From a virus: a DNA stretch of 59,385 bases. Shown piece after piece: positions 1-59,385 of this stretch. Every line of letters starts with the position of its first letter. The first letter of the stretch is position 1. The notes beneath the pieces are model-generated. The model saw nothing but the letters and a program-made list of their open reading frames with translations, searched no databases and was not told where the DNA came from. The stretch lies in the IMG/VR virus record IMGVR_UViG_3300029309_000033, positions 1 to 59,385 of that record, one strand, 5' to 3'. The translations under genes were made by a program, and so were the position numbers.

Positions 1-410
1 GAAGTTGATTGTCCAGAAAGAGTGCTTCCACTCGTTCCAACAAAATCAAAACCAGAATTATTCATCGCTGATGTTCCTGTACCATCATGTTGTGCTTCAA
101 ACACGATAAAAGGATCCACAAACACCGTAGCCACTATATCTGAAGCGTTTGTGCTTGCAGGATAGAAGGCTTTGAATGTAGGTTTACTAGTTGATGGATC
201 TGTGAAGAAACAACCTCCGAACACACCCGCTTGTTGAGTGTCTCCAGCTGCCGCTTGTTCAATACCACCACCAGCTACCGCTTCAACCACTTGACCATTA
301 AAAATGGAAGTTCCATGGTTAGCCGCGATTTTATACTCTTCAGCTCTGATTCTTCCACCTGAAAGATGTCTTGTAGGTTTGAAACCAAAAGCCGCGTCTT
401 TATTAGCCAT
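1..410 (-). CDS. Head decoration-like virion protein, left copy, 3' end cut by window
   Basis: Reads MANKDAAFGFKPTRHLSGG from the ATG at 410 and runs open to base 1, so the C-terminus lies outside the window. It is nearly the same protein as the complete 188-aa gene at 58664-59230. Most base differences are silent, but some change residues (for example T to S and T to A in the N-terminal part). An AGGAG ribosome site sits just upstream. The position beside the capsid gene and the Gly/Ser/Thr-rich make-up suggest a capsid decoration protein; this is inference. It is absent from simple ORF lists because no stop falls inside the window. Confidence 0.8.
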   Translation of the reverse strand, partial: MANKDAAFGFKPTRHLSGGRIRAEEYKIAANHGTSIFNGQVVEAVAGGGIEQAAAGDTQQAGVFGGCFFTDPSTSKPTFKAFYPASTNASDIVATVFVDPFIVFEAQHDGTGTSAMNNSGFDFVGTSGSTLSGQST

Positions 411-427
411 AGTATTGCTCCTTTTAT

Positions 428-454
428 GTACCTGCCCAAAAGGGCCTCCAGTAC
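428..454. terminator. Hairpin between 151-aa gene and decoration gene (left copy)
   Basis: GTAC, then GCCC, loop AAAA, GGGC, then GTAC form a nested stem just upstream of the decoration gene start. The right-hand copy of the same spacer has an unrelated hairpin (59245-59260). No strong U-run follows, so it may be an RNA processing or attenuation stem rather than a full terminator. Confidence 0.45.
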
Positions 455-490
455 GATTTAATTATTCGTTGGGTAGGAATCGTTAAAAAA

Positions 491-946
491 TTAACTTTTC
501 TTTGTACCACCGAAGGTTACACGAGTCTGTCGATCACTATTGATCGGCATACTTGGATGCTGTTCCTTCATTAAATCATTATCAATCGCGTCGTTTTGGT
601 CTTTGGTTTGTTGTGCAAAATATGCTTTGCGCGACTCAACAATCTCTTCCGGTATCCTTGCCAGCAAAAGGCCGCCAACTCCGATAACTCCTTTGTATTT
701 CCCGTCCTCCACACTTGGATAATCCTCATCAGAATATTCATCAGCTCTTACTAATTCATATCCTGATCTAATCTTAGCCGACATGTTTGATGTGTCATCA
801 AAACCTAACGACTCAGCTCTTATCCACCTGTGTTTAAAACCATCTGGTGCGGGTGGAGCATCTAAAGATGATGGTGGAGTCCAAACTTTTTTCTGTTGTT
901 TAACTTTCGTTTGGCTCGCACGAGAGTCTATTTTTTTATTTTCCAT
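491..946 (-). CDS. Conserved head-module protein, 151 aa, function unknown
   Basis: A soluble protein of 151 aa lying between the scaffold and decoration genes, five bases after the scaffold stop. It has a basic Gln/Lys N-terminus (KVKQQKKVWTPPSS), a central SGYELVRADEYSDEDYPSVE segment, a short hydrophobic GVIGVGGLLLARIP segment and a polar tail. There is no signal peptide. I do not recognise a named family, but its fixed place in the head operon points to a capsid assembly or minor head role. The final 89 bases reappear at the right end of the window. Confidence 0.75.
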   Translation of the reverse strand: MENKKIDSRASQTKVKQQKKVWTPPSSLDAPPAPDGFKHRWIRAESLGFDDTSNMSAKIRSGYELVRADEYSDEDYPSVEDGKYKGVIGVGGLLLARIPEEIVESRKAYFAQQTKDQNDAIDNDLMKEQHPSMPINSDRQTRVTFGGTKKS

Positions 947-950
947 ATGC

Positions 951-1931
951 CTAAGCCCCTTTCGTGATTTTTAATTGTTTCGCATATTCTTCTAGTGGCA
1001 CACCTAATTTTTTAGCAATTGTTACTTGAGATGGCGTGAGTCTCACCGTTTTCTGCGACTTATTGTTTACACTTCGCTTTGCTGAAGCTACTGTTTGTGT
1101 TGGTTTAGTCGTTACCGTATCTTCAGTTCTACCAAATTTATGTGGAAAGTCAAGCCTCATACGTTTATCTATTTCAGTATAATACTCATCTGATTGAGCA
1201 TCAAAGCCCTCTTCCTCAGTTAATTTTTTATGTAAATCAAATACAGTGTATGTCATGGCACTATCTGTTCCAAACCAAGGGTTTTTTTCTGCCCATGCCT
1301 CAGCTTTTGGATCAGGTGTTGGTTGTTTAGGTGCCATTGCTTGATCTAATGTTTGAGTCTGAGTTTCTGCAGGTTTAGCTGCAGCTTGTTTTTTTAGATT
1401 AGCAACTCTAGCCTCCTCTACACCTAATCTAGCTATCATTTTTTGTGCCTCTACTTCAGCAGCTACATCGCCTGCCTCTCTAGCTTTAACTAGTTGCGAT
1501 TGTGCAGCTTGTAATCCAGAAACAACTCTGCCCTCCATGGCAGTCATGTAGTTAGGCTCTATCGTAGATAATTTAGTTTTTAAACTTTCTTGTTCTTTTT
1601 GAACTCCCTTAGCATATTCTATGGCAGCTTCTTTTTGTCGTTCTGCTTCACGCCATTTTTTAGTTAGCTTTGCAATTCTTTTTTGAACACCTTCACTATA
1701 ATCTTCTAGTTCTTTTTTCTTTTCTTCTTTTGGCTCTTCTTTTTTTGTTTCTTCTCTTGCATTAATCTCTTCTTCTTTTATTTCTTCGACTTTTATTATT
1801 TCCTTTGGTTCTTCAACTTTTTTATCTTCTTTATTCTCATCAAGGTTTACTTCTACTTCAGGTCCTGAAGTATCTATGTCAACCATTGGTACATTTTTTT
1901 TATTTTCTGTTTCTGTTTCTGTTTCTGGCAT
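951..1931 (-). CDS. Putative capsid scaffold protein
   Basis: 326 aa. The first 95 residues are almost all Glu and Lys (low-complexity acidic/basic), followed by long predicted helices and coiled coil at about 80-190, and a compact C-terminal part ending KKLGVPLEEYAKQLKITKGA. This charged, helical make-up and the place just upstream of decoration and capsid genes are typical of phage scaffolds, which fill the procapsid and leave before DNA packaging. A short basic C-terminal domain would bind the capsid shell. Function is inferred from composition and order. Confidence 0.7.
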   Translation of the reverse strand: MPETETETENKKNVPMVDIDTSGPEVEVNLDENKEDKKVEEPKEIIKVEEIKEEEINAREETKKEEPKEEKKKELEDYSEGVQKRIAKLTKKWREAERQKEAAIEYAKGVQKEQESLKTKLSTIEPNYMTAMEGRVVSGLQAAQSQLVKAREAGDVAAEVEAQKMIARLGVEEARVANLKKQAAAKPAETQTQTLDQAMAPKQPTPDPKAEAWAEKNPWFGTDSAMTYTVFDLHKKLTEEEGFDAQSDEYYTEIDKRMRLDFPHKFGRTEDTVTTKPTQTVASAKRSVNNKSQKTVRLTPSQVTIAKKLGVPLEEYAKQLKITKGA

Positions 1932-1950
1932 AGTTTACTCCTTCTATGTT

Positions 1951-2394
1951 TTAATATTGATGAAATATATCTTCAGGGTTTTCGATGGTTGCTAAAATTT
2001 CATCATCATTTAGCAATCTAACTTCCCCACCATCGATTTGCATTCTAGATCCAGCATACCTTGCGTAAATAACCCAGTCGCCTTTTTTACACCAAGGGCC
2101 TTCAGGATATCTTTCTTTGTCGTAACATTTTGAACCCATTTTTAAAACTAGTCCACATTGTGATGCAACTTGCTGTCTCTCTAAAGTTTCTTGACCAAGA
2201 TAAAGTCCGCCTTTAGTTTTATCTTTCATTCTAAAAGGTAAAACTAAAACTCTCCATCCAGTTGGTTCTGGTAATTTAGAATTTTCTTTTTTTGATAAAT
2301 CTACTTCTGGTTCTTTTTCAGCTTCTATCTTGTCTAATAGTGCTGGTTTAAGTTTTGGGACCTCTGTTGAGATCGATGACTGTTCCTTTTTCAT
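1951..2394 (-). CDS. groES: GroES-like co-chaperonin (Cpn10)
   Basis: 147 aa. After about 40 charged residues, the Cpn10 fold begins at PTGWRVLVLPF and continues with the mobile-loop region (KTKGGLYLGQETLERQQ) and the KKGDWVIYARYAGSRMQIDGGEVRLLNDDEILATI core. Phage GroES proteins replace or adapt the host cap on GroEL so that the capsid protein can fold. It lies directly before the scaffold gene, which fits that role. Its start overlaps the preceding 79-aa gene by 47 bases. No GroEL is seen here, so host GroEL is presumably used. Confidence 0.85.
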   Translation of the reverse strand: MKKEQSSISTEVPKLKPALLDKIEAEKEPEVDLSKKENSKLPEPTGWRVLVLPFRMKDKTKGGLYLGQETLERQQVASQCGLVLKMGSKCYDKERYPEGPWCKKGDWVIYARYAGSRMQIDGGEVRLLNDDEILATIENPEDIFHQY

Positions 2395-2587
2395 TTTTTT
2401 GCTCCTTATTGTCTAGCAGGTTAGAGATTTCCTGTAACATAATTTGATATGTATTAGCTTGTCCTAGTAGATACTTATATTTTTCCATGTTGTCAACCCC
2501 GCCACTAATCAAAATATCTCCTATCTTTTGTAAGTTGTCTCTCATTAACTTTTGTAATTTAGCGATTATTACTAATCCATCTTCCAT
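2348..2587 (-). CDS. Small helical protein, 79 aa, unknown
   Basis: A mostly helical 79-aa protein without Cys or membrane segment. It shares one base with the previous stop (TAATG) and overlaps the GroES gene by 47 bases, so translation is probably coupled. Residues 30-60 (GGVDNMEKYKYLLGQANTYQ) suggest a helical hairpin. No family recognised. Confidence 0.65.
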   Translation of the reverse strand: MEDGLVIIAKLQKLMRDNLQKIGDILISGGVDNMEKYKYLLGQANTYQIMLQEISNLLDNKEQKNEKGTVIDLNRGPKT

Positions 2588-2805
2588 TATAACTGTGTTC
2601 CTTTCTCTGGTTCAAATTCATCTAATACATCAAGTTTTTCTTTTGCATTAGCTATCTTTTCTATTTGTTTGTTTACCTCCTCAATGTGCTGAGGGTGCTC
2701 TCCTATACCAACACTATTTTCTAAATATATGTTTGCTGTGGCATCAGCCTCTGCAATCTCGGCTTCATATTTAGCACGAAGTGCTTCCAGTATTGCTCTT
2801 CTCAC
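2587..2805 (-). CDS. Small coiled-coil protein, 72 aa, unknown
   Basis: 72 aa, with an Ala/Glu-rich helix at 1-25, an EHPQHIEEVNKQIEKI segment and an acidic end. It starts inside the last four bases of the 91-aa gene (ATGA overlap) and ends on the next gene's ATG. Function unknown; a structural or assembly helper is possible from its place between portal and scaffold. Confidence 0.65.
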   Translation of the reverse strand: MRRAILEALRAKYEAEIAEADATANIYLENSVGIGEHPQHIEEVNKQIEKIANAKEKLDVLDEFEPEKGTQL

Positions 2806-3077
2806 GCTCTAGCCTTTCTTATAGACTCTTTTCCTTTTTTAAATATAGAGGCTACTTCTCTTTTACCCATGACCTTTGCTCTTTGTTCTCCAACAGTTAA
2901 AATTTGAATTTTTCTAGCAAACGGTTTAGATATCTTTTTAACTTTTGCCACCGTCTTTCTCGCATCTGTCGGCGTTGCAAATTTAATTCTAACAGTATCT
3001 TTAGGATTCTCATCTGTGTATAATCTTCTACCAGAGCCTTTTGGTTTCTTACCTGTACCTACTTTAGGATCTACCAT
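2802..3077 (-). CDS. Basic protein, 91 aa, conserved in marine phages
   Basis: Strongly basic, beginning MVDPKVGTGKKPKGSGRRLY and continuing with a DTVRIKFATPTDARKTVAKV segment that looks like a small alpha/beta fold. I recall similar proteins in uncultured marine phages, without a known function. It overlaps the 38-aa gene upstream. Positive charge suggests DNA or RNA binding (inference). Confidence 0.7.
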   Translation of the reverse strand: MVDPKVGTGKKPKGSGRRLYTDENPKDTVRIKFATPTDARKTVAKVKKISKPFARKIQILTVGEQRAKVMGKREVASIFKKGKESIRKARA

Positions 3078-3180
3078 GTTTCATCTTTTTAATATGTTTG
3101 GTAATAATTTTTGATTGCTTTTTATGTAACTTAGAAGCTTTGTTTAAAGCCTTAGCTACTTTTTTTAGTTTTTTTACCAT
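3064..3180 (-). CDS. Tiny Lys-rich protein, 38 aa
   Basis: Begins MVKKLKKVAKALNKASKL and ends HIKKMKHGRS. An AGGGAG ribosome site lies seven bases before the ATG. About 14 of 38 residues are Lys or Arg. Residues 9-20 match residues 13-24 of the next upstream gene (xxLxKASKLH), so the two look like paralogues from a short duplication. A single amphipathic helix is likely; function unknown. Confidence 0.6.
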   Translation of the reverse strand: MVKKLKKVAKALNKASKLHKKQSKIITKHIKKMKHGRS

Positions 3181-3283
3181 TAATAACTCCCTTTAATGTC
3201 TTAGCTTGACCTGCATGTAATTTAGAAGCTTTTTTTAAGCCTTTAATTACACCTTTTATTTTTTTTGTTTTTCCATTTTTCAT
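3152..3283 (-). CDS. Tiny Lys-rich protein, 43 aa, paralogue of the next gene
   Basis: Begins MKNGKTKKIKGVIKGLKKAS and contains KKASKLHAGQAKTLKG. A clear AAGGAG site precedes the ATG. It overlaps the following 38-aa gene by 29 bases in another frame. The shared KASKLH core with that gene indicates duplication. No fold assigned; nucleic acid or membrane binding is possible from the charge. Confidence 0.6.
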   Translation of the reverse strand: MKNGKTKKIKGVIKGLKKASKLHAGQAKTLKGVINGKKTKKSS

Positions 3284-3393
3284 GTTTTTCTCCTTTTGTA
3301 TTTTTCTCTCCAGTATTTAGCTCTCTCTAAACATCTGATTCTGTAATCTAGTTTATCTAAACCCAGTATTTTTTTAAATAGATTTGTTAACAT
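3280..3393 (-). CDS. Tiny basic protein, 37 aa
   Basis: Begins MLTNLFKKILGLDKLDYRIR and ends with a very basic tail (YKRRKT). Its stop overlaps the next ATG (ATGA) and its start lies within the end of the DUF6321-like gene, so it sits exactly in the coupled chain. One amphipathic helix is likely. Unknown function. Confidence 0.55.
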   Translation of the reverse strand: MLTNLFKKILGLDKLDYRIRCLERAKYWREKYKRRKT

Positions 3394-3677
3394 TTCCATC
3401 TTCTTCTAGCCTGACGTAGTCTAGAATTAGGATCTTTTGCTGCTTTAGGAAATTTTTTCATTTGTCCTAGTGATCTTGCACAGAAAGATTTTCTGCGTTT
3501 AGCAGCTTTTGATCCTGGCTTCACTTTACCAGTCACAGCTGTTTTTAATTTAGAACCAGGGTTAAGTCTTCTATAAGCTTTTACCCCAGCCTCTGTCATC
3601 CCGGCTCCCTTTTTGGTTGCACGAAAATTTTTTTTATTTCTAGCAGGCATTGTGCCTTTTGAATAATATGCCCTCAT
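3387..3677 (-). CDS. DUF6321-like basic protein
   Basis: 96 aa with the signature KNFRATKKGAGMTEAGVKAY followed by RRLNPGSKLKTAVTGKV and PGSKAAKRRKSFCARSLG, which I recognise as a small phage family (DUF6321) found in marine phages and cyanophages. Very rich in Lys and Arg with two Cys. The start at 3677 is supported by a TGATG overlap with the upstream stop; a second possible start is the Met at 3650. Role unknown, possibly DNA binding in the virion. Confidence 0.75.
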   Translation of the reverse strand: MRAYYSKGTMPARNKKNFRATKKGAGMTEAGVKAYRRLNPGSKLKTAVTGKVKPGSKAAKRRKSFCARSLGQMKKFPKAAKDPNSRLRQARRRWKC

Positions 3678-3832
3678 CAGATCCTCTGCATTCTTGGATC
3701 AGTTGATAAAATATTTTTCTTTGCTTTTGGTCTAGAGATAGAGTCTTTACTTCTTTTTCTAAGTTGTGCGATAGCAGATTCTTTTAACGCCTTTTCTTTT
3801 TTTAATATTTTTAAATCTCTTTCTAGATTCAT
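3677..3832 (-). CDS. Small basic helical protein, 51 aa
   Basis: Begins MNLERDLKILKKEKALKESA, forming a charged helix, then a SISRPKAKKN linker. It starts in a TAATG overlap with the DUF5872-like gene and ends in a TGATG overlap with the DUF6321-like gene, so both borders support it. Function unknown. Confidence 0.6.
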   Translation of the reverse strand: MNLERDLKILKKEKALKESAIAQLRKRSKDSISRPKAKKNILSTDPRMQRI

Positions 3833-4206
3833 TACAGCATGCCTTTATAGTATTTTACATAAGATGGATTAGATAGGTTGACCCCACCGTACTCACCTTT
3901 GATACTCTTACCAATATATCCCGCAGCATAACCTTTAGCTGCCTTAGCTCTCTTTGTGAAAGTTTTTACATTAGTTGGTTTGCCGCCAACACCTTGAGCA
4001 ACTGCTCTCTTTCTGGAGACAGCTGATTTTCTCTGTCCCTCTGTCATACGTCTTGCTTTTGCTAGAGGCACGCATTTTGGATACTTACGCTTTGCATCCG
4101 CTTTCTGTTTAGAACGGCCACACTTAGAGAAAGAGCCATCTTTCTTTTTGCTACCTATGTCCACCCACTTCTGAGCAAACCATTTTTTTAAACCGTTCTT
4201 TGCCAT
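3832..4206 (-). CDS. DUF5872-like basic protein
   Basis: 124 aa from the chosen Met (MAKNGLKKWFAQKWVDIGSK). It has KDGSFSKCGR, then KRKYPKCVPLAKARRMTEGQ, a pattern I recognise as DUF5872, a small family in marine phages and large viruses. The paired Cys residues could bind metal. A longer reading frame from 4236 would overlap the upstream gene without a better ribosome site, so 4206 was preferred. Confidence 0.75.
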   Translation of the reverse strand: MAKNGLKKWFAQKWVDIGSKKKDGSFSKCGRSKQKADAKRKYPKCVPLAKARRMTEGQRKSAVSRKRAVAQGVGGKPTNVKTFTKRAKAAKGYAAGYIGKSIKGEYGGVNLSNPSYVKYYKGML

Positions 4207-4207
4207 G

Positions 4208-4501
4208 TTACTTATTTGGTCTTCTAGCTGCACCAAATCCTTTTAACTGTATGCAGGTTCCACCCATACCAAAACCTTGTCGTTTTAGTCTTTGTGTTGC
4301 CTCCATGAGGCCACCTTTGGCCTTATATATCCTGCCGCCCTCAGCTTTTTTGGGACCTCTGAAATCTTTTCTTTTCACACCAGATGGGTCTTTAATCTTA
4401 CCTGCACAGATTTTAGAAGCATATGCGTTCGCGTATGCACTGGGATATACTTTGAACTTACGCTTCGCCGCTGCTTTACCTCTAGGACATAATTTAGTCA
4501 T
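4208..4501 (-). CDS. Basic protein, 97 aa, conserved in marine phages
   Basis: Begins MTKLCPRGKAAAKRKFKVYP and continues SAYANAYASKICAGKIKDPS, a pattern I recall from many uncultured marine phages without assigned function. The C-terminal half is Gly-rich (AKGGLMEATQRLKRQGFGMG). Its ATG overlaps the upstream stop (TAATG). High positive charge suggests binding to nucleic acid. Confidence 0.75.
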   Translation of the reverse strand: MTKLCPRGKAAAKRKFKVYPSAYANAYASKICAGKIKDPSGVKRKDFRGPKKAEGGRIYKAKGGLMEATQRLKRQGFGMGGTCIQLKGFGAARRPNK

Positions 4502-4650
4502 TAAGTTTTTCTCGCTGTTTGTGCAGCTCTTCTAAAGTTAGCTGCAGTTGGTGAACCTTTGGCTCCTCGTTTTCTCATTTTCTCTCCAGAGCCAGCTTTG
4601 ATTCTAGCTTTTTTAGCTGCAATGTTTGCGTACAAACCTTTACCAGCCAT
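4501..4650 (-). CDS. Basic protein, 49 aa
   Basis: Begins MAGKGLYANIAAKKARIKAG and contains EKMRKRGAKGSPTAANFRRA. Bordered by TAATG overlaps on both sides. I recall near-identical small proteins in marine phage genomes. Probably another nucleic-acid-binding small virion or assembly protein; not proven. Confidence 0.7.
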   Translation of the reverse strand: MAGKGLYANIAAKKARIKAGSGEKMRKRGAKGSPTAANFRRAAQTARKT

Positions 4651-4940
4651 TACTTACCTTTTTTCTTAGCCATCATAAATTTTCTAAGGCCTGGGTTTAA
4701 CTTAGACATTCCGCCGCCCATTTTTTTAACTCTGCCACCTTTCATCATTTTTTTAGCTGATGCTGCTGCAGATTTCATGGACTCAGTTTTATTGTTGTCT
4801 TTATCTAAATCTAAAAAATCAGGTTTAGATCCTTTCATCATGGGCTTTCTTTTCATCATTCCGCCGCCCATTTTTTTAACTCTTCCACCCATCTTGTATC
4901 CTTTAGGTGAAACTTGTTTGTTGTATAGTCTATTTGGCAT
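4650..4940 (-). CDS. Met/Lys/Gly-rich protein with repeated GGRVKKMGGG motif
   Basis: 96 aa with two copies of GGRVKKMGGGM (about residues 18-28 and 68-78) flanking an acidic stretch (PDFLDLDKDNNKTESMKSAA). Many Met-Met-Lys runs. The DLDKDNNKTE stretch resembles a calcium-loop or dockerin-like acidic turn, but one copy alone is weak evidence. Coupled to both neighbours. Function unknown. Confidence 0.65.
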   Translation of the reverse strand: MPNRLYNKQVSPKGYKMGGRVKKMGGGMMKRKPMMKGSKPDFLDLDKDNNKTESMKSAAASAKKMMKGGRVKKMGGGMSKLNPGLRKFMMAKKKGK

Positions 4941-5332
4941 TATTTTTTTCCTCCTTTAAATATTTGCGTTCCCTTTATACCATAAATACTCGCCACGACA
5001 AGGATCCATAAATTTGTGAACCATGACGGCAGCTGTTGGAACTGTTCAAAAAACTCTTTTATCTTTGCAGACGCTGACGGATCGTCCGAGAAGACCCCGT
5101 ACGCAATCACCAGTATCGGGAGCGTTAACACGACCAACACGAACTCGTCTTTCCAGTCCGATTGTCTAGCTTCTAGTAATTTTCCAGAATATTCTAACTC
5201 ACCGTTTGCCATTTTCTCAGCGTGTTTGGCTTGTGCGTTAGCCATCATCATTTGTGTTTCTTTTTTCTTCTTATAAATGTGCGAACCAGCATTTACTGCA
5301 AGTTTTAGTGCACCTAAAATAGGAAATGCCAT
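4940..5332 (-). CDS. Holin-like protein (3TM, GTA-holin type)
   Basis: 130 aa. A weak hydrophobic N-terminal segment, a charged helix (residues 20-60), then two strong membrane segments (FVLVVLTLPILVIAYGVF and LWILVVASIYGIKG) with a short loop containing DDPSASAKIKEFFEQF. This layout resembles the 3TM holin family found in gene transfer agents and tailed phages. Holins open the inner membrane for the endolysin. It sits six bases before the portal stop, far from the M15 endolysin. Confidence 0.6.
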   Translation of the reverse strand: MAFPILGALKLAVNAGSHIYKKKKETQMMMANAQAKHAEKMANGELEYSGKLLEARQSDWKDEFVLVVLTLPILVIAYGVFSDDPSASAKIKEFFEQFQQLPSWFTNLWILVVASIYGIKGTQIFKGGKK

Positions 5333-5337
5333 AAATT

Positions 5338-7824
5338 TTACTCCTCTCCTCTAACAATTGATACTTGATTTGGTATTTTATCCGTTGATGGTATAGTTTT
5401 ACTTAAAATAGTTTTTTGAATAGACGTATCAGCTCTTAACTTAGACAGTTTTTCATTCTGATCTAGTTTTTCATCTTGATTTTGGTCGTTCATCATCGCT
5501 TTCATACGATCTAGGTCTAATCTTTCCTTACCTTCACGCTCTTTTCTCTCATTTTCTCTTGCTTGTAAGTCTATTTCTCTAGACCTTAGTGCAGCAATAG
5601 GGTCATTATCAAATCTTGACGTAATTTTATTCTCTTCTTCAGCAAAATCTTTCATCATTTCTGATATTAATACTGCTTTTCTAGCTTCAATCCTCTCTGT
5701 TAACATTCTAACCTGCATTTGTAGTTGTGGGTTTTGCATGGCCATCTGTTGCATCTGTGCAAGTTGTGGTAATTCTTGTTTAAATTCTATTTCAATTTGT
5801 TCTTGTGCCATTAAACTAATGTGCTCTAGAATATTTTTTTGTATTGCAGCACCTATCACTGGTGAATTTTTCACCATGTTAGTTTCCATAAAATTTAAAT
5901 GCGCTGTAATATGCGCTTGGTGGTCTTGACCTGGAAATGCTTGAAAAGGTTTACCAGCTAGCGCATCAATGTGCTCTAACGCTGGATCTTTTGGCATTGG
6001 TGGTTGTGGTTTTTTTAAAATTAAATCTATGTCTTTAACACCTAATGCTTCGTACATGTTTCTGTAAACTTCATACTGGTTGTGAATAGCAGGATTAGAT
6101 GCTGCCAGCTGCATTTCAGTTTGAGCTAAAGATATCCTTTGCGTTTGGCTAAAGATATTGGGATCTGCAACTGGCAGTATGTCAATACGGTCATCAAAAT
6201 CAGATTGCTTGATTTGTCTTTGACCGCCAACAACGTCATAGGGATAGACTGGAGGTAGGTAAAGTTTAAAGACTCTAGCCATTAAACTAAACTCTCTTCT
6301 CATTGAGGCATAGAGCCTCTTGTGGATGGCTGACATTGTTCTAGATCCTCTTTCCAACATAGCAACAGTTGTGCCAACAGCCGCTTGTTGATTGCCTTCA
6401 CCGACTTGTAAGTCAGCAATAGAGGCAAATCTTTGTCCTGCCTGAACCACGATACCCATCAACTGTAACAATGTGCCTGATGGTTCTTTAAATGGTAAAG
6501 GCATAAATGCATCTCTCAAATTACCACCTGGTGCATCTACGTCTCTAAATTCACCTGGCTGTATTGGAGCTGCTTCATCTCTTAATTTTATACCACGCAT
6601 CTTAAATCCTGATGGCTGATTAGAAAAGGTTCCAGCGTCAAGAAGCGATCTTAACGCTGCAGTTGCAGTTCTAGATAGTCCACCTATCATGTGGATTAAA
6701 CCAAAACCGTAAAATCCTAGACCTGGTAAAAATTTAAAATGAACAAAATATTGTATCTTACTTCTAGTTGCATCGTTTACTTCGTAGTTTCTTCTAATAG
6801 ATAATACTTCATTAGATCCTTCTTCGATTGTAACTATGTAAGGCAACTTGATACCTGTCGCTTGATCAGCGCTATCAGTATCTTCAAAACCCTCTATGTC
6901 TAAATTTACATGACACTCCAACAACGTAAACATTTGTTGGTCTCTACTTTTGCTCATGCCATCTAGCTCTCGTTCTTTTTTCTGTGACTCTGTCTCTTCA
7001 CTTTGTCCTGGTGACAGCTCAATGTCTCTGTAGAATCCAGCGACCTGTTGCTTTCTTAATTCGTTTTCTGACATTTTAACAACATGAATAATTGTTTCCG
7101 CATCATCTAATGAGGTAGCTGAATACGGAACAATTAAATCATCTGCAGAAACAAATTTAGAAACTGTTCTCTGCATAATCTCGTCGTAATAAATTTTTTT
7201 AAATGTTGAACCTGTTAATGGTAAATAAAATAACATCTGATCAAACTCTGGTTCATACTCTTTCATCTCTGACATTATTTGGTAATTCATAAATTCTTTT
7301 ACACGTAGTGCTTGTGCTTCTTTGTCTGGAGTTGATGCACCAATAATTTGTGTTCTAACTGGTCCTTGTGATGGTAATAATTCTTTGTATGCTAATGCTT
7401 GAAACTGTGTGACAGCTTCTGCTAATACTGGGTGTGTTGCACCTGATGCGCCTTTGAACGGTTCTGATTTTTCTTCATATTTAAATCCTAAAAGATCTAA
7501 ACCGTTTGTGTATGCATGTTCCCAATCTTTTCTTGATGTTTTGTAATCTTGATAATTAGAAAACAGTTCACTGCCAATAGGCCCTAATACTTCTTCTGGT
7601 AATAACTCTGCAAGATTTGCAAAGTGATCTTGTCCTTGCTCTTCACCAGCAACAGACGGACTAAATTCTATATCAACACTACCATCTTCATTTGGTTTTA
7701 TGTTTAGGGGTGGGTTATCAGCTATCTCTTTTTGCTGATCTTGAATATCTACTACTATCTCTTCAGGACTAGGTACGTTTATTGTTTGCTTTACGTTCGG
7801 TAAAGACTTGTCTATTTCTGCCAT
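5338..7824 (-). CDS. Portal protein, P22-like
   Basis: 828 aa. Contains KSEPFKGASGATHPVLAEAV near residue 120, FYLPLTGSTFKKIYYDEI near 200, and a long middle region with FGLIHMIGGLSRTATAALRS and VAMLERGSRTMSAIHKRLYA, which match P22-type portals as I know them. The last 150 residues are Gln/Glu-rich coiled coil, like the P22 barrel. Twelve copies would form the DNA entry ring and dock terminase. It directly follows terminase, the usual order. The start overlaps the 62-aa gene by 56 bases. Confidence 0.92.
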   Translation of the reverse strand: MAEIDKSLPNVKQTINVPSPEEIVVDIQDQQKEIADNPPLNIKPNEDGSVDIEFSPSVAGEEQGQDHFANLAELLPEEVLGPIGSELFSNYQDYKTSRKDWEHAYTNGLDLLGFKYEEKSEPFKGASGATHPVLAEAVTQFQALAYKELLPSQGPVRTQIIGASTPDKEAQALRVKEFMNYQIMSEMKEYEPEFDQMLFYLPLTGSTFKKIYYDEIMQRTVSKFVSADDLIVPYSATSLDDAETIIHVVKMSENELRKQQVAGFYRDIELSPGQSEETESQKKERELDGMSKSRDQQMFTLLECHVNLDIEGFEDTDSADQATGIKLPYIVTIEEGSNEVLSIRRNYEVNDATRSKIQYFVHFKFLPGLGFYGFGLIHMIGGLSRTATAALRSLLDAGTFSNQPSGFKMRGIKLRDEAAPIQPGEFRDVDAPGGNLRDAFMPLPFKEPSGTLLQLMGIVVQAGQRFASIADLQVGEGNQQAAVGTTVAMLERGSRTMSAIHKRLYASMRREFSLMARVFKLYLPPVYPYDVVGGQRQIKQSDFDDRIDILPVADPNIFSQTQRISLAQTEMQLAASNPAIHNQYEVYRNMYEALGVKDIDLILKKPQPPMPKDPALEHIDALAGKPFQAFPGQDHQAHITAHLNFMETNMVKNSPVIGAAIQKNILEHISLMAQEQIEIEFKQELPQLAQMQQMAMQNPQLQMQVRMLTERIEARKAVLISEMMKDFAEEENKITSRFDNDPIAALRSREIDLQARENERKEREGKERLDLDRMKAMMNDQNQDEKLDQNEKLSKLRADTSIQKTILSKTIPSTDKIPNQVSIVRGEE

Positions 7825-7957
7825 TTGTTTTCTCCAGTTTTACCGTCTTAACAGTATTATAGTCAACATTCAACCCTTGTGGTGTAGGGCCAGATTTAGG
7901 AGGGGCTCCTGTCGATAGTTTCTTGTATTTACTAGGGTGTTTAAATGTGAATGTCAT
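7769..7957 (-). CDS. Small protein between TerL and portal, 62 aa
   Basis: From the chosen Met it reads MTFTFKHPSKYKKLSTGAPP then KSGPTPQGLNVDYNTVKTVK. I recall the HPSKYKKLSTGAPPKSGPTPQGLN signature between terminase and portal genes of other marine phages. The frame also allows a start at 7999, but that would lie inside terL. It overlaps the portal gene by 56 bases in a different frame. Function unknown. Confidence 0.65.
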   Translation of the reverse strand: MTFTFKHPSKYKKLSTGAPPKSGPTPQGLNVDYNTVKTVKLEKTNGRNRQVFTERKANNKRT

Positions 7958-7958
7958 A

Positions 7959-9434
7959 CTACCAATAATATTTAAATTTTCTTCTAGGCAATCTTTCATC
8001 CCTATAATCTTCAGGGTGATTAATTAGACCACCTTGTCTAAATCTCATGATAGCTTGTGTTGTACTATCCACTAAGTCATCATGATCACCATATGGAAAA
8101 GCAGCGCATTCTTCTACAACCTCTTGTGCAAACTGTTTATCCAAAGGTGCCCATATCATACCACTTTCAAACAGTGGTGCAACAGAATTAACACGTGTGT
8201 GCTTGTCGTTACCTTTCGATGGTGTGTAGCTGACAACAGGTATACCCATGTTACGAAGTTCGTATGTCAGTGGTAGACCCGATGCTTTCGCCTCAACTAA
8301 TACAGTCTCTGGTTCCCAGTAATCGTATTGCTCTTTTGCAACTCTACGAAGTTCTGGAAACTCTAGCCTATCTTTGATTGCATCTAATAAAATTAATTGT
8401 GGTGGACTATCTTCATTCAACCTAAATACGCCCCACGTTGTAATAGCAGAAAAGTCGGCAGATTCTTTTTTCATAAATGCGGTGTCATAACTTTGTATGA
8501 CATGATCTAAAGTTGGAATATTTTCTTTATCCCAGTCTTGCCACCATTCACGTTTTAAGATTGCACCTTCTTCAGACGTTGGGTTCTGCATCCATTGTGC
8601 ATTCCACTTGCCGAGTGATAAGGATGCTTTAACTGATTCCAGTTCATCTAGCTTCCAATATTCCGGCCATACAGGTTTACCACTCGGCATAATCGCCGGA
8701 AACTCTACCAAGTCCCATTGATCAGATTTGGGTTCCGTTTGGTTCTTTATGAGAATTCCAGTTAAGTCTTTTACATTCCATCGTGTCATAACACAAACAA
8801 TTTTTCCACCTGGTTGTAAACGCTGTCGTGGTCCTGATGTATACCACTCATATGCTTTCTCTAATGCACCCATGTTAAGCGCGTCTTGCTCCGAGTGTGG
8901 GTCGTCAATAATTAATAAGTCTGCACCTCTACCTGTGATAGCTCCCCCGACACCTGCCGCAAAATACTCGCCACCTTGAGCAGTTTCCCAGCGACCAGCG
9001 GCTTGACTATCTTCTCTTAGTCTCGTCTTAAATACATTCTGATATTCTGGACTATCGATGAGTGTTTTGGCTTTACGACCAAAACGAACTGCAAGTTCTC
9101 CTGTGTGAGTGGTTTGGATTATCTTTAGTTTAGGGTTCTTGCCTATCATCCAAGCAGGAAGCAACGTAGATGCGAACTCAGATTTTGTGTGTCTGGGTGG
9201 CATATTCACAATTAGTCTTTTGATTTCGCCAGATGCAAGTTTGTTAAACTTATCTGCAATAATTTTATGGTGCGATCCTTCAATAAAGTCAGGCCACATA
9301 TGCTTTGTAAAAGCTAGAAAGTCTTTTTGTGCAGCTTCTTTTTTATCTTCTTCTTTGTACTTTACTAGGATCTTCTTAAATCTGTCCCTGACATCAGGTG
9401 GTAATCTATTTATCTTTTCTAGGTCTATCTGCAT
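7959..9434 (-). CDS. terL: Terminase large subunit
   Basis: 491 aa. An ATPase domain has the phage-type Walker A MPPRHTKSE (residues 78-86) and Walker B LLIIDDPHS (173-181), followed by the VMTRWNVKDL coupling segment. The RNase H-like nuclease domain shows SYDTAF (first Asp), LLDAIKDR and GDHDDLVDS near 465. It pumps DNA into the procapsid through the portal and cuts the concatemer. The small subunit lies 5 kb away on the opposite strand. Confidence 0.95.
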   Translation of the reverse strand: MQIDLEKINRLPPDVRDRFKKILVKYKEEDKKEAAQKDFLAFTKHMWPDFIEGSHHKIIADKFNKLASGEIKRLIVNMPPRHTKSEFASTLLPAWMIGKNPKLKIIQTTHTGELAVRFGRKAKTLIDSPEYQNVFKTRLREDSQAAGRWETAQGGEYFAAGVGGAITGRGADLLIIDDPHSEQDALNMGALEKAYEWYTSGPRQRLQPGGKIVCVMTRWNVKDLTGILIKNQTEPKSDQWDLVEFPAIMPSGKPVWPEYWKLDELESVKASLSLGKWNAQWMQNPTSEEGAILKREWWQDWDKENIPTLDHVIQSYDTAFMKKESADFSAITTWGVFRLNEDSPPQLILLDAIKDRLEFPELRRVAKEQYDYWEPETVLVEAKASGLPLTYELRNMGIPVVSYTPSKGNDKHTRVNSVAPLFESGMIWAPLDKQFAQEVVEECAAFPYGDHDDLVDSTTQAIMRFRQGGLINHPEDYRDERLPRRKFKYYW

Positions 9435-9440
9435 TTCGAA

Positions 9441-9711
9441 AAATTTTTTGTAAAATTTTTTTACATGTTGTTTTTAGCTTTATAATGATTTTTAGGGCTT
9501 TGACCACGCAAATGTTTGCATTTGTACTGTGTTTTGTAAGTTTCTTTGCGAAAAGATAAATTAAAAATAAATAAAGATCCGAAATTCCAGATCGTGTTGG
9601 TACCTCTATTGAAGATACAAGACGCTGGCGGCTTGTATCTGGCGGCTTGTTGCTTGTTCTCTTAGTTCTCTAAGTTTTTAAATGTGTCCTATAAAATCCT
9701 ATAACTATTAT
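9441..9711. other. Intergenic region upstream of terL with repeats and a hairpin
   Basis: No gene seen. At 9613-9640 GATACAAG pairs with CTTGTATC around a GC-rich loop. The unit GGCGGCTTGT is repeated twice nearby, followed by a third partial copy. At about 9509-9524 CAAATG and CATTTG form a small inverted repeat. This is the likely home of the late promoter for terL and the terminator of the nuclease gene, but no convincing consensus promoter was found. Confidence 0.45.
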
Positions 9712-10074
9712 TTAAACTTTCTCCAGTCGCTCGATACATGCAGCAAGTCCCTTTGCTACGGGTTCAAGCATCAAGCCGCTTGTGACCAGATCCCGTATTT
9801 GTGATCCCTCATAAAGTATCGGGCAGCAAGCGGCGGTGGTCGTGACTAGGATAAAAGCATTGTGAGGGTGGCGCACATGGAACGAAATTTGGTGCGGTGA
9901 GAACCTCAATTTATAGCGTTTAGTTACTTTGAACTCTATTGTAAAAAAGTGTCCTGATTTGCCATATACGAGCGCATCAGGCGTTCCCAAAGCTGCTGAA
10001 TTTTCAAGGCGTGTGAACCAAAAATCAGGGGTATTTTTCTTAAAATATTGGTAGAATTTAGCTTCATTAATCAT
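9712..10074 (-). CDS. VRR-NUC-like PD-(D/E)XK nuclease
   Basis: 120 aa, matching the small single-domain nuclease fold: GTPDALVYG (Asp33), then FFTIEFKVT with the E-x-K pair (Glu47, Lys49), then SPHQISFH. These are the catalytic residues of VRR-NUC/Holliday-resolvase-like enzymes. It may trim branched DNA before packaging, which fits its place next to terL. It has many Ala and Cys near AACCPILY. The gene is more GC-rich than its neighbours. Confidence 0.75.
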   Translation of the reverse strand: MINEAKFYQYFKKNTPDFWFTRLENSAALGTPDALVYGKSGHFFTIEFKVTKRYKLRFSPHQISFHVRHPHNAFILVTTTAACCPILYEGSQIRDLVTSGLMLEPVAKGLAACIERLEKV

Positions 10075-10210
10075 AGTATTTTTAGCGTTATTATATCACG
10101 ATATTATACAACCTGGAATTGAATTTAATTTAGGGGTGCGACACTTTGGATCGATACTTATTTAATAGGATTTTATAAGATAATCATATTTAAACAAAGA
10201 AAGGATAAAA
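10075..10210. promoter_or_regulatory. Divergent promoter region between late and early genes
   Basis: Separates the minus-strand nuclease/terminase block from the plus-strand early block. AT-rich, with GTGCGACA at 10136-10143 and ATAGGATTTTATAA at 10165-10178, both of which recur in other early intergenic regions. A TATAAT-like box occurs on the minus side. Likely contains the start of the early plus-strand transcript. Confidence 0.5.
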
Positions 10211-10438
10211 ATGAGTACAGATAAAAGAATAGTTTATATTAACGGCTTAGAGATAGGTTTTAAAGGTGGCAACACTTTATTAGAACTAATCGATAAAGAA
10301 AAAATCAATATAAAAAAATACGGTAAATCGCTCGAATACCATAAAATCCATTTAGAATATTTAACCAAATCAATTAATAAATATCTGTCACAATGGGACA
10401 ATGTAAAATTAGGAGATGAGGTTCACTATAAAAAATAA
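10211..10438 (+). CDS. Early small protein, 75 aa, unknown
   Basis: First gene of the early plus-strand block, with the standard AAGAAAGGATAAAA box before its ATG. Reads STDKRIVYINGLEIGFKGGN, then a charged helical region ending DNVKLGDEVHYKK. No Cys, no membrane segment. No family recognised; early phage proteins of this size often inhibit host enzymes. Confidence 0.7.
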   Translation: MSTDKRIVYINGLEIGFKGGNTLLELIDKEKINIKKYGKSLEYHKIHLEYLTKSINKYLSQWDNVKLGDEVHYKK

Positions 10439-10448
10439 ATCGAAACGG

Positions 10449-10466
10449 GGGGGCAGTAATGCCCCC
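10449..10466 (+). terminator. GC-rich hairpin after first early gene
   Basis: GGGGGCA and TGCCCCC form a perfect seven-base stem with loop GTAA, 10 bases after the 75-aa gene. No U-run follows, so it may weaken rather than end transcription or protect an RNA end. Confidence 0.45.
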
Positions 10467-10521
10467 TGTCTACATGGGTGGCGGCTGTGTACTGATGAGA
10501 TGCCAAAACAAAAGGATACAG

Positions 10522-10953
10522 ATGAACAAAGAACAAAAAGAAATAATTAAAAGAATAAATAAGGCTTATTCTAAATTATACATTTTAAGTAATATTACAT
10601 GGACACCCCATAGAGACGAATTATTTAAAATGAATAGAAAAGACGAAAAGCAACATAGATTTGGCGATTGGGCTGAATATCATCAAGGCGCAGCTTCAAT
10701 TAATGATTGTGCAAAACTTTTTACAGTAAAACATATTGCGGAAAGTTTATTAAATCTAAATAAATGGGGCGTAAAAGATTTATTAAATATTAAGAAATCT
10801 TGTGTTTATTCTCAATCATTGGTTAATAATTATGGCGATAGAATTAGAGAAGCATGGATTGATGAAGATATAAAATATCTTGCAGATTTAGACTATATTG
10901 CCCTAGTTAACTGGGATTTATATCAAGAGCAAAAAAATAGAAAAATTGCTTAA
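10522..10953 (+). CDS. Early protein, 143 aa, unknown
   Basis: The AAAGGATACAG box fixes the start at 10522 (MNKEQKEIIKRINKAYSK); an open frame continues upstream to 10459 but would read through the hairpin. A soluble alpha-helical protein with aromatic clusters (NITWTPHRDELFKMNRKD, HRFGDWAEYHQGAAS). No known family recognised. Confidence 0.7.
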   Translation: MNKEQKEIIKRINKAYSKLYILSNITWTPHRDELFKMNRKDEKQHRFGDWAEYHQGAASINDCAKLFTVKHIAESLLNLNKWGVKDLLNIKKSCVYSQSLVNNYGDRIREAWIDEDIKYLADLDYIALVNWDLYQEQKNRKIA

Positions 10954-10966
10954 ATTAAACTTGAAC

Positions 10967-10994
10967 GGACAATCCTTTTCGTGTAGGATTGTCC
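10967..10994 (+). terminator. Perfect 10-bp hairpin in early block
   Basis: GGACAATCCT and AGGATTGTCC pair perfectly around an eight-base loop (TTTCGTGT), followed by TATATT. It lies between the 143-aa and 74-aa genes. It could be a weak terminator or an operator-like palindrome. Confidence 0.5.
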
Positions 10995-11015
10995 TATATT
11001 AAAGAAAGGATAAAT

Positions 11016-11240
11016 ATGAATATAGATGAATTAAAAATATTAGTTAAACCAAAATATTATTTTGGTTACTTACAAGGTGTTACTGTTCATATAAATGGAA
11101 AGAAATTTCCAACAAAGAAAAATTTTGTATATGCACATAACAAGGACAACAAAGCAATTCGAACAGCTTTAATTGATGGTGGTTATACTGAAAATCATGA
11201 ATTAGTAAAATCAGCATTACAAAAAGAAATGAACCAATAG
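11016..11240 (+). CDS. Early protein, 74 aa, unknown
   Basis: Start chosen from the AAGAAAGGATAAAT box directly before the ATG (MNIDELKILVKPKYYFGYLQ). Beta-rich N-terminal half (GVTVHINGKKFPTKKNFVYA), helical end. Basic. No family recognised. Confidence 0.65.
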   Translation: MNIDELKILVKPKYYFGYLQGVTVHINGKKFPTKKNFVYAHNKDNKAIRTALIDGGYTENHELVKSALQKEMNQ

Positions 11241-11252
11241 AAAGGATAAAAA

Positions 11253-11465
11253 ATGTATAAACAATATGAGTTTAGCATAAAGATTGATAAATATATATTC
11301 AATCGATTTGTTAAAGATAAATGCACAATAAAAGAATATAAAGAATACAAAAAAGAACATTCAAAGTGTGTTTGTAACTTTATATTAAGAGGAGATGATC
11401 AAAAAGAACCACAAATTTATTTGTGGGATATCTCAGAAAGAAAACCATTAAAAGAAAGGATATAA
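11253..11465 (+). CDS. Early protein, 70 aa, unknown
   Basis: Preceded by AGAAAGGATAAAAA. Reads MYKQYEFSIKIDKYIFNRFV, then a Lys-rich middle with two Cys (SKCVCNFILRG). Possibly a small alpha/beta fold. Its end carries the ribosome box for the next gene (KERI stop inside GAAAGGATATAAA), so the box is read as protein there. Confidence 0.65.
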   Translation: MYKQYEFSIKIDKYIFNRFVKDKCTIKEYKEYKKEHSKCVCNFILRGDDQKEPQIYLWDISERKPLKERI

Positions 11466-11466
11466 A

Positions 11467-11784
11467 ATGAATATAAACCAATCAATAACAATAGAGAACA
11501 ACAAATCAAATATTTATCTTTGTACTTGGAACGAAGGCGACATAGTGCAAGTTCACACAAAAGAAACATTGAAAGATGAATACAAAGATACAAATTTATT
11601 TGATGTTGATAAAGATAGATTAGTTAACAACTCAATGTTTAATTGGTGTCTTGTAATTCCTACAAGGGCAAATGAGCAGGTAAGATCAATTAATCAAATT
11701 TTTGATTATTTTGAAGATCAAGAAAATTTTACAATTGGTCATGTTTGGGAACAAGACAACATGAGAATACAAAGAATAAAATAG
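11467..11784 (+). CDS. Early protein, 105 aa, unknown
   Basis: Starts one base after the previous stop. Acidic, with IYLCTWNEGDIVQVHTKETL, a FDVDKDRLVNNSMFNWCLVI middle and an acidic C-terminal helix (NQIFDYFEDQENF). The overall charge and size resemble DNA-mimic or host-enzyme-inhibiting phage proteins, but this is only a suggestion. Confidence 0.65.
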   Translation: MNINQSITIENNKSNIYLCTWNEGDIVQVHTKETLKDEYKDTNLFDVDKDRLVNNSMFNWCLVIPTRANEQVRSINQIFDYFEDQENFTIGHVWEQDNMRIQRIK

Positions 11785-11796
11785 AAAGGATAGAAA

Positions 11797-11964
11797 ATGA
11801 AAAAACAAAATGAGTGGGAGTGGGAAAGTCTTAAAATTGAGATTAAAGACCCACAAGGAAAAATACACACTTTGAATAGTGGAGATATGGGGGACTTTTG
11901 TTTAAGTGCCTTATTTGATGAAATAACGGAATATGTAACAGAAAGAAAAGGGGTTTTAAAATGA
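11797..11964 (+). CDS. Early protein, 55 aa, unknown
   Basis: AGAAAGGATAGAAA box, then MKKQNEWEWESLKIEIKDPQ. Contains a GKIHTLNSGDMGDFCLSALF segment and a helical end. Its last four bases are the next gene's ATGA, so the pair is translationally coupled. Short but well supported by both borders. Confidence 0.6.
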   Translation: MKKQNEWEWESLKIEIKDPQGKIHTLNSGDMGDFCLSALFDEITEYVTERKGVLK

Positions 11965-12122
11965 AAATAAAAGAGTTAATTAAAAAATTAAAAGAATATG
12001 ATTTTGAAAAAGAAATTGTAATATATTCTTGCGATTCTGATTTAATTCAATATGAAACTTTAGGTTTTTATGAAAATGAGGGACAAGTTGAACTTCATAT
12101 TGATGAGGGAATTAAACTTTAA
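11961..12122 (+). CDS. Early acidic protein, 53 aa, unknown
   Basis: MKIKELIKKLKEYDFEKEIV, then a beta-rich acidic part (YSCDSDLIQYETLGFYENEG). This N-terminal helix (xxELIKKLxxYDxxxxV) resembles small phage proteins that follow a KLxELLxxxPxDxxV pattern, though no function is known. Starts in an ATGA overlap. Confidence 0.6.
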   Translation: MKIKELIKKLKEYDFEKEIVIYSCDSDLIQYETLGFYENEGQVELHIDEGIKL

Positions 12123-12145
12123 TTTAAGAAAGGAGAACGATTAAA

Positions 12146-12451
12146 ATGAAAAATAGTGTAGTTACATGGCATGGGTGTGAAAATTACAGTATGAATTGTA
12201 GTATTGAAGATCTTGAAAAAAAGGGTTTTGAGTGTTCATCTTGGAATAATGATCTCGCACCTTCATACACAAATAAAAAAGGCAACATTCAAATTTTCTT
12301 TTTTGATCTTGATAGTGATGAGATGAAAGCAGAAAGTATGAAACATAAATTTTCAGTAATGAAACTTGATGAACATGGTGAATATCAAGTTCACATTGGA
12401 ACGACTAATTCATTTGAGGAAATGCTTAAAATGGTTGAAGGCAATGAATAA
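12146..12451 (+). CDS. Early protein, 101 aa, unknown
   Basis: Has a slightly different ribosome site (AAGAAAGGAGAACG). Acidic alpha/beta protein: VVTWHGCENYSMNCSIEDLE, QIFFFDLDSDEMKAESMKHK, then EYQVHIGTTNSFEEMLKMVE. Two Cys near the N-terminus. No family recognised. It is followed by a hairpin and so may end an early transcript. Confidence 0.65.
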   Translation: MKNSVVTWHGCENYSMNCSIEDLEKKGFECSSWNNDLAPSYTNKKGNIQIFFFDLDSDEMKAESMKHKFSVMKLDEHGEYQVHIGTTNSFEEMLKMVEGNE

Positions 12452-12479
12452 ACACTACATATTGTATAAAAGCTCTTAT

Positions 12480-12498
12480 ACACAACTCCAGGTTGTGT
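12480..12498 (+). terminator. Likely terminator after early sub-block
   Basis: ACACAAC and GTTGTGT pair around a five-base loop, followed by TTAAAAA. It lies 29 bases after the 101-aa gene. Downstream, ATAGGATTATAA at 12527 and an AT-rich stretch look like a fresh promoter for the genes that follow. Confidence 0.5.
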
Positions 12499-12564
12499 TT
12501 AAAAATAATGCTTGATTATATTAATTATAGGATTATAAAGGATAAAAAATAGAAAGGATAAATA

Positions 12565-12711
12565 ATGGAACCAATAACAATAACAATTAAGAAAGCCGTT
12601 TCCATAATCAGGCAACATGGGAACATGGACGAAATAGAAGACTTTTTTAAAACATTAGGAAAGAAAAAAGTTTATAAATTAAAGGATCTAAAAGATTGGT
12701 TAGGATACTAG
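12565..12711 (+). CDS. Early protein, 48 aa, unknown
   Basis: Preceded by two copies of the early box (AAGGATAAAAAATAGAAAGG, then ATAA). Begins MEPITITIKKAVSIIRQHGN and ends LKDLKDWLGY. Short helix-turn-like fold possible. The doubled ribosome box suggests that a small gene may have been lost just upstream. Confidence 0.55.
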   Translation: MEPITITIKKAVSIIRQHGNMDEIEDFFKTLGKKKVYKLKDLKDWLGY

Positions 12712-12722
12712 AAAGGATAAAT

Positions 12723-12890
12723 ATGAATATGAAACAATTAGAAAAAGAAATAATTAAAGTTATTGAAACTGAAAAAACCAGTTTAGATAAATTAGATACT
12801 CATACAACATTAGAAGTTCTAGATTATTCTTTTATTAACTTAAAAAAATTTGTTAAAAAATGTTTTAAGGAACATGTGGAGAAAGGATAA
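12723..12890 (+). CDS. Early protein, 55 aa, unknown
   Basis: Start placed after AGAAAGGATAAAT (MNMKQLEKEIIKVIETEKTS). All-helical, charged, ends FKEHVEKG with the next ribosome box overlapping the stop. No family recognised. Confidence 0.55.
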   Translation: MNMKQLEKEIIKVIETEKTSLDKLDTHTTLEVLDYSFINLKKFVKKCFKEHVEKG

Positions 12891-12892
12891 AT

Positions 12893-13057
12893 ATGACTTT
12901 AAAAGAATATAGAAAAAAATTATTAGAATTAGAGTTAAAACCAATTACTAATAGTAAAGACCTTAAAAAATTTAATAATAATAGAGATAAATTATTATGT
13001 GAATTTAAAGGTTGGAAAAATCAACAAGCGAGCAGAAAGGATAAATATGAAAGCTAA
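12893..13057 (+). CDS. Early protein, 54 aa, unknown
   Basis: MTLKEYRKKLLELELKPITN, then an Asn/Lys-rich stretch and a WKNQQASRKDKY end. It overlaps the start of the next gene by 11 bases, and the next gene's ribosome box is translated here as SRKDKY. Helical; function unknown. Confidence 0.5.
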   Translation: MTLKEYRKKLLELELKPITNSKDLKKFNNNRDKLLCEFKGWKNQQASRKDKYES

Positions 13058-13214
13058 AGACTACAAGGGCATAGAAGACTATATAAAGAAAAGAAGTGAA
13101 CAGAAGAAGCAACCATTGAAAGGTACTATTATTTGCCTTGCAAAGGGTTGTGATAATTATTTATACAAAAATCAAAGTCCATGCGATAGTAGATATTGCG
13201 TGGATTGTTTTTAG
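13047..13214 (+). CDS. Early small zinc-ribbon-like protein, 55 aa
   Basis: Start placed after AGAAAGGATAAAT (MKAKDYKGIEDYIKKRSEQK). The C-terminal half has CLAKGC, then CDSRYCVDC, giving the spacing expected for a single zinc site (C-x4-C with C-x4-C-x2-C). Could bind nucleic acid or host RNA polymerase; inferred from fold only. Confidence 0.6.
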   Translation: MKAKDYKGIEDYIKKRSEQKKQPLKGTIICLAKGCDNYLYKNQSPCDSRYCVDCF

Positions 13215-13225
13215 AAAGGATAAAT

Positions 13226-13441
13226 ATGAAACATTTAAAAATAGATACTGAAGAAGTAAGATTTTTAATTAATTCTTATGAAGATTGGTATAATACTTTT
13301 GATAAAGACGGCTATAAATATGTTATCGAACAATTAAATTTTGATAACAAATATTATGACGATATACTTTCATCACTTCATAATTTTGTTAAAGGTGGTG
13401 AATTTTACCCTATAAAAATAAAACAAGAAAGGAAACAATGA
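13226..13441 (+). CDS. Early acidic protein, 71 aa, unknown
   Basis: Start placed after AGAAAGGATAAAT (MKHLKIDTEEVRFLINSYED). Acidic and aromatic, with WYNTFDKDGYKYVIEQLNF. The end overlaps the next ATG. Might be a small inhibitor of a host enzyme; no direct evidence. Confidence 0.6.
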   Translation: MKHLKIDTEEVRFLINSYEDWYNTFDKDGYKYVIEQLNFDNKYYDDILSSLHNFVKGGEFYPIKIKQERKQ

Positions 13442-13626
13442 AACATTACAGCGTTGGAGTAGCAGACATTACTTTTTACTTAATGGACGAAGACGGAAAT
13501 GTTAAAGAAGATAAACAAGGTAATGAAATAACTTATAGAATAAAAGATGGTATAAGATTTAAATCCATTGAATATTTAACAGAAGACTTAGATGTTGATA
13601 TGCTAGAACAAGAAAGGAAAAAATAA
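13438..13626 (+). CDS. Early acidic protein, 62 aa, unknown
   Basis: MKHYSVGVADITFYLMDEDG, a compact acidic beta-rich protein with a KIxxxEYLTEDLDVDML end. It begins in the ATGA of the previous gene and is followed by another AGAAAGGAAAAA box. No family recognised. Confidence 0.6.
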   Translation: MKHYSVGVADITFYLMDEDGNVKEDKQGNEITYRIKDGIRFKSIEYLTEDLDVDMLEQERKK

Positions 13627-13627
13627 T

Positions 13628-13783
13628 ATGTTAAAAGCAATATATTTCGCATTACATTTTGCAATGTTAATGCTAGGTACGGTTATAGCTATTCACATTG
13701 ATTTGTGGTTAGGTTTAGCGATAGCAATTACATTTGGTGTAAAGTTTTTCTTTATGCTGCCAAATAATAAAGAAGGTTTTTAA
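13628..13783 (+). CDS. Small membrane protein, 51 aa
   Basis: MLKAIYFALHFAMLMLGTVI then IDLWLGLAIAITFGVKFFFM: two hydrophobic stretches of about 18 residues separated by a short HID turn, with a polar tail. It has the early ribosome box. A two-pass inner membrane protein, for instance a superinfection-exclusion or antiholin-like protein, is possible; unproven. Confidence 0.55.
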   Translation: MLKAIYFALHFAMLMLGTVIAIHIDLWLGLAIAITFGVKFFFMLPNNKEGF

Positions 13784-13800
13784 ATAGAAAGGATAAAAGA

Positions 13801-14046
13801 ATGAAAGAAGATAAATTATGGGAATGGGACAGTATGATAAATTATTTATACGGTAAAGATGTGGTTGATGCCTACCCAGACGGGTGGAGTTGTATTAGCT
13901 GTGGTGCTGAATTTACTGAAAAAACAATAGATGTTGAGTGTCTTTATGTTATTCACAACAGAGAAGGAACAGAATGTTTAAAATGTGTAAATCAACAAGC
14001 TAAAGGTAGTCATGAACTAACAAAGGTGCGACAATATGGTGCTTGA
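13801..14046 (+). CDS. Early zinc-finger-like protein, 81 aa
   Basis: MKEDKLWEWDSMINYLYGKD is followed by a region with CISCGAEF, then EC, HN and CLKC, consistent with one zinc ribbon. Last gene of the early block before the structured RNA. The early box precedes it. Possible transcription or translation regulator; inferred from the metal site. Confidence 0.65.
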   Translation: MKEDKLWEWDSMINYLYGKDVVDAYPDGWSCISCGAEFTEKTIDVECLYVIHNREGTECLKCVNQQAKGSHELTKVRQYGA

Positions 14047-14083
14047 TATTATAGGATTTTATGTATATTTATAGGACAACCAA

Positions 14084-14436
14084 CAAATAAACATTGCAAG
14101 TTTATTTGGCTTTGTGGCAGAACAACGCTTAAGCGGGTGTAATGCACAGGATCGGAGGGTTACGGGCTAGTGCCTGAAGACACCGAAACTGGTTGTGAGT
14201 ACCGACCATCTATCAAAAAGATACTTGGACGCTTCGGGAAAGCTTGTGGGTGATCTACCAAGATAGTCCCACCAAGCAGGTTAAATAGGTGAGTACGCGA
14301 GTGCTGTATCGATATGGGTGAACCAAAAAAGTGACATTTATATGACCAATAAAGGTTCAACAAAACTCATAGGAGGTGCTATATGCGTCCTTACGCCAGA
14401 TACCCCACCCGAAAGGGTGGGGATACAAAAATCTAA
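14084..14436 (+). ncRNA. Candidate structured RNA, possibly a leader for a 17-aa ORF
   Basis: This stretch is clearly richer in G and C than its surroundings and folds on the plus strand into many helices. CAAATAAAC pairs with GTTTATTTG (14084-14108); GGGC with GCCT around 14164; TATC with GATA (14211-14223). A three-way junction is closed by CTTG/CAAG (14224-14227 with 14273-14276), with arms GCTT/AAGC and GTGGG/CCCAC, the second capped by ATCT-ACCA-AGAT. AGTAC-GCGA-GTGCT has a GNRA loop, TGAACC pairs with GGTTCA (14319-14359), GCGT-CCTT-ACGC follows, and CCCCACCC-GAAA-GGGTGGGG is last. It is not a tRNA, tmRNA, RNase P RNA or group I intron as far as I can see. Confidence 0.65.
14383..14436 (+). 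CDS. 17-aa ORF with perfect Shine-Dalgarno at end of structured RNA
   Basis: AGGAGG sits six bases before ATG, the strongest ribosome site in this half of the genome and unlike the usual GAAAGGATAAA. The ORF reads MRPYARYPTRKGGDTKI and then stops. Two hairpins (GCGT-CCTT-ACGC and the GAAA-capped CCCCACCC stem) are part of its coding sequence. The stop overlaps the end of the convergent 81-aa gene by four bases. It could be a leader peptide whose translation is controlled by the RNA fold, or a tiny effector. Function unknown. Confidence 0.5.
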   Translation: MRPYARYPTRKGGDTKI

Positions 14437-14678
14437 AGTTTCTTCTTAACAGATCCCATTTTCCAAGATTGCTGCGTTGATAGTTCTATAACAAGTCTAT
14501 GACTTTCTCTTGCGCCAATAATATTATTTTCAAATAAACTTATTGAGAGAATATCAAATTGACCGTCTGGTGAATGAAACTCGCCTTGTGGTAACTTAAC
14601 AACTACTCTCGCATCTTGACATGTGGGGGACTTTAAAAACCTGTCTAATTGTCTAGCTAATTCTTTCGCATTAATCAT
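14433..14678 (-). CDS. Protein of 81 aa next to TerS, unknown
   Basis: MINAKELARQLDRFLKSPTC, then DARVVVKLPQGEFHSPDGQF: one helix followed by a beta-rich part, ending WKMGSVKKKL. It is read away from terS from a shared 33-bp inverted repeat. No family recognised. It is the only minus-strand gene between the early block and terS, so it may be separately controlled, for example a regulator of the divergent pair. Confidence 0.65.
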   Translation of the reverse strand: MINAKELARQLDRFLKSPTCQDARVVVKLPQGEFHSPDGQFDILSISLFENNIIGARESHRLVIELSTQQSWKMGSVKKKL

Positions 14679-14682
14679 GTAT

Positions 14683-14715
14683 TTGACATTTAAAGTTATT
14701 TGCCGTAAATGTCAA
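14683..14715. promoter_or_regulatory. 33-bp inverted repeat between divergent 81-aa gene and terS
   Basis: TTGACATTTA (14683-14692) and TAAATGTCAA (14706-14715) are perfect inverted arms spanning 33 bp. Each arm begins with the consensus -35 hexamer TTGACA pointing inward, as in a pair of overlapping divergent promoters or a dimer operator. The region at 33202-33234 has the same total span and nearly the same arms. Confidence 0.65.
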
Positions 14716-15263
14716 GAATGGGTGTACCGAAAAGATTAACAGAAATGCAGAGAAAATTTGCAAACCTTTTAGTATCAAATGAAGGCCGCAAATATGGCTA
14801 TGAGTGCGCCATAGAAGCAGGCTACGAGAAGGATAGATCAAGGCAGACAGCTTATGAACTACAAAACCCTAAATTATATCCATTAGTTGTAAAATATATT
14901 GGTGAGATTAGAGAAGAATACCAGAAGAAATACGAAGTAACTTATGAAAAACATATAACAGAACTAGCAAAAATCAGGGAACAAGCATTAAAGAAGGGTG
15001 CATTCTCGGCAGCTAGTAACGCAGAAGTTGCAAGGGGTAAAGCTGCGGGTCTATATGTCGAACAGAAAATAATTCGAACTGGTAAATTAGACGACATGTC
15101 AAAAGCAGAAATGGAAGAAGAACTAAAAAAGATTATAGACGAATATTCACCTATCTTAGAAAATGTTACTGTTGATGATGTAAAGAAAAATATCGAGAAG
15201 AAAAGATTACCGCGACTTAAGAAAGTTTCGTCAACTTCTTCACCCAAGAACGAGGTATCATAG
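14709..15263 (+). CDS. terS: Terminase small subunit
   Basis: 184 aa. The N-terminal MGVPKRLTEMQRKFANLLVS and YECAIEAGYEKDRSRQTAYE form the helix-turn-helix DNA-recognition fold of Terminase_2-type small subunits. A long helical oligomerisation region follows (REQALKKGAFSAASNAEVAR), then a basic tail. It marks packaging sites for TerL. The first ATG lies inside the inverted-repeat arm; an ATG nine bases later (14718) is an alternative. It sits on the opposite strand from terL. Confidence 0.85.
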   Translation: MSRMGVPKRLTEMQRKFANLLVSNEGRKYGYECAIEAGYEKDRSRQTAYELQNPKLYPLVVKYIGEIREEYQKKYEVTYEKHITELAKIREQALKKGAFSAASNAEVARGKAAGLYVEQKIIRTGKLDDMSKAEMEEELKKIIDEYSPILENVTVDDVKKNIEKKRLPRLKKVSSTSSPKNEVS

Positions 15264-15510
15264 TTCTATCACCGAAGGTAATAGTGCCGTCATCATCTTT
15301 ATCATAGCTTGCAAAAATTTTAATTGATTTTTTATCTTTTGAATACAACCAACCTTCGTTAACTGGTGTCGCCAGTTTCATCTTATCAAATTCTTTGTCT
15401 GTAGCCCAACCACTATCGGACACGCAATCAATCCATTCGACACGATATTTTGGATAAGGTATGTCATTTGACCTGGTGCTAGTCATATTTAGTTTTCTTT
15501 TTTTAGGCAT
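15217..15510 (-). CDS. Protein of 97 aa convergent with TerS, unknown
   Basis: Basic start MPKKRKLNMTSTRSNDIPYP, then KYRVEWIDCVSDSGWATDKE and a beta-rich core ending DRTMIPRSWVKKLTKLS. It overlaps the end of terS by 47 bases on the opposite strand. The YRVEWxDxxSDSGWxxxxE pattern is one I recall from small proteins of marine phages; function unknown. Confidence 0.7.
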   Translation of the reverse strand: MPKKRKLNMTSTRSNDIPYPKYRVEWIDCVSDSGWATDKEFDKMKLATPVNEGWLYSKDKKSIKIFASYDKDDDGTITFGDRTMIPRSWVKKLTKLS

Positions 15511-15780
15511 GAGGGGGTTATATCAGACCCCTATAGGTTTTCCATGAGAAATTATGTCAATATGGAGTTCAAAACACTCGCGCGGCCCCTATATACTTGA
15601 TTACATATGACAATATACATGTAATCCTATGCTTTAAAACCATTGGTATTCCTTACTGATCACCAAAGAGCCAGATCACCTCTATTTTTAAACACGCTTT
15701 TGCAAATTTTAATATATCCAGAAACCTATAGGTTGGTGATGAACCGCATAAAACCTAGCTTTTCTATTTTTGCCCCCTGA
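15511..15780. other. Intergenic region with palindromes, no gene seen
   Basis: Contains CCTATAGG near 15533 and the 12-base perfect palindrome AACCTATAGGTT at 15723-15734. The word GATCACC occurs twice within 20 bases near 15660-15680. The GATTACAT/ATGTAATC operator-like site lies inside. It probably carries the promoter for the 97-aa gene and the start of a plus-strand transcript into the structured region that follows. Confidence 0.45.
15599..15626. promoter_or_regulatory. Operator-like palindrome GATTACAT/ATGTAATC
   Basis: GATTACAT (15599-15606) and ATGTAATC (15619-15626) are perfect inverted arms 12 bases apart, with GACAATAT in between. The same half-sites recur at 16216-16250 and 20324-20356, always before minus-strand genes. 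Confidence 0.5.
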
Positions 15781-15811
15781 CACCTGATATTTAAACCCAG
15801 TATCAAGGGAC

Positions 15812-16006
15812 ATGATCAGTCCCCGTGCGTTTACGGGAGCTACTCCCAACGCAGCTAAACTAATCTCAGATCCATTGTCCCGCTACATGTACAGTCGCGA
15901 ACCCGTTACAATGGATCAGAGATCAGCTCTAGGGCAAACCAAGCAGGATAATGCTAAAATCCCTAGAGATGATCCTCAAATGAGGGGGTTATCCCCCCTT
16001 ATTTGA
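15812..16006 (+). CDS. Possible 64-aa protein within structured region
   Basis: Open frame MISPRAFTGATPNAAKLISD then PLSRYMYSREPVTMDQRSAL, stopping at TGA inside the terminal hairpin. AAGGGA lies directly before the ATG, too close for a good ribosome site. The residue mix (Pro, Arg, Ser, Met) is unlike most neighbours. It may be a real small protein or only a reading of the structured RNA. Confidence 0.35.
   Translation: MISPRAFTGATPNAAKLISDPLSRYMYSREPVTMDQRSALGQTKQDNAKIPRDDPQMRGLSPLI
15976..16006. terminator. Bidirectional hairpin terminator
   Basis: TCAAAT, GA, GGGGG, loop TTAT, CCCCC, then ATTTGA form a long stem. Stop codons of the plus-strand 64-aa frame and the minus-strand 75-aa gene both fall in this hairpin. 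It lies between converging transcripts, so it can serve both. Confidence 0.65.
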
Positions 16007-16216
16007 ACCTTTTAAACCAGAAAGAGGGTCGTTCTTTTGTCCTAGTTCTTCTAATTTAACAATCTCGCCTTGTATATGCACTATCAGATCGCGTAGAACT
16101 GATATCTTTGCATAAATACTAGCCGTAGTGCTAACATCATTGAAAGACTTAGCCAATGTAAAAGCAAGATCGCTGTCCCTATTCTCTTTTTTGTTTTTAT
16201 TTATATCTGTATTCAT
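15989..16216 (-). CDS. Small protein, 75 aa, last gene of minus middle block
   Basis: MNTDINKNKKENRDSDLAFT, then a helical region (SIYAKISVLRDLIVHIQGEI) and a Gly/Lys tail. The start lies in a GGATTACATG sequence and shares its first bases and upstream 20 bases with the leader ORF at 20228-20326. Soluble helical protein, unknown function. Confidence 0.6.
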   Translation of the reverse strand: MNTDINKNKKENRDSDLAFTLAKSFNDVSTTASIYAKISVLRDLIVHIQGEIVKLEELGQKNDPLSGLKGSNKGG

Positions 16217-16250
16217 GTAATCCTTGTATCATTGACAATATAGGATTACA
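16216..16250. promoter_or_regulatory. Operator-like inverted repeat TGTAATCCT/AGGATTACA
   Basis: Nine-base perfect arms at 16216-16224 and 16242-16250 overlapping the start codon of the 75-aa gene. Between them lies TTGACAATAT. It belongs to the same motif family as 15599-15626 and 20324-20356 and could be a repressor site controlling translation start or transcription. Confidence 0.5.
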
Positions 16251-16302
16251 ATATAATATTAATGAGTGCGACATTATTGTACAATTAAGGCAGATATCAC
16301 TT

Positions 16303-16980
16303 TTAAGCCTCATTTTGATAAAATTTACTAACTCTAGCTAAAAACATATGCTGATACTTGATAAATTCCTTACCTTTTACTTGAAACTTTTGGAAATATT
16401 TATCTGGGGTACACATTAGAATGACCCCTTGCGTGATTTCTGTATTATAGACATGATTATGCGCCATAGCATAGGCCCCTAGTTGCATGAAATAATCTTC
16501 AATCCATTCTTTACGCTTTGGTTTATTCGATTGCTTAAAATCTACGATACTATCCTCGTAATCATACACCCCTACAAGGTCTGTAGCGCCTGCATATAGG
16601 CCTGGATAGTATAATGTAACCTCAGACCCCCATATTTCAGACATATCACATAAACCCTTGTCTATGATCATTTGCGCCATGTCGCCTGCTACTTGTCCCT
16701 CGTCAGTTAGATCCATGTGTCCTTTACCTAAAATATATCTCTCTAAATGCAAGTGCATGTTAGTCCCTCTGCTTGCAGCAGTATTCTTGACACGCTCGGC
16801 TTCTACCGCACCCACTTTCGCCTTCCATCTATTAATCGATTCTTGTTTTTCTTTTGACTGTGTTGCCTGTAAAATGGTCGTTACACTCGGCAGCTTTTTA
16901 CCAGTTATCTCGTAGTGACGCTTACCTTCAATAGAAGTACGCATAGATGCAGGGTAATTAAATTGTTTATTCCATTTCAT
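16303..16980 (-). CDS. RecB/Cas4-like PD-(D/E)XK exonuclease
   Basis: 225 aa. Shows the pattern of phage RecB-like nucleases: TKAxxRGTNMHLHLE-like His motif near residue 76, Glu120, LYAGATDLVGVYD (Asp134), IVDFKQS (Asp147, Lys149) and the QLGAYAMA helix (Gln166, Tyr170). Such enzymes recycle host DNA and process phage recombination intermediates, standing in for T7 gp6. Directly follows a tiny membrane protein gene. Confidence 0.8.
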   Translation of the reverse strand: MKWNKQFNYPASMRTSIEGKRHYEITGKKLPSVTTILQATQSKEKQESINRWKAKVGAVEAERVKNTAASRGTNMHLHLERYILGKGHMDLTDEGQVAGDMAQMIIDKGLCDMSEIWGSEVTLYYPGLYAGATDLVGVYDYEDSIVDFKQSNKPKRKEWIEDYFMQLGAYAMAHNHVYNTEITQGVILMCTPDKYFQKFQVKGKEFIKYQHMFLARVSKFYQNEA

Positions 16981-17086
16981 CGTCTCTCTTTTCTAAATGA
17001 TTTACTATAAAAAGTATAATAACACTCGCCAGTAGTATTAAAAACATACCAAGCAAAAACATACCTAAACCATGAAAAAATGTCAT
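16967..17086 (-). CDS. Single-pass membrane protein, 39 aa
   Basis: MTFFHGLGMFLLGMFLILLA and then SVIILFIVNHLEKRDDEME: one long hydrophobic helix and a charged end. Its ATG overlaps the endonuclease stop (ATGA) and its own stop lies in the exonuclease start, so it sits exactly in a coupled chain. Role unknown. Confidence 0.55.
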   Translation of the reverse strand: MTFFHGLGMFLLGMFLILLASVIILFIVNHLEKRDDEME

Positions 17087-17505
17087 TCTAAACTCATAGC
17101 TTGTTTATATTCTTCTAAACTTACAACCTTGTCATTCATTATCTCTAGCTTTGAAGAATAATGATCTATTATTTTTTGTATTTTATGTAATTTTACATGC
17201 GCATAAGGCCAAAGTAATCTTGCAACATAATAAGCCTCTCTATGTTGACAACGCCAACGCCATTGTTTTTTCCAACCAAGCGTATATTTAGTTTTATATC
17301 TCTTTGGATTTACTGTTCCAACTTTTAAAATTTCATGGATCCATTTTAAAATAGACTGGTCCGTCATGGATATCTCTAATCTTATGCTCCATGTCGGATA
17401 CGCTCTTTTATTATGTGGTCTCTTTCGATCATATTGTTTGTAAGATACACAACCCTCGCCATCAAATAGGCCTGCGATATAAGCCAAGTTAGTATCACTC
17501 GGCAT
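17083..17505 (-). CDS. Free-standing LAGLIDADG homing endonuclease
   Basis: 140 aa with one LAGLIDADG motif, AYIAGLFDGEGCV (residues 8-20), including the catalytic acid in LFDGEG, then a typical beta-rich region (YPTWSIRLEISMTDQSILKW) and conserved CQHREAYYVARLL. A single motif means it should act as a homodimer. Not inside any intron or intein that I can see. It probably spreads itself between related phages by cutting an unoccupied site. Confidence 0.85.
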   Translation of the reverse strand: MPSDTNLAYIAGLFDGEGCVSYKQYDRKRPHNKRAYPTWSIRLEISMTDQSILKWIHEILKVGTVNPKRYKTKYTLGWKKQWRWRCQHREAYYVARLLWPYAHVKLHKIQKIIDHYSSKLEIMNDKVVSLEEYKQAMSLE

Positions 17506-17617
17506 CAGGTTTCTCTATTCCACCATATATCCCCGCTCCTACATTAATTATGTCCGTTGCGCTGCAATGACTTAAGCAAAGGGTGATTATCAAAATACTC
17601 GTCAAATTCTTTATCAT
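17495..17617 (-). CDS. Small exported or membrane-anchored peptide, 40 aa
   Basis: Start chosen at the ATG preceded by AAAGGAG and a seven-base gap. Reads MIKNLTSILIITLCLSHCSA, a good signal-peptide or lipoprotein-like segment, then DIINVGAGIYGGIEKPDAE. It is read within the zinc-finger gene in another frame and overlaps the start of the endonuclease by 11 bases. Could be a tiny lipoprotein, for example a spanin-like partner; not certain. Confidence 0.5.
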   Translation of the reverse strand: MIKNLTSILIITLCLSHCSATDIINVGAGIYGGIEKPDAE

Positions 17618-17741
17618 GAACTTCTCCTTTAGAATTGCAAATAACACATTGCATGACTGTGTCATTTGCAGGATTTTGTGTTTTTTTAACCTTAACAAAT
17701 CCGTTACCCTTACAATTAGGACAGATTTTCTTTTGTGTCAT
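17544..17741 (-). CDS. DnaJ-type zinc-finger protein, 65 aa
   Basis: MTQKKICPNCKGNGFVKVKK, then MQCVICNSKGEVHDKEFDEY. CPNCKGNG and CVICNSKG match the paired CxxCxGxG units of DnaJ zinc fingers, here as a stand-alone protein with one zinc site. Likely a protein-protein or chaperone-related adaptor. Overlaps both neighbours. Confidence 0.7.
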   Translation of the reverse strand: MTQKKICPNCKGNGFVKVKKTQNPANDTVMQCVICNSKGEVHDKEFDEYFDNHPLLKSLQRNGHN

Positions 17742-17871
17742 CTTTCTTATTTACAGCTTTCTCTTGTTTTAATGATGCTAACATTGCAATAAGTTGTGCA
17801 ACCTCACCGTATGGTCTTCTATACATGTAGGCTATTAGCTCTTTTCTTTGTTCCTCTGTTAACTTAAACAT
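17716..17871 (-). CDS. Small helical protein, 51 aa
   Basis: GGAGAAATA before ATG, then MFKLTEEQRKELIAYMYRRP and YGEVAQLIAMLASLKQEKAV. A compact helix-loop-helix. The xLTxxQRxELIxYMxxRPYxEVxxLIxxL pattern is one I recall from small uncharacterised phage proteins. Starts in a TAATG overlap with the RHH gene. Confidence 0.6.
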   Translation of the reverse strand: MFKLTEEQRKELIAYMYRRPYGEVAQLIAMLASLKQEKAVNKKDDTKENLS

Positions 17872-18041
17872 TATTTCTCCTTCATTTTACCGTTAAGTCT
17901 TTTTGCTTTTTCATTAGCTATACATTCTACAGTTTTAGATATGGATAACTTAGTGTCGGGCAATAATGACTTAGACAACTTCTCTAGAATAGAGTATGTT
18001 TCATGTGTTAGTGAAACATTTTTATATTTGTTTTTATTCAT
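17871..18041 (-). CDS. Ribbon-helix-helix-like protein, 56 aa
   Basis: MNKNKYKNVSLTHETYSILE then KLSKSLLPDTKLSISKTVEC: a short beta strand (KNVSLTHET) followed by two helices, the pattern of Arc/MetJ/CopG DNA-binding dimers. GAAAGGAAACAA precedes the ATG. It lies first in its coupled cluster and next to a divergent promoter region, so it may regulate that promoter. Assigned from pattern only. Confidence 0.55.
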   Translation of the reverse strand: MNKNKYKNVSLTHETYSILEKLSKSLLPDTKLSISKTVECIANEKAKRLNGKMKEK

Positions 18042-18096
18042 TTGTTTCCTTTCATATATTAATTGTGATAATATAGGAGATTAATTTAATAAGTCA
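18042..18096. promoter_or_regulatory. Divergent promoter region between RHH gene and secreted protein
   Basis: 55 bases of nearly pure A/T with ATATAGGAGATTAATTT and TGTGATAATATAGG. Reads outward to both sides. Contains TATAGG as in other early promoter-like stretches. A likely binding place for the adjacent RHH protein. Confidence 0.4.
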
Positions 18097-18312
18097 ATGA
18101 CTAAATTCGTGCTGTTCATGTGGATCTGTAGTAGTGTAGCGCAACAATGTATACCAGGTGTATTACCGCAAACAGTTTTTGATACTTATAAAGAGTGTGC
18201 TGTGTTTGGCTATGATCATTCATCAAAAGTTTTAAACAACATGTCTGTTGAAGACATGGAAAAGTATAGAACCAGTATTATACTTCAATGTAGAGAAGAC
18301 GCTACAACTTAA
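18097..18312 (+). CDS. Small exported Cys-containing protein, 71 aa
   Basis: MTKFVLFMWICSSVAQQCIP gives a clean signal peptide, followed by a helical mature part with further Cys (KECAVFGY, LQCREDATT). It is the only plus-strand gene inside the minus-strand middle block. A periplasmic product fits a role in lysis or superinfection exclusion; unproven. It overlaps the convergent gene by four bases. Confidence 0.55.
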   Translation: MTKFVLFMWICSSVAQQCIPGVLPQTVFDTYKECAVFGYDHSSKVLNNMSVEDMEKYRTSIILQCREDATT

Positions 18313-18518
18313 TAACATATGCAACCATACAGGTCGCCTGATCCGTCATTCATGACATGAACATTAACTGGGTAATCGTAATAAGTTGTTAGGTGTAATC
18401 TTAATATATCGCAAAGATCAAAACAATCTACCTCACTCAAAAGTTCTACGCCTGCCACCATTTCCTTTGTTACCGCCACTAGATGATATAGTCCATCGCT
18501 TAATAATATTAGATCCAT
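18309..18518 (-). CDS. Small protein, 69 aa, unknown
   Basis: MDLILLSDGLYHLVAVTKEM then VAGVELLSEVDCFDLCDILR and a short C-terminal LYGCICY. No clear ribosome site at the first ATG; it overlaps the next upstream gene by 86 bases. The protein looks folded and Cys-rich. Medium support. Confidence 0.45.
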   Translation of the reverse strand: MDLILLSDGLYHLVAVTKEMVAGVELLSEVDCFDLCDILRLHLTTYYDYPVNVHVMNDGSGDLYGCICY

Positions 18519-18618
18519 AAAGTTTGTATATGAGTTGATACCATTGTTTCTTATACTTCGGATTCTTCGTCTCGTTCCAAAGTCTTGCTGTTTCGTCTAT
18601 TTTGTTTTGTGTAGTCAT
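18433..18618 (-). CDS. Small basic protein, 61 aa, unknown
   Basis: From the second Met: MTTQNKIDETARLWNETKNP then KYKKQWYQLIYKLYGSNII. Helical N-terminus, Gly/Arg-rich tail. A start at 18636 is possible. It overlaps genes on both sides, in a set of three mutually overlapping small frames. Confidence 0.5.
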   Translation of the reverse strand: MTTQNKIDETARLWNETKNPKYKKQWYQLIYKLYGSNIIKRWTISSSGGNKGNGGRRRTFE

Positions 18619-18781
18619 TCTTTTTGTTACCTGCATCTATTATTTTTTTAAGGCCATGACCGATTAACTTTACATCAACACCGTAGGGTCGCCATTGTTT
18701 TTTCATAATATTAAGTTCAAGCACAAAATTACCCCATTGTTTTTGCGTGATACCTTCAACATTAAGAGTTATTTTTTTCAT
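18551..18781 (-). CDS. Small basic protein, 76 aa, unknown
   Basis: MKKITLNVEGITQKQWGNFV then LELNIMKKQWRPYGVDVKLI: alpha/beta fold with a basic, Asn/Arg-rich tail. Starts within the ATGA of the upstream gene. I recall proteins of the xxxxLExxIMKKxWxPYGxxVxLxAxGLKKIxxxG pattern in marine phages; no known function. Confidence 0.6.
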   Translation of the reverse strand: MKKITLNVEGITQKQWGNFVLELNIMKKQWRPYGVDVKLIGHGLKKIIDAGNKKNDYTKQNRRNSKTLERDEESEV

Positions 18782-18948
18782 TTTTTCTTCAATCGTTTCA
18801 TCTCCATATACATATCTTGCAGATCCATCACCTTACAATCTTCTATAAAATTTTTCAACTCAACCCGCATGGTGTTTCGTTCTTGGTGCATCTTGATTTT
18901 ATTTTTAAGTTGCACCTCATTTATTCTCCATTTAGTTTGATCTGTCAT
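18778..18948 (-). CDS. Small helical protein, 56 aa
   Basis: MTDQTKWRINEVQLKNKIKM then HQERNTMRVELKNFIEDCKV: one long charged helix. Coupled to the next gene by an ATGA overlap. Not recognised. Confidence 0.55.
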   Translation of the reverse strand: MTDQTKWRINEVQLKNKIKMHQERNTMRVELKNFIEDCKVMDLQDMYMEMKRLKKK

Positions 18949-19278
18949 TTATATATAAGTTGTGCTAGATGATGTTGCCATGTTAGGTGTATTTGCACTC
19001 GACCACCTGTTATTCTGGATCCTAGAATCTACATAATTAACTTCTGAAGCAGAAGGCTGTCTCTCATGAAGATATACAACCTTTCGTAACAAATCTACTT
19101 CTACCTTTAATTTAGAGGTCTCTAAATCTTTAAGTTTTTCTTCTAGTTTAGAAACTTTTTCTTTTTGAACCGATACTTCATCTGTTTCTTGATGCCACCA
19201 ACCCTCATATTTTTGTCTTTCTTTTGTCTCCTCAGCTAATTGTTTTTTTAGCTTTAGATATTCTTGTTTATATTTCAT
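18949..19278 (-). CDS. Coiled-coil protein, 109 aa
   Basis: MKYKQEYLKLKKQLAEETKE starts a coiled coil of about 75 residues rich in Lys and Glu, followed by a Ser/Thr/Asn-rich tail (RWSSANTPNMATSSSTTYI). No catalytic motif. Sits downstream of a hairpin terminator, so may have its own promoter. Function unknown. Confidence 0.6.
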   Translation of the reverse strand: MKYKQEYLKLKKQLAEETKERQKYEGWWHQETDEVSVQKEKVSKLEEKLKDLETSKLKVEVDLLRKVVYLHERQPSASEVNYVDSRIQNNRWSSANTPNMATSSSTTYI

Positions 19279-19306
19279 ATTTCTCCTTTTATTGTTAATT
19301 TAAACA

Positions 19307-19328
19307 ATGGGGCCTTTGCAGGCCCCAT
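19307..19328 (-). terminator. Terminator after ParB-like gene
   Basis: ATGGGGCC and GGCCCCAT form an eight-base perfect stem with a six-base loop (TTTGCA on plus), five bases after the ParB-like gene stop. On the minus strand it is followed by TGTTTAAATT. Confidence 0.6.
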
Positions 19329-19332
19329 CATG

Positions 19333-20235
19333 TTATGCTCCAATAGTTCGAATAACTTTTATTTTATTATTCTTACTCAAGCCTTTATTATAAGCCTCGA
19401 CTAGCTGTAAGTCCCAAGATTCTTGATTATTACAAGTTTTAAACATATCAACATTTTTTGACATTTGTTTAACACCAGTCATAACATTCCAAGATCCTGC
19501 TGAGTTAGGCGCAATCATATTTTGCGTTTTAACCCAAGCCATACAGAACTTACCATTAGATACTAGTAACGGAACTTTAGCTTTTATTTTTTTAAGTTGA
19601 CTACCGTATTTCTCGGCAGCGTGTAAGTTTTTAATTTTAAACTTACCTTCTTTAAAAGCTTTGTTAGAGTTACCACCACCATGATACACAAAATTACCTG
19701 ACAATAAATTTATACTGACAGAAAAATTTAAACTGTAATCATCAAAGAATTTTTTAACCTTTCGGTATTCTTGATGATTTTTATGATTCTTATGACTAAA
19801 ACATTTCAAATAATCTCTGTTCTTCCAAGACTTTTGATTATTATTCATAAGAATTGTATCTTGTATACTAGCACCATCTGATATTATGTATAAAACAGGA
19901 ATATCTAATAGGATACACGCTTTTACTCTATGCTGTCCCTCACATATTTCCCATTTTTCGTTAATAACGATAGGTTGCAACTGGCCATTCTTTTTGATAG
20001 ACTCAGCTAGACGCTTTACATCACCGTCATCTGTGTCCCGATTATCTTCCAAAAATTTTAGTTTATCCCAATCTTTGGTTAATCGGACACTAGATAAAGT
20101 TTGCTGATCTTTATAGGTGTTAAACTTTACATCATGACCCAAAAATTTAGCCTTTGTTGATCCTATCATAAAAGGCGGCAAAGTTAGGTCTTTCGGTTTA
20201 ACACTTATATTTAGCTTTCGCTTTTTCTTAGACAT
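19333..20235 (-). CDS. ParB/sulfiredoxin-fold nuclease-like protein
   Basis: 300 aa. Residues 70-115 carry the ParB N-terminal motif: DVKRLAESIKKNGQLQPIVI and WEICEGQHRVKACILLDIPV, with the GxHR-like EGQHR loop. The rest (KNHQEYRKVKKFFDDYSLNF, GGGNSNKAFKEGKFKI) is unlike plasmid ParB, so this is probably a phage ParB-like enzyme (nuclease or NTPase) rather than a partition protein. Followed by a terminator. Confidence 0.75.
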   Translation of the reverse strand: MSKKKRKLNISVKPKDLTLPPFMIGSTKAKFLGHDVKFNTYKDQQTLSSVRLTKDWDKLKFLEDNRDTDDGDVKRLAESIKKNGQLQPIVINEKWEICEGQHRVKACILLDIPVLYIISDGASIQDTILMNNNQKSWKNRDYLKCFSHKNHKNHQEYRKVKKFFDDYSLNFSVSINLLSGNFVYHGGGNSNKAFKEGKFKIKNLHAAEKYGSQLKKIKAKVPLLVSNGKFCMAWVKTQNMIAPNSAGSWNVMTGVKQMSKNVDMFKTCNNQESWDLQLVEAYNKGLSKNNKIKVIRTIGA

Positions 20236-20326
20236 ATATTCTCCTTTCTACACAGCTTAGTTTAGAAAGGCTTATGAAGTCGCCATGTGATACTTTCATA
20301 ATTTCTTTTTTTATATCTGTATTCAT
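20228..20326 (-). CDS. Possible 32-aa leader ORF before ParB-like gene
   Basis: MNTDIKKEIMKVSHGDFISL, 32 aa, ending eight bases inside the ParB-like gene. The AAAGGAGAATAT ribosome site for that gene lies in its last codons. Its first six codons and the 20 bases upstream match the start of the 75-aa gene at 16216. Could be a leader peptide or decayed copy. Confidence 0.4.
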   Translation of the reverse strand: MNTDIKKEIMKVSHGDFISLSKLSCVERRIYV

Positions 20327-20356
20327 GTAATTACATGTAATGCTTTTACATGTAAT
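20324..20356. promoter_or_regulatory. Operator-like palindromes CATGTAATTACATG and TACATGTAAT
   Basis: CATGTAATTACATG (20324-20337) is a perfect palindrome, followed 10 bases on by TACATGTAAT (20347-20356). Same half-site (ATGTAAT) as at 15599-15626 and 16216-16250. It overlaps the start codon of the leader ORF, as at 16216. Confidence 0.5.
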
Positions 20357-20383
20357 TGTCAATAGGATAATATATTATTTTAA

Positions 20384-20518
20384 CTATTGTTTACGACCCT
20401 GACGATTGTATTTTTTATGTGATCTTTTAGCGTGTTTATTGAGTTTTTTTGCGTGTCTTCTAGGTCTTTTACGAGGCTTTGGTCTTGGTGTAAAGTTTAT
20501 AAACTTACGCTTTGCCAT
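20384..20518 (-). CDS. Very basic small protein, 44 aa
   Basis: MAKRKFINFTPRPKPRKRPR then RHAKKLNKHAKRSHKKYNRQ. More than half of its residues are Lys, Arg or His. Overlaps the zinc-ribbon gene by 14 bases. The start is supported by that coupling. Probably binds nucleic acid. I recall similar short basic proteins in marine phages. Confidence 0.65.
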   Translation of the reverse strand: MAKRKFINFTPRPKPRKRPRRHAKKLNKHAKRSHKKYNRQGRKQ

Positions 20519-20720
20519 GAGTTTTTAAGTATTCCTGCTCATCAGGGGTTAGTTGTATATATCTTATTTTTCCATTTATATATTGTTTGGTATCTGCACC
20601 ACAATTTGTGCATCTATAAAACTCTGATACTATCGCCACTAATATAGAGTCTTCCTCACAATGATGACAATGCCCTGTGACTGTATCTATGTTATGAAAA
20701 TTAAAAGTTAATTTTTTCAC
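20505..20720 (-). CDS. Zinc-ribbon protein, 71 aa
   Basis: MKKLTFNFHNIDTVTGHCHH, then CTNCGADTKQYINGKI. CxxC near residue 18 (CHHCE) and CTNCG near 37 form a zinc ribbon. Small conserved phage protein with transcription-factor-like fold; exact role unknown. Overlaps the M15 peptidase gene by four bases. Confidence 0.65.
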   Translation of the reverse strand: MKKLTFNFHNIDTVTGHCHHCEEDSILVAIVSEFYRCTNCGADTKQYINGKIRYIQLTPDEQEYLKTHGKA

Positions 20721-21193
20721 ACTAGATCCGTTGCTTTGCCTAACACAGGCTTGTATTTTGTCTTACCCTCAGATTTATATGCGTGTAAAAAAGATGCACG
20801 CCTACCTTCAGGTATCCAAGAACAATGAATCCATCCAGAGTTGGGTTCACCTAGAGTATAAAACTCGAGGATGAGCTGATCTGGCTCGAGGTTTGCTTTT
20901 ATCCAATCAAAAAGTTCAGCGTTGTCTGTGCCCATGCATTCGAAGTCTGCGGCTTCAGCTTTGGCATGCTGTGAATTTACAGAACTACCAATAGCAGTGC
21001 ATAATTCTACGCTACGAAAGCCGCTTGTTACTTTAACCCTGCCAAAATGATCACGAACTGGTTGTAAAATATTTTCGCATAAAGCTTTTAATTTTTCTAT
21101 TTGATCTGCATTAGGGTTGTTATCAATATCCATACGGATAGCCGTGTCTGATTTGGTAAGCTCTTGCAAGCTAAAATTTCGTGAAAGATTCAT
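20717..21193 (-). CDS. M15 D-Ala-D-Ala carboxypeptidase-like endolysin
   Basis: 158 aa. Peptidase_M15_3 layout: VTSGFRSVEL (residues 55-64), then SQHAKAEAADFE with zinc ligands His76 and Asp83, and SGWIHCSW with His123. It would cut peptide stems of peptidoglycan to release virions. No signal peptide, so it needs a holin; candidate membrane proteins lie just upstream (21193-21534, 23451-23810) and far away (4940-5332). Confidence 0.85.
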   Translation of the reverse strand: MNLSRNFSLQELTKSDTAIRMDIDNNPNADQIEKLKALCENILQPVRDHFGRVKVTSGFRSVELCTAIGSSVNSQHAKAEAADFECMGTDNAELFDWIKANLEPDQLILEFYTLGEPNSGWIHCSWIPEGRRASFLHAYKSEGKTKYKPVLGKATDLV

Positions 21194-21534
21194 TAATTTG
21201 CTAATGGATTTGTGCTTTTAACTTTTAACTCTTCTATTTGTGTTTGTAATAATTGTATTTCTTTTTCATTTACTAAAGTTTTTGTATGTGAGTGTTCAAC
21301 TGGGTGTTCGTGTTCTTGTAGTTTATGTGAATGAGATGTATCAATATTTTCTAACGCACTAACTTTTTCCTCTAACACAGCTATCTCTGCTGACCAATCC
21401 TTACCACCAGATGATTCTTCTAGCGCATCTAATTTAGTTACAATCTCTCCATACTTAACAAAACCACCACCGATTGCAACTATGGCTGCAATCAAAGCTG
21501 CTATTCCTGCGAGTTGATCTTTAAGTTTGCCCAT
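21193..21534 (-). CDS. Membrane-anchored coiled-coil protein, possible holin or spanin
   Basis: 113 aa. One N-terminal membrane helix (LAGIAALIAAIVAIGGGFV), then a coiled coil (KLDALEES, VLEEKVSALEN), a His/Glu-rich patch (HSHKLQEHEHPVEHSHTK) and a second helix. One membrane segment and a long helical domain resemble an i-spanin or a type III holin. The His patch could bind metal. It lies directly before the endolysin. Confidence 0.55.
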   Translation of the reverse strand: MGKLKDQLAGIAALIAAIVAIGGGFVKYGEIVTKLDALEESSGGKDWSAEIAVLEEKVSALENIDTSHSHKLQEHEHPVEHSHTKTLVNEKEIQLLQTQIEELKVKSTNPLAN

Positions 21535-23236
21535 TTTTTAATATCTCCAATTCATTCAAAAGCCGTTGCTTCTTAAGATTTATCTCCTCAAGTTTTCTCG
21601 CTTTGATTTCAATCTTATCATTTTGAGTATAACTTGCAAGACTCTTATCAGAATAAATAAGTCTATTATCTATTATGTTTAATTGATCTATGTATATATC
21701 TTTTGGTTTATAAAACTGCGTATTTGCATACGCATTTAACGATGCTTGATCGCTTGCCATTATCTCTAATTTAATAATATTTTTTATTTGTAAATTTTTT
21801 GAAATACTTTTAATATCCTTGTCGACTTTCGCCATTATCTTTTCAACATTTATAAGCTTTGACTGTGACGTAACATTTGTTGTTTTTGTTTTCGACTGTA
21901 CCTTTTCTTGTTTGGCAACTTCTTTTGTCTGAACAGAAGACTTCTTAGTAGTCTTGCTATCGGGTTTTTCTTCTTTAATTTTTTCTTCATTTGACTCTTC
22001 TACCATTTGTTCAGATTCTTCTTCAATAATTTCTTTCTCTTCTTTTACCTCTTCTTTTGGTGCAGCCATCATGCTTTTTGGCTCTTCTTCAATAACTTCT
22101 TCCATCATAGGTTTTTCCTCAGTCATTTCCTCTTCTTTCATAGGCATTTCTTTTTCTTGCGGTGGTGGCATTGGTAAAAAATTTGTAATTAACTCTTCTG
22201 TTTCTTCATATATCTCTTCTTCCGCAGGGTCAGACATGGTTAAAAAAGACGGTTTCATGTCTTTTTCCATTGGTATTTCATCCATCTCCATAGTCATCTC
22301 TTGTTCCATTGGCATATCTTCTATTATCATTAACATTGGTTCAAAAGACATATCCTCAAAACCCTCTGTCATAATTTCTTCCATGGGTGGTGGTTCACCA
22401 AAAAATGTTATCATTTCTTCGAACAATTCTTCTATTTCACCAAAAGAAAAATCTTCAAAAACCTCTTCTTGTAATTCTTCAAATATATCTCCTATCTCTT
22501 GCACTATATTGTCAGCTATAGTTGTGTCATCGTAAGTCATTGTGAGTTTAGCACCAAGCAAATTAGGGCCACCTCTTTGTGCCGTACCTGTGTTGTTATC
22601 TGTGCCACTCCAAGACCAATCAAACTTATTAGATCCGTGACCATTATAAATCACCTGATCATTATACTGACCACAACCTGCGGTCTGGCCACCTGATGAA
22701 CTTGTTGGATAACCATTACAGTTTCCTTGAAACCCTGCTATGTTTGTTCTTGTTTGTGTTGTCGTGGATAAAATATTACCAGATGAGTCTTTTAAATTTA
22801 TCGTAATCGTATGCGAGTCCGTTGCTCCACTCTTACCCTCACAGTTACCTGCTTGATTATCACAGTTTGCAACATCGATGTAGCTATCAAGAGTTACACC
22901 ATTGTCTAACATCTGTTGAGTTATATTGTTATTTGTTAAATTAACATCAGTTACAGAAAGAGTCGATGTTCCAGTAACTTCAAAGTCACCACCAACACTA
23001 TATTTGTATCCACAGTTAGCTTGAGATTCAGCACATGTTACATCAAACCCGTTCACCGTGGAACCGTTGGACACAGTCCCAGAACCACCGGGATTAATTT
23101 GATCTGTTGAATTAGATCCCCAGTCCACACCATCGTTTGCATTTGGAAGTAAGTTGCCTGTTGTAATTACATCAGCTTTTGCAACTGCATACAACATTAA
23201 AAGAAATATAATAAAAAGACCTACAAACCATCTCAT
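21521..23236 (-). CDS. Large exported protein with acidic Met/Glu-rich region
   Basis: 571 aa. A signal peptide (MRWFVGLFIIFLLMLYAVAK) leads into a Cys-containing beta-rich domain (residues 22-240), then 180 residues made mostly of Glu, Met, Pro and Phe (EELFEEMITFFGEPPPMEEI, MPMEQEMTMEMDE), then a Lys/Glu linker and a helical C-terminal domain. Similar proteins occur in marine phages beside the lysis genes. The role is unknown: periplasmic scaffold, lysis or virion protein. The Met/Glu part looks disordered. Confidence 0.6.
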   Translation of the reverse strand: MRWFVGLFIIFLLMLYAVAKADVITTGNLLPNANDGVDWGSNSTDQINPGGSGTVSNGSTVNGFDVTCAESQANCGYKYSVGGDFEVTGTSTLSVTDVNLTNNNITQQMLDNGVTLDSYIDVANCDNQAGNCEGKSGATDSHTITINLKDSSGNILSTTTQTRTNIAGFQGNCNGYPTSSSGGQTAGCGQYNDQVIYNGHGSNKFDWSWSGTDNNTGTAQRGGPNLLGAKLTMTYDDTTIADNIVQEIGDIFEELQEEVFEDFSFGEIEELFEEMITFFGEPPPMEEIMTEGFEDMSFEPMLMIIEDMPMEQEMTMEMDEIPMEKDMKPSFLTMSDPAEEEIYEETEELITNFLPMPPPQEKEMPMKEEEMTEEKPMMEEVIEEEPKSMMAAPKEEVKEEKEIIEEESEQMVEESNEEKIKEEKPDSKTTKKSSVQTKEVAKQEKVQSKTKTTNVTSQSKLINVEKIMAKVDKDIKSISKNLQIKNIIKLEIMASDQASLNAYANTQFYKPKDIYIDQLNIIDNRLIYSDKSLASYTQNDKIEIKARKLEEINLKKQRLLNELEILKNGQT

Positions 23237-23451
23237 TCTAATATAAGTTTTTTAATTGATAAAGATCCATCAATATTTGTTTCTAACTCTGCCATAGATT
23301 TTATACATTGATATTTTATGTTACCACCAACTTTTAAACCACGTTTTGCTAGACGAGCCCCTTTGAGACACTCAGACATTGAAGTCTGGATACGTGCTTC
23401 CTTAATCTCTCCGTTTATTATCATAAGTAAGGCTACTACCATTTCTGTCAT
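23233..23451 (-). CDS. Small protein with hydrophobic N-terminus, 72 aa
   Basis: MTEMVVALLMIINGEIKEAR then MSECLKGARLAKRGLKVGGN and YQCIKSMAELETNIDGSLSI. Two Cys in the body. The first 13 residues could be a short signal or simply a beta strand. Coupled by ATGA-like overlaps to both neighbours. Similar small proteins accompany the large exported protein in marine phages, by memory. Confidence 0.55.
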   Translation of the reverse strand: MTEMVVALLMIINGEIKEARIQTSMSECLKGARLAKRGLKVGGNIKYQCIKSMAELETNIDGSLSIKKLILE

Positions 23452-23810
23452 TAGTGGCTTCCGTTTGCTCTAACTTTATCTTTTAATGCTTCTACATCAG
23501 ATAATAGTTTTTCTAATTGTTTTTGGGTAAATTCTATGTTGACTTTGTTGGTCATGTTTTGCTCTTGATTTTTTTGTAATTTTTCTACGTCAGAAAAAAG
23601 TGCCTCTAGAAGCATGTATTGCTCTTGATCGGTCGGTAACTGCTCTGACTTCTTTAAGAGATCAGCCTGAAACAACTCTCTTGATGTTTCTAACGAGGTA
23701 AGTCTAGCTGTTAAATCTGACCATGCGAGCACGCCAATAATAACGCCCCCGATGATCGCCAACATGTTCTTAATTGGCATCGACAGGCTTGTGTTCTCAT
23801 TGATTTTCAT
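23451..23810 (-). CDS. Membrane protein with coiled coil, possible holin-class
   Basis: 119 aa. One membrane helix (MLAIIGGVIIGVLAWSDLTA) near residue 17 and then a long coiled coil with SRELFQADLLKKSEQ and DVEKLQKNQEQN. Resembles the 21193-21534 protein in layout. Role in lysis or as a coiled-coil anchor is inferred from place. Confidence 0.5.
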   Translation of the reverse strand: MKINENTSLSMPIKNMLAIIGGVIIGVLAWSDLTARLTSLETSRELFQADLLKKSEQLPTDQEQYMLLEALFSDVEKLQKNQEQNMTNKVNIEFTQKQLEKLLSDVEALKDKVRANGSH

Positions 23811-24487
23811 TATCTAACATTCTTTATGTTTTTAAGTTCTTGTTCTTTTAGTTTAGCTTCTTCTTTCGCTATCGCCTCAGCGATCTTTTTTTCTTTTGCT
23901 TTTCTATCATCCATACGTTTCACGTATGTTTTATAATCTGGTCTTTCATGATCGTACTTAGACCATAAAGCTTGTGCCTCTTTACCTATCTTACCATCTA
24001 TTGGACATGGTGTGCCTGCTTGTATCATAGATTCAAACACTCTTTCATCCTGACATAATATAGCAACCGCAGCCACTTTCATACCAAAATCATTTAATAT
24101 TCTTGCTAACTTTAATCTTTCACAATTCTTGTCTATTGTGTGTTTACCACCACTTAAACCTACACCAAATGTCTGCACCCCTGCTGATACTCCAACGGCA
24201 CAAACGTCTTGCGTCATGGAGTTATAGGACGGTGCTGAAGCTGATGGTGGCGCTGACCTAATATTAGAATTTGTTGTATTAGTTGTTGTGCTATTGGAAC
24301 TTGATCCAGACTGATATGTTGTAGTTGCCGTAGATGTGTACCCGCCTTCAATCGCTGTGTTAGATCCAGATGTGTTTGTTTGTGTTGATCCTGCATGTGC
24401 AGGGCCTCCACAAAAAGCTAAAAGAGTCAATAAAAGTATTAGAACTCCCGTAAAATAATAATTATTTTCTACGGTTTTAGTCCTCAT
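23810..24487 (-). CDS. Exported protein, 225 aa, function unknown
   Basis: The start is at 24487, where ATGAGGACTAA overlaps the stop of the Cys-rich gene; a longer frame to 24577 only shadows that gene. Signal peptide (YYFTGVLILLLTLLAFCGGP, cleavage after AHA), then a Ser/Thr/Asn-rich stretch, a helical domain with Cys pairs (DVCAVGVSAGVQTF, NCERLKLARILNDFG, ILCQDERVFESM) and a Lys/Glu-rich coiled tail. Secreted to the periplasm; unknown. Confidence 0.65.
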   Translation of the reverse strand: MRTKTVENNYYFTGVLILLLTLLAFCGGPAHAGSTQTNTSGSNTAIEGGYTSTATTTYQSGSSSNSTTTNTTNSNIRSAPPSASAPSYNSMTQDVCAVGVSAGVQTFGVGLSGGKHTIDKNCERLKLARILNDFGMKVAAVAILCQDERVFESMIQAGTPCPIDGKIGKEAQALWSKYDHERPDYKTYVKRMDDRKAKEKKIAEAIAKEEAKLKEQELKNIKNVR

Positions 24488-24623
24488 CTTTTTTCTCAAT
24501 CTTCGAATCTTTACATTTACAGCCTTCACAAGTACACACTCCGTATTCGTCTGCATGTAGATCGTTATCTTCGCCACAATGGCAAGGATGATGACACTTA
24601 CTACAGAATTGTCCTAATGTCAT
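24477..24623 (-). CDS. Cys-rich metal-binding protein, 48 aa
   Basis: MTLGQFCSKCHHPCHCGEDN then YGVCTCEGCKCKDSKIEKKD. Eight Cys and three His in 48 residues, in CxxC and CxCxxCxC patterns, so it probably binds one or two zinc ions. It overlaps both neighbours and is not part of the longer frame at 23810-24577, which covers the same bases. Confidence 0.6.
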   Translation of the reverse strand: MTLGQFCSKCHHPCHCGEDNDLHADEYGVCTCEGCKCKDSKIEKKDED

Positions 24624-24691
24624 TTTTTAAACCTATCCTTAATTCTTTTTATAGGTCTTAAAATCCATCTTCTTATAAATTTTTTAATCAT
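24620..24691 (-). CDS. Very short basic peptide, 23 aa
   Basis: MIKKFIRRWILRPIKRIKDR, then FKK. GGAG seven bases before the ATG, an ATGA overlap with the Cys-rich gene and overlap with the upstream stop support translation. Nine Lys/Arg and alternating hydrophobic residues make an amphipathic helix, like a membrane-active peptide. Confidence 0.4.
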   Translation of the reverse strand: MIKKFIRRWILRPIKRIKDRFKK

Positions 24692-25334
24692 GTTTTTTCT
24701 CCTCAATCTCGTAAAAGAAGTCATCAGTATCTGATGTCTTCCATTCACCAGTATCTTCTACATTCCATTCAGATGTCTGCACTTTCCAGTTAGGAATTTC
24801 GTCTTTAACCGTGAATGAAGGTATATCCCAAATTATTCTATTATTTGGTTGCGCAGCAAAGTTGCCATCGTCTAATTCTAATATGTGCGCACACTTGTGT
24901 TCGTGTGGTATCTCTGAATGTTCAGCGTCTACTATATTACAATCTGGGTGTGCCCAGTCAATAGTAAATAAATATTTTCCTCGGTGCCACTTCCTATCTT
25001 TTCCCATGTATTTACCATGGGTGCCTTGGATTATATCCCAATTAGTAACAGCAGGATAATAACTAAAGCAATTCCAAAGCTCCAACTCGTCAAGTCTACG
25101 TTTAGGAACTTCTTCTGGTTTAAAGCCTCGCTGTATGAAGGCAGATATCGGGAGACGATAAAAGATAGCCCCGCTTTCCATAATTGCATGGCATAAGATA
25201 GCAGTCCCAGCAATAGATGTAATGCCGAAGACAATACAGTCTTCAACTTCTCCGTGATGTTTTTTAAGATCATATAAATACTCCCTTCGTATTTGTGCAT
25301 AAATCGGCGGTATATTTGCATTTAAGTAAGCCAT
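24684..25334 (-). CDS. Conserved protein, 216 aa, unknown
   Basis: MAYLNANIPPIYAQIRREYL at the preferred ATG (a TTG six bases upstream is less likely). Contains EVEDCIVFGITSIAGTAILC, ESGAIFYRLPISAFI and CFSYYPAVTNWDI, with HRGKYLFTIDWAHPD. Acidic C-terminus. I recall close relatives after the DNA polymerase gene in marine phages. No catalytic motif recognised. Confidence 0.65.
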   Translation of the reverse strand: MAYLNANIPPIYAQIRREYLYDLKKHHGEVEDCIVFGITSIAGTAILCHAIMESGAIFYRLPISAFIQRGFKPEEVPKRRLDELELWNCFSYYPAVTNWDIIQGTHGKYMGKDRKWHRGKYLFTIDWAHPDCNIVDAEHSEIPHEHKCAHILELDDGNFAAQPNNRIIWDIPSFTVKDEIPNWKVQTSEWNVEDTGEWKTSDTDDFFYEIEEKKHD

Positions 25335-25343
25335 AGTCAATCC

Positions 25344-27185
25344 TCATTTTATTTCTCCCCAGTTCTTACCAAACTCATAATCCACTTTACTTGGTATCTC
25401 TAACTCAACTGCGGATTCCATAATCTCTTTTATATGTTTTGCTTTTATATCACTTTCCACAGATATATCTAGTTCATCATGTACTTGTATATGTGCAACA
25501 ATGCCCTCCTTATATAACTCTAACATAGATTTTTTTGTCATATCTGCGGCTGATCCTTGTATTAATTTATTCAAAGCTTTGTAAGTATAAGCACGCCTGA
25601 TACCTGCTCCATGTTCCTGACGAGCTTGTTCAAAAGGTAACGCTTTGTGAACACCAAATCTACTAGGCTCCCACAAATGAAACCTGCATAATCTACCAAG
25701 TAAAGTTCGTATCTGCCCTCTTTGTTGTGCTCTGTTAGACACAGAGTTCATTAAAGTTTTAACAAACGGAACTCTTTCATGATAAACAGTAAATAGCTCT
25801 TCAGCTTTTTCTTTCGATACACCTAACTCTGCTTGTAGTTTTGCTTTACCCATGCCATAAAATAATCCAAGATTAATTGTTTTTGCTTGAGTTCTAGGTA
25901 TGTCAGCCATCTTCGCAACGATTGTGTGAAAGTCTGCATCGTCTTGTAAGTAAGAGTCCTTAACACTGAAGACGCTTGTATCTTGATCTAGGGATGCATA
26001 GTGAACTACTAATCTAGGTTCTTGTTGATTATAGTCAAAGCATCCCCACTCACAACCAGATTCAGGAATAAAGAGGGATCTGATCAATGGTCCTAAGTCT
26101 TTGTTGCGAGCAGGAATTTGTTGTAGATTTGGATTAGAGTAACTAAATCTACCAGTTACTGTGCCTCCTGTATCAGATCTAATCTGATTTATATCTGCAT
26201 GTATTCTACCTTTGTGTTCGTGTTTTATAATTGTATCTATGAATGTCGTATGTGCCTTGTTTATTTCTCTGGCTTTTGATATGCATTTTACTAAAGGATG
26301 TTTATGTGTAGACAAGAAATTTTTTGTAAAGGATGGTGCTTGTGTTTTTAAAGTTCTTTCATACGGTAAGTTTAGTTTATCAAACACTTTGGCTATCGAT
26401 CTTGCTGCCCATATTTGAGTATCTACTCCTGTCTCTGTTTTTACTTTTTGCAGGAGTTCTTTTTCTTCTGATGCTAATTGTTGCTTCATTGTGTGAGCTT
26501 TTTGAACATCTACTCTCACTCCTAAAAAACGCATGTCTACTAAACAAGGAAAAAGATCTGTTTCTAAATCAAAAATAGAATTTAAATCTTGATCCATTAT
26601 TTCTTTCTGCATTATCTTCCACAGTCCATACGTTAACTCTGCATCACGTTCAGCATAATTACCCACATACATCGCAGGTAGTTTCCACATGTCAGCTTTT
26701 GAATCTATGCCCCATTCTTTTGCAGCGTTGTTTAGTTCTGTTTCATTTTTACCTTGACTTAAATAGTCCCAACCAAGTGATCCAAGATCATATCTAAACC
26801 TATTTTCGTTTACGAGTGATGCTGCAATCATGGTATCAATTATAGTTCCGTTAATTGGTATGCCCATGGCCCTAATCCAACACACATCGTACATGGCGTT
26901 GTGAAATATTTTTGTAGAGGTAGTTTTACAAATGTCCGTAAACCATTGAATTACTTTACTTTTTTCTAGATTACCACCACCTTCATGATCGAATGGAAAG
27001 TATCCAGAATAACCCTCTGTCGCAACTGCAATGCCTACAACCTTACCTTTACCGATTACAGAACCAGACCCCATAGTTTTTAAGTCTGGGTCGTGTGTTT
27101 CTAAGTCAATTGCAATCTCTTCACAAAATCTTAAATCTGGAAACTCTTTGGGTTTAACCCACTCCGTCTGTGCCTTAAATATCAT
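25344..27185 (-). CDS. polA: DNA polymerase, family A with 3'-5' exonuclease
   Basis: 613 aa. The exonuclease domain has IAIDLETHDP (Asp27, Glu29), FHNAMYDVCW and YAERDAELTY. The polymerase domain has motif A CFDYNQQEPRLVVHYAS, motif B RTQAKTINLGLFYGMGKA and motif C QVHDELD near 575. No 5'-3' exonuclease. T7-like replicative polymerase. Starts 11 bases inside the methyltransferase gene's end. Confidence 0.95.
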   Translation of the reverse strand: MIFKAQTEWVKPKEFPDLRFCEEIAIDLETHDPDLKTMGSGSVIGKGKVVGIAVATEGYSGYFPFDHEGGGNLEKSKVIQWFTDICKTTSTKIFHNAMYDVCWIRAMGIPINGTIIDTMIAASLVNENRFRYDLGSLGWDYLSQGKNETELNNAAKEWGIDSKADMWKLPAMYVGNYAERDAELTYGLWKIMQKEIMDQDLNSIFDLETDLFPCLVDMRFLGVRVDVQKAHTMKQQLASEEKELLQKVKTETGVDTQIWAARSIAKVFDKLNLPYERTLKTQAPSFTKNFLSTHKHPLVKCISKAREINKAHTTFIDTIIKHEHKGRIHADINQIRSDTGGTVTGRFSYSNPNLQQIPARNKDLGPLIRSLFIPESGCEWGCFDYNQQEPRLVVHYASLDQDTSVFSVKDSYLQDDADFHTIVAKMADIPRTQAKTINLGLFYGMGKAKLQAELGVSKEKAEELFTVYHERVPFVKTLMNSVSNRAQQRGQIRTLLGRLCRFHLWEPSRFGVHKALPFEQARQEHGAGIRRAYTYKALNKLIQGSAADMTKKSMLELYKEGIVAHIQVHDELDISVESDIKAKHIKEIMESAVELEIPSKVDYEFGKNWGEIK

Positions 27186-28260
27186 TTACAACCTTTTTTA
27201 TAGCTAGTCCTATTTCTTTTGCGATTTGCGGGACGATAGCATTTCCCAATCCTTTAAGTCGGTGTACTCTGCCGGGTACCCCATTAGCCACTCTACCCAC
27301 ATTGGGTTCAACGCTCCACCAGCTGTTCCCGCTAGTCTGCTTTTCTTTTTCGCTGTTTCGTAATTCGTGTTCAGCCATGAATCTTTCCAATCTCTTGCTG
27401 TAGGTGTTGGCATCATGGCTATTCTCTCCTCTAATCTCGCCTTGTCTACTCCTCTCCTCTTGATGTTTTCCATGTTCTCCGACATGGCTTTCGATGCTCT
27501 TGGAGTTGGCCACATTTGTTTTGGTGGTGGATATATAACTTGCTCTCTCAGTGTCGAATGAGTGGTTCGACCCTTTCTGTTTTTTTGATATTGTTTCTTT
27601 AATTCCTTCTCGTTCCTTGGAGGCAAGCTGTCCATTGCGTTCGGCGTAAGCCACATTTGTTGAACTTGTTGATTCAGAGGTGGCACTTGTCCCCCTCCAG
27701 GATGTGGTTTTCTCGGCTTCGTTATGTTGTTTGAGTCGAATGTTGTCGGGGTTGACCATAGATTCTTCTCTGTTGGCAATAATCCAGACTCTTTCTCTCC
27801 GATGGGGAGCACCGACGCCTGCAGCTGGAATAATGAACGGTTGAACTTCGTAGCCTTCACTTTCCAAGTCAGTGCACACAGTTTCGAAGACCACGCCGTC
27901 TTGGATGTTAATAATATTTTTGACATTCTCCCCAATAACGAATTGGGGTTTGATCTCCCTAATGAGTCTAAACATTTCTGGCCAGAGATGTCGGTCGTCA
28001 CTCGTTCCTTTCTGTTTGCCTGCGACTGAAAATGGTTGACATGGGAAACCTCCGCAAATGACATCTGCCTCTCCTTCTTTTCCTTTGACATTTTTTATAT
28101 CCTCCTCGATTGGTATGTTGGGAAAGTTTTTTTGTAAAACTTTCTGACAGTATTTATCTTTCTCTACAAACTTCACTGTCTCAAAAAAGTTTGTTGAATC
28201 TAATCCTAACGTAAAACCACCTATGCCTGAAAATAAATCCAAAACTTTTAATTTTTTCAT
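27175..28260 (-). CDS. dcm: DNA cytosine-5 methyltransferase
   Basis: 361 aa. Motif I LDLFSGIGGFTLG, motif IV GGFPCQPFS (catalytic Cys74), motif VI GENVKN (110-115), motif VIII APHRRERVWI and the C-terminal RLKGLGNAIVPQIAKEIG (motifs IX and X) are all present. The target region (about 165-310) is built of repeated VAN/VNP-like units (NVAYAERNGQ, NVANSKSIES) and is Ser/Thr/Glu-rich. It could protect phage DNA from restriction. A second long gene lies inside in another frame. Confidence 0.9.
   Translation of the reverse strand: MKKLKVLDLFSGIGGFTLGLDSTNFFETVKFVEKDKYCQKVLQKNFPNIPIEEDIKNVKGKEGEADVICGGFPCQPFSVAGKQKGTSDDRHLWPEMFRLIREIKPQFVIGENVKNIINIQDGVVFETVCTDLESEGYEVQPFIIPAAGVGAPHRRERVWIIANREESMVNPDNIRLKQHNEAEKTTSWRGTSATSESTSSTNVAYAERNGQLASKEREGIKETISKKQKGSNHSFDTERASYISTTKTNVANSKSIESHVGEHGKHQEERSRQGEIRGENSHDANTYSKRLERFMAEHELRNSEKEKQTSGNSWWSVEPNVGRVANGVPGRVHRLKGLGNAIVPQIAKEIGLAIKKVVNDI
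27210..28064 (-). CDS. Out-of-frame 284-aa protein nested in the methyltransferase gene
   Basis: Read in the +1 frame from ATG at 28064, with AAGGAG six bases before it (also coding GKEGEAD for the methyltransferase). It stays open for 284 codons in AT-rich DNA. The protein begins MSFAEVSHVNHFQSQ, shows four W/M-x-TP-x-x-x-D units (LWSTPTTFDS, MWLTPNAMDS, MWPTPRASKA, MPTPTARDWK) and ends with GGALNPMWVEWLMGYPAEYT. By memory these motifs recur in small phage proteins near methyltransferases. Function unknown; a methylation partner is a guess. Confidence 0.6.
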   Translation of the reverse strand: MSFAEVSHVNHFQSQANRKERVTTDISGQKCLDSLGRSNPNSLLGRMSKILLTSKTAWSSKLCALTWKVKATKFNRSLFQLQASVLPIGEKESGLLPTEKNLWSTPTTFDSNNITKPRKPHPGGGQVPPLNQQVQQMWLTPNAMDSLPPRNEKELKKQYQKNRKGRTTHSTLREQVIYPPPKQMWPTPRASKAMSENMENIKRRGVDKARLEERIAMMPTPTARDWKDSWLNTNYETAKKKSRLAGTAGGALNPMWVEWLMGYPAEYTDLKDWEMLSSRKSQKK

Positions 28261-28463
28261 TTATAATCTCTTTCAATTATCATTTCTAAATAATGTATGG
28301 CTTTCAGTATATCATCCTTCTTCCCTTTGTGCGGGTGTCTGCATATGTATTTTATAGCATTGCCCTCCGCAAAAAGCAACTTGTTGTCATTTATAAACTT
28401 CGAGGGCTGTATTTTAAAACTAATGTAGTGTCCACCCGCTATTTGTTTTTCATATACACTCAT
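28257..28463 (-). CDS. DUF3310-like protein, 68 aa
   Basis: YISFKIQPSKFINDNKLLFA then EGNAIKYICRHPHKGKKDDI, with KAIHYLEMIIER at the end. The G-NAIKYxxRHxxKGxxxDxxKAxxYLxxxI pattern is DUF3310, common in phage replication regions. Role unclear. Overlaps both neighbours by four bases. Confidence 0.75.
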   Translation of the reverse strand: MSVYEKQIAGGHYISFKIQPSKFINDNKLLFAEGNAIKYICRHPHKGKKDDILKAIHYLEMIIERDYK

Positions 28464-29896
28464 AATTTAAACTCCTTAGATTTGTTTTGTGATTTTATTA
28501 AATATAAATTTTTTGCAGACCGTGTGATGCCCACATACCAAACTCTATACTCCTCGTCTCTTTTAGCTATGGATCTTTTAGCACCTTTGATCGTGTTAGC
28601 TGTTTCGTTTAAAAATAAAACTACGTTCGTAGCCTCACCACCTTTAGCCCCATGTATTGTTGATACCGTGATTCTTGGATCTTCGGTAACATTTTCATTG
28701 TTTAACAGTAACAACCTCATGTAAGTAATTTGACTATCAGTTAATTTATTAAACGCATCATACCATTTTAAAGATATGTTCATTGTCCCATTTATTCTTT
28801 CTTTTATTCTCTGCACATGTATGTCTGCCACATGTTTTTTCTTTTGTATTAAATGCCAGTTCTGTATGTCTTCATACAAACTTTTACCTATGCTATTACC
28901 TTGCGCTGTGCAAAAAAAGAAACCTTTCTTTTTTAAAAAAGTTATTACTGGTTTTAATAGTGACTTTGTTCTTGTTAGTATTAACCAATCTTCTTTTGAT
29001 AAATCTATGTCAGACAGTTTATATCTATCAAAAATTTCTCCAGTTTCTGATTTTGGAAAATATTCTTTGTCAATTCTATTATCTTGTATTCTGTCAATGA
29101 CATTTAATGCTTTTTCCTGTATAGTTATTGGCACTCTTTTTGATTGTTTTAGTGGTATTTCTTCTGCCTCCCAGTCAATAAAAGAGTCTACATCAGCGCC
29201 TGCCCAACCAAATATGGCTTGATCATCATCACCTGCAACCCACACATCGCAGTTAGTATCTCTTTCTATTTTATCTATCATAGACCATTGTATCAATGAT
29301 AAGTCCTGCGCCTCATCTATAAATATAACATCAAACTTTGGTGTAACATCTTGGTCTAAAAATTTTTGTATCATGTCAGTAAAGTCTATAAGACCGTATG
29401 TTTTTTTATAATTATTTATTTCTTTTTCTATCGCATCTAATTTATCTCTTTCTATTCTAGATAAATGCTCGTTTCTATCTAGTTGATCCATGGCGGATAT
29501 CTGCCTTACTCTTGCAAGATTAATCATGCTTAAATACTCACTATCAGATGAAAAAATACCATTCCAATTGTTTGTTTCATATGATGCATACTTTATCTGT
29601 ATGCCACATGTCTCACCTATTTTTTTATAGTTTAACTCCTGCATGACGTTTTCCTCTTTTAAACCTAAAGTATTAAAAGCCAAAGAGTGTAGTGTTTGAA
29701 AATATTTTATATCTTTCTTGGTAAGCTCTGTTTTTATTTTTAAGAATCTATCTTTTGCCTCTCCAGCAGCTTTTCTTGTAAATGCAAAATACCCTATTCT
29801 ATTCAAAGGTGTTCCAATATCAGAGTATCTCTGCACATTATTTAACAGTCTTCTAGTTTTACCAGTTCCCGGAGGGCCTACAACTTTGTATCTCAC
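28460..29896 (-). CDS. SF1 DNA helicase, UvrD-like
   Basis: 478 aa. Walker A GPPGTGKT (7-14), FAFTRKAAGEA (motif Ia), DVIFIDEAQDLS (motif II), VAGDDDQAIFGWAGAD (motif III), TVSTIHGAKGGEATNVV (motif V) and YVGITRSAKNLYLI (motif VI). Similar in size to Dda-type helicases that unwind at the fork or remove proteins. Follows the PrimPol gene. Confidence 0.9.
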   Translation of the reverse strand: MRYKVVGPPGTGKTRRLLNNVQRYSDIGTPLNRIGYFAFTRKAAGEAKDRFLKIKTELTKKDIKYFQTLHSLAFNTLGLKEENVMQELNYKKIGETCGIQIKYASYETNNWNGIFSSDSEYLSMINLARVRQISAMDQLDRNEHLSRIERDKLDAIEKEINNYKKTYGLIDFTDMIQKFLDQDVTPKFDVIFIDEAQDLSLIQWSMIDKIERDTNCDVWVAGDDDQAIFGWAGADVDSFIDWEAEEIPLKQSKRVPITIQEKALNVIDRIQDNRIDKEYFPKSETGEIFDRYKLSDIDLSKEDWLILTRTKSLLKPVITFLKKKGFFFCTAQGNSIGKSLYEDIQNWHLIQKKKHVADIHVQRIKERINGTMNISLKWYDAFNKLTDSQITYMRLLLLNNENVTEDPRITVSTIHGAKGGEATNVVLFLNETANTIKGAKRSIAKRDEEYRVWYVGITRSAKNLYLIKSQNKSKEFKL

Positions 29897-31503
29897 TAAT
29901 AATTATCTCCTTTTCTTTCTACTGGTTTGTATTCTATTTTATCTACATGCAGTTGCTTGACTCTGCACACTTTAAAAGTCTTACCATCCACATTTAGCGA
30001 GTGATTAAACTCTACATCACATTTATCTTTTAATTTTTGTGCTATTCTTTCTTCTGGTATTTTCCAACTAGAACCCAAATGATCTATAAAAGAGTTAAAT
30101 CTAAAGTAATGATAGCCCTCCTCTGTAAGACAAGATCCACTATTAATCTGCACTCTTTGTTTAGCTCTTGGCCCATTAACACAATATTGAAACAACTCCT
30201 CTCTTAATCTATCCTCTATCTGTGTCCCTGCTGGCGGTGATATCTTAACAGAGTTCTTTCTAATCTCCGTTAGCTTTGCTCTAAAGTCTTTTGCTTTTAG
30301 TGGCTCATGGTAGATACCAGTTTGCTCCCATATCAAATCTAATAGTTCTGTTTGTTTTGTTATCAGTCGCCTGTTACCTGCTATCACTCCAGCCTTTGTG
30401 CCATCTGGCAATGCCACATTAAACCTGTACTCAGGCTCTGCATACATGATAATCTCAAAGTCTGTGATGTCAGGAAACATACTAATACTATCAGATTTAA
30501 CGCCAAACGGTCTAGAGTAACAAAGACTACGCATGCATTTGCTTTGTATTGGATCTTCGTAACACGTATGACCTGCTGTATCTTTCTTCCATGCAGTTAG
30601 CTTAGTATCTAACTTAGCTTTATCCCATGGGTCTTCTAAATAATTATAGTTTGCTTTTGCAACATAATCTGGCCATTTGTCTTTGTATTTCTTTTTAGCA
30701 AAGACCATGTAATTGTACATAAACCTATCTCTACCATCATCTAATTTTCTTTTTGAACATAATGCTAAACATGGTGGACCATCTTCAAACTCCTCACTAG
30801 TTCCAACTAATATATTCTTGTATGTCTCTGTCACTAATTTTTCTAAATCATCTTTGCCTATTTTATTTTGATTAGCAAACTCTATAAATTTTTGTAGATC
30901 TAATTTATTGTTGTCTTTGTCTACAGCGTATCGATGTGTGTGTCCGTTGTTATAGTAGGGTAGGTTTATAAAGTTGCCTGGTTTTGTGTCGCCTTTGTCA
31001 TCTTCCTTTAGTTCTTTCTGTTTAGGAAAAACCTCTGTCGTGGGATCTAGCCCAAGAGGTAGTAGAAAAGATTTTAGTGCTGATATTAAATCTATCGCTG
31101 ATATTGGTTCTTTTAAAAATAAATAACAATGTAATCCACCGCTCTTTGATAACAACGGTATTAAAGGTAGTTTGTACTGTTGAAATAATGCTAAATAGTT
31201 TTCTATTTTAAATGTAGAATAATTTTTTGGATCAATATCTATGCAGCCAAAGCTTGCTGTTTTATCTAGTCTGCATGGTTGTATACCTATGGATATCTTA
31301 CCTTGTATATGATCTCTGTAGTCACCTTGTGTGATTGGTCGACCTGCCCACTCGTAGTTAGGTTTAAGTTTGTTTTTCTCTTCATCTAACTGTGCCGATG
31401 ACATGTCCGCTATACCAAAATCACCTTGGTATCCTGTAAACAGTTCTATAAAATCATCAACCATAAGATCCCGGGTGGGGTGACTCCAGTCTCCCTTTGT
31501 CAC
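29896..31503 (-). CDS. Archaeo-eukaryotic primase (PrimPol)-like protein
   Basis: 535 aa. Motif I CIDIDPKN (Asp89, Asp91), motif II SKSGGLHCYLFL (120-131) and TEVFPKQ with NFINLPYYNN are the AEP signature. A Cys cluster in HTCYEDPIQSKCMRSLCYS may bind zinc. The C-terminal third (RRLITKQTELLDLIWEQ, EELFQYCVNGPRAK) looks like a DNA-binding extension. It probably makes primers for the family A polymerase, replacing a T7-type primase-helicase. Confidence 0.8.
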   Translation of the reverse strand: MTKGDWSHPTRDLMVDDFIELFTGYQGDFGIADMSSAQLDEEKNKLKPNYEWAGRPITQGDYRDHIQGKISIGIQPCRLDKTASFGCIDIDPKNYSTFKIENYLALFQQYKLPLIPLLSKSGGLHCYLFLKEPISAIDLISALKSFLLPLGLDPTTEVFPKQKELKEDDKGDTKPGNFINLPYYNNGHTHRYAVDKDNNKLDLQKFIEFANQNKIGKDDLEKLVTETYKNILVGTSEEFEDGPPCLALCSKRKLDDGRDRFMYNYMVFAKKKYKDKWPDYVAKANYNYLEDPWDKAKLDTKLTAWKKDTAGHTCYEDPIQSKCMRSLCYSRPFGVKSDSISMFPDITDFEIIMYAEPEYRFNVALPDGTKAGVIAGNRRLITKQTELLDLIWEQTGIYHEPLKAKDFRAKLTEIRKNSVKISPPAGTQIEDRLREELFQYCVNGPRAKQRVQINSGSCLTEEGYHYFRFNSFIDHLGSSWKIPEERIAQKLKDKCDVEFNHSLNVDGKTFKVCRVKQLHVDKIEYKPVERKGDNY

Positions 31504-31527
31504 CCCTATCTTTCTCTTAAGAAAGAA

Positions 31528-32286
31528 TTAGTAGTTAGAGTCCTGTGAAGAACTCTCAGCGTTAAGTTGGCTCTTTTTTAATGAACTATAGAACTCTCTA
31601 GCCATTTGATAGAGTGGTGCGTTATCTACCTTTCTTAATAGATTTACGCTATATCCATGCCAAGAGAAACTTCCTGAGTTTTCAACTGAGTTTAATCTAT
31701 AAATCCTAGAAAATCTTGGTGCAGGCACCGACTTTCCAGTAGACGGATCGTTTTCAAACTCGTTTTCTATTAAGGAGTTCCATTGCCTACTAGTTTTTAA
31801 CTGAGTAGTCTTCATAGTCATCAAAGCTTTTTCTGGCTTATCACCTAAAATGATTACAAAGTGGTTAGCAGTTTTGATAATTTCATTACCATTTTCTAAC
31901 ATATCTTTGTTTCTATCATTTTGCTTTGTTTGTGACATGATCTCCGGCCCTCTATCTGGATGAATAGGTCTACCCTCTGCTTTTTCAAAAGGTGCCCACT
32001 CAGGGTATGTCATCTTGTAGTAAACAGGTACAACTTCTATACCTTTTTCACCATCATACAGTTTCTTTGTAACTGTATTATAAAACATACCAGGCTCTGC
32101 GCCATCCACATATTTCGCATGTTTCTTTTTAGTCTCATATGAACCTGATTGTAACAGCTTCAAAAAAGGTAGCGCCAAATCTTCTTTGTCTATATTCTCA
32201 AGCCCCATGCCTGAGTCTTTAACAAAGTCCAAAGTCGCTACTTGACCACTTTGCTTTTTCACAACGTCTCTTGTTTCTTGTGTCAT
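31528..32286 (-). CDS. Replication-module protein, 252 aa, possible ssDNA-binding
   Basis: Contains NIDKEDLALPFLKLLQSGS, MFYNTVTKKLYDGEKGIEVV and VYYKMTYPEWAPFEKA, then TMKTTQLKTSRQWNSLIE, and an acidic/Ser-rich end (AESSSQDSNY). By place between primase and a coiled-coil protein, and its beta-rich middle, an ssDNA-binding role is plausible, but I saw no OB-fold signature. I recall homologues annotated only as hypothetical. Confidence 0.6.
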   Translation of the reverse strand: MTQETRDVVKKQSGQVATLDFVKDSGMGLENIDKEDLALPFLKLLQSGSYETKKKHAKYVDGAEPGMFYNTVTKKLYDGEKGIEVVPVYYKMTYPEWAPFEKAEGRPIHPDRGPEIMSQTKQNDRNKDMLENGNEIIKTANHFVIILGDKPEKALMTMKTTQLKTSRQWNSLIENEFENDPSTGKSVPAPRFSRIYRLNSVENSGSFSWHGYSVNLLRKVDNAPLYQMAREFYSSLKKSQLNAESSSQDSNY

Positions 32287-32288
32287 AT

Positions 32289-32849
32289 TTATTTGCTCCT
32301 TGTTATTTTTGTTTTGTTTCCTTTAAACAAGTTAAAATGTTCAGAGGGTAGATCTAGATTTTTTTCGACCTGCTCTCTGTACAACGCTTTGAGAGTCATG
32401 GGCTCCACCTTAAGTTTTTGCTCAGGTTGGTACCCATTACTCTCGGCAAGGTTAGCGTATTCACGCGCCTTGTTATCTTCGTTACGACCAAAGGAAACTA
32501 TGATTTCATTTTTAATCAAATCACCATGACCGTTTTTTCGAAGCCAGTTAAATGCGCCCTCTTTTTTCGCTACAGGGATAGTGGCGCTAAAAATTTCTTT
32601 TACCTCAATAGCAGAGCCATCTTTTAACTTCATAGTTTTCAAGTTCATAGACTCCATTATTTCTGGTATTACTTGTTGAGATAATTTATCTGCCTCTGCC
32701 TTTTTTGCAGACAACCTCTCTTCATCTTTTTTAATTTCATCCTCTAATCTTTGTAAATCAATAACATGATTAGACAAAGAGTCTGGATTTTTTAAATCGT
32801 TCACTTGTTGAGGTGCATCCTCTATGAACATCTTTTGTAAGTTACTCAT
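32289..32849 (-). CDS. Coiled-coil protein of replication module, 186 aa
   Basis: Residues 28-65 form a coiled coil (LQRLEDEIKKDEERLSAKKA), followed by MNLKTMKLKDGSAIEVKEIF, GAFNWLRKNGHGDLIKNEII and TLKALYREQVE. I recall this layout in many phage genomes next to an ssDNA-binding or recombination gene. No enzyme motif. Possibly a DNA-end protecting or structural partner. Confidence 0.6.
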   Translation of the reverse strand: MSNLQKMFIEDAPQQVNDLKNPDSLSNHVIDLQRLEDEIKKDEERLSAKKAEADKLSQQVIPEIMESMNLKTMKLKDGSAIEVKEIFSATIPVAKKEGAFNWLRKNGHGDLIKNEIIVSFGRNEDNKAREYANLAESNGYQPEQKLKVEPMTLKALYREQVEKNLDLPSEHFNLFKGNKTKITRSK

Positions 32850-33198
32850 CTGTATTACCTTTCTCGTATAAGTTAATTGCTATAGGATAATAAGTTCTTT
32901 CTTGTTTATCCCACTTTAGTAAATTATATTTACCATTTGTTATGTCAGAAACTATAGAACATGCAACACCAATTATCGCAGGATCACCTGTAAGAAGAAG
33001 ATAATCATTTTCGGTATAATTTTTTAACAAAGATCTTAGTTTAAAAATTAATGGCCCTGGAGAAAAAATTATTTGAGAAGACTCAGGTAGTAAAAATTTA
33101 AACTGACCATATTTAGCTGCACCCATAATATTTATTCTAGGGTTGCCTTCTCTGGTTCCTGGTACTTCCTGTATTATGTATACTATACTTTCTTTCAT
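32842..33198 (-). CDS. Conserved protein, 118 aa, first gene of minus middle block
   Basis: MKESIVYIIQEVPGTREGNP then NIMGAAKYGQFKFLLPESSQ and DYLLLTGDPAIIGVACSIVS. Alpha/beta protein. I recall similar small proteins before primase genes in marine phages; function unknown. Transcribed from the inverted-repeat promoter region at 33202-33234. Confidence 0.65.
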   Translation of the reverse strand: MKESIVYIIQEVPGTREGNPRINIMGAAKYGQFKFLLPESSQIIFSPGPLIFKLRSLLKNYTENDYLLLTGDPAIIGVACSIVSDITNGKYNLLKWDKQERTYYPIAINLYEKGNTDE

Positions 33199-33201
33199 GT
33201 G

Positions 33202-33234
33202 TTGACATATAATTCATCATAGATTATATGTCAA
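33202..33234. promoter_or_regulatory. 33-bp inverted repeat between divergent replication genes
   Basis: TTGACATATAAT (33202-33213) and ATTATATGTCAA (33223-33234) are perfect 12-base arms with a nine-base spacer. Each arm has TTGACA with TATATG 17 bases inward, so this may be two symmetric promoters facing each other. It separates the 118-aa gene and the SNF2-like helicase. Same span as 14683-14715. Confidence 0.7.
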
Positions 33235-33253
33235 GTCATACAGGAGAAAAATT

Positions 33254-34684
33254 ATGAATTATAAATTTAAAACACCGCCATATAAACATCAACTTAGGGC
33301 ATTAGAAATGTCATGGGATAAGAAATGTTTTGCTTATTTTATGGAGATGGGTACAGGTAAATCAAAGGTATTAATAGATAATACTGCCATGCTTTATGAC
33401 AAAGGTAAGATAAATGGTGTCTTAATTGTGGCACCAAAAGGTGTGTACAAAAACTGGTATAGCTCTGAAATACCCACACATCTACCAGATCATATAGAAA
33501 AAAATATGGTGCTGTGGCAAGCTAATATTACAAAACAACAACAAAAATATTTAGATACTTTATTTAAAACAGATACAGATTTACATATATTAATTATGAA
33601 TGTTGAGTCTTTATCAACCAAAAAAGGTGTGGACTTTGCAGCTAGATTTTTAAACTCACACAGAACTATGATGGCTATAGATGAGTCTACAACCATAAAA
33701 AATCCGACAGCTAAAAGAACTAAAAACATAGTAGCATTAGGAAAATATGCACAATACAAAAGAATATTAACAGGCTCACCAGTCACTAAATCACCCTTAG
33801 ATTTGTACAAACAATGTGAGTTTCTAGATCCATGGTTACTAGATCATCAATCTTTTTACTCGTTTAGAACTAGATACGCAGTCATGAGAAAAATAAATTT
33901 TGGTGGTAGGTCTGTTGAGATACCTGTCGGCTATAAAAATTTAGGTGAACTATCTGATAAATTAAAACCCTTTTCTGACCGAGTATTAAAAGACGATTGT
34001 TTAGATTTACCTAAAAAAACTTTTATGAAACGTATTGTTCAACTCACACCAGATCAGTTTAAAGTGTACGAACAAATGAAAAAAGAGGCACTCGCTATCA
34101 TGAATGGCAAGATGACGACAACCGCAAATGCATTAACACAGTTGATGCGATTACAACAAATTACATGTGGTCATTTTAAAGCTGATGATGGCACTACACA
34201 AGATATTAAAAGTAATCGTTTAGATGAATTGATAAATGTTCTTAATGAAATAGAGGGTAAGGTTGTAATATGGGCGCATTGGCAAAGCGATGTCAGACAA
34301 ATTATAAAAGCAGTTGTTAAAAATTTTGGAGAAAATTGTTTTGTAGATTATTATGGTTTAACACCACAAGAGGACAGACAACAAAATATAAAAAGATTTC
34401 AAGAAGATGATACATGTAGATTTTTCATAGGCACACCGCAAACTGGTGGTTACGGTATTACACTTACGGCAGCTAGTAACATGATCTATTACTCTAACGG
34501 CTATGATCTTGAGAAACGACAACAATCAGAGGCTAGGATAGATCGTATAGGTCAAGAGAAACCCATGACATACATTGATCTTATTTGTGAAGATACAGTT
34601 GATGAAAGAATTGTAAAAGCTTTGCGTAAGAAAGTTAATATCGCAAGTCAAGTTATGGGTGAAGAATTAAAAGCTTGGATCTAA
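33254..34684 (+). CDS. SF2 helicase, SNF2-like
   Basis: 476 aa. Walker A MEMGTGKSKVL (31-40), IDEST near 141 (motif II), LTGSPVTKSPLDLY (motif III), and a C-terminal RecA-like half with GTPQTGGYGITLTAASNMIY and QSEARIDRIGQEKPMTYIDL (motifs V and VI). Typical of phage SNF2-like helicases. Overlaps the late operon's last gene by four bases tail to tail. AGGAGAAAAATT precedes the ATG. Confidence 0.9.
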   Translation: MNYKFKTPPYKHQLRALEMSWDKKCFAYFMEMGTGKSKVLIDNTAMLYDKGKINGVLIVAPKGVYKNWYSSEIPTHLPDHIEKNMVLWQANITKQQQKYLDTLFKTDTDLHILIMNVESLSTKKGVDFAARFLNSHRTMMAIDESTTIKNPTAKRTKNIVALGKYAQYKRILTGSPVTKSPLDLYKQCEFLDPWLLDHQSFYSFRTRYAVMRKINFGGRSVEIPVGYKNLGELSDKLKPFSDRVLKDDCLDLPKKTFMKRIVQLTPDQFKVYEQMKKEALAIMNGKMTTTANALTQLMRLQQITCGHFKADDGTTQDIKSNRLDELINVLNEIEGKVVIWAHWQSDVRQIIKAVVKNFGENCFVDYYGLTPQEDRQQNIKRFQEDDTCRFFIGTPQTGGYGITLTAASNMIYYSNGYDLEKRQQSEARIDRIGQEKPMTYIDLICEDTVDERIVKALRKKVNIASQVMGEELKAWI

Positions 34685-34875
34685 AGTTTCTGTAATAACA
34701 CCACAATTACACCACCCATACCAGACATGACAGCCCCCATGGACACAAGCAGTATTCTTTCTATTCTAGTTATCTGCCCCTGTAGCTGTTGCATGCGATC
34801 GTAGGTCTGCTTTTGCATTATTCTGCAAAGCTTTTCGTGTGATTCTATTCTTTGTAGTGCGTTATCTCTTGGCAT
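34681..34875 (-). CDS. XhlA-like membrane protein, 64 aa
   Basis: Start set at MPRDNALQRIESHEKLCRIM, after AAAGGATTGTTCA. A helical polar half (QTYDRMQQLQGQITRIERIL) and a C-terminal membrane segment (LVSMGAVMSGMGGVIVVLLQ) resemble hemolysin XhlA, a holin-like partner. Last gene of the late operon, so a lysis role is plausible. The longer frame from 34917 lies in the upstream gene. Confidence 0.6.
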   Translation of the reverse strand: MPRDNALQRIESHEKLCRIMQKQTYDRMQQLQGQITRIERILLVSMGAVMSGMGGVIVVLLQKL

Positions 34876-37210
34876 TGAACAATCCTTTAATAAAAAATTG
34901 AACTGTTCTGTAAACAAAAGTCCATGCAGTCTTTAATGTTCTTCTTTTGCCTGTACCAAATGCAACATAATCTTTAAATTCTTGGTAGTGGTTTTTAGCT
35001 TTACCTTCATCAATTGCTTTTTGACCATAGTATCTGTATCCTCTTCTTACAGCTTCACCCCACCATGTTCTATGTAAGTTTTTAACACACCAACGGACAG
35101 CTTCTCTTTTTGTATCTTTTGTAAAGGCACCAGAGTTAACAGCATGAGTTGCGATTACACAGCCACCTTTATCATCACCGCCTTTATCATCACCGCCACC
35201 AGTATCTCTAAACGCTTGAAACTGTGCGGTTGTTACACCTTGTGAAGTTTTTGCAGGTGTACCACCAAACTCTCCTTCACCACCTTGATCAACAAATCCT
35301 TGTCCTGGATCAAAACTAGGTGCAGGGTCATCATCTCTAAGTTGTCCACCAAAACCTAAAACAGTATCTCCTGGTGATGGATCTAAAGTGCCCTCTCCTA
35401 TTTCTTCTAGATCATCTAAGTATTCTTGTCCATCGGTTCTTGATTGAATTAAATCAATAGCACTATCAGGATTCTCATCCAAAAGTTCATTAAATTTATT
35501 CATGGGTAAATCTGCTAAATTTATAGCTGTATCTATTTCATTTATATTTACTAACTCACCGTCTTTTACAAGTTTGTTAACTTGTATTCTTTCAGCTTCT
35601 GCTTTTTTTATAGCTTCTTTAACTTTTTGAACATTAACTATATCTGGTGCAGTAGTATCCATTTCACCTAACTCAACAGCTCCTTGATCTACTCCGCCAC
35701 CAACTCTATCTATAAATCTATCTTCGTCTTCACCTTCGACACCTATATCATCAATTAAATTTAATCTATCTTGTGCTGCCAGTGTCTCTGCAATACTAGC
35801 GTCACCCGTTGGATCAGCATCTATGTCTCCTGTAACTAAACTTGTTGCACCACGAAGAGCTAGTTGTTCTGCTTTTTTTCCTGCAGCTAAATCTGCTAAT
35901 TTTTGTATGTTGTTAGTTGTTTTACCTAATGCCTCACTATAACCTTTTACGTTCATTGATGGCGTAATATCGCCTGCTTCTATCTGATCTAACTCTTCCT
36001 TTGTGAAACCATATTTTTCTGAAAGTGTTTCTCTAACATTAGCTATTCTAGTGTTATATGCTTCTTCTAATCCAAATTTTGTAGGCTCTCCTACTCTGCC
36101 ACCTGTTATTGTGTTTAAAAAACCACCTGATACAGGATTATAACCTTTCATTAATCCTGAAGCGATAGTGCCAGCACTGGTTCTGTCTGGGTATAGTTCG
36201 TCTAATGCTGTTTGTCTTGGGTCTTGTGGTGGTACGATTTCTTTTAAAGCGTCTATTAATAAGGTAACTGGTTTACCTATCGCTGTATTGATAGCTGCTT
36301 TTACAGCTGCCTCTTGAGCGTTAAAACCTGTTATACCTAATTTTGCTAAAAGGCCATCAGGATCAGATGCATCTTCTGCTGTTATAATATCTAATTTTTC
36401 TCTTGGATCAGCTAAGGTTCCTGCAACATCAGTAAAGTCTCCAGCTGCAAATACATCCCCAGTAGGAGGAGTGGCGGTAAATCTACCTGGATCTTCACCC
36501 TCAACACCTATGTCTCCTTTTATTCCTAGCTCATCCTGTAAAGAAGTTTGTCTTGGAAGAATTACACTATCTCTTGTTTGTGGTAACATGCCTGTTGGAT
36601 CAATTGGTTGGCTTGAAGGTGAAACAGGTGTTACAGGTATTCTATTCTCTGCATCTAATTGTGCCTGTGTAACAGGTATTTCACCTGGTGCAAACACAGG
36701 GCCTGTTTCTCCTATTCTAAGTCCTATACCTTGATCTACTAATTGTTGATTTCTAAAATCTGTGTTCACAGGTCTTAAATTAAATTCATCTAGCTCATCT
36801 TGTGTACGAGGTATCTCACCTAGTGCTACAACAGGATCACCTGAACCTATCTGTACACCGATACCTGCATCTATTAATCTTTGGTCTTCTGCTGTGTTTC
36901 TAGGTGTTACAAGAGTGTTTATGCCTCCTGGCACAGTCACTTGAGACCCGCTGCCTGAGTCTGGTGTTTTAGTAGCAGGTGGTGTTGCTGCTTGTGTATC
37001 TACTAAAGGTAAACCATAAGCAAACAACTCATTTAAGTCTGATAGATAATCAAAACTTGTAGGGTCATACGATATACCCGGAAAGTCTGCAATTGATGCA
37101 AGTAGCCTTGGATTAGTATCTGTTTGTGTTCTTAAACCAGATACGTCTATGCTTTCATCTAGTAAACTAGGATCTGTTACTATTAGTGATCTTAAAGTTT
37201 CGTTGGACAT
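34862..37210 (-). CDS. Large virion-associated protein with CFI-box-like C-terminus
   Basis: 782 aa. The first 300 residues are acidic and Pro/Thr/Gly-rich with repeats of about 45 residues (DAGIGVQIGSGDPVVALGEI, DQGIGLRIGETGPVFAPGEI). The C-terminal 90 residues begin GGCVIATHAVNSGAF, like the CFI-box domain (GGCxIATAxxG) of exported proteins, then a Trp/Arg-rich helical part. Probably an internal or tail-associated virion protein. Placed in the ejection-protein block. Confidence 0.6.
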   Translation of the reverse strand: MSNETLRSLIVTDPSLLDESIDVSGLRTQTDTNPRLLASIADFPGISYDPTSFDYLSDLNELFAYGLPLVDTQAATPPATKTPDSGSGSQVTVPGGINTLVTPRNTAEDQRLIDAGIGVQIGSGDPVVALGEIPRTQDELDEFNLRPVNTDFRNQQLVDQGIGLRIGETGPVFAPGEIPVTQAQLDAENRIPVTPVSPSSQPIDPTGMLPQTRDSVILPRQTSLQDELGIKGDIGVEGEDPGRFTATPPTGDVFAAGDFTDVAGTLADPREKLDIITAEDASDPDGLLAKLGITGFNAQEAAVKAAINTAIGKPVTLLIDALKEIVPPQDPRQTALDELYPDRTSAGTIASGLMKGYNPVSGGFLNTITGGRVGEPTKFGLEEAYNTRIANVRETLSEKYGFTKEELDQIEAGDITPSMNVKGYSEALGKTTNNIQKLADLAAGKKAEQLALRGATSLVTGDIDADPTGDASIAETLAAQDRLNLIDDIGVEGEDEDRFIDRVGGGVDQGAVELGEMDTTAPDIVNVQKVKEAIKKAEAERIQVNKLVKDGELVNINEIDTAINLADLPMNKFNELLDENPDSAIDLIQSRTDGQEYLDDLEEIGEGTLDPSPGDTVLGFGGQLRDDDPAPSFDPGQGFVDQGGEGEFGGTPAKTSQGVTTAQFQAFRDTGGGDDKGGDDKGGCVIATHAVNSGAFTKDTKREAVRWCVKNLHRTWWGEAVRRGYRYYGQKAIDEGKAKNHYQEFKDYVAFGTGKRRTLKTAWTFVYRTVQFFIKGLFNAKR

Positions 37211-39645
37211 TATGCTAGTCCTCTTTGTCTAAGTCTCATAAGTTTTTCTTCATCATCAAGTATAGCATTTTCTAAAGGCGTTAAACCATTATCCATGACT
37301 CCAGCCACTGGTGCTTGAGCTAGTAGGTTGGGATTTACAACTTGTGTTTGTAGTGGTGGCACTCTTCTAATAGGTAGTTGTGACGTGTCACCTTCAATAC
37401 TTTGTGTTTCCTCTGTGTCTTCTTCTGTGTCTTCTTTAAATTTTAAAAACTCTTCTGTTGAATTTATCGTAGCATCTATTCCCCTTTTTATGTCCGATAA
37501 AGGTATTGATTCAATATTTTCTTTCATTAATATAAAATCGTTTTTTTCTTGTTTAGTTTGACTATCACTAATCATCATGTCTATTAGTTTTAATGATGTT
37601 ATTTTTATTTGATTTGCAGGAGTGTTGGGATCTAAAACTTTTATTACGTCATCAAGAATTTCTGGATTAGATAATACACTAGATGTTCTTCGTGCTAGTA
37701 AAATAATTGGGACAGCAAGTGTTGGCTCCGCACCTGTTCCAACAGTCATTATCGTTCCTCCTATTGCAGTTTTAGGTCCCCCTAAAACAAATCTTCTAGC
37801 CATAAAAGAACCAACATCTGGAATCTTTAGTCCTGCATGGTTTTTAGCTACATCAAGAAAAGCCTCTAACGCTTCTACAGTCAACGGGTTATCTTTTTTA
37901 GTTTTTGCAGACTGCAACATAATTTCTAACATTTCTCGACCACGAGATGTTGTTAAACCTAAATTTTGTTCAAGTTTATAAGGATCAAATATTAAGCCTA
38001 CTTGATCTTTTCCAGCTTTGAGCAGTGAATCACTGTAGGCTCTTTCTAATTTTGCTCCAACAAATTTTTTAAATTGTTGTTCTCCTATTAAAGATTTTAA
38101 ATTTTTAAATACTTCTGGACTCGCTTTTCTTTTTAATAATTCTTCTGCTAATTCATCCGCAGTAATAGAACCTTGTTTTAAAAATCCTGCACTAAATATA
38201 CCTTTATCCACTTTTTTAAATTCTGAAGCTGGTGGGGATTTAAAAGTTTGTTTACCTGGAATAGGGACTAGTCTTATTCCCTCTGTTTTAGCCTTATCTT
38301 TTAATGCTTTAGTTATGATAGAGTTTTCTAAACCGTTAGCATAAACTTTATCTGCAAATTTTAATTTATTAGCGATATCGGACAATAAGTTAGGATTTAA
38401 TTTTTGTCTTTTACCTTTAGCTAAAGGATAAACATTTTTAAGTAAATTTTCTTGATAAGACTTTTTGGTTAATAGTCTTAAATCCGTTTCTAAAGCAGAC
38501 TTAAATTCAGTTAAAACCCTAAGAATTCCAGGGTTATTTTGTTGAGCTTGTCCCATATAAAGTTTTAAGTCGTCTATTAAAGATTTATGTTGAGCAGCAC
38601 TTATATAGTCTGGATAATTTTTAAATTTTTTTGCAAAATTATATAATTTATCTCCAGCTTTTAAACTCTTTACTTTTTCTCCTGTTTTTAATGTAATTAC
38701 TCCATCATCAACTAATTTTGTAAAATTTCCTAAAGAGTTTTTAAAATTTTGAGTAGATATAATAGGAGTTTTTCTACCTACTTTATCTACAGCATTATAA
38801 AAATCATCATAAAAAAAACTACTTACAATTCTAAAATCATCGAAGGTAGATCTAGATGCTTTTGTCATGTCTACACCTAATTTAAAAAGAGTTACATTTG
38901 GTGCAAACGTGTTTAATGTTTTATTTGCTTTTTCATTTAACAAAGTTGCTTTTTTTGCGGCAGCTCTTTTTATTGGACCTCCTACAAACGGAAACACACC
39001 TATAACTTGGCCATATCCCTTTGCAAATATGTTACCCGTATCACTTAAACTTAAAGGATAACCAAATTTTTTAGCAGAGGCGTATAGAGATTTATCGCCT
39101 TTACCAAAAACAAGTCTTCTAGCTCCTGTAATTAACCCAGGTATTTTTGAAAAAAAACTTTGTAATAAAAGTTCTCTTTGAAAATCTTTTGTAGCTCTTT
39201 CCATTTGTGTTCCAAAACCAGTTGTCTCACCCGTTAAAAACCCTTGCACTATGTCGTACAATTGACCCATAGCCATGGAACCTGCTGTTCCAGCAGCAAC
39301 AGTCCCTGCAGGACCAAGAGGTGTTCCAGGAAGTGCTCCAAATATTGCACCTGCTGCTTCAAAAGTAGGTCTATCAAGAAATAGTTTTTCTAAACCCTGT
39401 AACTCCCCAAGTTTTTTTAAGTTAGGGTCTATCATTCCAGGAGTTATTTCTTGAGTTATTTTTTCTGTTTTTTCTAAGTCTTTTTTACTTTGCTCTTCAA
39501 TTTCTACCTTCTCCACACTAGGTGATATATCAGTGGTTTCTGTTGATGCACCTAAAGCCTCTATAATAGCTTTTTCTTCTTCTGGTGTAGGAGTATCTCC
39601 TTGAATTTCTATTTCACCTAAACCTTCTATAATAACTGTACCCAT
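37210..39645 (-). CDS. Large internal virion or ejection-like protein
   Basis: 811 aa. Residues 95-140 are Gly/Ala/Pro-rich and hydrophobic (AAGAIFGALPGTPLGPAGTV, AAGTAGSMAMGQLYDIVQGF). The rest is mostly helical and basic, with a second hydrophobic stretch (GGPKTAIGGTIMTVGTGAEP). This resembles pore-forming ejection proteins of podoviruses in size and place. Assignment by size, order and composition. Confidence 0.6.
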   Translation of the reverse strand: MGTVIIEGLGEIEIQGDTPTPEEEKAIIEALGASTETTDISPSVEKVEIEEQSKKDLEKTEKITQEITPGMIDPNLKKLGELQGLEKLFLDRPTFEAAGAIFGALPGTPLGPAGTVAAGTAGSMAMGQLYDIVQGFLTGETTGFGTQMERATKDFQRELLLQSFFSKIPGLITGARRLVFGKGDKSLYASAKKFGYPLSLSDTGNIFAKGYGQVIGVFPFVGGPIKRAAAKKATLLNEKANKTLNTFAPNVTLFKLGVDMTKASRSTFDDFRIVSSFFYDDFYNAVDKVGRKTPIISTQNFKNSLGNFTKLVDDGVITLKTGEKVKSLKAGDKLYNFAKKFKNYPDYISAAQHKSLIDDLKLYMGQAQQNNPGILRVLTEFKSALETDLRLLTKKSYQENLLKNVYPLAKGKRQKLNPNLLSDIANKLKFADKVYANGLENSIITKALKDKAKTEGIRLVPIPGKQTFKSPPASEFKKVDKGIFSAGFLKQGSITADELAEELLKRKASPEVFKNLKSLIGEQQFKKFVGAKLERAYSDSLLKAGKDQVGLIFDPYKLEQNLGLTTSRGREMLEIMLQSAKTKKDNPLTVEALEAFLDVAKNHAGLKIPDVGSFMARRFVLGGPKTAIGGTIMTVGTGAEPTLAVPIILLARRTSSVLSNPEILDDVIKVLDPNTPANQIKITSLKLIDMMISDSQTKQEKNDFILMKENIESIPLSDIKRGIDATINSTEEFLKFKEDTEEDTEETQSIEGDTSQLPIRRVPPLQTQVVNPNLLAQAPVAGVMDNGLTPLENAILDDEEKLMRLRQRGLA

Positions 39646-39647
39646 AA

Positions 39648-40829
39648 TTATTGCTCCACAAGTCTAGGTTTACCGTCAACAACTTCTATTTTAAATTTTT
39701 TTATTATATTTTGATCTATAATTTGTTTTCCTAGTAAAGCATTTTGATCATTTATATAAGTTTTAAATTGTTCTTTAATTTCTGAAAGCCTTGCTCTTAC
39801 TTCATCAGAACCAGTTATACCAGTAAGTCCGATAGCTGCTTTTGCCTCTTGCAACATTAAGTTTGTTATTCTTGTATTTGGGTTTAATACTCTAGCATAC
39901 GCAGGGACTAGTAAATCCTCTATGGCATTTAATTTTGCAATATCTGTATCAAGTACTAAACCTTCAGCACCAAGTGCTTTAATAGGACCTGTTAAATCAA
40001 AATTAAAATCTTTAGCTGCTGTTATTACTTGATTTGCAGTTCTTCTAGCAAAACCTGCGAGACCCGCTAAAGTTGGATCGTCTGTAAGTAATTTATCAAT
40101 ATTATCAAGATTACCTAGTTGTCTGGCAACAAAACTAGTTTCTTGAATTATTTTATCTCTTTCAGAACCTGATTGAACAACACCTCTTTGTTGACCTTCA
40201 AATTTTTCTAAATTCATATTTATGTTCGTAGACGCACCTCCAATTGTAAAGATTTTTTGATAATTATCTGAAGTTGGATCTAAATTCACCTGATATGCTT
40301 TGTCTTTATCTAAACCCGGTATCTTACTAATTTCTTCTTGAGTTAATGTTCTAAACCCTGCCTTTGGTGCTACATCTTTAAAGATTAAAGTCTTCATGGC
40401 TGCCTCGTACTCTGGAGATCCTTTAATAAAACCAGCTGCCTCTAATTTTTTTTCTAAATCTGTTCTTGTGTCTTTAGATTTTTTTAACTGTGAACTCAAA
40501 GCTGTAGACACAGCCGCTCCTGCTCTCTTGGCTCTAGCAGCTTGTGTTGCATCATCTGCTTTTACAAATTTGCTGTACCCTGCTCCTAAGGCATCTATTG
40601 GATCTGCACCTGATGCAAGAAGAAAACCAACCTCACCTAAAGGTAGTCTTGTTTTAGGAATGGGTGCGAATCTATCTAAGACTCCTGTTATAGCTGCAGC
40701 GTCTGATCTTAATTTTTCTTCATCAATACTGCCCAATGCATACTGTTTTCTATCCACAACATTAGACATGATACCATCATTAGACTGTCCGCCTCTTTTA
40801 AACATCGGTCTTTTTAATATTCTTGACAT
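39648..40829 (-). CDS. Internal virion protein, 393 aa
   Basis: Begins MSRILKRPMFKRGGQSNDGI, a start I recall from marine phage structural proteins, then helical Ala-rich stretches (LLASGADPIDALGAGYSKFV) and a long helical C-terminal domain. Linked to the two larger proteins by position. Role as part of the ejected complex is inferred. Confidence 0.6.
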   Translation of the reverse strand: MSRILKRPMFKRGGQSNDGIMSNVVDRKQYALGSIDEEKLRSDAAAITGVLDRFAPIPKTRLPLGEVGFLLASGADPIDALGAGYSKFVKADDATQAARAKRAGAAVSTALSSQLKKSKDTRTDLEKKLEAAGFIKGSPEYEAAMKTLIFKDVAPKAGFRTLTQEEISKIPGLDKDKAYQVNLDPTSDNYQKIFTIGGASTNINMNLEKFEGQQRGVVQSGSERDKIIQETSFVARQLGNLDNIDKLLTDDPTLAGLAGFARRTANQVITAAKDFNFDLTGPIKALGAEGLVLDTDIAKLNAIEDLLVPAYARVLNPNTRITNLMLQEAKAAIGLTGITGSDEVRARLSEIKEQFKTYINDQNALLGKQIIDQNIIKKFKIEVVDGKPRLVEQ

Positions 40830-40831
40830 GA

Positions 40832-42469
40832 TTATCTTATTTTTAATACGTTTTGTGGTTTAAATATTCTGCCATATATATCAGCACCTGCTAGACCTAA
40901 ACCTAGCGCTGTCATTAACGGACTTGCACCTGATGCTTGTTCTGCTGCAGTTGGAGCTATTTGAACTGTCCCTGCTCCTGGTGTTAGTCCTGTTATACCT
41001 TGACCAAATCTAGCTAACCTGTCTCTTGGATCTTGTACTGCCATGGCTGCCGCTTGTCTTTGTGCATCTAGTATTGCTTGTTGTTGTGCTTGTTCTTGCG
41101 CACCTAATGTGCCAAGGCTAGATATCTGTGCTCTAGCAAGGTCTTGTGTTCTTGCACCTAAATTAGACTGTAATCCAGCTATACCCATTTGGTTTGCAAG
41201 ATCTTGTTGTCTTCTTTGTGCTGCACTCTCAAATCCTCTTTGTTGTAAGTCTGCTAGTAATCTAGATCTATTTAAGTCACTTGCCGCCTGAAACTCGGCT
41301 CTTTGTACACCTTCACGGCCACCACCAAACGCACCAGGTACACCTAGTGTTCTAGCTGCTAATTGGTTTTGTTGTGCTTGTCTTTGTTTGTCAAACTCTG
41401 CAAGAGTAGTATCTATAACCTGTTGTTGAAAAGGTGATGTATATTCTGCTATAGTCCCTGTGCCCGTTCCTGCCCCTGCTCCTGTTAAACCTGTTGCTGC
41501 ATCTGCAGCTGTTCCTGCTTTTGTTAAAAATGGTTGAAAAGAACCAAGACCTGTTGCTGGATCTACTGCCTGTGTTCTAGCTGCAGTTTGTAGTGTGTCT
41601 TGTGCTGCTACTTGCGGTGCAAGTTCTGCCATGCCCGCTTTTGTAATTTGAAACTGTTGTGCTTGTGCTTGTCTATTTGCAAACTGTTCTGCTGTTTCAC
41701 CAGGTTGTTGTTGAACAGCTGTTGTAATACTTGGTATGCCAGATTGTCTAGATAAATCTGTTAGAAATGTTTTTTGTGCTGCCTCTATAAACTCTGGTGG
41801 TAACACTCTTGATTCTGTAACACCTCCTGTTTGATAGCCTGCTCTACCACCTTTAGCATAAGTTGAATCTAGATATTCTTCACCATAAAATTCTATAATA
41901 TAATCTTCAATTGATCCTTCATATCCCTCTTTAACATTTGCTTCATATTCATCTCTAATACGTTTACTAAAACTAAGACTACCTTTATTAAAACCTGCTC
42001 TGCCGCCTAATGCAAATAAACTAACATTTAGCTCTTCTGCTAACATTTTTATTTGTCTTTTCTCTGAGTCTGTTTGTGCTTCTTGAAATAGTCTTGGAAT
42101 TATAGTGTTATAATAAAATTGTTTAGTCTCTTCATCTACTTTACCATCTATATCATTCATTAAAGCGTTTAAAATATTTCGATCCTCAGATATTCCTGAT
42201 ATTAAAGGTATGTCTAATTTTTCTATTCTAGTTGTTTTTACTTCGCCCTCTTTAGGCATGTCACCCATTCCTCCAAGTAAAGATCCTACTCCAGATTTAT
42301 TCGCAGCTTTTCCAATGCCACCTAATAGACCCATTAAACCTGTTTGATTAACATTTGTTTCACTTATTTCTTGCAACGCCTCCTCTAACATTTTATTTGT
42401 TACTCTACTATCTGGGTTTCTCGATTGTGCTAGTTTAAGTGCTTTAATTATGTTATCTTCTTCTGCCAT
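40832..42469 (-). CDS. Gln/Ala-rich internal virion protein, 545 aa
   Basis: An N-terminal helical domain (ALKLAQSRNPDSRVTNKMLE), two ALGGRAGFN/AKGGRAGYQ repeats, and a C-terminal 300 residues rich in Gln and Ala (QQQAILDAQRQAAAMAVQD). Such long Q/A helices are typical of podovirus internal core proteins. Coupled to the 348-aa gene by position. Confidence 0.6.
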   Translation of the reverse strand: MAEEDNIIKALKLAQSRNPDSRVTNKMLEEALQEISETNVNQTGLMGLLGGIGKAANKSGVGSLLGGMGDMPKEGEVKTTRIEKLDIPLISGISEDRNILNALMNDIDGKVDEETKQFYYNTIIPRLFQEAQTDSEKRQIKMLAEELNVSLFALGGRAGFNKGSLSFSKRIRDEYEANVKEGYEGSIEDYIIEFYGEEYLDSTYAKGGRAGYQTGGVTESRVLPPEFIEAAQKTFLTDLSRQSGIPSITTAVQQQPGETAEQFANRQAQAQQFQITKAGMAELAPQVAAQDTLQTAARTQAVDPATGLGSFQPFLTKAGTAADAATGLTGAGAGTGTGTIAEYTSPFQQQVIDTTLAEFDKQRQAQQNQLAARTLGVPGAFGGGREGVQRAEFQAASDLNRSRLLADLQQRGFESAAQRRQQDLANQMGIAGLQSNLGARTQDLARAQISSLGTLGAQEQAQQQAILDAQRQAAAMAVQDPRDRLARFGQGITGLTPGAGTVQIAPTAAEQASGASPLMTALGLGLAGADIYGRIFKPQNVLKIR

Positions 42470-43515
42470 TATACTACTCTTTTCTCCAATTTTTTCATGG
42501 TATCATACATTCTTTGTGCTCCTTTTTCAATGCTGCCGTTGCCTGCTCCTCGAACCGCGTCTGCTGTAAATACAAACTCGTTCTTAGATAACATGGCAGG
42601 TACGTCATCTGCTTTTTCTTTTATACCTACTGGTACAAATCCACCTTTATCTCTGTAATCTCGTTCCATGACTCCAGCTTTATTTGTTCTCATAATACCT
42701 GTCGGCATGCCGCCTTTTGCTACGTTAACTCTAGCAATAAAGGCATTCTTTTGTTCATCAGTCATACCTGAATAATCTTTGTCAAACTTAAAGTAATTGT
42801 CAAAGTAAGCTCTCATTTTACCACCAACATTTTCTCTTCTTCTAGCTAAATATTCTGAATTACTTTCAAACTCTTCTTGTGGTGGTTCTTCTGCTAAAAA
42901 TGCTTCATACACATAAGTTATTGCACCAGTTGCACCGCCAACCAATATCTGACTTTTTGCAAATTCAGGTAATTTATTTACTATAGGTATTTTATCTATA
43001 GTTGCTTTTGTTGTCTTTGTTACAAACTCTGGTGCACCACCAGTTGTTTTAAATGCAGTTCCCTCGGTTGGTTTTGCTACATCCAAACCTGCTTCATCGT
43101 AAGTAGATCCTAATTTTTCTTGTGGATTAAAAAACTCTTTTACAGCAGTTGTTCTATCTGGACTTAATGGAGATGTAAAACCACCTTTGAGTCCACCACC
43201 AAATGGATCTGTTGCTCCACCTAAACTTCTTGCACCTGCTCCAAAAGCAAAGGTTCCAACTCCCTGTTTAAAGGCATCGCTGATACTGCCTCTTTGATCA
43301 AACCTACCTATACCTCTCATGAGTCCTGCAATACCTGGATTGAAAGGTGCAACAAACGGTGCAGCTTTGACTGCAATATCTGCTAACTCATTCGGTATAA
43401 GTTTTCTAAATCTTTCTTTTAATTTACTACCAAGACCATATTTTTCTCTAGGAGTAACACTTGCTATTCCACCTTTATCACGTAATTGTCTTGGCATTTT
43501 TGCTCTATTGATCAT
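42469..43515 (-). CDS. Structural protein, 348 aa, with conserved C-terminal motif
   Basis: MINRAKMPRQLRDKGGIASV, basic N-terminus; Pro/Gly-rich middle; C-terminal GFVPVGIKEKADDVPAMLSK, NEFVFTADAVRGAGNG, which I recall from many marine phages. A possible second start is MPRQLRD at 43497. Probably part of the internal or tail hub assembly. Confidence 0.6.
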   Translation of the reverse strand: MINRAKMPRQLRDKGGIASVTPREKYGLGSKLKERFRKLIPNELADIAVKAAPFVAPFNPGIAGLMRGIGRFDQRGSISDAFKQGVGTFAFGAGARSLGGATDPFGGGLKGGFTSPLSPDRTTAVKEFFNPQEKLGSTYDEAGLDVAKPTEGTAFKTTGGAPEFVTKTTKATIDKIPIVNKLPEFAKSQILVGGATGAITYVYEAFLAEEPPQEEFESNSEYLARRRENVGGKMRAYFDNYFKFDKDYSGMTDEQKNAFIARVNVAKGGMPTGIMRTNKAGVMERDYRDKGGFVPVGIKEKADDVPAMLSKNEFVFTADAVRGAGNGSIEKGAQRMYDTMKKLEKRVV

Positions 43516-43570
43516 ATATGTTAAATGTTGTTATTTTTAAAAGGCAGGGATTACACCTGAATTTACATTA

Positions 43571-43591
43571 TTACTTGTTTTTAACAAGTAA
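43571..43591. terminator. Nine-base hairpin between tail genes
   Basis: TTACTTGTT and AACAAGTAA form a perfect stem with a three-base loop (TTT on plus). Located between the 113-aa and 348-aa genes in the late operon, so it could reduce transcription into the internal-protein genes. Confidence 0.45.
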
Positions 43592-43598
43592 ATCAAGA

Positions 43599-43940
43599 CT
43601 ATGTTGTAACTTCTCTAGGCTTAGATTGTAGGGCCGAAAGAACCACATGTAGTCTATTAGCTGTAGCCGCAGTCACTTTTAGTATCTCACTTTCTTCTAA
43701 TACTAAAGGAGCTGATAATAATTCTGTTGTACCATTGGCAGATATAGATTTTGTCTTAAAAAGACTAAATACATTTGAGCTAGTATCAGTAATAGTTAGC
43801 GTAATTGTATCTCCGCTACCAGAGTCATCCGATACCAATATAGACTTTATAATGGCTGTGGTAGCCGACGGCACCGTGTATAAAGTTGTTTCTGATGTAG
43901 AGGTTAAATCTACCTTTTTATTTACAAATGAATTAGCCAA
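43599..43940 (-). CDS. Beta-rich virion protein, 113 aa (TTG start)
   Basis: Starts at TTG (MANSFVNKKVDLTSTSETTL), with GGAGG eight bases before it and overlapping the end of the upstream small gene. Ser/Thr-rich beta fold, similar in layout to the 121-aa protein at 51794-52159 (TLYTVPSATTAIIKSILVSD). Probably a small virion or tail decoration protein. Confidence 0.65.
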   Translation of the reverse strand: MANSFVNKKVDLTSTSETTLYTVPSATTAIIKSILVSDDSGSGDTITLTITDTSSNVFSLFKTKSISANGTTELLSAPLVLEESEILKVTAATANRLHVVLSALQSKPREVTT

Positions 43941-44097
43941 AGAAAAAAGCCTCCGCCTCTGCTTCGTCTTTTAGATCCTGTTGATAGGTTGTATTTAATT
44001 TTTGTACAATACTATCCACATCTCTAACAAATGATTGTTGTATCTGTTGATCGTAGTCTTCTGTTGGTTGTGTTAATGCTTGAACTATTCTAGCCAC
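43933..44097 (-). CDS. Small acidic helical protein, 54 aa (GTG start)
   Basis: AAGGAG followed by GTG gives VARIVQALTQPTEDYDQQIQ then QSFVRDVDSIVQKLNTTYQQ. Helical, with an AEAEAFFFG end. It sits in a coupled pair between two confirmed late genes, starting and ending in overlaps. Function unknown. Confidence 0.55.
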   Translation of the reverse strand: MARIVQALTQPTEDYDQQIQQSFVRDVDSIVQKLNTTYQQDLKDEAEAEAFFFG

Positions 44098-44221
44098 GTT
44101 TCTTAACTCCTTTAATTTTCTTTTTATTTAGTGATGCATAAAAAACTTGTTCACCACGTTTTTTACCATATTGTTTTTTCATGGAACTCATTATCTTTTT
44201 ACCTTTTTTATTTAATGGCAT
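44090..44221 (-). CDS. Small basic protein, 43 aa
   Basis: MPLNKKGKKIMSSMKKQYGK then KRGEQVFYASLNKKKIKGVK. The KKIMxSMxxxYGxKKGxxVFYASxNKxKI pattern is one I recall as a common tiny phage protein. Starts in a TAATG overlap with the gp10-like gene. Function unknown. Confidence 0.65.
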   Translation of the reverse strand: MPLNKKGKKIMSSMKKQYGKKRGEQVFYASLNKKKIKGVKKRG

Positions 44222-46368
44222 TATCTTCTTCCGTCTGGTTGGTAATCTATTCTAAATGTCCCCAATTTCCAAAATTGACTAGTGCTAGTATTTTCTACTT
44301 TTAAAGATATCTCTCTAGCTCTAGCACGTGTGTCTATCTTCTGTGTGCCACTAGTTATTGTAAATGGACCTAATGTAGAACTAGCTGCGGTATCATTTGG
44401 AAAATCTCTTAAATTTAATGTTACTCTAGCATCGCCTGTTTGTGATAAAAAATCTGGTATGACTCTTCTTATTTTCATCATAAACTCACCATCTCCAGCT
44501 AAACCCTGTTGTCCTATATCAAAATTTCCAGATTCTATATTTGCTGGTATTGCGGATGTTTGTCCTGCCTTAACCTGATCAAGTCCTGTCTCATGTTCGT
44601 AGTATGTTGATGCACCATCTGTGTTACCATGAACATAATTAACGTCATCGTCATCCGTTTCCGCACTAGAATCATATTCTGTTGCGTGTGGTTTACCAAA
44701 TACAGCAGAGTCCTCCCATGCTGTTCTAGCTAGTGTGCCCGTAGTCCACACTGGTCGCTCAGGGCTTGAATCTAGATAATTGTATGAAACCATCCTATTA
44801 ACAACGCCAGAACCTGAGTTTGGATAGAACCAGATAACCTCACCAAATAAGTTATTAAGACCTGCATTAATGTGTTGTTTTGGTATGGTATTAATATCAT
44901 CGTATACATGATCTTCAACCAAACATGGTAGTGATTCTAATTTACCTGTATATCTAAAAAAACCATTTTCTGACATCCAATAAGCTGTACCATCAACCTC
45001 AACAGCTGCATTCTGTCCAATTAATCCACAGTTTGTACCAACCTGTTGAAATGAGAAAGTAAATGGTGGACCAACAAAACGCATGATAAATAATGCAGTG
45101 TCTGTCCATATATAAATCGCATCACGACCTCTGATTGCTCCAACAAGTTTAGATCCATCTGCAAGTCTTTGTGTGCCAGCGGTGTTTGTTGCTGATGGTG
45201 TGTAAGTGTTTATGTCCTCTTGATCTGAAAATCTTATAAACATCGGATCTTGTGTTGATTTAGTTCCAATTGTTGTTTCTGTGCCAAAAAATATCAAGTG
45301 ACGATCCGGTGTTGATACAAGACTAAATGCTGATGCGGTTGGTGCTCCTGATATTATTGTAGCCCTGGTGCTGTTGGCAGTCAGTGGATTTGAATCCCAC
45401 TCAAAACTCTCACCGCCATTGATTGTTGCAATTAACTTATTACCAAGGTTATCTAATGACCAAAGACCAGGTGCTGTTATGATATCTCCTGATGCTGCAG
45501 CGTTCCATGCAAAAAAGTTTGATGCATCTGTTACTGTTGCACCAGACGAGTGTGTTGCAGCTGTGGTGCCACTAGCTCCTCTTGTGAGACCAGATAAGGT
45601 TCCCCCACTATTACTGGTATACGTTATAAGTTCTGATCCTATCAATACCGTACCTGAAGATGGAAAAGATGTTGAACTTGCCATCGTCAGACTTGTCACC
45701 GAGGCGTTTATCCCTGATGAAAGCGTTGATGTGAATTGACCTGTTTGTTGACCACCCCATGATCCAAGTCCCCAACCTGTGGATGCAACCTCAACAGCTG
45801 GTCCCACGGGGTAATAATGTTGTACCCTTATGCCACCAGATGTGGATGCACCAGATCCAGATTCATTTGATTCCATTTCTATTGTAAGAGTGGTGTCTGT
45901 TGGTATTGATGTCACCATAAATTTTTTATCTGTAAAATCACTAGATGCAAAATTAGAACCTGTTATGGACGTAAAGGTATCTAATAATATAATATCAAAT
46001 TTATTTATATTGTGCGCAGATGAAAATGTTAATGTTACAACCTTAGATCCATTTGTTGTGCTAAAAGCATTTGATAAAGATGTTGTCGCTTTAATTGGGT
46101 GTATGTCATAAAATATACCACCAGAGTATGCATATAAAATTCTGTTTGTCCCTAAGATAGCATACTTGATACCTGATGTATTTACAAAATGATGAATAGC
46201 CGTGGCTCTCCCTGTGATCTGAACAGAACCTAATTGTGACCAACCACCTATTTTTTCAGGTGTTCCATATCTGAATCTAACGTTATCACCATTGACCCAT
46301 TGACTCTCACCACCTGTAGATGTAACTTGTTTGTTAAACCCCGGCGCAAATTTTACTTTTTGCAACAT
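44221..46368 (-). CDS. P22 gp10-like DNA stabilisation/tail hub protein
   Basis: 715 aa. The start MLQKVKFAPGFNKQVTSTGG and NGDNVRFRYGTPEKIGGWSQ match the phage stabilisation protein (gp10) family as I know it, which forms the tail hub below the portal adaptors. Central beta-propeller-like repeats and an inserted Ser/Thr/Gly-rich domain (STLSSGINASVTSLTMASST). It carries SQEDINTYTPS-type motifs (FSDQEDINTYTPSATNTAGT). Confidence 0.75.
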   Translation of the reverse strand: MLQKVKFAPGFNKQVTSTGGESQWVNGDNVRFRYGTPEKIGGWSQLGSVQITGRATAIHHFVNTSGIKYAILGTNRILYAYSGGIFYDIHPIKATTSLSNAFSTTNGSKVVTLTFSSAHNINKFDIILLDTFTSITGSNFASSDFTDKKFMVTSIPTDTTLTIEMESNESGSGASTSGGIRVQHYYPVGPAVEVASTGWGLGSWGGQQTGQFTSTLSSGINASVTSLTMASSTSFPSSGTVLIGSELITYTSNSGGTLSGLTRGASGTTAATHSSGATVTDASNFFAWNAAASGDIITAPGLWSLDNLGNKLIATINGGESFEWDSNPLTANSTRATIISGAPTASAFSLVSTPDRHLIFFGTETTIGTKSTQDPMFIRFSDQEDINTYTPSATNTAGTQRLADGSKLVGAIRGRDAIYIWTDTALFIMRFVGPPFTFSFQQVGTNCGLIGQNAAVEVDGTAYWMSENGFFRYTGKLESLPCLVEDHVYDDINTIPKQHINAGLNNLFGEVIWFYPNSGSGVVNRMVSYNYLDSSPERPVWTTGTLARTAWEDSAVFGKPHATEYDSSAETDDDDVNYVHGNTDGASTYYEHETGLDQVKAGQTSAIPANIESGNFDIGQQGLAGDGEFMMKIRRVIPDFLSQTGDARVTLNLRDFPNDTAASSTLGPFTITSGTQKIDTRARAREISLKVENTSTSQFWKLGTFRIDYQPDGRR

Positions 46369-46379
46369 AATAATTTACC

Positions 46380-46667
46380 CTATGGTTTAGTTGGCCAAGT
46401 TGCATTTTCACATTTTTCTACAGTATCTTTACCTGCAGGCAAGTCTCTAAGATTTTGTCTATATGTCTTCATGTCATCTGACATGGTTACATCAGATAAA
46501 GCATAATAATCAGTTTCAGCGAGAAGTCTATTTCTTTTAGCTCTAAGATTAGCTAAAGCTCTAGCAGGGGCTGCATCTTCCCATGCTTTTTCTTCAGCGT
46601 CTCTAGCTGCCTCTTCTTCAGCTGTAAACTGTACTTTGTTACCGTTTATATTATGATATCTTGGCAT
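46380..46667 (-). CDS. Tail fibre assembly chaperone-like protein, 95 aa
   Basis: MPRYHNINGNKVQFTAEEEA, then RAKRNRLLAETDYYALSDVT and QNLRDLPAGKD ending WPTKP. This NRLLAxTDxxxLxD ... YRQxLRDLP ... WP pattern is the usual signature of tail fibre assembly proteins. It follows three tail appendage genes. Confidence 0.7.
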   Translation of the reverse strand: MPRYHNINGNKVQFTAEEEAARDAEEKAWEDAAPARALANLRAKRNRLLAETDYYALSDVTMSDDMKTYRQNLRDLPAGKDTVEKCENATWPTKP

Positions 46668-46697
46668 AGTTTTTTCCTTATTATTTGTGTACCATTT

Positions 46698-47318
46698 TTA
46701 ATTTATTCCGTAAAGGCAAATATCTCCAGCGTCTATGTTGCCTGATGACATTTTAAATTGTACTGCATCTATTGCACTTGTTGTATTAAAATATCCAGCT
46801 GTAAATACATCTCTAGTTTTATCTGATTGATGAGCATTATTAGTTCTAGCTATAAAATGTTTTACAAAAGTTGTAGATGATGGATTAAATAACTGTAAAA
46901 TTCCAGCTAAAGACTGATCGTTATCAACACCCACTGATTGACCAATATTTTGAAAATTTGTAGATTGTGCTAAATCTTGTGATTCTTGATAAGCTAATGC
47001 ACCATTAGAACCATCTTCATCATGTGTTGCTCTAAAATATGACGATGTTATTGTCGTATTATAATTACTACCACCATCTGTTGAACCTTGAAAAGTTAAA
47101 CCATCTACACCAGTGGCTGATGGATGAATATCTTTAAAAGTAAATAAATATTCTTTATAAGTAGAATCTAATACTACATCAGAACTACCATCAACAAAAC
47201 TTATAGTAGAACTAGAACTAGCAGTCAGCTTTTTAATAAATATCATACTACCAGTATTCAAAGACCCAAAGGCTGATACCGATCTAACCGCTCTATCATT
47301 AAGTGTAACTATGCTCAT
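46698..47318 (-). CDS. Tail appendage paralogue 3, 206 aa
   Basis: MSIVTLNDRAVRSVSAFGSL, TASSSSTISFVDGSSDVVLD and FNPSSTTFVKHFIARTNNAH match the two genes upstream across their whole length. Beta-rich, no signal peptide. Likely a short tail fibre or receptor-binding protein. Its start overlaps the previous stop. Confidence 0.7.
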   Translation of the reverse strand: MSIVTLNDRAVRSVSAFGSLNTGSMIFIKKLTASSSSTISFVDGSSDVVLDSTYKEYLFTFKDIHPSATGVDGLTFQGSTDGGSNYNTTITSSYFRATHDEDGSNGALAYQESQDLAQSTNFQNIGQSVGVDNDQSLAGILQLFNPSSTTFVKHFIARTNNAHQSDKTRDVFTAGYFNTTSAIDAVQFKMSSGNIDAGDICLYGIN

Positions 47319-47944
47319 TATGAATCCTTTATTCCATATAGTTTTATAGTGCCAGCATCTATATTACCAGAATTAAAAGTAAACTGTATTGCGTCAACAT
47401 CTGAAGTTGAATTTACATAACCAGCTGTATAATCCTCCATTGAAGCACCACCACTTTCATAATAATAGTTCACTCTAGCTAGAAAATGTTTTACAAACGT
47501 AGTGTTTGAAGGATTAAATAAATAAAATTCTCCACTTAAACTTTCATCATTACCATTACCAACTGCTGAAGCTTGTAGTTGAGCAACTCCTGTTCCTTGT
47601 GCTAAATCATCATTAGATGCATAATCAAGACTGGCAAAGCTGTCACCTTCATCATGTTGAGCATGAAACATGGTAGTGGTTTTAGTTAAGTTATAATTTG
47701 ACCCAGCATCAGTAGAAACATTAAATCTTAACTTAACATCGTCTGTGCCTGGGTGTAAATTAATAAACTTAAACAAATAAATAGGAAATGTAGAATCTAA
47801 TACAACATCATTACTACCATTTACAAAACTTAAATTAGCACTGCTACTTGCGGTCAAAGTTTTAATAAGTGTTAATGATTTAGCTGCCCCAGGTATAGCT
47901 GAAATATTTCTAATGCTTCTATTATTATAAGTTACAATTGACAT
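47318..47944 (-). CDS. Tail appendage paralogue 2, 208 aa
   Basis: MSIVTYNNRSIRNISAIPGA with the same SSSANLSFVNGSNDVVLDST and FNPSNTTFVKHFLARVNYYY blocks. The most divergent part is residues 95-130. Same orientation and spacing as the neighbours. Confidence 0.7.
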   Translation of the reverse strand: MSIVTYNNRSIRNISAIPGAAKSLTLIKTLTASSSANLSFVNGSNDVVLDSTFPIYLFKFINLHPGTDDVKLRFNVSTDAGSNYNLTKTTTMFHAQHDEGDSFASLDYASNDDLAQGTGVAQLQASAVGNGNDESLSGEFYLFNPSNTTFVKHFLARVNYYYESGGASMEDYTAGYVNSTSDVDAIQFTFNSGNIDAGTIKLYGIKDS

Positions 47945-48549
47945 TACGAAACTCCATATAATTTAAATGTTCCAGAGTCTATGTTTCCTGATGAAAATTT
48001 AAATCTTACTCTAGTGATTGCTGTTGTAGTGTTAAAATATCCTGCATGGTACTCATTATTAGAAGTATCACTGTGAGCAATAGATTGAAAATTAGAAATA
48101 AAATGTTTTACAAAAGTTGTGCTACTAGGATCAAAGATGTGCAATGTACCACTTATACCCTGATCACTATCATTGCCAATACTATTTGCTAATGTTTCAT
48201 CACTTGTTCCTTGAGCTTGATCAGAACCTGTTAAATAAGATAGAGAAGTAGAGACATCATTTTCAGTATGTTGAGCTCTAAAATGAGTAGAAGTAATTGT
48301 TTGATTGTAATTTGTATTTGTTCCTGTATCAGCTTGAAATTTAAAACTTACATTGTCAGTAGCTGGATGAGCGTTTATAATTTTAAATATGTACTCCTTA
48401 TGTGTAGAGTCTATGTTACTAGTAAAATCTATTGTGCCACTAGAACTAGCAGTTTGTGTCTCTAATAACACTAAGCTACTACCAGAGACCCCTGAAGGAA
48501 AACTAGTAATGGATGCCATGGATCTGTCATTACATACATTGATTGACAT
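47944..48549 (-). CDS. Tail appendage paralogue 1, 201 aa
   Basis: MSINVCNDRSMASITSFPSG and FDPSSTTFVKHFISNFQSIA. It shares the start (MSI), the DSTxKEYxFxxxxxHP block, the RAQHTEND block and the SSGNIDSGTFKLYG end with the other two. Three tandem paralogues in a row suggest a duplicated receptor-binding module. Confidence 0.7.
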   Translation of the reverse strand: MSINVCNDRSMASITSFPSGVSGSSLVLLETQTASSSGTIDFTSNIDSTHKEYIFKIINAHPATDNVSFKFQADTGTNTNYNQTITSTHFRAQHTENDVSTSLSYLTGSDQAQGTSDETLANSIGNDSDQGISGTLHIFDPSSTTFVKHFISNFQSIAHSDTSNNEYHAGYFNTTTAITRVRFKFSSGNIDSGTFKLYGVS

Positions 48550-48558
48550 GTTATGCTC

Positions 48559-49788
48559 CTAACACATTAGTGAACATGGAACTATATAACTACCATCACT
48601 GTAAGTTTCTATTTTAGTATTAGATAATACTTTTGCAAAAGTGCTAGATTTAATATTATCATCGCTTTGTTTTTTTGCTGTTCCATCTCCGTTTGATTGT
48701 AATAAATCTCCTTTAGCAACTGTTTCATCTTTATGTATTCTAACTACAAATGAACCAACTGATGCTACATAAAAATCATTATATCCTTCACCATCTTCAT
48801 CCCAAGAACTAAATACACCATAAACATTTTTAGCATCTACTGTGTCAGATACTTTTGATTCCATATGTTTAATATCATCTTCTTTAACTATCGTTGCTTC
48901 ATAATCTGTTCCCTCATAATTATATGTAATTTTATCTCCATCTGATTGACTAGCTGTTAATACATGAGGAATTTTTTGAGCAGTACCATTATTATCATTA
49001 AACTCTAAATTATACCAATTAACCATAGTGTCTAAAGTTTCTAAAACTGTTCCTTTTAGAATAGTTGGTTTAGAATTATCAGAAAATCTAGACCAGTGAG
49101 AACCTGTAAAAGAGTTATAAGATACTGTTGATCCAGAAACTGCTATGGTTCCTTCTTCAGAATTAGCTTGTCTAATAGAAACAAGATTTCCATCATCACC
49201 ACCTCTATTAATAAACATTGTTGTTCCACCTGTTGTTCCACTTCTAGAAAAAACAGCTTTACCATTATCTTCAAATTCTACACCATTTACGTTAGTACCA
49301 GAACTTGTTTTGCCATATAAAAAAACTGATGAAGATAAAGTTAGTTTATCAGTTCCACCAATTTTAACATGTATAGTATCATCTGTATCTGCAGTTATTG
49401 AACTATCGGCATCTGCATCTAAAATTAATTCATTACCATTTACATCTAATGTTCCTGGAGTAACTAAATTTCCTGATAATTTAGCACTAGTCACAGTATC
49501 GTCAGACGGCTGGCCTAGGTCGAGCACGTTACCTAATATTTGAACAAAATCAATTACGTCACCTGTCGCCAGATTCGAGGCAAAGGTCATCGTACTACCT
49601 GAGATTGTATAGGATGATCCTGGTTTTTGTAGGATACCATTTAAACTGACCAGCATATGATTAGCTGATTCTGGTGCAACATTTACACCCCCTACTTGTA
49701 AAGTATAGGCTGCCTGTCCGTTTACGACTGATATCGCATCACAAACTTGAAAATTTCCGACTGTGGGTTGTTTTCCTATATAGGCCAT
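48559..49788 (-). CDS. Tail fibre protein with G2/chaperone-like C-terminus
   Basis: 409 aa. The N-terminus MAYIGKQPTVGNFQVCDAIS and SANHMLVSLNGILQKPGSSY is a common attachment domain in marine phage fibres. The middle is beta-rich (SGTNVNGVEFEDNGKAVFSR). The C-terminus (VAKGDLLQSNGDGTAKKQSD, AKVLSNTKIETYSDGSYIVP) resembles Peptidase_G2-type self-cleaving or chaperone domains. Confidence 0.7.
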   Translation of the reverse strand: MAYIGKQPTVGNFQVCDAISVVNGQAAYTLQVGGVNVAPESANHMLVSLNGILQKPGSSYTISGSTMTFASNLATGDVIDFVQILGNVLDLGQPSDDTVTSAKLSGNLVTPGTLDVNGNELILDADADSSITADTDDTIHVKIGGTDKLTLSSSVFLYGKTSSGTNVNGVEFEDNGKAVFSRSGTTGGTTMFINRGGDDGNLVSIRQANSEEGTIAVSGSTVSYNSFTGSHWSRFSDNSKPTILKGTVLETLDTMVNWYNLEFNDNNGTAQKIPHVLTASQSDGDKITYNYEGTDYEATIVKEDDIKHMESKVSDTVDAKNVYGVFSSWDEDGEGYNDFYVASVGSFVVRIHKDETVAKGDLLQSNGDGTAKKQSDDNIKSSTFAKVLSNTKIETYSDGSYIVPCSLMC

Positions 49789-49791
49789 GGG

Positions 49792-50109
49792 TTACTCCTT
49801 TGGGTTATCGTCTTTAATCTTTTTAATTCTTGCTTTCCATGCATCTATGTCTTTATAGATTTCATCTAGCTGATCACCTATGTCTCCATAGGCAACTTTT
49901 CTTGTAGCTCTGACTGTATTATTAGATTCTTCAGTGTTACCTGCAGTTTCATACTCTGCTATTTTAGAATCATCTGGTTTAGCAAAACTATAAGTCCAAG
50001 TTTTAATGTAATCTCCCGACCCGTCATTTTGTAGGGATACTTTATCATCATCCCATGCATTAGAATTATCTTCTATATAAAGTTTTGTTTTTGTATAAAG
50101 TGAAGCCAT
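49792..50109 (-). CDS. Tail assembly chaperone-like protein, 105 aa
   Basis: ASLYTKTKLYIEDNSNAWDD start and C-terminal ATRKVAYGDIGDQLDEIYKD then DAWKARIKKIKDDNPKE. The Y-x-IGDQLDxxY...WKxxIxxIKxxNP pattern is common in small proteins between tail fibres. Likely a tail fibre assembly helper. Confidence 0.65.
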   Translation of the reverse strand: MASLYTKTKLYIEDNSNAWDDDKVSLQNDGSGDYIKTWTYSFAKPDDSKIAEYETAGNTEESNNTVRATRKVAYGDIGDQLDEIYKDIDAWKARIKKIKDDNPKE

Positions 50110-50117
50110 AATTTATC

Positions 50118-50597
50118 CTATGTTATTAATTTAAATGCTTGAAATATACATTGATTACTACCGCCATTAAGGCTTAAACTTGATCCTGTATTATGTTGAG
50201 TATAAGCCTCTAAATAATCATCTGCATCTAAATCAACTATTGCATTTACTTCTGTTGACTTATCTCTGCCTGAACTACTAGCAGTTCTAGTTCTGTGGGA
50301 ATGAACCGAACTTCCATTTTTAAATATATAAACTTGTTGATATTTGCCTTCAGCACTAGCATCCGCGTAACTTACCTTTGCCGTAACATGATATTTTCCA
50401 GCAACAGCAGGAGTAAATCTATAATTTGAACTATTATCGTATTTGTCATCACTATCAAAAACTTCAGTATCAAATTGCACTTTTGTCGCTGAAGAATTTG
50501 AAATACTTTGATTACTACTTAAACTAACTTGAAAAGCTGGAGTTGAAAAGTTATCTGCTAAATTTATTGATTCTGATTGTATTTTACTTAATGCCAT
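50118..50597 (-). CDS. C1q-like tail appendage, 159 aa
   Basis: STPAFQVSLSSNQSISNSSA, VQFDTEVFDSDDKYDNSSNY and TPAVAGKYHVTAKVSYADAS follow the C1q/TNF-like jelly roll pattern (AFxVxLxxxQ ... xFDxExFDxxxxY ... FTPxxxGxYxVxxxV). Trimeric C1q-like heads bind receptors. Short, so it may cap a fibre. Confidence 0.7.
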   Translation of the reverse strand: MALSKIQSESINLADNFSTPAFQVSLSSNQSISNSSATKVQFDTEVFDSDDKYDNSSNYRFTPAVAGKYHVTAKVSYADASAEGKYQQVYIFKNGSSVHSHRTRTASSSGRDKSTEVNAIVDLDADDYLEAYTQHNTGSSLSLNGGSNQCIFQAFKLIT

Positions 50598-50611
50598 AAT
50601 TTCTCCTAAAG

Positions 50612-50905
50612 TTATTTATCTAAGCTATCTTCTCTTTGTTTTCTATTTTTATAATCTGATCTAGTTGTAACTAATTCTACAAAATCTGATTGATTAGATG
50701 GAATAGCATCTGTAAAAGAACTATCATTCATCAACTTAGTAGTCCATTCATTTTGCATACGCTTCCAACAGTTGTTAATTTTACCATCAACTGCTGCTTG
50801 AATCCAAGCATCTAAACCAGCATTATCTGTGTCGTTGTATAGATCATTAGATAATATCTTTTGCTGTAGATCAGTTAGTGTTATTGTTTTTGTGTGATTT
50901 GCCAT
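50612..50905 (-). CDS. Small tail-region protein, 97 aa
   Basis: ITLTDLQQKILSNDLYNDTD then AWIQAAVDGKINNCWKRMQN and FVELVTTRSDYKNRKQRED. The WIQxAVDGKINNCxKRM...LVTxRxDYKxR pattern is one I recall as conserved in phage tail regions. Helical; role unknown. Confidence 0.65.
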   Translation of the reverse strand: MANHTKTITLTDLQQKILSNDLYNDTDNAGLDAWIQAAVDGKINNCWKRMQNEWTTKLMNDSSFTDAIPSNQSDFVELVTTRSDYKNRKQREDSLDK

Positions 50906-50940
50906 GTTATACCTCCTTTAAGATTAATTGTTTCATTATT

Positions 50941-51792
50941 CTAACATGCTAAATGTACTGTTAAAAAAGTTTCAGGAGCTGATGCTGATCCTACAACAAC
51001 ATCATGTTGTGCTGATCCATGAGATGAATGACGAACTTTTAATAGTAAAGTATCGTTTGCATCCATATCAACTAAAGTTGAAGCATTAAATCCTCTACCA
51101 TAAGATGAATAATCTTCTGTTATTTCATATCTAGGTTGAATTTGTTGCAGATAATAATTTCTATTAGAAGAAACCAAAAGAATTCCATACATCCATTGAT
51201 ATGCTGTATCAATATCTGATATAGTTACAGATGCATTCACTTGATATTTTCCTGTAACAGGTGCAGTAAAGGTGCTACTAGAAGTATCAAAATCTGAATT
51301 AACATCATAAATTTCAGCGCCAAGTGCTATGGTAACAATTCCTGTTGACATATTATCTTGAGCAGTATTTGGATAAGCATGAACAGCTGATTGTAAAGGC
51401 ATTGTTACATGACCATTACTGTCAATAGTAATTGAATTTGCTGAAGCATTATCATCAATTCCTGTTGAACTAAAAGTTGTTAATGGATAATTAATCATAC
51501 TACTTGTAACACTATTAGTTGCGGGCGTTACAGTCTGTAATGCTCTACCTAAAAATACACAATACATCGCATCTCCTGATGCTGTTGCTTCACTTAACGT
51601 TAGAGCAGTCCCTGTAGCAGTATATGCTTTACCAGACCCAGGTTGCTGTCTTACATTATTAATAAATAATGCTAATTCATTTTCATTAGCTACTGCATGA
51701 TCTAAAGTGTAGGAGGTAGTTGCACTTACAGAAAATGTCTGTGTAGCAAATGAAGTAAACGATTCTGCTGGCTCTGGTCCAATATAGGCCAT
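50941..51792 (-). CDS. Tail fibre with MAYIG N-terminus and C1q-like head, 283 aa
   Basis: MAYIGPEPAESFTSFATQTF, the same attachment start as the 409-aa fibre, then a linker and a C-terminal domain (DVNSDFDTSSSTFTAPVTGK, YQVNASVTISDIDTAYQW) with the FxAPxxGxYxVxxxV feature of C1q-like jelly rolls. Receptor binding is probable. Confidence 0.7.
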   Translation of the reverse strand: MAYIGPEPAESFTSFATQTFSVSATTSYTLDHAVANENELALFINNVRQQPGSGKAYTATGTALTLSEATASGDAMYCVFLGRALQTVTPATNSVTSSMINYPLTTFSSTGIDDNASANSITIDSNGHVTMPLQSAVHAYPNTAQDNMSTGIVTIALGAEIYDVNSDFDTSSSTFTAPVTGKYQVNASVTISDIDTAYQWMYGILLVSSNRNYYLQQIQPRYEITEDYSSYGRGFNASTLVDMDANDTLLLKVRHSSHGSAQHDVVVGSASAPETFLTVHLAC

Positions 51793-51793
51793 C

Positions 51794-52159
51794 TTACGTT
51801 ATCTCCATTACTGACAATGTGCCTGATAGTTTATCAGCTACAGAGCAATCAATTCTTATAACGTCTCCAGCCTCTAATACAACTTTACCACCTGATAACA
51901 GTTCAAGTGAAGTTCCACTAGGGATGTTTACGTCTTTCACTAAAAAAGACGTGCCGTTTGAAGCATTATTTGCACCAGCACGATTTGATGTTGTACTAAC
52001 AAGTTCTACCTCTGCAGTCACTGTAGTTGTATGTATGTTAGCCAATACCAATCCAAGCACAACTGTAGTCGTACTCGATGCTACCGTGTACATTGTAAAA
52101 GGTGTGCCTGCTGAGTTTGGCTCTGCAGCAAAATTGATCACTTTAAAAGTATTTGCCAT
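51794..52159 (-). CDS. Beta-rich virion protein, 121 aa
   Basis: MANTFKVINFAAEPNSAGTP, MYTVASSTTTVVLGLVLANI and DVNIPSGTSLELLSGGKVVL. Ser/Thr-rich beta sandwich, similar in order to the 113-aa protein at 43599. Likely a small tail or capsid protein. Confidence 0.65.
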   Translation of the reverse strand: MANTFKVINFAAEPNSAGTPFTMYTVASSTTTVVLGLVLANIHTTTVTAEVELVSTTSNRAGANNASNGTSFLVKDVNIPSGTSLELLSGGKVVLEAGDVIRIDCSVADKLSGTLSVMEIT

Positions 52160-52187
52160 ATTTTCCTCCTAAAAATTCCTTATATAC

Positions 52188-54053
52188 CTAGCCCAAGGCA
52201 ATTGCAAGAGCCGTAGGGTCCTCAGTACTAAATCCTGCGCTTGACAAGTATGTTTTAACATCTGTTAACGCCACTTGTTTCATGGTGCCAGCGTCATTTG
52301 TTACAAGTCTATCAGCATCTACTAAAGTTGTAGAAGTCGCTGATGTACCACCATCCATTATGTTTAATTCTGTTGCTGTAGAGGTAACACCATCCAAAAT
52401 ATTAAGTTCCGCAGCAGTGGATGTAACACCATCTAATATGTTAAGCTCTGCGGCTGTTGATGTAACACCATCTAATATATTAAGCTCTGCGGCTGTCGAT
52501 GTCACACCATCTAATATGTTTAATTCTGCAGCAGTAGATGTCACTCCATCTAATATATTAAGTTCTGCAGTTGTTGCAGTCACACCATCTAATAAATTTA
52601 TCTCTGTAGCTGTTGCAGTAACGGCAACATCTTCGTTTACTTTTGGTGATGTTAATGTTTTATTTGTTAATGTAGCAGTTGAAGTTGCTGATACTAATCT
52701 AGCATTACCACCAGTGCTTGGAAGAGTTAGGACATTATCTGCAGCCTCCGAGTGTGGTGCTGCTTTTATCTGCTGCCCATGAGAATTACTTTCACAGTTA
52801 AACTGAATAGTTCCTTGATTAGTATTACCTCTAACAGTTACGTGTCCTGTTCCGTTTGGTGCTAATTCTAAGTCTGCATTTGATGTGGTAACAATATCAT
52901 TACCATTCATATCAAGATTACCACCTAATTGTGGTGTTGAATCCTCAACCACGTTTGATAACGCACTAGATGTAGCTAAACCTGATACAATTGCCGATCT
53001 TGCAATCTTTTTAAGGCCACCACCTGAAGTATCTATTGCTAAAAATACATCATCATTAGCAACTGTAGATATCTCTGATAGTGAGCTTACTGCTACAGAA
53101 TTAAAGTTTGTGCCATCTGCGATTAATAGATTACCTGCAGTATTTGTACCCATGGTAATATCATCACCAGCGACTGTAAGATCTCCAGTTATACTTAAGT
53201 TTCTAAATCCAGATATATCTTTGTTTGAGTCTACTATGACTGCTAAAGATGCAGAAACAGTTCCCGCAGTAATACCATCTAATAGATTTAATTCTGCTGT
53301 AGTTGAAGTAACTCCATCTAATATATTAAGCTCTGCTGCAGTTGAAGTGACTCCATCTAAAATATTTAATTCTGCTGTAGTTGAAGTAACTCCATCTAAT
53401 ATATTAAGCTCTGCTGCAGTTGAAGTGACAGCAGTGCTTCCTAAAGTCAAACCACCATCAGGTATGACCACACTACTTCCTGATAAAGCTGTAAATGTGT
53501 TTGCTGTAAATCTAAAATCGTCCGCACCAGCTATTGCAATATCTATCTGATCATCTGTGTCTGCTGTGATTGTTGTATCTGCATCAGCATCAAGAGTTAA
53601 TGATCCACCATCTAAATCTGTTGCACCACCAAAGCTAGCATCAACTATATTTGTGCCATCAGAAAAAACTAATTTTGTGCTTTTATCAGATGCACCAAAA
53701 GTTACACCCGTTCCTGATGCGGTTTTAAATTGAACAGTATGTGCACCGGTTGTGCCATTTACCACAATGTAAACTTTTTCTATTGAATCTGGAACAGTAA
53801 CAATCTGATTACCTGTGATCGTTCCTGTTAATTTTATGACCGCATGTCTAGCAACAGATGTTGATTCCGTGGTGTCACCATCCGTGATTGTTAAGGTTGT
53901 TGTTTGTGCACCACCAGCAATAGATTTTTCCACATAACCAGCGACTGCTTTCTCTACTATCTGTAAATTGGTATTTGTTTTATCACCCCATGTACCGGCA
54001 TTTTCGCCGGTTGTCATTAATTCAATACCTAGATCTGAAAATGTTGATGCCAT
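52188..54053 (-). CDS. Tail fibre with 13-residue tandem repeats, 621 aa
   Basis: N-terminus MASTFSDLGIELMTTGENAG, WGDKTNTNLQIVEKAVAGYV is a known fibre attachment start. Two blocks of the repeat TSTAAELNILDGV follow: four copies near residues 208-260 and seven near 475-570. This repeat, common in marine phage fibres, forms a beta-helix-like shaft. Ends LAIALG. One of the largest late genes. Confidence 0.75.
   Translation of the reverse strand: MASTFSDLGIELMTTGENAGTWGDKTNTNLQIVEKAVAGYVEKSIAGGAQTTTLTITDGDTTESTSVARHAVIKLTGTITGNQIVTVPDSIEKVYIVVNGTTGAHTVQFKTASGTGVTFGASDKSTKLVFSDGTNIVDASFGGATDLDGGSLTLDADADTTITADTDDQIDIAIAGADDFRFTANTFTALSGSSVVIPDGGLTLGSTAVTSTAAELNILDGVTSTTAELNILDGVTSTAAELNILDGVTSTTAELNLLDGITAGTVSASLAVIVDSNKDISGFRNLSITGDLTVAGDDITMGTNTAGNLLIADGTNFNSVAVSSLSEISTVANDDVFLAIDTSGGGLKKIARSAIVSGLATSSALSNVVEDSTPQLGGNLDMNGNDIVTTSNADLELAPNGTGHVTVRGNTNQGTIQFNCESNSHGQQIKAAPHSEAADNVLTLPSTGGNARLVSATSTATLTNKTLTSPKVNEDVAVTATATEINLLDGVTATTAELNILDGVTSTAAELNILDGVTSTAAELNILDGVTSTAAELNILDGVTSTAAELNILDGVTSTATELNIMDGGTSATSTTLVDADRLVTNDAGTMKQVALTDVKTYLSSAGFSTEDPTALAIALG
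52340..52625. repeat. 39-base tandem repeats, seven copies
   Basis: Encodes seven copies of the 13-residue unit TSTAAELNILDGV in the fibre. Copies differ mainly at third bases, so they are old or under selection for protein. They can recombine and change fibre length. Confidence 0.75.
53270..53430. repeat. 39-base tandem repeats, four copies
   Basis: Four copies of the same 13-residue unit as at 52340-52625, alternating between two nearly identical codings (TSTTA and TSTAA pairs), suggesting a doubled two-unit duplication. Confidence 0.75.
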
Positions 54054-54063
54054 AATTTAATCC

Positions 54064-54768
54064 TTAAGGTGTTGGTGAGTTAACTGGGATTCTGACTGTT
54101 CCATCTGTATAGTCATCTCTTCGTCTTCTACCTATTTGCTCTCCTCCAAATTTTTGTATTTCTTGTTGGTATTTTTGTTCGTATAATTGCAGCATATCAG
54201 CTGGGCCTTTTAAGAAACCATAGGTTTCTGCTAGGCAACAATATAGCAGACCATTTGGAAAATTTAAACTAATATAATTAGTGTCATTGTTTTCCAATAA
54301 AGCTGGTATTGCATTGTAGTGTATTTTGTATGCAAAAGTTGCGCTTGGTGTTGGTGACACAATTATAGATCCAGAGTTTGATGAACCGTCTCCAGTTGCT
54401 CCTGTATCTAACATTGCGTAATATTTTGGTGTTCCAGTAGATGTAGTTGCTGAAATGTATTCCTCTAAAAATGTAATATCTTTTTTTTCTAAATATACAT
54501 TAGCACCAGTAAAAGTAGATCCAGTTGCAGTATAGACTTGAACCGCTCTTATAAATACAGCTCCTGCTGGCACTGTTACGGTGCCTGTTCCAGATGTAAA
54601 ATTGCCTGTGGCTGTTTTTCTATCAGCGTCTATAGGGACATCTCTAAAAATTCTATTTTGTGCATTTAATATAATATTCTCTAATACACTATCTGATAGG
54701 ACAGTAGAGCTGACCTCAGTATAACTTCTTATCTGTGTTTTTAATCCTGATGCACTTAATCCTGCCAT
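54064..54768 (-). CDS. Head-tail adaptor-like protein, 234 aa
   Basis: AGLSASGLKTQIRSYTEVSS, LENIILNAQNRIFRDVPIDA and FPNGLLYCCLAETYGFLKGP, then YEQKYQQEIQKFGGEQIGRR. This pattern matches small podovirus adaptor proteins (T7 gp11/tubular type, as I recall). Acts in the neck between portal and fibres. Confidence 0.65.
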   Translation of the reverse strand: MAGLSASGLKTQIRSYTEVSSTVLSDSVLENIILNAQNRIFRDVPIDADRKTATGNFTSGTGTVTVPAGAVFIRAVQVYTATGSTFTGANVYLEKKDITFLEEYISATTSTGTPKYYAMLDTGATGDGSSNSGSIIVSPTPSATFAYKIHYNAIPALLENNDTNYISLNFPNGLLYCCLAETYGFLKGPADMLQLYEQKYQQEIQKFGGEQIGRRRRDDYTDGTVRIPVNSPTP

Positions 54769-54769
54769 A

Positions 54770-55339
54770 TTATGCTGTCAACGTTGCTGGACCAGCCGAA
54801 CAATTGTTGCCTCCTCCTGATACTCCTCCACTTGTAGCAGTATCTGTGTCTACTGTAAAGTGATAGAAATCTGTCGTGTTAGTTATGTTACCGCTAGAGT
54901 CTCTCTTACCAACGGTGATAGAATATCCTGTTGCTTTTGATATATTAGATCCAGTAATGCCATCAAAATTTTTAGGATTTTGAAAAGCATCTGGGTCTGA
55001 TGTTGTAAATATTGGTCCTCTAAATCTCACAGTGTCGCTTGTGGATCTACCATGAGATTTTTCAAATACGTTTATTATCCCTGATGATGCTGATATTGTT
55101 TGAAAAGGATCGGGGCTAAGAAATCTCGCAACCTCGCTCTCAGTTCTATCAGGTCTTACATCTCTCAATCCTTGTGCGTCACCAGATCTAGACCTTAATT
55201 CTAATTGAGGGTGTTTCTCCTCATATTCTGATTTATGAACCAGATGACCATTCCATTCCTTAACCATCTCCTCATACGGAAAAGCTAAACCAGATCTATC
55301 TGATATCGCCTTTGATTTTTTTCCTCTTGCAAATGCCAT
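54770..55339 (-). CDS. Neck-region protein, 189 aa
   Basis: MAFARGKKSKAISDRSGLAF, PYEEMVKEWNGHLVHKSEYE: a conserved start that I recall next to gp4-like proteins in marine phages. The C-terminal part is beta-rich and Ser/Gly/Thr-rich (TSGGVSGGGNNCSAGPATLT). Coupled to the gp4-like gene. Confidence 0.65.
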   Translation of the reverse strand: MAFARGKKSKAISDRSGLAFPYEEMVKEWNGHLVHKSEYEEKHPQLELRSRSGDAQGLRDVRPDRTESEVARFLSPDPFQTISASSGIINVFEKSHGRSTSDTVRFRGPIFTTSDPDAFQNPKNFDGITGSNISKATGYSITVGKRDSSGNITNTTDFYHFTVDTDTATSGGVSGGGNNCSAGPATLTA

Positions 55340-56103
55340 TATGCTCCTGGATAATAAGTTTTAGGTGTTATTATAGTGCTAGAAGATGATCCATCCTCTG
55401 CTAATGCTCTTGCCAATTCATCTTCATAATATAATTTCATTGCCTGCACTCTTTCAGGCGCATACTTCTGCGCTAAATAAAAAGCTAAACCAGATACCAT
55501 ACATGGTACAAATCTATAGGGAACATCAGTTGCATCTGTATAAGTAGTGTCTACATCTTGTATTCTTTTTACAAAAAAGATGTGCATGTCTTTTGTTGCT
55601 GCTGTTGCATCAGGGCATGGATAGACAGTGACAGTTGTCTTATCTATAAATCTTTGAACAAAATATTGTGATGGTGTGCCTTTAGATAATTTAGCTGATA
55701 GACTAGAGTATGTTGATCTATCAATCTTTGTCATCGCTGCATCTGATTGAGTTGTTTGTGTTCTATTTTGTCTAAACGTGGCCTCCAATACATCTGCGAT
55801 ACCAAAAGTGCTAGATCCACTCGTGCCTCCAACAGTTACCGATGATGTGCCATCAGCACTAGATCTAAAAAAAGTATACTCAGCTTGACCTTCAATAAGA
55901 TCTATATTTGTATCTCCCACTTCCCAATAGTGCAAACCTCTGTTGCCCCATTCTTGGAATAAAATATTTAAAGATCTTCTAGCTGATTTTAATTGGTATC
56001 CAGAAGTTACTTGAGATCCTATACGCTCATATGCCTCTGCAATGATATCATCGACTGCAAAGTTTTTATCGAAAGTAACTGTGCCGGAAGTTGTATTGGC
56101 CAT
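55339..56103 (-). CDS. P22 gp4-like head completion/adaptor protein
   Basis: 254 aa: VDDIIAEAYERIGSQVTSGY, QLKSARRSLNILFQEWGNRG is the gp4-type signature (EAYERIG..., SARRSLNxLxxEW), followed by FRQNRTQTTQSDAAMTKIDR and the alpha/beta part with YFVQRFIDKTTVTVYPCPD. It would bind below the portal and close the packaged head. Confidence 0.75.
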   Translation of the reverse strand: MANTTSGTVTFDKNFAVDDIIAEAYERIGSQVTSGYQLKSARRSLNILFQEWGNRGLHYWEVGDTNIDLIEGQAEYTFFRSSADGTSSVTVGGTSGSSTFGIADVLEATFRQNRTQTTQSDAAMTKIDRSTYSSLSAKLSKGTPSQYFVQRFIDKTTVTVYPCPDATAATKDMHIFFVKRIQDVDTTYTDATDVPYRFVPCMVSGLAFYLAQKYAPERVQAMKLYYEDELARALAEDGSSSSTIITPKTYYPGA

Positions 56104-56114
56104 CCGTTACCCTC

Positions 56115-56534
56115 CTAATAATTCTTTAAAAATTCTGCAATGACTGTGTAAGTATTTCCAGAATCAGCTGCTCCTGGTACGACAAAGTTTACATCATTTT
56201 CATTTGAATTAGATGAAGTGTTAGCTGGTACCCCACCAAATTCTCTAAAGTCCCAATATCCAGATCCCACTAAAGTCACTATAGGAATATCTCCATCTGA
56301 GTCTTCATAATCTAAACGAGCAAAAGAGTCTTTTCCATCACCATTTGAACAAGAGTACCACAATCTTTGTAGTGTTACATGTGTTGGACTAGCTCCATCA
56401 ACATTAGCTGCGAGTGCAGATACATCTGCAAATACAGTTGTTCCACCTGTTCCGTCTGATTGATTTACTATTTTTATGGTCACTCTCTTGTCGTTCTGTT
56501 GCAAGATAGTTGGACCTGTTACTGTGTCTGCCAT
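56115..56534 (-). CDS. Virion protein, 139 aa, beta-rich
   Basis: ADTVTGPTILQQNDKRVTIK start, TLQRLWYSCSNGDGKDSFAR middle and TVIAEFLKNY end. Acidic beta-rich protein; similar in style to other marine phage capsid-associated proteins. Follows a strong terminator, so may have its own promoter. Confidence 0.6.
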   Translation of the reverse strand: MADTVTGPTILQQNDKRVTIKIVNQSDGTGGTTVFADVSALAANVDGASPTHVTLQRLWYSCSNGDGKDSFARLDYEDSDGDIPIVTLVGSGYWDFREFGGVPANTSSNSNENDVNFVVPGAADSGNTYTVIAEFLKNY

Positions 56535-56559
56535 AGTTTCCCTCCTTAATCAAGAAACT

Positions 56560-56580
56560 GTGAGGGCCGAAGCCCTCACA
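56560..56580 (-). terminator. Terminator with UUCG loop
   Basis: TGTGAGGGC and GCCCTCACA pair perfectly; on the minus strand the loop is TTCG, a very stable tetraloop, followed by GTTTCTT. Seven bases after the 168-aa gene. Confidence 0.75.
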
Positions 56581-56587
56581 TTAAGTA

Positions 56588-57094
56588 TTATTGATCTGCA
56601 AATGCAGGCACATCTGCACCTTCTGCGTAACCCCAAATATAGTAGTTAGTACTATCTTTAGCCACAATGTTTATTTCAAACAGACCACTGTCTGTAAGAG
56701 TTAACTTTGAGTTAGAGTTTCCATCAGAGTAAACAGATACGTTATCTGCGTTAGAATCTAAGTGTACGATACCACCTAAGAAAAAATTACTATTTCCTGG
56801 TGTTACAATAATTAGATTTTCTGTTTCTTCTGCAGCACCTGCGTAGAAAAACTTGTAAGTCTGTCCAGCAACTGGGGAAGGTAGAGTAATAGTTCTATTG
56901 CCTCCTATTGCAGGAACAGCAAGTGTTCTTCCGCTGTGCGTTGCAGCATCAAGAGTTTTATCTTCATCTCCTAACGCTACGGGTGCATCACCCATAGTGA
57001 TAATTTCAGTAATAGCTCCAGTTGTGGAATTTTTACTTACTGTTTTAATTGTACTCTCAGATCTTACTGGACCTGAAAAAGTTGTTGTTGACAT
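56588..57094 (-). CDS. Virion protein, 168 aa
   Basis: MSTTTFSGPVRSESTIKTVS, GRTLAVPAIGGNRTITLPSP and VAGQTYKFFYAGAAEETENL. A beta-rich virion protein. I recall homologues near capsid genes in uncultured marine phages (a decoration-like protein). Ends before a strong terminator, so it is probably needed in high amounts. Confidence 0.65.
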   Translation of the reverse strand: MSTTTFSGPVRSESTIKTVSKNSTTGAITEIITMGDAPVALGDEDKTLDAATHSGRTLAVPAIGGNRTITLPSPVAGQTYKFFYAGAAEETENLIIVTPGNSNFFLGGIVHLDSNADNVSVYSDGNSNSKLTLTDSGLFEINIVAKDSTNYYIWGYAEGADVPAFADQ

Positions 57095-57254
57095 GGTTGT
57101 ATTCTCCTAGTTTTCGAACGTAATCTCTAGGCCGTCGACTATACTCGTTTACGTTCTAATTAATTGTATAGTGTGTTTTTTATACAACAGTTTTTAGTAG
57201 AGCGCAAGAGAGCCTGTAGTGTGGATTGGATTTTTCCAACGATGTAGCTTTTTA
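57095..57254 (-). promoter_or_regulatory. Likely strong promoter region for 168-aa virion protein
   Basis: Holds TTGTATA and TATACAA as inverted arms (around 57165-57188), which on the minus strand give TTGTAT and TATACA spaced roughly like -35 and -10, then GAACGTAA/TTACGTTC arms (57115-57157). AGGAGAATACAACC precedes the ATG. No gene seen in this 160-base gap. Confidence 0.5.
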
Positions 57255-57482
57255 TTAAGTTGCTACTGAAACTTGTGGAGCTGCTTCCTCAATTTTATTT
57301 TGCAGATGCTCTTTTTGTGCCTCTGCAGCTTTTATATGGGTAAGAACTTCTTTAACTTGTCTGTCAATCTTAACCATATTAAGGGTATATCTACCCTCCT
57401 TGAGATGTTCCTGCTCCCATTTGAGATCCAAACCTCTTTTCTTCTGATAGAGATCTTGTAGATGTTGCATCATCTCCTCCAT
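57255..57482 (-). CDS. Coiled-coil protein, 75 aa
   Basis: EEMMQHLQDLYQKKRGLDLK then KIDRQVKEVLTHIKAAEAQK: a helical hairpin. GGAGG six bases before the ATG is a strong ribosome site, which supports the gene even though it overlaps the preceding 95-aa gene by 92 bases. Possibly a small connector or scaffold-type protein. Confidence 0.6.
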   Translation of the reverse strand: MEEMMQHLQDLYQKKRGLDLKWEQEHLKEGRYTLNMVKIDRQVKEVLTHIKAAEAQKEHLQNKIEEAAPQVSVAT

Positions 57483-57678
57483 TTATAACCTCCTCATAGG
57501 TTATTCTGTTTACCTTGGGATCCATCATTTCTCCAAGATACTCCCACTTTATATCTTTTTTTCCTAGTTTGTCAACTATGGCGTTTTCAATATCTAGAGG
57601 GCCATCTAAAGAAGTTATAATAAAATCTGCATGGTATTTGTATGCAGAAATCTTAACTCTGAATTGTTTGGGGTGCAT
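57391..57678 (-). CDS. Small protein following the capsid gene, 95 aa
   Basis: MHPKQFRVKISAYKYHADFI then DIENAIVDKLGKKDIKWEYL, then a disordered Ser/Gly/Thr-rich tail (SLSEEKRFGSQMGAGTSQGG). Its tail overlaps the next gene by 92 bases in another frame. Lies after the capsid terminator. Unknown function. Confidence 0.65.
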   Translation of the reverse strand: MHPKQFRVKISAYKYHADFIITSLDGPLDIENAIVDKLGKKDIKWEYLGEMMDPKVNRITYEEVINGGDDATSTRSLSEEKRFGSQMGAGTSQGG

Positions 57679-57698
57679 TTTTTCTTTCTATTGTTTTA

Positions 57699-57725
57699 TT
57701 AAGGCGGGATTGTGTCCCGCCTTAA
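57699..57725 (-). terminator. Terminator after major capsid gene
   Basis: TTAAGGCGGGA and TCCCGCCTTAA form an 11-base perfect stem, followed on the minus strand by TAAAACAATAG. It lets the capsid be made in excess over downstream genes. Confidence 0.75.
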
Positions 57726-57735
57726 ATTATTTAGA

Positions 57736-58644
57736 TTACGCTGCTCCTGGAGAACCGAACATACCTCTAGGGTCTGAGAATCCAAATGAATATCTCTCTC
57801 TAGCTTTGTATCTTACGTTTCCAGTTTCAAAGTCACCTTCCATTGCAGTTTTTACTGGTGCTCTAACGAACATTTTCATTCCGTTAGGTACATCAGTTTT
57901 AATGAAGAACGCATCAGTATCAGTTAAGTAGTGGTTTACCACATAACCTTGTGGGATCATTCCCATGTTTCCTAATGCATTGATATCATTATCTGCAGTT
58001 CCAGTTCTACCTTGAGATTTCATTAATCTCTCAGCAGTAAATCGTAGAGCAGAAGGAACTATCATTTTCATTCCTTTAGCCGCGATTTTTAGACCTCTCT
58101 CATCAGTGAACGCTGCGATGTCAATTAACGACTGCTCTAACGATGTCTCGTTTAAGTCAGCTGCAGTTGACAATTCATTTCTGAATGTTCCAGCGATGAT
58201 TGGGTGGTCAGTAGCAAAAAGCTCCTTACCATCACCACCTGTGAAAGAAGAATCGAAACCGTTGTTTAACACGTTAGCTCCTTTGATCTGTTTAGCATTT
58301 GCCATAGATCTAGCTAAAGCTTTTGTATATCTAGACGCAAGTCTGTCATACAAATTATCCTCAATCGCTTCTTCAGTGATTGAGAACGCTAAAGCAAGCG
58401 TTTCGTGTGTGTATCTAGCAGTGAAAGTTTCTTGTGCTGTATCGAAGTTTATGCTTGATCCTTCAGGTTTTACTGAAGCATTAGCGAAACCAGATAACAT
58501 CACTTCTTCTTCGAAAGCTCTGTCAGAATTTTCTACATCGTAGATCTGAAGATGCTCATCCGCGTAGTTGTTATATTCCAGGCCAAATAGTGCATTCAAA
58601 CCTGGCTCTAGTTCTTTGACTAGCTGTGCTCTTGATATTGCCAT
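57736..58644 (-). CDS. Major capsid protein
   Basis: 302 aa: MAISRAQLVKELEPGLNALF, EEVMLSGFANASVKPEGSSI, then TARYTHETLALAFSITEEAI and the helical and beta core ending YSFGFSDPRGMFGSPGAA. The sequence pattern matches small HK97-fold capsid proteins of marine podoviruses known to me. Preceded by the decoration gene and followed by a terminator, as expected for the most abundant virion protein. Confidence 0.9.
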   Translation of the reverse strand: MAISRAQLVKELEPGLNALFGLEYNNYADEHLQIYDVENSDRAFEEEVMLSGFANASVKPEGSSINFDTAQETFTARYTHETLALAFSITEEAIEDNLYDRLASRYTKALARSMANAKQIKGANVLNNGFDSSFTGGDGKELFATDHPIIAGTFRNELSTAADLNETSLEQSLIDIAAFTDERGLKIAAKGMKMIVPSALRFTAERLMKSQGRTGTADNDINALGNMGMIPQGYVVNHYLTDTDAFFIKTDVPNGMKMFVRAPVKTAMEGDFETGNVRYKARERYSFGFSDPRGMFGSPGAA

Positions 58645-58663
58645 AATTTATATACTCCTATAA

Positions 58664-59230
58664 TTATACGCCTGTTGTTAATTTAAAGATGTGTTCACCA
58701 GTATTGAATACAACATATGCATTTGCATTCGCTGATGACTCATCACTATTTTCTGGATCTTTTGATATACCGATTTGTTTAAAACCACCAGATGTTCCAG
58801 AAGTCGACGTGTCAATCTCTGAAGTTGATTGTCCAGAAAGAGTGCTTCCACTCGTTCCAACAAAATCAAAACCAGAATTATTCATCGCTGATGTTCCTGT
58901 GCCATCATGTTGTGCTTCAAACACGATAAAAGGATCCACGAACACTGAAGCTACAATATCCGAAGCGTTTGTGCTTGCAGGATAAAAAGCTTTAAATGTC
59001 GGTTTACTCGTTGATGGATCAGTAAAAAAACAACCTCCGAACACACCCGCTTGTTGAGTGTCTCCAGCTGCTGCTTGCTCAATACCGCCACCCGCTACTG
59101 CTTCAACCACTTGACCATTGAAAATTGATGTCCCGTGATTTGCTGCTATAGCGTACTCTTCCGTTCTGATTCTTCCACCTGTAAGATGTCTTGTAGGTTT
59201 AAAACCGAACGCCGCGTCTTTATTAGCCAT
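58664..59230 (-). CDS. Head decoration-like virion protein (complete copy)
   Basis: 188 aa: MANKDAAFGFKPTRHLTGGR, GTSIFNGQVVEAVAGGGIEQ, VFGGCFFTDPSTSKPTFKAF, then Ser/Thr/Gly-rich C-terminal half. AAAGGAGATAAAC before the ATG. I recall similar proteins upstream of capsid genes in uncultured marine phages. Its left-end counterpart (1-410) differs by about one base in ten over most of its length. Confidence 0.8.
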   Translation of the reverse strand: MANKDAAFGFKPTRHLTGGRIRTEEYAIAANHGTSIFNGQVVEAVAGGGIEQAAAGDTQQAGVFGGCFFTDPSTSKPTFKAFYPASTNASDIVASVFVDPFIVFEAQHDGTGTSAMNNSGFDFVGTSGSTLSGQSTSEIDTSTSGTSGGFKQIGISKDPENSDESSANANAYVVFNTGEHIFKLTTGV

Positions 59231-59244
59231 GTTTATCTCCTTTT

Positions 59245-59260
59245 GTCTACCGAGGTAGAC
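59245..59260. terminator. Hairpin before decoration gene (right copy)
   Basis: GTCTACC, loop GA, GGTAGAC: a perfect seven-base stem at the position where the left copy has GTAC/GCCC-AAAA-GGGC. The conserved presence of a hairpin with no shared sequence suggests the structure matters. Confidence 0.5.
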
Positions 59261-59296
59261 GATTTAATTATTCGTTGGGTAGGAATTGTTAAAAAA

Positions 59297-59385
59297 TTAA
59301 CTTTTCTTTGTACCACCGAAGGTTACACGAGTCTGTCGATCACTATTGATCGGCATACTTGGATGCTGTTCCTTCATTAAATCAT
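59297..59385 (-). CDS. 3' end of the 151-aa head-module protein (right copy)
   Basis: The last 89 bases match 491-579 exactly and end with the same stop codon. The 5' part is cut by the window edge. One base difference lies just outside. Confidence 0.75.
   Translation of the reverse strand, partial: DLMKEQHPSMPINSDRQTRVTFGGTKKS

Follow-up and report, generated by a model that had tools for sequence, protein, structure and literature searches.

Introduction

The manA RNA (Rfam family RF01745; model length 192, gathering score 55.2 bits) was reported in 2010 as a riboswitch candidate in the 5' UTRs of marine sequences and cyanophages (PMC2864571), and Rfam labels it 'Cis-reg'. The authors describing cyanophage S-CREM1 in 2023 regarded its regulatory role as still to be verified (PMC9964418). 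A further set of described systems comprises the GOLLD, ROOL and OLE RNAs of phages or bacteria. GOLLD and ROOL are often found near tRNA islands, and many GOLLD RNAs exceed 800 nt (PMC12286853). Intermolecular kissing loops of OLE and GOLLD were supported by loops that change from one palindrome to another (GC versus CG in the case of GOLLD), an argument that was used alongside cryo-EM (PMC12286853).

Here we analyzed a stretch of 59,385 nucleotides, positions 1 to 59,385 of IMG/VR virus record IMGVR_UViG_3300029309_000033 (hereafter the window). Its plus strand carries at 14084-14279 a conserved structured RNA of about 196 nt, which we term type I and which is best read as a divergent class related to manA. 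The RNA is a conserved, pseudoknotted, non-coding plus-strand RNA of marine phages. With a probability of about 0.47, we favor the reading that it is an early-made, self-dimerizing and trans-acting phage RNA. The relation to manA, the promoter of the relatives and the palindromic loop are new beyond an earlier note on this DNA.

A structured RNA on the plus strand of the window

The earlier note had described the region 14084-14436 as GC-rich within an AT-rich genome, and its GC content is indeed 45.0% in comparison to 35.8% for the window, with 47.4% for the core 14084-14279. Equally GC-rich windows of the same length make up 1.3% for the core and 1.9% for 14084-14436. The plus strand of 14084-14436 folds at -113.8 kcal/mol (z -5.05), with none of 100 shuffles as good, which bears out the proposed structured RNA on this strand; the minus strand reaches z -2.12, with 2 of 100 shuffles as good. 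Model R1 matches the window solely across 14084-14279, at 192.1 bits, the window being one of the 44 source rows of this model. Conservation begins at the 5' hairpin (14084) and, except in close relatives, stops at about 14279. Of the single RNA previously proposed for 14084-14436, the part 14084-14279 stands, whereas 14280-14436 is a separate module that occurs in a minority of relatives.

Rfam searches over 14084-14436 gave no match at gathering score; at E ≤ 10 three weak matches were obtained, none of them near its own cut-off. Over the same region, neither Rfam (at cut-off) nor ARAGORN matched a tRNA, tmRNA, group I or group II intron, RNase P or known riboswitch, in agreement with the earlier note, which had seen no fit to these common classes. 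The Rfam searches likewise matched neither GOLLD, ROOL nor OLE in the window RNA. Two apparent likenesses were dropped. The string AAGATAGTCC near 14262, which we take to resemble P7 of group I introns, has no Rfam match and belongs to a segment whose covariation is that of a hairpin. The strings AGUAC and UGGACGC, presumably those of the 23S sarcin-ricin region, have letters that change in a paired way in relatives. Elsewhere in the window, a type II Hammerhead ribozyme was matched at 10438-10508 (+) with 38 bits (cut-off 37), overlapping the end of the ORF 10211-10438 and the start of the ORF 10459-10953.

The region had also been placed just before terS. A terS gene does lie downstream, at 14709-15263 (phrog_51, E 3.5e-10), but a convergent ORF at 14433-14678 (-) separates the two. 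The packaging RNA of phi29 is a phage RNA that forms loop-loop multimers, and the position of the window copy near terS is reminiscent of it. However, the terS cluster follows the RNA in just 3 of 42 loci classed as non-T4-like (the window, L003 and L011), a rough count that rests, like the other counts of neighboring genes in T4-like and non-T4-like loci, on home-made gene calls and clusters, and for a class in which some loci may be T4-like (e.g., L105, L116, L129, L140, L160 and L165).

Relatives, hosts and occurrence

A BLAST search of 50,697 phage records returned a single homologue at E ≤ 0.01, in phage 023Pt_psg01, over 14086-14275. Pattern scans of IMG/VR yielded 1, 15, 20 and 81 contigs, and another pattern at least 120. 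In a profile search, 168 of 174 sequences matched; leaving aside the window and L001, which is its own copy, at least 166 other loci from IMG/VR and GenBank phages remain. Six loci found with a 16-base pattern had no profile match among the 174 sequences and were rejected as chance matches. Since one scan gave at least 120 contigs and the best 80 of 599 gp32 loci were used, the family is larger than counted.

Pelagibacter phage HTVC008M and phage 023Pt_psg01 carry type I RNA and, according to model R1, these two genomes and the window record hold one copy each. Where the host is known, phages carrying the RNA infect SAR11. The annotated gp008 of HTVC008M (4993-5163, L179) overlaps the RNA and is probably a spurious ORF rather than a gene. 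The portal protein of the window shares 69% identity with that of Pelagibacter phage HTVC027P and 61% with that of 023Pt_psg01. Model R1 gave no credible match in HTVC027P (7.5 bits, E 0.8) or HTVC023P. The manA model found none in these two genomes either, which are weak zeros, as the control gave no match and a run with a stricter filter missed HTVC008M too. The type I RNA seems to be accessory in the podophages related to the window.

This patchy distribution among related podophages, together with genomic places that differ between podophages and T4-like phages, might be expected of a selfish or catalytic element, such as a ribozyme or an intron remnant, that travels among marine phages. 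We consider this very improbable, since Rfam matches no intron, ribozyme or retroelement at the site, each of the three genomes holds a single copy, and promoter and position relative to gp32 are kept in many T4-like loci. An origin of the RNA from the host was rejected as well: 84,980 bacterial and archaeal genomes (contigs of at least 3,000 bases) contained no match to one exact type I and one exact type II pattern. In the open-licence PMC literature we found no paper on HTVC008M with noncoding RNA and none on 023Pt_psg01, and broader PMC searches named no pelagiphage or HTVC008M among the matches listed. In the matching passages of PMC12191101, the occurrences of 'manA' are parts of other words, e.g., 'managed'.

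Covariation and fold

From 154 sequences long enough for a full alignment, 73 representatives (<93% identity) were taken for the covariation run, while alignment A1 (44 sequences, <88% identity) is the basis for the counts on a structure of 47 pairs. In the 44 sequences 89.2% of cells are paired and 36 pairs show double changes, with 403 double-change cells, as compared to 68.9%, 26.6 pairs and 131.7 (sd 10.4) cells in 500 shuffles. Controls with slid partners reached at most 51.4%, 24 pairs and 122 cells, a comparison in which the counted structure is favored because it was drawn from the covariation of its own family. The covariation score was 0.533 versus 0.159, and none of 500 shuffles was as high. 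Homologues do contain covarying base pairs, whose lack the earlier note had named as evidence against a functional RNA. Against a tree-based null (40 simulations, 73 representatives), 11 column pairs, the pseudoknot included, lay above every simulated value. Canonical pairs make up 93% or more in ten of them; the exception (58%) belongs to the 5' hairpin, whose register in the alignment is poor.

All elements of the fold lie on the plus strand. The 5' hairpin P1 (14084-14108) exposes the loop ATTGCAA with a palindromic hexamer at 14094-14099; only 51.6% of its cells are paired in the 44-sequence count because of the alignment register. P2 pairs 14111-14114 with 14273-14276 (98.3% of cells paired, double changes in all 4 pairs) and forms the outer closing helix. 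The earlier note had instead drawn a three-way junction closed by CTTG/CAAG, which is not supported, as 14273-14276 covary with 14111-14114. The stem-loop P3 (14117-14145) consists of 14117-14119/14143-14145 (99.2% of cells paired, double changes in 2 of 3 pairs) and an inner part, 14125-14128/14137-14140 (100% and 3 of 4). Its loop (AAGCG, 14131-14135) forms the pseudoknot with CGCUU at 14230-14234, for which 100% of cells are paired, with double changes in two of the five pairs and the other three invariant. The pseudoknot pair 14134-14231 occurs as AU in 38, CG in 29 and UA in 6 of the 73 representatives.

The element 14146-14193 comprises P4 (14146-14154/14184-14193), which encloses the hairpin P5 (14164-14175). 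Among the strongest covariations are 14154-14184 and 14163-14170. The latter pair is standard in all 73 representatives (UA 41, CG 22, GC 10), and its two positions flank one short stem, an unusual pairing that may reflect a tertiary or intermolecular contact. P6 (14195-14243) is built from 14202-14204/14235-14237 (98.5% of cells paired, double changes in 3 of 3 pairs) and a weaker outer part, 14195-14197/14241-14243 (68.9%), around a variable hairpin. The 3' hairpin P8, CUUGUGGGU...GUCCCACC (14246-14272), is paired in 100% of cells, with double changes in two of five pairs and three invariant. It is the part most alike in manA, and in HTVC008M it was aligned to the manA model.

Promoter and genomic neighborhood

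In 139 of 159 loci, the 70 nt upstream of the RNA contain a promoter that departs from TTGACA/TATAAT at no more than two positions, where shuffles predict 6.8 such loci. For promoters with up to three mismatches, the distance from the end of the -10 box to the start of the profile is 11-17 nt in 141 of 149 cases. In the window, a weak sigma-70-like promoter can be read from the sequence at 14043-14071 (+; TTGATA, 17 nt, TATTTA). It has 4 mismatches in 12 positions, is absent from the consensus scan, and our own promoter scan favored another, equally poor site, so that its support comes solely from its position relative to the promoters of relatives. One of these, L014, has TTGACA at this promoter.

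The genes behind the RNA differ and include convergent genes, terminators, a tRNA, gp32, purL and transaldolase; outside the T4-like group there is no consistent downstream gene. The 20 annotated genes within 3 kb of the RNA in 023Pt_psg01 all lie on the opposite strand. Six of the 42 non-T4-like loci, 023Pt_psg01 included, have a convergent gene from a single cluster, with 5-6 nt between its end and the RNA, and nine have a terminator behind the RNA. For T4-like loci, gp32 lies on the same strand within three genes in 103 of 125, and no terminator was found within 150 nt behind the RNA in any of 111. Between the RNA and gp32, a late-promoter-like word, either TATAAATA, which we take to be the T4 late promoter consensus, or the also-allowed TATATATA, occurs in 96 of 97 loci (13.4 expected). 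In three cyanophages, manA is followed on its own strand by a gene at a distance of 15 nt (P-SSM2), 27 nt (P-RSM6) or 99 nt (P-SSM3). In cyanophage S-CREM1 (10215-10429; L368 1216-1430), manA is separated by 1 nt from tRNA-Leu on one side and overlaps tRNA-Asn by 1 nt on the other, a position inside a tRNA island that fits a processed, free RNA.

These neighborhoods bear on the view that the RNA is a cis-acting leader or riboswitch that responds to a metabolite or protein and thereby regulates what follows it, namely the gp32 operon in T4-like phages and the tiny ORF with its terminator in podophages. Such a role would agree with the labeling of manA as 'Cis-reg' and as a 5'-UTR riboswitch candidate (PMC2864571) and with the frequent same-strand gp32. 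In addition, 12 podophage-type loci have a tiny ORF that is followed by a GC hairpin and whose ribosome-binding site is directly preceded, or overlapped, by a helix (recognized by eye or by folding). Given that no terminator was found in 111 T4-like loci, and given the three same-strand cyanophage genes, a leader role might apply, chiefly in T4-like phages. However, the downstream genes are diverse, a late-promoter-like word intervenes before gp32 in nearly all loci, the window itself has a convergent ORF next, and the tiny-ORF module also occurs without the RNA core (L387). The promoter directly in front, the sites without a same-strand gene and the 5' palindrome likewise sit badly with the label of a 5'-UTR riboswitch candidate. 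In some phages the neighborhoods are hard to explain by a cis-acting switch, and we regard a leader as less likely than the favored reading.

A tRNA neighborhood as a general feature was rejected. Among 60 loci scanned, a tRNA was found in two (L169 and L094) and a tmRNA in nine, none of them podophage loci. The tmRNA loci (L046, L093, L169, L107, L138, L162, L270, L288 and L325) all carry type I or type II RNA, and three of the nine, which were scanned with Rfam, showed a permuted tmRNA match.

Relation to manA and to a type II RNA

The manA model did not match the window copy, and the podophage copies tested likewise gave no match. For HTVC008M, manA was the sole Rfam family matched at E ≤ 10 (25.9 bits, E 5.6e-5), and type I RNAs of some T4-like phages scored between 24.9 and 35.6 bits, below the gathering score. 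The E-values were 1.3e-5 for L046, 3.1e-4 for L028, 0.013 for L169 and 0.019 for L100; the type I copies L093, L094 and L173 had no match. In one search manA was matched in 4 of 7 type I contigs at E ≤ 0.1 and in another in 3 of 35 records at E ≤ 1, which makes the link to manA weak for an individual copy; the counted matches sit exactly on the RNA. A 20-bit match in L031 was discarded as false, as it falls inside the gp32 coding sequence; manA scores near 20 are therefore unsafe alone.

A second group of RNAs, type II, is usually located upstream of gp32, like type I, and a pattern scan found it in 103 contigs. Six type II loci were compared with manA. Pelagibacter phage Mosig (64 bits) and L220 (55.9) exceed the cut-off, L239 (53.4), L234 (44.8) and L272 (44.7) remain below it, and L208 has no match. 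In Mosig, the RNA precedes a rubrerythrin gene, which in turn precedes gp32. Model R1, run on 82 sources (mostly gp32 loci, of which the best 80 of 599 were used), detected type I strongly in 13 cases and type II weakly in two, the latter upstream of gp32 (L220 with 24.8 bits, L239 with 20.4). At E ≤ 1 it missed two of four type II gp32 loci, and Mosig reached just 10 bits. Upstream sequence of 900 nt or more was available for 68 gp32 loci: type I (by R1) is present in 12, type II (by pattern) in 4 and neither in 52. Among 35 type II sequences, paired columns covary and the order of helices, judged by eye, is similar to that of type I.

Type I and manA share the 5' hairpin, the outer closing helix, P3 with CUGAA...UAAGG and the 3' hairpin CUUGUGGGUA...AAUCCCACC, as well as their occurrence in T4-like marine phages. 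Of four cyanophage manA copies, three are immediately preceded by a promoter with 0-1 mismatches, and the fourth is the one in the tRNA island. Unlike manA, type I has a palindromic 5' loop, is also found in podophages and occupies sites without a downstream same-strand gene. Differences in sequence, judged by eye, extend over P4-P6. These comparisons underlie our classification of type I as probably a divergent manA-related class, a class that ties manA to the cultured SAR11 phages HTVC008M and Mosig.

The palindromic 5' loop and a putative mode of action

The loop of P1 keeps one of four palindromes, TTGCAA, TTCGAA, TGTACA or CTGCAG, in 152 of 154 aligned sequences; two lack them. At the hexamer 14094-14099, the palindrome is perfect in 143 of 154 and is shifted by one base in 9 more. 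Elsewhere in the alignment, palindromes peak at 64% and 62%, in two stretches that are nearly constant. Mapped by parsimony onto a tree of the remaining RNA, the loop shows 18 state changes, 13 of them between TTGCAA and TTCGAA plus one ambiguous; this number comes from a single tree without support tests and would be inflated by recombination of the hairpin. Each switch between TTGCAA and TTCGAA requires two base changes. Among type II loops, 101 of 106 contain the palindrome TAATTA or TTATAA, and one of the four cyanophage manA loops (P-RSM6, TGATCA) has a palindromic hexamer.

A six-nucleotide palindrome kept through about 13 GC/CG switches suggests the signature of a kissing dimer, and the switches are alike to those of OLE and GOLLD. 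A covarying palindromic loop, as used for OLE and GOLLD, is present in type I (152 of 154, one tree). Type I is smaller than GOLLD, and an oligomer of it is predicted from sequence.

Alternatively, the 5' hairpin might be a DNA operator dyad that is bound by a dimeric repressor behind the promoter, so that only the rest would be functional RNA. The spacing of 11-17 nt between the -10 box and the profile is a usual operator distance, the dyad is centered in the stem in 95 of 152 sequences, and a DNA dyad would also give palindromic loops. On the other hand, the palindrome is off-center in the remaining 57, in 53 of them by one unpaired base, and the manA model has a 5' hairpin at this position as well. 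Moreover, the hexamer alternates among four palindromes, whereas we would expect an operator to keep its sequence. An operator is therefore improbable in our estimate.

According to the favored reading, a self-dimerizing RNA that acts in trans, host RNA polymerase would transcribe the RNA early from the sigma-70-type promoter directly in front. The 5' hairpin loop would then pair with its counterpart on another copy of the RNA in a symmetric kissing interaction, and the RNA would work as a homodimer or as part of a larger RNA assembly. It may act in trans on a component of host or phage rather than as a switch of one neighboring gene. In podophages like the window, the transcript would be closed by a variable module in which a helix and a ribosome-binding site precede a tiny ORF and a GC hairpin. 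The palindromic loop gives a concrete prediction, namely dimerization. More tentatively, and in our view doubtfully, manA and type I may form one superfamily of trans-acting, self-assembling phage RNAs instead of riboswitches. They would then resemble the GOLLD and ROOL assemblies in kind but on a smaller scale, occur in two groups of SAR11 viruses that are unrelated to each other, and be made early by the host polymerase in order to seize or shield a host component. If the favored reading is right, a widespread phage RNA family is filed under the wrong kind of mechanism.

A variable 3' module with a tiny ORF

In the window, the variable 3' module spans 14280-14436 (+) and contains the helix 14313-14319/14365-14371. 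The AGGAGG at 14371-14376, the 17-codon ORF MRPYARYPTRKGGDTKI at 14383-14436 and a GAAA hairpin at 14403-14422 are as the earlier note had described them, and 14380-14436 folds with z -4.05. In the 12 podophage-type loci, the RNA is succeeded by the helix and the ribosome-binding site, then by the tiny ORF and the GC hairpin. In nine of them the GC hairpin is a terminator with a T-run; the hairpin of the window, which corresponds to an intrinsic terminator in some relatives, is without a U-run. Rfam searches of the 3' module in 16 loci gave no match at gathering score.

The ORFs of the module differ, with MRPYARYPTRKGGDTKI, MRPYTRYP, MEPP and MVIVIIITY as examples. In L011, one base turns codon 10 into a stop inside the hairpin, and the ORF of L084 ends as MRPYTRYP-stop. 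An exact pattern of the tiny ORF was found in six viral contigs, five of which carry the RNA. The sixth, L387, has promoter, helix, ribosome-binding site, tiny ORF and terminator at 1380-1610 (-) but, according to R1, no RNA core, which makes the 3' module an independent unit. On the basis of L011, L084 and L387, the tiny peptide was dropped as a conserved product. The proposal that the RNA controls translation of the 17-aa ORF was not upheld either, as most of the at least 166 other loci have the RNA without the ORF. In L042, L087 and L173, tiny Ile/Val-rich ORFs (MVIVIIITY-like) lie between helix and terminator and recall attenuator leader peptides.

Follow-up and report, generated by a model that had tools for sequence, protein, structure and literature searches.

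Our analysis indicates that a cytosine methyltransferase locus in this virus record very likely specifies, in nested reading frames, the two chains of a DNA (cytosine-5) methyltransferase, a reading to which we assign a probability of roughly 0.87. That both open reading frames (ORFs) are real and both are under selection is shown, as are the change of constrained frame, the exchange of modules, and the match in position to the recognition/IX part of single-chain relatives; complex formation, enzymatic activity, the action of modules as recognition units, and a role in anti-restriction are inferred. The window (the whole stretch of DNA that was analysed, 59,385 nucleotides) is a 59.4-kb virus record with genes for a terminase, a portal, a family A DNA polymerase, a primase, and a helicase. 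Two other genes in it were recorded in passing: the ORF directly downstream of the DNA polymerase (24684 to 25340, minus strand) has its best match in PHROG_3704 (ferredoxin; moron/auxiliary metabolic category), and the ORF at 19333 to 20235 (minus strand) encodes a ParB-like partition/nuclease protein with a further match, to the ParB-like portion of a DNA methyltransferase family. The two nested ORFs, here termed alpha and beta, and their landmarks are:

27175 to 28260, minus strand: alpha, a C5 cytosine methyltransferase ORF of 361 aa with motifs I-VIII and X.
27210 to 28091, minus strand: beta, a +1-frame ORF nested inside alpha, 293 aa (284 aa from the ATG at 28064).
28101 to 28107, minus strand: GAGGAGG, Shine-Dalgarno-like, 9 nt upstream of the ATG at 28091.
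28071 to 28076, minus strand: AAGGAG, Shine-Dalgarno-like, 6 nt upstream of the ATG at 28064.
28036 to 28044, minus strand: alpha motif IV, PCQ, with the catalytic Cys (from translation and alignment).
27778 to 27810, minus strand: alpha motif VIII block, APHRRERVWII; the frame of constraint changes right after it.
27301 to 27780, minus strand: alpha variable region, aa 161-320, open, with residues nearly unconstrained; it encodes the beta module array in the +1 frame.
27226 to 27285, minus strand: alpha motif X block, NGVPGRVHRLKGLGNAIVPQ, overlapping beta's proposed motif IX.

Alpha is readily recognised as a C5 enzyme, matching PF00145 (E=9.3e-58) and carrying motifs I, IV (PCQ), VI (ENV), and VIII. 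Its alignment to M.HhaI is limited to alpha residues 4-167, which correspond to motifs I-VIII, and the motif X block is visible in the alpha translation. The original prediction had described a second frame open for 284 codons with AAGGAG six bases before its ATG; this held, and the ORF extends to 293 codons with an upstream ATG.

The simplest objection is that the hidden frame is no gene and stays open passively, only because alpha's composition leaves few +1 stops. Long alternative frames do occur in methyltransferase genes, as in streptococcal single-chain controls with about 160 open +1 codons, and this lends the objection some support. Codon shuffling contradicts it: across 2,000 synonymous shuffles preserving alpha, the longest +1 ORF averaged 81 codons and never exceeded 192 (observed, 294), and in 77 of 86 loci not one of 2,000 such shuffles reached the observed +1 ORF. 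Shuffles preserving beta, conversely, introduced a mean of 11.3 alpha stops per locus, against none observed in any of the 105 distinct loci. The objection is further contradicted by a tenfold depletion of alpha-silent changes in the module array (see below), by conservation of the nested frame in all 80 loci selected on alpha, by conservation of the start and its Shine-Dalgarno sequence, and by the independent annotation of beta in phages K1ind3 and Rani. On the shuffles in both directions together with the substitution-class tests we rejected the passive-ORF reading, which is all but excluded.

As a separate observation, the +1 frames of the streptococcal phage single-chain C5 methyltransferases (L250, L253, and L255) are open for approximately 160-168 codons and share a similar end, LSDILExEVDxxxxLSEE; these frames may be dual-coded as well or may only shadow conserved motifs.

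The nested pair recurs widely. An alpha-only query of viral contigs retrieved 80 loci, 80 of which carry a nested +1 beta, and the same arrangement was found in all analysable viral loci selected on beta. When bacterial and prophage contigs were searched with a beta profile, 73 of 80 loci were cleanly nested and the other seven lacked a clean nested pair. Matched phage records include Paenibacillus, Lacticaseibacillus, Vibrio, Rhodobacter, Escherichia, Klebsiella, and Mycobacterium phages, with nesting confirmed by eye or script for a subset. The nested ORF reaches 535-541 codons in relatives, so that the window locus, first suggested to be one of the longest dual-coded regions in a small phage, is not a record. 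In L001 (uncultured phage Deep1-GF2-KM23-C739) and L241 the frames of the nested pair are broken, reflecting sequencing errors or gene decay.

We located selection along the locus by classing isolated substitutions between close pairs according to their effect in each frame and comparing them with mutational opportunity, using alignment-based landmarks. The resulting counts are strong rather than exact, as some pairs are related by descent and the expectations rest on simple mutation classes. In the overlap up to motif VIII, alpha-silent changes were in excess (108 observed versus 40.8 expected, 22 close pairs), as they also were upstream of the beta start. Across alpha residues 161-320, the same 22 pairs contained only 6 alpha-silent, beta-changing substitutions against 64.8 expected, and 219 beta-silent, alpha-changing ones against 74.3. 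The next divergence class gave a matching result between motifs VIII and X (18 versus 125.0 and 458 versus 179.7, respectively), as did the window and its relatives L009 and L021 taken alone (2 versus 8.1 and 27 versus 9.4). In 20-codon steps, the alpha-synonymous rate is 2.14 ahead of the end of motif VIII (residue 160) and 0.05 beyond it, rising again once motif X is reached at residue 321; the beta-synonymous rate across motif VIII is 0.58 before and 3.3 after. These data show a division of labour in which the alpha frame is constrained up to motif VIII and the beta frame from VIII to X, with a sharp hand-over at VIII.

Simultaneous constraint in both frames is confined to alpha residues ~101-160 (beta SLLGRMSKILLTSKTAWSSKLCALTWKVKATKFN...) and ~321-345 (WVEWLMGYP over motif X); elsewhere a single frame dominates although both stay open. 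In the middle region, no beta-silent change created an alpha stop, where the three divergence classes should by expectation have held 19.8, 42.2, and 26.3 such changes (~88 in total). Alpha must therefore be read through to motif X, while its residues between VIII and X hardly matter, and alpha alone has no constrained recognition region or motif IX in that interval. Constraint on the second frame had been set beforehand as a check on the prediction, as had stop codons in homologous methyltransferases: purifying selection on the second frame proved strong, and no stop interrupted the hidden frame in any of the 80 loci from the alpha search (80/80), so neither check refuted it.

Beta's reading frame appears to have its own start. 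The ATG at 28091 lies one codon past an in-frame stop in the window, and its position relative to motif IV (-47 nt) is the most frequent among homologues. In 79 of 102 loci a beta start follows a Shine-Dalgarno sequence of 4 nt or more, with a mean score of 4.4 compared to 1.3 in shuffles. These features bear on a second rival, in which ribosomes translating alpha shift into the beta frame, yielding a fused chain of motifs I-VIII, array, and IX beside the full alpha chain. Such a mechanism would fit the change of constrained frame exactly after motif VIII, where a shift gives a normal-looking chain. Against it stand the separate Shine-Dalgarno start in most loci, the in-frame stop just upstream in the window, and the constraint on the beta segment over motifs V-VIII, which a late frameshift would not require. 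We consider frameshifting very unlikely, though no systematic search for slippery sequences was made. Separate initiation of beta remains the preferred reading.

The beta protein consists of a conserved N-terminal segment, one to seven modules headed by W/M-x-T-P (mostly 30-50 residues, ~40), and a terminal GxLNPxWVEWLMGYP motif. In the window these are:

27813 to 27899, minus strand: conserved N-terminal segment of beta, TAWSSKLCALTWKVKATKFNRSLFQLQAS, a predicted hairpin constrained in both frames.
27657 to 27761, minus strand: beta module 1, LWSTPTTFDS..LNQQV, module cluster 10.
27516 to 27656, minus strand: beta module 2, MWLTPNAMDS..LREQV, cluster 0, with a different module in the close relative L009.
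27417 to 27515, minus strand: beta module 3, MWPTPRASKA..LEERI, cluster 2.
27318 to 27416, minus strand: beta module 4, MMPTPTARDWK..LAGTAG, cluster 15, a last-position type.
27261 to 27317, minus strand: beta motif GALNPMWVEWLMGYPAEYT, the proposed motif IX, with invariant columns in 48 homologues and an hhalign match to single-chain enzymes.

The original prediction had noted four W/M-x-TP units and repeats echoing in both frames, and both claims held: the units are LWSTP, MWLTP, MWPTP, and MMPTP, and alpha's NVANS, NVAYA, and DANTY are encoded by the same DNA as beta's MWPTP, MWLTP, and MPTPT. Constraint in this part of the locus acts on the beta frame, so no separate function need be sought for the alpha repeats, which are shadows of the beta modules. 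A further claim, that two motifs recur in related proteins, held in part, with LNPxWVEWLMGYP conserved and the N-terminal MSFAEV not.

Family and structure searches say little about what beta does. The window beta matches PHROG_1008, labelled 'DNA methyltransferase' (E=2.6e-22), as do 48 of 48 homologues; no Pfam or NCBIfam family model matches it, and its profile found nothing credible among PDB sequences. An AlphaFold model of beta alone, built with 48 sequences, was poor (pLDDT 57, pTM 0.26), and no PDB fold match was obtained, a search on such a model being meaningless; a model of the short beta homologue L071 (30 sequences) was likewise of low confidence. Separately, module 3 of the beta in L027:2495-4075 (cluster 16) is unusually long (about 145 aa) and contains, in the nested frame, a stretch that by eye resembles a helix-turn-helix (KELHEKTGIKKTTVEHWFRR), to which Pfam found no match.

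Stronger clues come from the position that beta-like sequence occupies in related enzymes. In canonical C5 enzymes, the interval from motif VIII to motif X holds motif IX and a variable (recognition) region (PMC3404938). In single-chain enzymes of the Gordonia phage Jabberwocky type, one frame runs from motif VIII through two to five LLPTP modules and RLNAAFAEWMMMLPAGHVT to motif X, and the beta profile aligned to the terminal motif in this interval (hhalign E=2.1e-6 over 23 columns, a single comparison). In two bacterial loci (L204:2747-4047 and L245:2492-3690), motifs I-VIII form one ORF, and the beta modules, the LNP motif, and motif X are fused in an overlapping next ORF. No match to the canonical motif IX (RKLTPRECxRLQGFPD) was found when beta was compared by hhalign with six canonical single-chain enzymes. 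A BLOSUM matrix scan for motif IX ranked the LNP motif first in 80 of 124 betas; scores were weak, and this is suggestive at most. Since the modules and LNP motif sit between VIII and X in single-chain relatives, we regard beta as the counterpart of the recognition region plus motif IX. Beta thus likely supplies these parts, and alpha motifs I-VIII and X, with complex formation, activity, and DNA recognition inferred. On the same positional grounds, the earlier suggestion of a partner with influence on target choice is the best reading and well supported computationally, its activity and association with alpha again being inferences.

A third rival holds that beta is real but unrelated to methylation, for example an anti-restriction or regulatory phage factor overprinted on dcm rather than a subunit. 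The absence of any recognised Pfam or NCBIfam domain or confident fold leaves room for this view. It is opposed by the beta modules and LNP motif filling the VIII-X interval of single-chain enzymes, by the fusion of beta to motif X in L204 and L245, by alpha's lack of a constrained recognition region, and by the constant pairing in the viral loci examined, where every beta came with an alpha in the same frame relation. An unrelated factor is accordingly very unlikely, and a subunit carrying the recognition region remains our preferred interpretation.

The module array is evolutionarily mobile. We grouped 432 modules from 115 distinct loci into 74 clusters, which occur in many orders and positions, with one to seven modules per protein. 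Module pairs at least 85% identical were shared by enzymes whose catalytic regions were less than 60% identical in 132 cases; in 69 of these the two modules differ in ordinal position. Between the window and L009, which are near-identical over most of the gene and have flanks mostly >95% identical, the DNA across module 2 is unrelated; in L021, modules 1 and 2 are missing. Both frames remain open after every module exchange. Such swaps and deletions resemble target-recognition-domain shuffling and suggest a mosaic specificity array, though target recognition by individual modules is inferred. The exchangeable sequence modules typical of multispecific enzymes are thus shown; DNA recognition and methylation of more than one motif are inferred.

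We propose that the alpha chain would provide the cofactor-binding and catalytic motifs I-VIII, plus motif X, and that beta would be translated separately, in the +1 frame, from the same message via its own internal ribosome-binding site. The beta module array may read the DNA target, with GxLNPxWVEWLMGYP acting as a putative motif IX equivalent, and the two chains would assemble into a single enzyme. The alpha stretch between VIII and X would be filler, kept open so that translation reaches X, and modules would be acquired, deleted, and exchanged as DNA cassettes without stops in either frame. Fragment complementation is experimentally known for C5 enzymes split after motif VIII (M.SssI and others; PMC3404938), making the two-chain proposal mechanically plausible. 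By exchanging modules, the phage may alter its methylation targets, and probably also increase their number, and so evade host restriction. Protection of phage DNA against restriction is probably the biological role, an inference. No restriction gene was noticed beside the window methyltransferase locus, and no restriction enzyme was adjacent to related genes at the two enterobacterial plasmid loci inspected. We lean, by a narrow margin, towards a bolder reading: a widespread and largely unrecognised class of phage methyltransferases whose specificity is held in the nested array, with one target per module, dual-open cassettes travelling between phages, and the alpha variable region only a stop-free shadow.

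Annotation of these loci is inconsistent, with alpha alone annotated in Bas70 and Bas80, beta alone in phiEc4, and both in Rani and K1ind3. We observed that which single frame is annotated varies by record among Escherichia phage phiEc4 (L249:1903-2715), Mycobacterium phage Hades (L251), and Bas70 and Bas80 (L273 and L274). Should beta prove to be the recognition chain, an enzyme cloned from the annotated gene alone would be dead or unspecific, and the anti-restriction repertoires of phages would sit in an overlooked frame. The locus is also a clean natural example of two frames on one stretch of DNA between which constraint is handed over sharply.

No paper on dual-frame phage methyltransferases was found in the literature searched. 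Two-polypeptide C5 enzymes are already known; the papers searched did not describe how widely the nested pair occurs, how sharply constraint passes between frames, or the shuffling of module arrays. Beta belongs to or adjoins an uncharacterised group comprising PHROG_1008, the 'internal gene' Rani_51, and the 'Mte8-like protein' K1ind3 ORF29, whose records give no recognition-subunit function and leave the paired frames unexplained. Phage C5 methyltransferases of the SPR, phi3T, and rho11 type are single chains combining several exchangeable recognition modules with one catalytic core. Their modules are of similar size, a likeness drawn without sequence comparison, but lie in one frame and one chain, whereas here they are on a nested second chain. 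M.AquI is likewise a two-subunit C5 methyltransferase split after motif VIII, its second chain holding part of the recognition region and motif IX; however, that chain also has motif X and the variable region is divided between chains, an arrangement to which only L204 and L245 are comparable.

The closest known enzyme is M.EcoHK31I (YGGCCR; Lee, Kam and Shaw 1995), a natural two-polypeptide C5 methyltransferase (PMC3404938, PMC3439449) whose large chain, like alpha, has motifs I-VIII and X and whose small chain has motif IX (PMC3404938). In that enzyme the gene for the small chain lies inside the large-chain gene, in a different frame. Its small chain has motif IX, whereas beta matches only the motif of single-chain relatives (E=2.1e-6) and not the canonical one. 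Unlike M.EcoHK31I, the enzyme described here is from a phage, has no restriction partner that we could see, and carries one to seven exchangeable modules. The predicted target-recognition domain of M.EcoHK31I was placed in the large subunit (PMC3404938), whereas here the large chain is unconstrained between VIII and X and the constrained array lies in beta. Our data offer a testable proposal for EcoHK31I-like enzymes, in which the location of the recognition domain would be revised.
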